The position numbers were made by a program, and so were the translations under genes. Under the pieces are notes generated by a model. It saw only the letters and a list, made by a program, of their open reading frames with translations. It was not told where the DNA came from and did not search any database. Shown here in pieces: positions 1 to 10,362 of a DNA stretch of 10,362 nt. Each line of letters begins with the position of its first letter. Position 1 is the first letter of the stretch. The stretch comes from Candidatus Collierbacteria bacterium (GTDB lineage Bacteria; Patescibacteriota; Microgenomatia; UBA1400; MFAQ01): the NCBI GenBank assembly GCA_003531665.1, contig DQFC01000016.1, positions 1-10,362 on the forward strand, read 5' to 3'.

Positions 1-579
1 AAAAGAGCCAGAGTGATGGAAAATGCCGAAATGCGCTGGGTGGACGGAAACTTAGGATCAAGACTAACCATGAAGTACCCTTCGTGTATTTTGGCCGGAA
101 GAAAAGCTCATGGAGAGGTGCTTTCGATTGCCTGGGCAGGTGAAGGACAACATCAGGATACCGGGGCGAAGATGATACATTTGGCTCCCGAAACGACATC
201 TCAAATAATCAGTAAATCGATCAGCAAAAATGGTGGGCGGGCCACATATAGAGGAATGGTCCATATGGTTCCGGGCGCTTGGGGATCCAGGTCAAAAGTG
301 GTTTGCGATGCGCTAATACTTGACGAAAAAAGCCGGTCTGATACCTATCCGGTGAATAAAATTCAGGAAAATGACGTGGTGTTGGAGCACGAAGCGACTG
401 TCAGCCGGATCGGAGAAGAGCAGTTACTATATCTTATGAGTAGGGGAATTAATGCAGAAGAAGCAAGTACGATGATTGTAAACGGATTTATGGAACCGGT
501 AGTGAAAGAAATTCCCTTGGAGTATGCAGTGGAGATGAATAGGTTGGTTGGATTAGAAATGGAGGGTAGTGTGGGTTAA
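1..579 (+). CDS. sufB: SufB, Fe-S cluster scaffold subunit (3' part, 5' end outside window)
   Basis: C-terminal part of SufB, the core of the cytosolic SufBCD complex that builds Fe-S clusters. The frame is open from base 1 (codons K-R-A-R before the GTG at 13), so the gene starts upstream and that GTG is internal. Family landmarks are the WVDGNLGS...TMKYPS block, the [20 protein letters not shown] block, GGRATYRG and [22 protein letters not shown]. The Cys of VVCDAL (304-306) corresponds to E. coli SufB Cys405, and the His-Glu of LEHEA (388-393) to the conserved pair around Glu434; these residues are tied to nascent cluster formation in the E. coli protein. The C-terminus ends with the usual helix ([16 protein letters not shown]). 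sufD follows after 5 nt, indicating one operon. sufC is expected upstream but is not visible. Identity is near certain. Confidence 0.97.
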
Positions 580-584
580 AGACA

Positions 585-1070
585 ATGAAGATACAAAGAT
601 TTAAATTGGACAAACCCGGTGAAATTGATCTTGTTATCCCCTTCTTGACTTCGTTTGAGGAGAAGGAGGTCCTTGGGATAATATCGGCGATGGAGCCGGG
701 AGAGTACAAAGTTCGGGTGGTGGCCGATCATAGAGTGCCGAACACATTCGGCAGAATAGTAATAATAGGCGTGGCGGCAAATGGAGCTCGGGTAACGGTG
801 GATGGAATGGTGAAGATAGCGAAAGGGGCTACGAATACGGATAGTTTTCTGGAGATGAGAATACTGCTACTGGATAAAAAAAGTAGTGCGGTGGCTGAAC
901 CAAAGCTGGAAATTGAAAATAATGACGTCAAGGCATCGCATGCGGCGACTGTCGGAAAAATAGATGAGGATCAGCTGTTTTATCTAACAAGCCGTGGTAT
1001 AGATGAACCTAGTGCCAAGATATTAATAGTTGAGGGGTTCTTAAAAGAGGTTGAGGAGGTAAAATATTGA
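585..1070 (+). CDS. sufD: SufD-like protein, minimal (C-terminal core only)
   Basis: A 161-residue SufD-like partner of SufB. The C-terminal half matches the SufB/SufD beta-helix core and tail: DGMVKIAKGATNTDSF, LLLDKKSSAVAEPKLEIENNDVKASHAATVG and DEDQLFYLTSRGI. Usual SufD proteins have about 400-450 residues, so the N-terminal helical domain and much of the beta-helix are missing. The start is not a break: the frame is clean and ATG 585 sits 5 nt after sufB. The His of KASHAATVG corresponds to E. coli SufD His360, which faces SufB Cys405 at the cluster-forming interface. The neighbouring Cys (KCSH in E. coli) is Ala here. The only purine-rich site upstream (GGAGGG, 561-566) is far from the ATG, so translational coupling to sufB is likely. 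It probably forms a compact SufBD-type heterodimer; this is inference. Confidence 0.85.
   Translation: MKIQRFKLDKPGEIDLVIPFLTSFEEKEVLGIISAMEPGEYKVRVVADHRVPNTFGRIVIIGVAANGARVTVDGMVKIAKGATNTDSFLEMRILLLDKKSSAVAEPKLEIENNDVKASHAATVGKIDEDQLFYLTSRGIDEPSAKILIVEGFLKEVEEVKY
1054..1060 (+). promoter_or_regulatory. Strong ribosome binding site for the JAMM-like gene
   Basis: AGGAGGT lies inside the last codons of sufD, 13 nt before ATG 1074. It is one of the few full-strength Shine-Dalgarno sequences in the window and supports 1074 as the start. The spacing is slightly long. Confidence 0.6.
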
Positions 1071-1073
1071 GAT

Positions 1074-1709
1074 ATGCTAAATACTTCTGAATTGGATTCC
1101 ATGCTTGCAGAAGCCTTTAAGGATAAGTATAAAACAGATCCTGGTTTTGAAAAGGACGTGCCTCCATATTTAGCCGATTTTTTGGTTTCAAATGCGGATA
1201 ACCTGAAAGAGGCGGTGTTGTCAAGAGACGCTGCCGGAATAAAAGATCTGTTGAGAGAGTTGACTGACAAATTGCCAATCGATAAAAAGTTTAGAGAACT
1301 GTTCTTTACAACATTTTTTTCTGAAGATGGAAAACCAAGAATCACCTGTGTTCAAGGTGATTATGGAATTATAGATGCGGACCAAACAAAGAGAGCTGGA
1401 TATGGATTCGGTTCATTGCCAGGTGAACCAAGGTCCGTTAAAGGAATACTAATTATTCACACTCACCCCATTGATTCTAAGGTAGGTTTTAGTGGCCATG
1501 AAGATTCAAAAGATGTTCAAGTGCTTGCTGGTAACTCACCTAATAGTTTTTCAAACATGTTGAAGCAGTTCCCTAGTGCAGAATATGCTGCTGTAGGCTT
1601 GTGCACTGCGGGAAAAAGAGGTAAGGTGCTACTAGTGGAGAATAAAACAGTCTGGGGTGATAAGGTGATTAAGGCAGATGATTTAATGGCGGCAGCAATT
1701 GATTATTGA
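1074..1709 (+). CDS. Putative JAMM/MPN-like metalloprotease-fold protein in the suf operon
   Basis: Not recognised as a named protein. The 211 residues fall into a helical N-terminal part (about 1-80, rich in D/E/K/L) and a C-terminal alpha/beta domain. Residues 125-144 read ILIIHTHP followed, after a loop, by FSGHED: a hydrophobic strand, then His129-x-His131-Pro, then Ser140 and Glu143/Asp144. This resembles the H-x-H-P...S-x-x-D zinc motif of JAMM/JAB (MPN) peptidases, with one extra residue before the Asp if Asp144 is the ligand. The upstream catalytic Glu cannot be assigned with confidence. No signal peptide or membrane segment is seen, so it is probably cytosolic. It starts 3 nt after the sufD stop with a strong ribosome site, so it is co-translated with sufBD. 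JAMM proteins process sulfur-carrier proteins in some bacteria (such as Mec+), which makes a sulfur-trafficking role possible but unproven. Its codons look less purine-rich than its neighbours', hinting at separate origin. Confidence 0.55.
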   Translation: MLNTSELDSMLAEAFKDKYKTDPGFEKDVPPYLADFLVSNADNLKEAVLSRDAAGIKDLLRELTDKLPIDKKFRELFFTTFFSEDGKPRITCVQGDYGIIDADQTKRAGYGFGSLPGEPRSVKGILIIHTHPIDSKVGFSGHEDSKDVQVLAGNSPNSFSNMLKQFPSAEYAAVGLCTAGKRGKVLLVENKTVWGDKVIKADDLMAAAIDY

Positions 1710-1727
1710 TATTAATGAATTTATAAA
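1699..1727 (+). promoter_or_regulatory. Predicted sigma70-type promoter giving leaderless sufS mRNA
   Basis: TTGATT (1699-1704), a 17-bp spacer and TATAAA (1722-1727) end 6 nt before the sufS ATG at 1734, so the predicted transcription start falls on or beside the start codon. There is no Shine-Dalgarno before sufS. This is the only one of the proposed sites here with both a plausible -35 and a -10 box. The -35 box overlaps the end of the preceding gene. Confidence 0.5.
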
Positions 1728-1733
1728 GCCAAT

Positions 1734-3044
1734 ATGTTTGATGTAGATAAAGTCAGAGCAGATTTTCCGATCCTGAAAAGGAAGATTCACGGGCATGATT
1801 TGGTTTACCTTGACAGTGGAGCCACCAGCCAGAAGCCGGAAAGCGTAATTAAGGCGATGGATGACTATTACAGGAATACAAATGCGAATATTCACCGAGG
1901 TGTTTATGAGCTGTCGGTGGAGTCCACTAGACTGGTAGATGAAGCAAGAAAAAAGGTGGCTGACTTTATTGGGGCCAGAACCGAAGAGGTGATCTTTACC
2001 AGAAATGCCAGTGAGAGTTTGAATCTGGTCATGTATTCGTGGGGCAGGGATAATATAAAAAAAGAAGACGCGGTACTCATCAGTAAACTTGAACATCACT
2101 CGAATCTAGTACCATGGCAAGAACTATGTAGGGAGACGGGTGCGGAGCTGAGAATTATTGATGTCGATGGAGAGGGAAAACTTGTGATGAGAACTCAAGA
2201 ACTCAAGAACTCAAGAACTCAAGATGAGGTATTAACTGAGAACGGATTAAAGGTGAGGTTGGGGGGTTTTGAAGGTTTAATAGCAGACGGAAAAGTGAAG
2301 TTGTTTGCCGTTACCGGGGCATCAAACGTGCTGGGAACAATTCCCGATCTTGCAGGTATGCTGACAGCGATAAAAAGAAAGGCCCAAAATGCAACGGTGG
2401 TGGTGGATGCTTCGCAGATGGTGCCTCATATGAAGGTAGATGTGAAGACTCTGGGAGCGGACTTTATCGCTTTTTCCGGACACAAAATGCTAGGACCCAC
2501 TGGAACGGGTGTGCTTTGGGGGAAGAAAGAAGTATTGTCAAAGATGCGTCCGTTCTTGTTTGGCGGGGACATGATCGGTGAAGTCATAATTACGGGGGCA
2601 ACCTGGGCGGATCTGCCTAGCCGATTTGAGGCCGGAACACCAGATATTGCCGGAATAATCGGACTGGGTGCGGCGGTGGATTATCTTGAGGGGTTGGGAA
2701 TGGATAATGTACGACATCATGAGAAGGACCTGATGGTCTATGCTTTGAAAAAAATGGTGGAACTTCAGGATGAGGAGTTGGTGACGGTTTATGGACCCAA
2801 AGACGTCGAAGAGAGAGGCGGGGCACTGGCCTTTAACGTGATTGGAGTACATCCTCACGATGCGGCTCAGATATTGGACAACTTTGGAATTGCTGTACGG
2901 TCCGGTCAGCACTGTGCCGCACCACTGGTCACGGGTTTTGGTGTACCGGCGATGGTGAGAGCCACTTTCTACGTGTACAACACCAAGAAGGAAATTGATT
3001 ACTTGGTTGATAAAATAAGAGAAATACCCAAAATATTTACATAA
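1734..3044 (+). CDS. sufS: SufS cysteine desulfurase (group II, PLP-dependent)
   Basis: Takes sulfur from L-cysteine as an enzyme persulfide and passes it on for Fe-S assembly, here presumably to SufU. The 436 residues show the full aminotransferase class V signature: LDSGATSQKP (about 26-35), NIHRGVYELS (52-61), EHHSNLVPWQ (120-129), VDASQ with Asp225 and Gln228 for the PLP ring, and FSGHK with Lys251 as the PLP lysine. They continue with RFEAGTPD (297-304), the catalytic Cys394 in RSGQHCAAPL and a conserved Arg409. The usual length is about 405-415; the excess is an insertion of roughly 27 residues between IIDVDGEG (about 141-148) and the strand before ASNVLGT (196-202). Part of it is coded by four 8-bp tandem repeats. 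The usual HVSN motif reads GASN. The start at 1734 gives the normal N-terminus. It has no Shine-Dalgarno, but a promoter-like pair lies just upstream. Identity is firm. Confidence 0.96.
   Translation: MFDVDKVRADFPILKRKIHGHDLVYLDSGATSQKPESVIKAMDDYYRNTNANIHRGVYELSVESTRLVDEARKKVADFIGARTEEVIFTRNASESLNLVMYSWGRDNIKKEDAVLISKLEHHSNLVPWQELCRETGAELRIIDVDGEGKLVMRTQELKNSRTQDEVLTENGLKVRLGGFEGLIADGKVKLFAVTGASNVLGTIPDLAGMLTAIKRKAQNATVVVDASQMVPHMKVDVKTLGADFIAFSGHKMLGPTGTGVLWGKKEVLSKMRPFLFGGDMIGEVIITGATWADLPSRFEAGTPDIAGIIGLGAAVDYLEGLGMDNVRHHEKDLMVYALKKMVELQDEELVTVYGPKDVEERGGALAFNVIGVHPHDAAQILDNFGIAVRSGQHCAAPLVTGFGVPAMVRATFYVYNTKKEIDYLVDKIREIPKIFT
2191..2222 (+). repeat. Tandem octanucleotide repeat (4 perfect copies) inside sufS
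   Basis: The unit GAACTCAA is repeated four times without error, followed by GA. It codes for residues about 153-163 of SufS (RTQELKNSRTQ), so the protein shows an 8-residue period. Since 8 is not a multiple of 3, gain or loss of one or two units shifts the frame, and only changes of three units keep it. The repeat lies in a family-atypical insertion. Confidence 0.95.
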
Positions 3045-3053
3045 ACACAAAAC

Positions 3054-3662
3054 ATGAATATAAGAACGATAACCTTTGACTTGGATGGTCTTTATTTTCC
3101 GGATGGTAAGCATAAGTTCATGCAAGCTGTAGCGAATCTTGGGGTACATCAGGACGAAGTGAAGAGAGTATTTTTGAAGTCTGATCAAATGATGAAGGAA
3201 TATAAAACGGGTAAGATGGGTGATGAGGAGTTCTGGACTTGGGCCAAACATGAATGGAAGCTGGGCTTATCCTGGCGCGACCTAATAAAAAAATTGATCG
3301 ATTCTTATAGTGTGGATGAGAGAGTGGCGGGTGTTGTTAAGAAACTTAGAGTGAGTGGATATCAAACTGCAGTTTGCTCAGACAACTTTCCGGCACGAGT
3401 AAATGGCTTGCAGGAAAAGTATGGATTCTTAGATAATTTTGATGTAAAAGTCTTTTCCTATGAGGTTGGGGACACAAAGTCTGGGGTGAAAATATTTAAG
3501 GCGTTGGTTGATAAATCTGGAAGTGTACCAGAAGGTATTGTATTTGCGGATGACGAAGAGAGTAAATTACTTCCAGCAAAGGAAGTTGGAATCACGACAA
3601 TGTTATACTCCGGATTTGAAAAATATTTAGATGACCTTAGAAGTGTGGGGGTGAAAATATAA
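3054..3662 (+). CDS. HAD-superfamily hydrolase
   Basis: A 202-residue haloacid-dehalogenase-type phosphohydrolase. Motif I is FDLDG with Asp9 (nucleophile) and Asp11. A helical cap spans about residues 18-90. Motif II is VCSDN with Ser109. Motif III is Lys142 in TKSGVKIF, the place of KPDPEIF in relatives. Motif IV is FADDEE with Asp166-Asp167 for Mg2+. This fits a small-molecule phosphatase of the phosphoglycolate phosphatase/beta-phosphoglucomutase-like group; the substrate cannot be read from sequence. No signal peptide, so it is cytosolic. It lies 9 nt after sufS and 1 nt before sufU, so it is embedded in the Fe-S operon. No Shine-Dalgarno precedes its ATG. Whether it serves Fe-S assembly (for instance clearing a metabolite) or is only a passenger is unknown. 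The fold call is firm, the function open. Confidence 0.85.
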   Translation: MNIRTITFDLDGLYFPDGKHKFMQAVANLGVHQDEVKRVFLKSDQMMKEYKTGKMGDEEFWTWAKHEWKLGLSWRDLIKKLIDSYSVDERVAGVVKKLRVSGYQTAVCSDNFPARVNGLQEKYGFLDNFDVKVFSYEVGDTKSGVKIFKALVDKSGSVPEGIVFADDEESKLLPAKEVGITTMLYSGFEKYLDDLRSVGVKI

Positions 3663-3663
3663 A

Positions 3664-4092
3664 ATGTCCGATTACAAAGATATTATTATTGATCATTATA
3701 AGAATCCTAGAAACTTTGGGGAGATGGATCGTGCCGACATATCGATGGATGAGTCAAATGCATCTTGCGGAGATATGATACAGATACAGGTGAAGACGGA
3801 AACCAGGACTGATGGAGTGAGATTGCCACACCCCGATGGAATCGGGGTTCGCAATGACGAAGGAGGAGATTTGGTAATTAAGGAGATGAAATGGAGAGGG
3901 GTGGGGTGTGCGATTTCCACAGCGGCCGCCAGCATGCTGTCGGAAAAAATTGTGGGAATGAACAGAGAAGATCTGGAAAAATTTGGGGAAGCTGGAATCG
4001 TAGAGATGCTAGGAGGAGAAGTGAATGTCGGTAGAATGAAATGTGCTACACTCGCCTATCGAGGATTATTGAAAATATTTAATAATGAATAA
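3664..4092 (+). CDS. sufU: SufU/IscU-type sulfur relay or scaffold protein
   Basis: Zinc-dependent sulfurtransferase that would accept the persulfide from SufS Cys394, or act as a scaffold. The N-terminus YKDIIIDHYKNPRNFGEM is classic for the family. Ligands are Cys35 and Asp37 (NASCGD), Cys82 (GVGCAISTAAASML) and Cys127 (RMKCATLAY). Arg/Met/Lys precede the last Cys, as in SufU, rather than the His-Cys of IscU. Two differences stand out. Cys35 to Cys82 is 47 residues, against 25 in B. subtilis SufU (by memory of that sequence), because about 22 residues are inserted, partly coded by a palindromic element. Cys82 to Cys127 is 45, against 62, so the loop typical of SufU is missing. The start is 1 nt after the HAD stop, with GGGGGTG upstream (3646-3652). 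The family is firm; whether it is a relay or scaffold is uncertain. Confidence 0.92.
   Translation: MSDYKDIIIDHYKNPRNFGEMDRADISMDESNASCGDMIQIQVKTETRTDGVRLPHPDGIGVRNDEGGDLVIKEMKWRGVGCAISTAAASMLSEKIVGMNREDLEKFGEAGIVEMLGGEVNVGRMKCATLAYRGLLKIFNNE
3821..3858 (+). repeat. REP-like palindromic element inserted in frame within sufU
   Basis: A perfect 8-bp stem ACCCCGAT/ATCGGGGT (3830-3837 and 3841-3848) encloses a GGA loop. Outside it lies a second 5-bp stem ATTGC/GCAAT (3822-3826 and 3851-3855) across a small internal loop. The GATTGC...GCAATGAC ends are those of short palindromic repeats I recall from many bacterial genomes. Here the element is read through as R-L-P-H-P-D-G-I-G-V-R-N-D of SufU, in the part absent from relatives. 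Confidence 0.65.
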
Positions 4093-4094
4093 TT

Positions 4095-4125
4095 TGATGG
4101 ATTCCTGCCTTCGCAGGAATGACAA
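4095..4125. repeat. REP-like intergenic palindrome after sufU
   Basis: ATTCCTGC (4101-4108), a CTTC loop and GCAGGAAT (4113-4120) form a perfect 8-bp hairpin flanked by GG and GACA. The pattern GGATTCC...GGAATGACA resembles widespread REP-type palindromes. No T-run follows, so it is a poor intrinsic terminator, though it could protect the 3' end of the suf transcript. It occupies most of the 52-bp gap between sufU and the DsbA-like gene. Confidence 0.65.
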
Positions 4126-4144
4126 TCATTAAAAAACAAATAAT

Positions 4145-4780
4145 ATGAATGATTGGAAATTGATTCTTAAAGTAACCATTGGTTGTGCCGCTTTGCTTCT
4201 GGTGGCTATCTGGGGTTTGTCTAAAATGGCAGGGCCGGAGAATGCGCTAAAGGTAGAAGAGAGTGTGCTGTTGGATGGCGCAAGGTTTGTAAAGGAGAAT
4301 GGTGAGACAAAAGTGACGGTAGTCAACTTTTCGGATATGCAGTGCCCCTCTTGTAAGGCGGCGGATATACAAACCAAAGAATTGTTTAATATGCCAGGAG
4401 TGAAGATCGTGACGAGACTATTCCCATTACCGTCTTCTTTACATCGTTATGCCCTGATTTCTGCAAAAGCGGCTGAAGCGGCGAGAGTTTTGGGTAAAGG
4501 ATTTGAAATGGTGGCGGTTTTGTACGACAAACAGGAAGAGTGGTCGGCAGTGAGTAAACCTGAAGATAACTTTGCGGATTACGCGAAAAGTTTGGGACTG
4601 GATGAAAAAACATTCAGAGAGAAATTAGCTTCTAATGAAGTGGCTCAAAACGTTCAGGCAGATGCCAATTTAGCGACTTCTTTACAACTTTCCGGTACAC
4701 CGACATTTTTTGTAAATGGGGAGCAAGTCGGGGCACCATTTGTAGTTGATAAAGTTAAGCAATTATTGGGAGAAAAATAA
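4145..4780 (+). CDS. DsbA-family thioredoxin-fold protein, membrane-anchored
   Basis: A 211-residue thiol-disulfide oxidoreductase or disulfide-bond protein. An N-terminal hydrophobic segment (about 6-25, ILKVTIGCAALLLVAIWGL) with no clear cleavage site should anchor it, with the rest outside the cytoplasm. The redox site is Cys67-Pro-Ser-Cys70 in NFSDMQCPSC. A helical insertion spans about 98-175, as in DsbA, and the cis-Pro loop is SGTPTFFVNG with Pro186. This matches the thioredoxin_4/DsbA-like group common in Gram-positive-type and CPR bacteria. The next gene, a CcdA-like electron carrier, starts 1 nt after the stop, so reduction or recycling of this protein by that carrier is the natural reading. 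No Shine-Dalgarno is visible before ATG 4145. It could act as oxidase, isomerase or reductase; the CPSC dipeptide alone does not decide. Confidence 0.88.
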   Translation: MNDWKLILKVTIGCAALLLVAIWGLSKMAGPENALKVEESVLLDGARFVKENGETKVTVVNFSDMQCPSCKAADIQTKELFNMPGVKIVTRLFPLPSSLHRYALISAKAAEAARVLGKGFEMVAVLYDKQEEWSAVSKPEDNFADYAKSLGLDEKTFREKLASNEVAQNVQADANLATSLQLSGTPTFFVNGEQVGAPFVVDKVKQLLGEK

Positions 4781-4781
4781 A

Positions 4782-5471
4782 ATGCCGATTAATCTTCCTA
4801 TACTCACAGTTACGGCGCTTGCGAATGGGATTAACCCGTGTGGAATTGGGATGATGATTACTTTTTTGGGATATCTCTTGGTGTTTGGTGGTAAAGGAAA
4901 AGATAAGTGGTGGATTTACAAGATAGGGTTGACATATATTTTGAGTGTTTTTGTTACTTATTTAATTTTAGGCTTGTTTTTTTATGGTGCGGTCTATTAT
5001 CTGCAAAGATGGTGGTTGGCGGGAATCTTCAAATATATTATCGGTGGGGCAATCTTCGTAGCCGGTTTGATTCAAATAAAAGATGTTTTTTGGCAAGATC
5101 TACCGTTTCACTTACGGATGCCAAAGGTTGGTTTTGAAAAAATAAATAAGTTAATGGCCAAGACAAGTGTTGGGGTGGCGGCACTAATTGGGGTATTGAC
5201 GACAATCTTTTCGACCCCATGTATGATGCCTCTTTACATTGGAACTACGGCGGTGATAGCCAGATCAGGTCTGCCGATGGTTAAAGTACTAGGTTTGTTT
5301 TTGTACTACAACTTGATTTTTGTTTTGCCACTTATTCTGATTTTGATTGCGATGGGGGAAGGAAAACAAGTGGTTGATATGAAAGAGTGGGAACACAAGA
5401 ATATAAAATGGATGAGATTTGTTTTGGGAGTGGCTCTCGTAATTGTCGGCTGGTTAATCGTAACCAGATAA
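4782..5471 (+). CDS. CcdA/DsbD-like transmembrane thiol electron carrier
   Basis: A 229-residue polytopic membrane protein expected to move reducing power from the cytosol to the outer face. Two membrane-embedded cysteines lie in the family contexts: Cys20 in INPCGIG and Cys147 in STPCMMP. These pseudo-symmetric Cys-Pro-rich motifs are the hallmark of CcdA and the DsbD beta domain. About six hydrophobic segments are seen (near 8-32, 47-70, 79-98, 128-155, 165-190 and 209-227). The start is set at 4782 because GGGAGA (4768-4773) lies at good spacing and the gene then follows the DsbA-like stop by 1 nt. An upstream in-frame ATG at 4746 would add 12 polar residues and overlap. The usual donor is thioredoxin, which is not in this window. 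The flavoprotein downstream is a candidate partner by position only. Confidence 0.85.
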   Translation: MPINLPILTVTALANGINPCGIGMMITFLGYLLVFGGKGKDKWWIYKIGLTYILSVFVTYLILGLFFYGAVYYLQRWWLAGIFKYIIGGAIFVAGLIQIKDVFWQDLPFHLRMPKVGFEKINKLMAKTSVGVAALIGVLTTIFSTPCMMPLYIGTTAVIARSGLPMVKVLGLFLYYNLIFVLPLILILIAMGEGKQVVDMKEWEHKNIKWMRFVLGVALVIVGWLIVTR

Positions 5472-5475
5472 ATAA

Positions 5476-5484
5476 TGCTAAATT
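5476..5484 (+). promoter_or_regulatory. Possible extended -10 promoter for the flavoprotein gene (leaderless)
   Basis: TGC followed by TAAATT (5479-5484) ends 6 nt before ATG 5491. No Shine-Dalgarno exists in the 19-nt gap and no good -35 is seen, so the call rests on the extended -10 and its fixed distance to ATG, shared with other genes here. Confidence 0.35.
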
Positions 5485-5490
5485 ATATTT

Positions 5491-6198
5491 ATGGTACCGG
5501 AAAAATTGATCGGAAAAGTAGAGTATAAAGCTAATTTAGCGGGGAACAATTATTTAGTGAGAATCGGCTTTGAAAGGATAGCTGATTTTACTCCCGGTCA
5601 ATATGCCAGCTTGAAAGTGAACGATGAGGGAATTAGAAGATCATACTCGGTAGCAAGTTTGCCCGGTAAAAAATCAATTGACTTACTTGTTGATATATCG
5701 CCTATGGGAGTGGGTTCAAAATATATACTTGGACTAAATGTTGGAGACGAGGTTGAGGTTTTGGGCTTCTTGGGAAGATTTATAGTAGATCCACTTTTAT
5801 TAATCGAGTCAAAGCAAATACTATTTTTGGCTACGGGTACGGGTATAGCGCCTTTGAGGCCGATGATAGAAGATCTATTGTACAAGAAAAAATATTCCGG
5901 TGAGGTGAGGCTTATTTGGGGAATGAGATATGAAAAAGATCTCTATTGGTTAAAAGAAATGGACAATATTAATCGGGATTTTGATAATTTTAAATTTGAT
6001 ATAGTTATTTCCAAACCATCGGAAGATTGGCCTGGTTTCAGGGGACATGTTGGTTCGGTAATTGATCAGTTAGCTCAGAAATGGTCCGGAACGTTGGCCT
6101 ATCTTTGCGGGTCCCCAGATATGATAGCCGAAAATGAAATAAAACTGAAAGAAAAAGGAGTTCCTGAAGGCCACATTTTTTATGAAAAATATTTTTAG
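5491..6198 (+). CDS. Ferredoxin-NAD(P)+ reductase-like FAD oxidoreductase
   Basis: A 235-residue flavoprotein with the two-domain FNR fold. The N-terminal FAD barrel contains FTPGQY (33-38), R50-S-Y-S53 for the FAD isoalloxazine and phosphate, and GFLGRF (92-97) in place of the usual GPxGxF. The NAD(P) domain contains LATGTGIAPLRPMI (113-126), an LIWGMRYEKDL strand and YLCGSPDMI with Cys206, and ends in FYEKYF. There is no 2Fe-2S or globin domain, so it is a stand-alone reductase moving electrons between NAD(P)H and a small carrier such as ferredoxin or flavodoxin. No membrane segment, so it is cytosolic. It sits 19 nt after the CcdA-like gene and overlaps the glycosidase gene by 17 nt. Electron supply for Fe-S assembly or the thiol-redox pair is possible; neither is shown by the sequence. 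Confidence 0.88.
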   Translation: MVPEKLIGKVEYKANLAGNNYLVRIGFERIADFTPGQYASLKVNDEGIRRSYSVASLPGKKSIDLLVDISPMGVGSKYILGLNVGDEVEVLGFLGRFIVDPLLLIESKQILFLATGTGIAPLRPMIEDLLYKKKYSGEVRLIWGMRYEKDLYWLKEMDNINRDFDNFKFDIVISKPSEDWPGFRGHVGSVIDQLAQKWSGTLAYLCGSPDMIAENEIKLKEKGVPEGHIFYEKYF

Positions 6199-7783
6199 TT
6201 CAGAATATGGTGTTTACTTAGAGGCGGAAGGGAAAAACATCTTTGTTGCCTCCGGTAGAGGAGGAACAATTGGTGTAAGCAGAAGTGTAATTGAGAAGAA
6301 GGAAAACGAAATTGTGATGCAAGTAGAATTGAGTAACACCGGGAAAGAAGATATTTTGGTGAAGTCGATTGTCGTAGCAGAGTTTTTGTTGATCGGAAAA
6401 GTGGAGAAAGTGCTTGAGAACGGTTGGGGGCAGTCGAGTTTTTCGGGATACAGAACACAAATAAATAAAACGAAACGAAAAATATTTGTTCTCAAAAGAG
6501 ATCAAAATCCAAACTCGTTTGTAAAAAGCTTTGGTTATCTTGAGGGAAGTATGGTGAATGAATGGTTTACTCAGGTGGTATTTTCCGAAAGAAGTTGTGT
6601 TATTGGGGCGGTCACATCGGCAAATCAGTTTACCCAGATTTATCTTAAGGAAAACAATAAAGGCCTGAAAGTAAGAATCACCTGTCAGATGGATGACCTG
6701 ATATTAAAACCTGGAAAAAAAATGGTCTCCGAAAAAATTGCTTTTGTTTGGTGGCGGGAAACTAGACGAACCCTGGAAAACTTCGCAGATTTGATAAAAA
6801 AGTATTCTAATACAAGAAGTGTGGAAAACCCTCCGGTGGGGCTCTGTTGCGCTTATTACTTTCAAGGGAACATAGTGAGCGAGGAGTATCTGCGTAGCCA
6901 GCTTCGATCTTTGTTTTTGTTCTTGGGGAAAACTGACTTGAAGTACGTAGAGATAGATGCTGGGTATTGCACTTGGGGAGACTGGCTGGAGATAAATAAT
7001 AGTTTTCCATCCGGAATGAAGGTAATGGTAAACGAGATTCGAAAGATGGGGTTGAAGGCAGGAATTTGGTTCGCCCCGTATGTGGCAGACCCAAGAAGTA
7101 ATCTGTACAAACAGCATCCTGATTGGTTTTTGAGAAACAAGCAGGGTCGGGCCATTGAAGGAAGATTAAGTTCCCCGCTCGATTATCTACCGCAACTTTC
7201 TCTAAAAGTATTGGATCCGACCCATCCTGAGGTGCAAACCTATATTAGGAAAGTGGTTAAACAATTCATGGATTGGGGATTCGAAATGCTGAAAATAGAT
7301 TTTACATATCCGGTTTGTTTCTCAAACAGATATTTTTTGCCGGTGACCCGAGCGCGGGCACTAAGAATGGGATTTGAAGTAATTCGGTCCGTTGCCGGGG
7401 AAAAGGTTTTTTTGATGTCGGCAATTTCTCAGCTATCACCATTGGTAGGAGTAGTGGATTCCGCCAGAGTCGGTATAGATACTCTCAATCCTTATGTATC
7501 TAAGATCCCCATTTTTGGAAAGATGATAAATGGATATATGTTTAAGGAGAGTATGAGAAATAATAGTGCCAGACTGTTTTTGAATGGAAAGGTTTGGATT
7601 AATGATGCAGATTGTTTTGTGGGTAGAAAAGGAGCCGGATTATCACACTCTCAAGTGGACGAACAATTTGAATTTATGAAGAAATATAAGGGGGCCGTTT
7701 GGGTAGGTGATAGTTTTAAGACGATGACAAAATCAAATCTAGATAGATATACCGATCTGTTCAAAAAGAAACTGAGAAAATAA
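6182..7783 (+). CDS. Glycoside hydrolase family 36-like protein (alpha-galactosidase-type)
   Basis: A 533-residue clan GH-D-like enzyme. Residues about 1-210 look like the N-terminal beta-sandwich, and about 215-500 the TIM barrel: EIDAGYCTWGDW (257-268), FPSGMK, IRKMGLKAGIWFAPY (286-300), HPDW and LDPTHPEVQTYI (344-355). The proposed nucleophile is Asp373 in LKIDFTY and the proposed acid/base Asp433 in SARVGID, both in family positions. It differs from common GH36 enzymes in being shorter than about 700 residues and in lacking the two Trp of the usual GWCSWY motif (here GLCCAYY, 220-226). The substrate pocket may therefore differ; galactosidase, raffinose synthase-like or an oligosaccharide role are all open. 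No signal peptide, so an intracellular sugar substrate or internal polysaccharide is likely. Start 6182 overlaps the flavoprotein end in another frame, suggesting coupling. Confidence 0.8.
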   Translation: MKNIFSSEYGVYLEAEGKNIFVASGRGGTIGVSRSVIEKKENEIVMQVELSNTGKEDILVKSIVVAEFLLIGKVEKVLENGWGQSSFSGYRTQINKTKRKIFVLKRDQNPNSFVKSFGYLEGSMVNEWFTQVVFSERSCVIGAVTSANQFTQIYLKENNKGLKVRITCQMDDLILKPGKKMVSEKIAFVWWRETRRTLENFADLIKKYSNTRSVENPPVGLCCAYYFQGNIVSEEYLRSQLRSLFLFLGKTDLKYVEIDAGYCTWGDWLEINNSFPSGMKVMVNEIRKMGLKAGIWFAPYVADPRSNLYKQHPDWFLRNKQGRAIEGRLSSPLDYLPQLSLKVLDPTHPEVQTYIRKVVKQFMDWGFEMLKIDFTYPVCFSNRYFLPVTRARALRMGFEVIRSVAGEKVFLMSAISQLSPLVGVVDSARVGIDTLNPYVSKIPIFGKMINGYMFKESMRNNSARLFLNGKVWINDADCFVGRKGAGLSHSQVDEQFEFMKKYKGAVWVGDSFKTMTKSNLDRYTDLFKKKLRK

Positions 7784-7797
7784 TAAATTTGGTATTT

Positions 7798-7806
7798 TGC
7801 TATACT
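7798..7806 (+). promoter_or_regulatory. Extended -10 promoter for the small membrane protein / sufT-like pair
   Basis: TGC directly followed by TATACT (7801-7806) is a near-consensus extended -10. The start point would be near 7813, leaving a leader of about 47 nt before the TTG at 7860. No convincing -35 is present. It lies in the 76-bp gap after the glycosidase gene, the right place for a new transcript. Confidence 0.5.
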
Positions 7807-7812
7807 GAAGGC

Positions 7813-7831
7813 AAGGTGAGGGAACATGTAA
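7813..7831 (+). promoter_or_regulatory. Start-stop minimal ORF (AUG-UAA) with its own ribosome site in the leader
   Basis: AAGGTG (7813-7818) is followed after 7 nt by ATG (7826-7828) and immediately by TAA (7829-7831). The true gene's ribosome site starts 13 nt later. Such a minimal ORF could trap or load ribosomes ahead of the real start. It may also be chance. Confidence 0.3.
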
Positions 7832-7844
7832 AAAATATTACGAG

Positions 7845-7852
7845 AGGAGGTG
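7845..7852 (+). promoter_or_regulatory. Full-consensus Shine-Dalgarno deciding a TTG start
   Basis: AGGAGGTG lies 7 nt before TTG 7860, the strongest ribosome site in the window, and supports use of the rare start codon. An in-frame ATG at 7881 has a weaker AAGGA 7 nt upstream. Confidence 0.7.
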
Positions 7853-7859
7853 TATAGAA

Positions 7860-8051
7860 TTGCGGAATAAGGATAAATTGATGGTGGGGAAATTGTTTAT
7901 TTATGCTTCGATCGGGTCGGTAATTCTGGCGTTTATGGGTGCGTTGGGAACAGACTTTTGGCTAGCCAGCACTCAATGGATGTTGGTAGGACTAACTCTG
8001 GCCATATGGGGGGTCTTTGTTTTGATCGAGGCACAGTTTAGAATAAGGTGA
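7860..8051 (+). CDS. Small two-helix membrane protein, 63 residues, unknown function
   Basis: Not recognised. The product has a short basic N-terminus (RNKDK), a first hydrophobic helix at about residues 10-29 (GKLFIYASIGSVILAFMGAL), a short link (GTDFWLASTQ) and a second helix at about 39-57, ending EAQFRIR. The basic ends suggest both termini face the cytoplasm. There is no catalytic motif. A TTG start is chosen because of the full Shine-Dalgarno 7 nt upstream; starting at ATG 7881 would remove seven residues but keep both helices. The stop overlaps the start of the MIP18-family gene (TGATG), so the two are translationally coupled, and a preserved strong ribosome site argues that this is a real gene. 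A link to Fe-S maturation is suggested by coupling only. Confidence 0.7.
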   Translation: MRNKDKLMVGKLFIYASIGSVILAFMGALGTDFWLASTQWMLVGLTLAIWGVFVLIEAQFRIR

Positions 8052-8353
8052 TGGAAATGATTGAAGACAAAATTAGAGAGGCCTTGAGAAAGGTGATTGA
8101 TCCTGAGCTTGGGGTAAGTATTGTGGATTTGGGTTTAATCTATGATATTCGGTACGAGGATGGCGAAGCTGAGGTGGAGATGACGTTGACCAGCCCGGGA
8201 TGCCCATTGGCTCCTGTGATAGACAAGATGGTGAGGAATGCTATGAAGGATGTCCCTGAAGTTAAGAATGTTACCATCGATCTGGTTTGGGATCCTCCGT
8301 GGAGTAAAGACGCCATGTCGGAGGAATTAAGGGCCGAGTTAGGTATCGATTAA
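8051..8353 (+). CDS. MIP18/DUF59 family Fe-S maturation protein (SufT-like)
   Basis: A 100-residue protein of the MIP18 (DUF59, PaaD/SufT) family, which helps load or carry Fe-S clusters to target enzymes. The domain fills the whole chain: VIDPELGVSIVDLGLIYDI (about 15-33), the invariant Cys51 in TLTSPGCPLAP, and the C-terminal WDPPWSKDAMSEELRAELG (80-98) typical of short bacterial members. No extra domain is present. The start could be GTG 8048, ATG 8051 or ATG 8057. AAGGTG at 8045-8050 best fits 8057, while 8051 gives the TGATG overlap with the previous gene; the difference is two residues. Together with sufBD, sufS and sufU nearby it suggests a complete, if scattered, SUF pathway. It lies on its own transcript from the promoter near 7800. 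Family assignment is firm. Confidence 0.9.
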   Translation: MEMIEDKIREALRKVIDPELGVSIVDLGLIYDIRYEDGEAEVEMTLTSPGCPLAPVIDKMVRNAMKDVPEVKNVTIDLVWDPPWSKDAMSEELRAELGID

Positions 8354-8400
8354 TTTATCTTGGGTTCGAAGCCCGCCAAAAACCATACTCACGCGTTACT

Positions 8401-8429
8401 ATCTCGTCCCACCTCCAGGTAGGCGGGAT
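8401..8429. repeat. Imperfect long hairpin in the intergenic gap
   Basis: Left arm 8401-8414 and right arm 8417-8429 pair along most of their length, with two G-U pairs (+ strand RNA), one mismatch and one bulge, and a loop of about 4 nt after fraying. No T-run follows, so it is not a standard terminator. It may be a REP-like palindrome or part of a structured RNA. Confidence 0.5.
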
Positions 8430-8509
8430 ACCTTTCAGCTCGTATGTACATGTTCCGTGTGGTTTGTTGGCTAGTCTTCTGCACCCAGCAATAAAATAAT
8501 CGCTTGGTT

Positions 8510-8518
8510 TGATATAGT
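8510..8518 (+). promoter_or_regulatory. Extended -10 promoter for rpiB-like gene (leaderless)
   Basis: TGA followed by TATAGT (8513-8518) ends 7 nt before ATG 8526. The predicted transcription start is at or next to the A of ATG. The AGAGGTA between them could be a weak ribosome site, but it would not be in the mRNA if transcription starts at ATG. Confidence 0.45.
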
Positions 8519-8525
8519 AGAGGTA

Positions 8526-8963
8526 ATGAAAGTAATATTGGGGGCGGATCATGGAGGATTTGAAATGAAAGAATCAATCAAAAAGTGGCTGACTGCCGAG
8601 GGGTATACAGTGGAGGATGTGGGGTCGGAGAACTTGGTGGAGGGCGATGATTATGTAGACTATGCCAAAAGAGCGATACAAGTAGTGACTTCTTCGGGTG
8701 ATCGAGTGATATTGTTCTGCCGGAATGGGTTTGGAATGGTAATGACGGCCAATAGGTTTTCGGGAGTACGATGTGGTCTGGCCTTTGATACTGAGGCGGT
8801 GAGAAAGGGAAGAACAGATGATGATATCAACGCACTTTCTATTCCCTCGGACTATGTCGATGAAGTATTGGCGATGAGAATGATAAAAGTGTTTTTGACA
8901 GAGGGAATGTCTAGAGACGAAAAATATAAAAGAAGAATTATGAAATTAGATAACTTACTCTAA
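8526..8963 (+). CDS. RpiB/LacAB-family sugar-phosphate isomerase, divergent active site
   Basis: A 145-residue member of the RpiB family (ribose-5-phosphate isomerase B / galactose-6-phosphate isomerase). Family marks are GADHGGFEMKESIKKWL (6-22), DDYVDYAKRA, ILFCRNGFGMVMTANR (62-77), GVRCGLAFDTEAVRKGR and a C-terminal YKRRIMKL. By comparison with E. coli RpiB as I recall it, the base Cys66 is kept (Cys65), but Gly67 and Thr68 are Arg66 and Asn67, and His99-Asn100 of the HND motif are Asp98-Asp99. The loss of the ring-opening His suggests changed chemistry or substrate. It is cytosolic. The stop overlaps the next start by one base (TAATG), pairing it tightly with the epimerase-like gene; in the pentose phosphate pathway these two enzymes interconvert the same pentose phosphates. 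Family sure, true substrate not. Confidence 0.85.
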   Translation: MKVILGADHGGFEMKESIKKWLTAEGYTVEDVGSENLVEGDDYVDYAKRAIQVVTSSGDRVILFCRNGFGMVMTANRFSGVRCGLAFDTEAVRKGRTDDDINALSIPSDYVDEVLAMRMIKVFLTEGMSRDEKYKRRIMKLDNLL

Positions 8964-9646
8964 TGATCACCATAGTCCCAGCCATACTGGAAAAAGACAT
9001 TACGGCTTTTGAGGAAAAGCTCAAGAAAGTTTGGGGAATAGTCAAGAGGGTACAGATGGATATTATTGATGGTAAATTTGCACCGATAGAAACGGTGATG
9101 CCGGAGATCCTTTTGAATATCGATACAATTGTAGATTTTGAAGGTCAACTGATGGTGGACAAACCGGAGGAGTGGGTGGACCGCTGTGCTGCCGCAGGGA
9201 TGACGGCGCTTTACGGACATGTCGAAAAAATGGAAGACAGGGCTAAATTTATCGCTGATACTGAGGCGGCTGGGATGAAGGCAGGTCTGGCTTTTGATAT
9301 CGATACTCCGCTGGATGGACTCGAAGAAATGATTAACAATCTTGATGGAGTTCTGCTGATGAGTGTAAAAGCGGGAAGTCAAGGAATCCAGAAATTTGAC
9401 GAGAGGGTTCTGCCGAAGATAAAAAAGGTCAGAGAAATGAGTGAGTTTGTAAAGATAGTGGTCGACGGTGGTTTGAATGTGGAAAATATCAAAAAGTGTT
9501 TGGCGGCCGAATGGGCCCAAGAAATTGCCGAAGATGAGTTTAATAAGAGTTTCTTGGGAATGGAGTTTGCCGTTGGGTCTGACCTTCTAAATGCTGAAAA
9601 TGTTGAAGAGGAACTCAATAGGTTGGAAAATCTGGGCGCGGTTTAG
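8963..9646 (+). CDS. Ribulose-phosphate 3-epimerase-like TIM-barrel protein, metal ligands altered
   Basis: A 227-residue protein of the Rpe family, whose members interconvert ribulose-5-phosphate and xylulose-5-phosphate. Matching blocks are IVPAIL (4-9), VQMDIIDGKFAP (30-41), GQLMVDKP (61-68), GMKAGLAFDIDTPLD (104-118), VLLMSVKAG (130-138), VVDGG (166-170) and AVGSDLL. Normal Rpe binds metal with His-Asp-His-Asp. Here both His are Gln (Gln31 and Gln62), while the two catalytic Asp remain (Asp33 and Asp168). The early Ser is Ala7, and the phosphate loop before GSDLL carries an insertion of about 15 residues (roughly 182-199). It starts one base inside the rpiB-like stop, so the two are made together. 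It may be an Rpe with other metal needs, an epimerase for another sugar, or a non-catalytic relative. Fold firm, activity uncertain. Confidence 0.82.
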   Translation: MITIVPAILEKDITAFEEKLKKVWGIVKRVQMDIIDGKFAPIETVMPEILLNIDTIVDFEGQLMVDKPEEWVDRCAAAGMTALYGHVEKMEDRAKFIADTEAAGMKAGLAFDIDTPLDGLEEMINNLDGVLLMSVKAGSQGIQKFDERVLPKIKKVREMSEFVKIVVDGGLNVENIKKCLAAEWAQEIAEDEFNKSFLGMEFAVGSDLLNAENVEEELNRLENLGAV

Positions 9647-9657
9647 TATTTTTCTAG

Positions 9658-9663
9658 TATAGT
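9658..9663 (+). promoter_or_regulatory. Possible -10 box for LOG-family gene (leaderless)
   Basis: TATAGT ends 6 nt before ATG 9670, the same hexamer and nearly the same spacing as in front of the rpiB-like gene. The TGn extension is not kept (TAG) and no -35 is seen. AGGTG between the box and ATG is too close to serve as a normal ribosome site. Confidence 0.35.
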
Positions 9664-9669
9664 AGGTGT

Positions 9670-10293
9670 ATGACGTTCAAGAACTTAAAAGCAGTTACTA
9701 TTTTTGGCTTCGCAGACTGTCCTCCTTCTGACCCCTTGTATATAGAAACGGTGGATGTGACGAGACTAATTGCTCAGAATGGATTGGAGGTAGTGAATGG
9801 CGGTGGACCGGGAGTGATGAGAGCGGCCACGGAGGGGGCTCATGAGGGAGGAGGAGTAGCGTCTGTGGCCACGTTCTATCCAAAATTTATTGAAAATTTT
9901 GAGGGAAAAGATCCGCAAAATAAAGCCGACAAGGAAATCATCATGAATAATTATGTCGATAGAACGATGAAGCTATTGGAGCTGGGAGATGCTTATGTAA
10001 TTTTTAATGGGGGAACCGGGACACTGTCCGAACTTGGAATGGCATGGGGGCTGGCTTACCTTTATTTTGGCCATCATAAACCGTTAATTTTGTATGGTGG
10101 ATTTTGGTACCCGATTGTAGAAGAGCTGGTAAAAAATATGAAAATAGGAGCCAGGCCTGGAGCTTTGAGAGTTTATAAAATTGCAACTACACCTGAACAG
10201 GTGCTGGACTATCTCAAAGAATTTGATCTGGAAATGCCTCCCCATCAAGAAATAAAAGACGATTTGAGTGGAGAAAAAGCCTTTATGGAATAA
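9670..10293 (+). CDS. LOG-family (lysine decarboxylase-like) nucleotide 5'-monophosphate phosphoribohydrolase
   Basis: A 207-residue Rossmann-fold protein of the LOG/YgdH/TIGR00725-type group. Tested members release the base and ribose-5-phosphate from nucleoside monophosphates, including cytokinin nucleotides in plants. Visible motifs are TIFGFAD (10-16), NGGGPGVMRAATEGAHEGGG (43-62), Arg98 in VDRTMKLLELGDAYV, and NGGTGTLSE (113-121) with Glu121. The last is the signature PGGxGTxxE with Pro replaced by Asn. The annotation 'lysine decarboxylase' often given to this family is historical and should not be taken literally. It is cytosolic. It follows the epimerase-like gene by 23 nt with a promoter-like box and no useful ribosome site. 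Ribose-5-phosphate as product would connect it to the rpiB/rpe-like pair next door; this link is inference. Confidence 0.85.
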   Translation: MTFKNLKAVTIFGFADCPPSDPLYIETVDVTRLIAQNGLEVVNGGGPGVMRAATEGAHEGGGVASVATFYPKFIENFEGKDPQNKADKEIIMNNYVDRTMKLLELGDAYVIFNGGTGTLSELGMAWGLAYLYFGHHKPLILYGGFWYPIVEELVKNMKIGARPGALRVYKIATTPEQVLDYLKEFDLEMPPHQEIKDDLSGEKAFME

Positions 10294-10294
10294 T
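10286..10294 (+). promoter_or_regulatory. Possible extended -10 promoter for the aldolase gene (leaderless)
   Basis: TGG followed by AATAAT (10289-10294) ends 6 nt before ATG 10301. It overlaps the last codons and stop of the LOG gene. No Shine-Dalgarno is present and the gap between genes is only 7 nt. Confidence 0.35.
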
Positions 10295-10300
10295 GGATAC

Positions 10301-10362
10301 ATGATTGATACAACAAGAATAGAAAGAAACGGGAAGGTAATGATTTTGGCTTATGATCAGGG
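10301..10362 (+). CDS. Probable class I fructose-bisphosphate aldolase, 5' end only
   Basis: Only 20 codons are in the window, reading MIDTTRIERNGKVMILAYDQ and then the start of a Gly codon. The stretch GKVMILAYDQG resembles the first strand of archaeal-type (DhnA) class I aldolases, where xLAxDxG is followed by LEHGP; those following residues lie outside the window. It would split fructose-1,6-bisphosphate in glycolysis or make it in gluconeogenesis, in keeping with the sugar-phosphate genes just upstream. The start at 10301 is 7 nt after the LOG stop. The call is tentative because the Schiff-base lysine and most of the barrel are not visible. Confidence 0.55.
   Translation, partial: MIDTTRIERNGKVMILAYDQ

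Follow-up and report, generated by a model that had tools for sequence, protein, structure and literature searches.

A CGTC-tagged, REP-like palindrome read in frame within a SufU loop that carries different repeats in related Candidatus Collierbacteria

How does a palindrome resembling a mobile repeat come to be translated inside the gene of an Fe-S assembly protein? The question is raised by sufU in the window, by which we mean the whole stretch of 10,362 nucleotides that was analysed (Table 1). The encoded protein retains its reading frame and the core ligands of the NifU/IscU/SufU proteins, three cysteines and an aspartate (Cys35, Asp37, Cys82 and Cys127). It is scored by Pfam NifU_N at 71.8 bits (cut-off 22), and its best NCBIfam match is the SufU model TIGR01994, at 75.8, below the cut-off of 92.5. 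The spacing between Cys35 and Cys82 is 47, an excess of 22 residues over the 25 of relatives. This value of 25 was found in G005, G009, G012 and G014, with 26 in G011 and 28 in G003. In an alignment made by eye, the empty-loop relative G005 has five residues (MGNGM) where the source protein has residues 45-71. In the AlphaFold model, built on an alignment of 48 of the 120 listed homologues, residues 58-66 have pLDDT below 50 and lie between strands 38-47 and 70-80.

Table 1. Positions in the window of sufU, its loop and the associated repeats
Feature	Position	Strand	Basis
sufU, NifU_N/SufU family protein, 142 aa	3664-4092	+	profile matches, ligand residues
SufU codons Cys35; Cys82; Cys127	3766-3768; 3907-3909; 4042-4044	+	translation
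Expanded SufU loop, residues 45-71	3796-3876	+	by-eye alignment with G005
Family-A palindrome, two-tier, inside sufU	3822-3855	+	sequence inspection, pattern copies, folding
CGTC end tag (GACG on +)	3856-3859	-	GAC is followed by G in 16 of 19 family-A matches
GGAGTGAG abutting the 5' side of the palindrome	3814-3821	+	family-A flank comparison
Palindrome-coded peptide RLPHPDGIGVRNDE, SufU residues 53-66	3820-3861	+	in-frame translation
Family-B palindrome GGATTCC..GGAATGAC, just past the sufU stop codon	4099-4123	+	
sufS, cysteine desulfurase	1734-3044	+	profile match
AGAACTCA tandem array, 4.4 units, in frame in sufS	2190-2224	+	sequence, loop comparison

The palindrome reads ATTGC-CAC-ACCCCGAT-GGA-ATCGGGGT-TC-GCAAT and is followed by GACG, which is CGTC on the other strand. 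Its outer arms are 5 bp long (ATTGC, 3822-3826; GCAAT, 3851-3855), its inner arms 8 bp (ACCCCGAT, 3830-3837; ATCGGGGT, 3841-3848), and the loop is of 3 nt (GGA, 3838-3840). It measures 34 bp, or 39 bp with the tag and the leading G, and codes for about 14 residues (53-66) of the 22-residue excess, the remainder being flanking sequence. Single-stranded DNA folding of 3805-3866 returned exactly this two-tier structure, with -10.7 kcal/mol and a z of -2.71, and 3 of 200 shuffles folded as well. Taken alone, the fold exceeds chance only modestly; the strong evidence for the element is its recurrence in the genome. An earlier note on this DNA had described the two-part palindrome, the 22 additional residues between Cys35 and Cys82, and the retention of the frame and the zinc ligands. 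All three were confirmed, the palindrome being reproduced by folding and recurrent. The coordinates under which it listed the element, 3797-3864, do contain the repeat and also take in flank.

The sufU palindrome belongs to a multicopy family, here called family A (the names family A, family B and octamer, as well as the loop classes, were coined in this analysis). The pattern of this family, ATTGC..GCAATGAC, has 19 matches in the 1.0-Mb source genome, against 0 for the reversed-pattern control; one of them (L050, in an HD-like reading frame) is probably due to chance. The tag is CGTC in 16 of these 19 matches, and GGAGTGAG is exact in four of them (L039, L040, L056 and L057), with GGAGGGAG in its place in a fifth (L042). 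Several copies of the source genome lie within open frames, so that the description of such palindromes as usually seen between genes, given in the earlier note, is only partly apt. As in-frame inserts we counted those of SufU, DusB and the MBL-fold protein, each compared with orthologues, leaving out L043, L044, L054, L056, L067 and L070. The inner hairpin was studied in 45 copies, a set that omits four loci (one with N, one chance match and two overlapping a short site). These copies have 41 distinct inner segments, and their longest inner stem averages 3.93, compared with 2.87 in shuffles, reaching at least 4 in 29 of them, although only 7 of the 45 copies, taken singly, fold better than their shuffles at the 0.05 level. 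This suggests that the pairing of the inner hairpin has been kept up.

Family B (GGATTCC..GGAATGAC) has 13 copies in the source genome and 0 in its control. The T before GG is present in all 13, and the tag is TGTC in 10 and CGTC in 1. The example behind sufU reads, at 4098-4124, TGTC ATTCCTGC GAAG GCAGGAAT CCA. At another locus (L067:872-1567, minus strand), a family-B palindrome is read as VIPAQAGIH directly after a signal-peptide-like N terminus.

Beyond the source genome, in which it has 16 matches, a stricter family-A pattern is present in 13 of 54 genomes (source genome counted). Seven of the eight other genus members have 15-82 matches and G003, the eighth, has none; five further genomes outside the genus have 11, 10, 3, 1 and 1. 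The control yielded two matches in total over the 54 genomes, one each in G029 and G048, and single family-A matches therefore mean little. G004 holds a 39-base copy identical to the sufU element at another locus (L113, G004:C21), within a 310-codon open frame (stop to stop). There, the identical 39 bp are read in the same frame, near the frame start and after a hydrophobic stretch.

The same SufU loop is filled differently in other species. Of the six SufU loci of named relatives, five are from Candidatus Collierbacteria and one is labelled Woesebacteria, which places the window in a CPR (Microgenomates) genome. The spacing of the loop-carrying relatives ranges from 35 to 50. G004 has family B (SGWIPGQARND, spacing 35), G001 has B and A in tandem (50) and G002 a short A (39); octamer-derived sequence, decayed in G013, fills the loops of G006, G007, G008 and G013 (36-38). 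A search of 5.8 billion proteins returned 504 SufU matches, of which 120 were listed. Among these 120, the loop is empty (spacing of 28 or less) in 46 and the spacing exceeds 28 in 74, in which we recognised the octamer (32), other extra sequence (23), A (14) and B (10); five carry two repeat types, and outside the genomes with DNA the classes were assigned by peptide pattern only. Two further kinds of loop peptide recur in this set, one PTS..KASLGAGD-like (P0051, P0054, P0069, P0077, P0098 and P0117) and one RSSMVD.RGDG-like (P0042, P0048, P0049, P0057, P0063 and P0076). Judged by their peptides, both may derive from further repeat families.

The element is one copy of a multicopy family, the loop of some relatives is empty, and A, B and the octamer share this loop in different species. 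Multiple copies and sufU orthologues lacking the element, which the earlier note had named as proof of insertion, were both found (19 matches; relatives with a spacing of 25). The outcome that it had named as refuting, an element without further copies and a conserved peptide loop whose DNA forms no palindrome, did not occur, the loop being unconserved and holding other repeats in sister species. Its proposal of a mobile repeat adding a loop to an Fe-S assembly protein is thus supported by copies elsewhere and by empty-loop orthologues. There is strong support for the in-frame insert and for its recurrence. It is likely that a CGTC-tagged REP-like repeat was inserted in frame in the sufU loop, and that this loop serves as a recurrent, tolerated landing site. 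Repeats would reach the predicted beta-hairpin loop of SufU by insertion, and the inserts would persist because the loop is exposed, lies between metal ligands in sequence and stands outside the conserved core. Since empty, single, tandem and decayed states are found in close relatives, the birth and fate of repeat-derived loops can be traced stepwise.

Other genes show similar loops. Other members of the genus have the octamer AGAACTCA of sufS in their SufU and DusB loops as well. In the SufS loop itself, G007 has the octamer, as in the source genome (G000), G002 has a similar sequence, and G008 has a family-A palindrome (EIASVRSTETRND); others have neither the octamer nor family A there. The DusB loop holds family B in the source genome, octamer sequence in G006 and G008 and another extra sequence in G004, and it is short in most other relatives (13 of 16 loci aligned; L065 at G000:C19 and L114-L127). 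Three octamer arrays lie within the range of the DusB gene of G008. In the MBL-fold protein, the source genome has family B read in reverse (VIPAKAGIH) and G008 a different reverse-read B core (VIPGLTRNP), with other extra sequence in G001 and G004 and a short loop in 9 of the 13 aligned, out of 16 loci (L063 at G000:C16 and L130-L142). DusB and the MBL-fold protein were chosen for their inserts in the source genome, and hence what they document is that inserts recur in given loops, not how often they do. The suf cluster also contains an unassigned 211-aa ORF (1074-1709) and a HAD-like gene (3054-3662), and no orthologues of these two were found in the suf regions examined from 13 relatives.

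A second property of these repeats is their strand polarity. Along its contigs, G001 has a single minority-strand family-A site among the 79 listed, G004 has two among 67, and neither G008 (36 listed) nor G000 (12) has any, the expected numbers being about 28, 22, 11 and 3, respectively. A and B occur together on 42 contigs of six genomes (two ties left out) and have the same strand on 41 of these, and the octamer has the strand of A or B on 20 of 20; reversal of the octamer gives back the array in a shifted register, so that a reversed control is uninformative. Repeats on one strand per contig, counting A, B and the octamer, were noted in G000, G001, G002, G004, G005, G007 and G008. The locally G-rich strand carries the repeat at 52 of 59 loci (three loci left out). 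The single contig of G002 has 15 stricter family-A sites on one strand and 0 on the other, one of the 15 being a short site that a looser pattern matches on the other strand too. With a still looser pattern, 18 stretches of this genome gave 8 minus and 1 plus, and its sole family-B copy has the orientation opposite to that of A. An exception is G007, with both strands on 4 of 15 contigs having at least two family-A sites (by eye), and in G024, from another family of the same order, family-A-like copies are mixed in orientation, with some nearby inverted pairs.

Insertion into single-stranded DNA at the replication fork has been documented for IS200/IS605 transposases (PMC6006769), and insertion of this type would give one-strand repeats. 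Three Y1 proteins are encoded in the source genome, all with HxH and YIxxN (HUH, Y(x3)N). Their best NCBIfam model is the REP-associated tyrosine transposase, at 42.3, 39.8 and 71 bits, under its cut-off of 80. Y1 genes were found in 17 of 20 genomes, with at most a weak association with family A across genomes (by eye). No A, B or related patterns were found in 11 Y1 regions of about 3-5 kb (three of the source genome, eight of relatives), and consequently no REPtron is claimed; CGTC repeats elsewhere likewise have no neighbouring transposase in the accessible text of PMC3733652. Nor were target-site duplications seen in the loop DNA of SufU in relatives, where they were sought by eye. With a confidence just short of even, we infer that a trans-acting HUH/Y1 (RAYT-like) enzyme moves or copies the palindromes in single-stranded form, acting on one replication strand. 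Such action would yield both the one-strand contigs and the forward-reading SufU loops. The polarity would account both for the forward reading of the recognised palindrome-derived SufU loops and for the reverse reading of the two MBL-fold ones; the reverse-reading patterns VIP[GAD] and VIA[SN] occur in 0 of 119 parsed SufU loops. Selection on the peptide may also lie behind the forward-only reading in SufU, but was set aside given that the polarity is chromosome-wide.

The one-strand orientation could instead be a by-product of extreme strand asymmetry, arising from mutation, slippage or selection and not from single-strand transposition, and this we regard as rather unlikely while giving it real weight. 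The non-palindromic octamer arrays share the polarity, so that its cause may be wider than transposition. GC skew is negative in all 18 stretches reported for G002 (MFAS01000001), a genome whose cumulative GC skew has been described as falling continuously; for the lineage, strong asymmetry is described in the accessible text of the same paper, which proposes mostly one-directional replication for a sister lineage (PMC7143001). However, G and C are almost equally frequent in the conserved ends of family A, and base drift therefore cannot convert one orientation to its opposite. With respect to adjacent open frames the copies are, moreover, mixed in orientation: in G000, A is co-oriented in 5 cases and opposed in 20, and B in 7 and 11; for family A in the relatives the numbers are 12 and 25.

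A different objection concerns the number of events, since sufU loop alleles might have spread mostly by recombination or horizontal transfer, with few true insertions. G001 and G004 have the same B element with the same adjoining bases and yet are not sisters on a six-gene tree of 14 genomes, whose support inside the genus (36 to 96) is too weak for counting insertions. In addition, the core tree of SufU gives the loop labels little structure: a quick tree needed 11 changes for A, compared with a mean of 13.5 for shuffled labels, and 9 for B, compared with 9.7. Counts this close to those of shuffled labels are expected from high turnover, from a poorly resolved tree (104 columns) or from recombination. 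On the loop-free SufU tree the fewest changes are 11 for A, 10 for B and 25 for the octamer, with ranges of 10-12, 9-10 and 23-26 over 200 of 1000 bootstrap trees. When branches under UFBoot 95 were collapsed, at least 7, 7 and 14 changes remained, and at 99 there were 6, 6 and 12; in these collapsed trees polytomies were resolved for the fewest changes, the state changes include losses, and recombination could add to them. The A cores and flanks nevertheless differ among G000, G001 and G002, several families are involved and other genes behave alike, all of which implies repeated insertion somewhere. A predominance of transfer over insertion is considered unlikely.

If inserts have come repeatedly to this loop, its DNA could be a preferred sequence target, beyond mere tolerance. 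The recurrence of several repeat kinds at one SufU loop would fit this, and so would a rough estimate (about 50 copies per Mb and a loop of about 60 bp), which predicts well under 0.01 family-A copies per loop compared with the 14 of 120 listed. The same rough estimate, however, places tolerance alone within a few-fold of the observed number if about one-tenth of the genome tolerates inserts. Non-palindromic octamer arrays share the SufU loop, and the same behaviour is seen in SufS, DusB and the MBL-fold protein, with sequences that are unrelated; targeting of this kind seems quite unlikely. It is even less probable, in our judgement, that the loop has been co-opted for a function such as partner binding and that inserts are selected beyond tolerance. 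An insert common to the SufU proteins P0001 and P0002, which are 88% identical, has been kept for some time, and the prevalence of long spacings among the listed homologues (74 of 120) points in the same direction, but close relatives differ freely in the sequence and length of the loop, and the 46 listed homologues with no insert speak against it as well. Finally, a chance palindrome in an ordinary variable loop, which the few shuffles that fold as well might have suggested, is refuted by the copies, namely the 19 matches against a control of 0 and the identical 39 bases in G004.

Setting tolerated, repeated insertion beside the polarity, we arrive at a broader picture that is held a shade more tentatively than the enzymatic mechanism itself: palindromes of Collierbacteria would enter one replication strand of a one-directionally copied chromosome as single-stranded DNA, and the loops of SufU, SufS, DusB and the MBL-fold protein would repeatedly turn them into protein. 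If true, mobile DNA would be undergoing a continuing, clade-wide conversion into loops of core enzymes, and polarity would independently mark the direction of replication. It is possible that one-strand repeats mark one-directional replication. Repeat polarity would then be a marker of replication besides base composition, by which the one-directional proposal set out in PMC7143001 becomes testable.

Among known systems, the nearest are the CGTC-tagged REPs of Di Nocera, De Gregorio and Rocco (2013; PMC3733652), which, like the present repeats, are short palindromes in many copies whose end motif (CGTC, TGTC or CCTC) is unpaired; some are intragenic, and the accessible text places no transposase alongside. 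Family B fits their published form, with a stem of 8-9 bp, a loop of 4-5 nt and a CCA tail, whereas family A, the sufU copy included, differs in its stem, which an internal loop splits into 5 + 8 bp, in its 3-nt loop, in its highly variable inner part and in lacking a CCA tail. The published REPs are mainly head-to-head dimers, while family A is here nearly always co-oriented on contigs, and the phyla named in the accessible text do not include the CPR. Many intragenic REPs are described in the same work, with different REPs near the same recB site in two Xanthomonas species, so that intragenic REPs, and even one shared site, were already known.

The earlier note had drawn a parallel with Rickettsia palindromic elements, or RPEs (Ogata et al. 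2000, 2002; via PMC10969869), which holds as a way of working and not as membership. In both cases palindromic mobile DNA is translated in frame in unrelated host proteins, here SufU, DusB and the MBL-fold protein as judged against their orthologues. However, RPEs are about 150 bp long, compared with about 40 bp and 14 residues here, and occur in different bacteria; the filling of a single loop by repeat families that vary from species to species is a feature of the present case. In view of the length, and since the comparison drew on descriptions of RPEs, we do not claim membership. RPE-4 and RPE-6 of R. conorii have themselves been assigned to the CGTC-tagged REPs (PMC3733652).

REPINs and RAYT-associated REPs (PMC3116915, PMC6006769) are also short-tagged hairpin repeats, and RAYT-like Y1 proteins are present in the genome. 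The tag here, however, is CGTC and not of the GTAG type described for them, the Y1 genes examined have no flanking repeats and inverted pairs are few. Extra residues in the SufU scaffold are likewise known from Gram-positive bacteria, in which 19 residues, described as a conserved signature, are inserted after the second cysteine and before the third (PMC2644719). The insert of the source protein, in contrast, lies between the first and second cysteines and varies among species.

The literature searched yielded no account of REPs within coding genes of CPR bacteria, most subscription papers lying outside the search. Intragenic REPs and RPEs are mostly known as scattered cases, and here unrelated repeats have come to occupy one loop of one conserved protein many times over. 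As far as the literature was searched, what is new is the occurrence in a CPR clade, the refilling of one loop, in many species, with repeats of different families, and a polarity on the scale of the chromosome.
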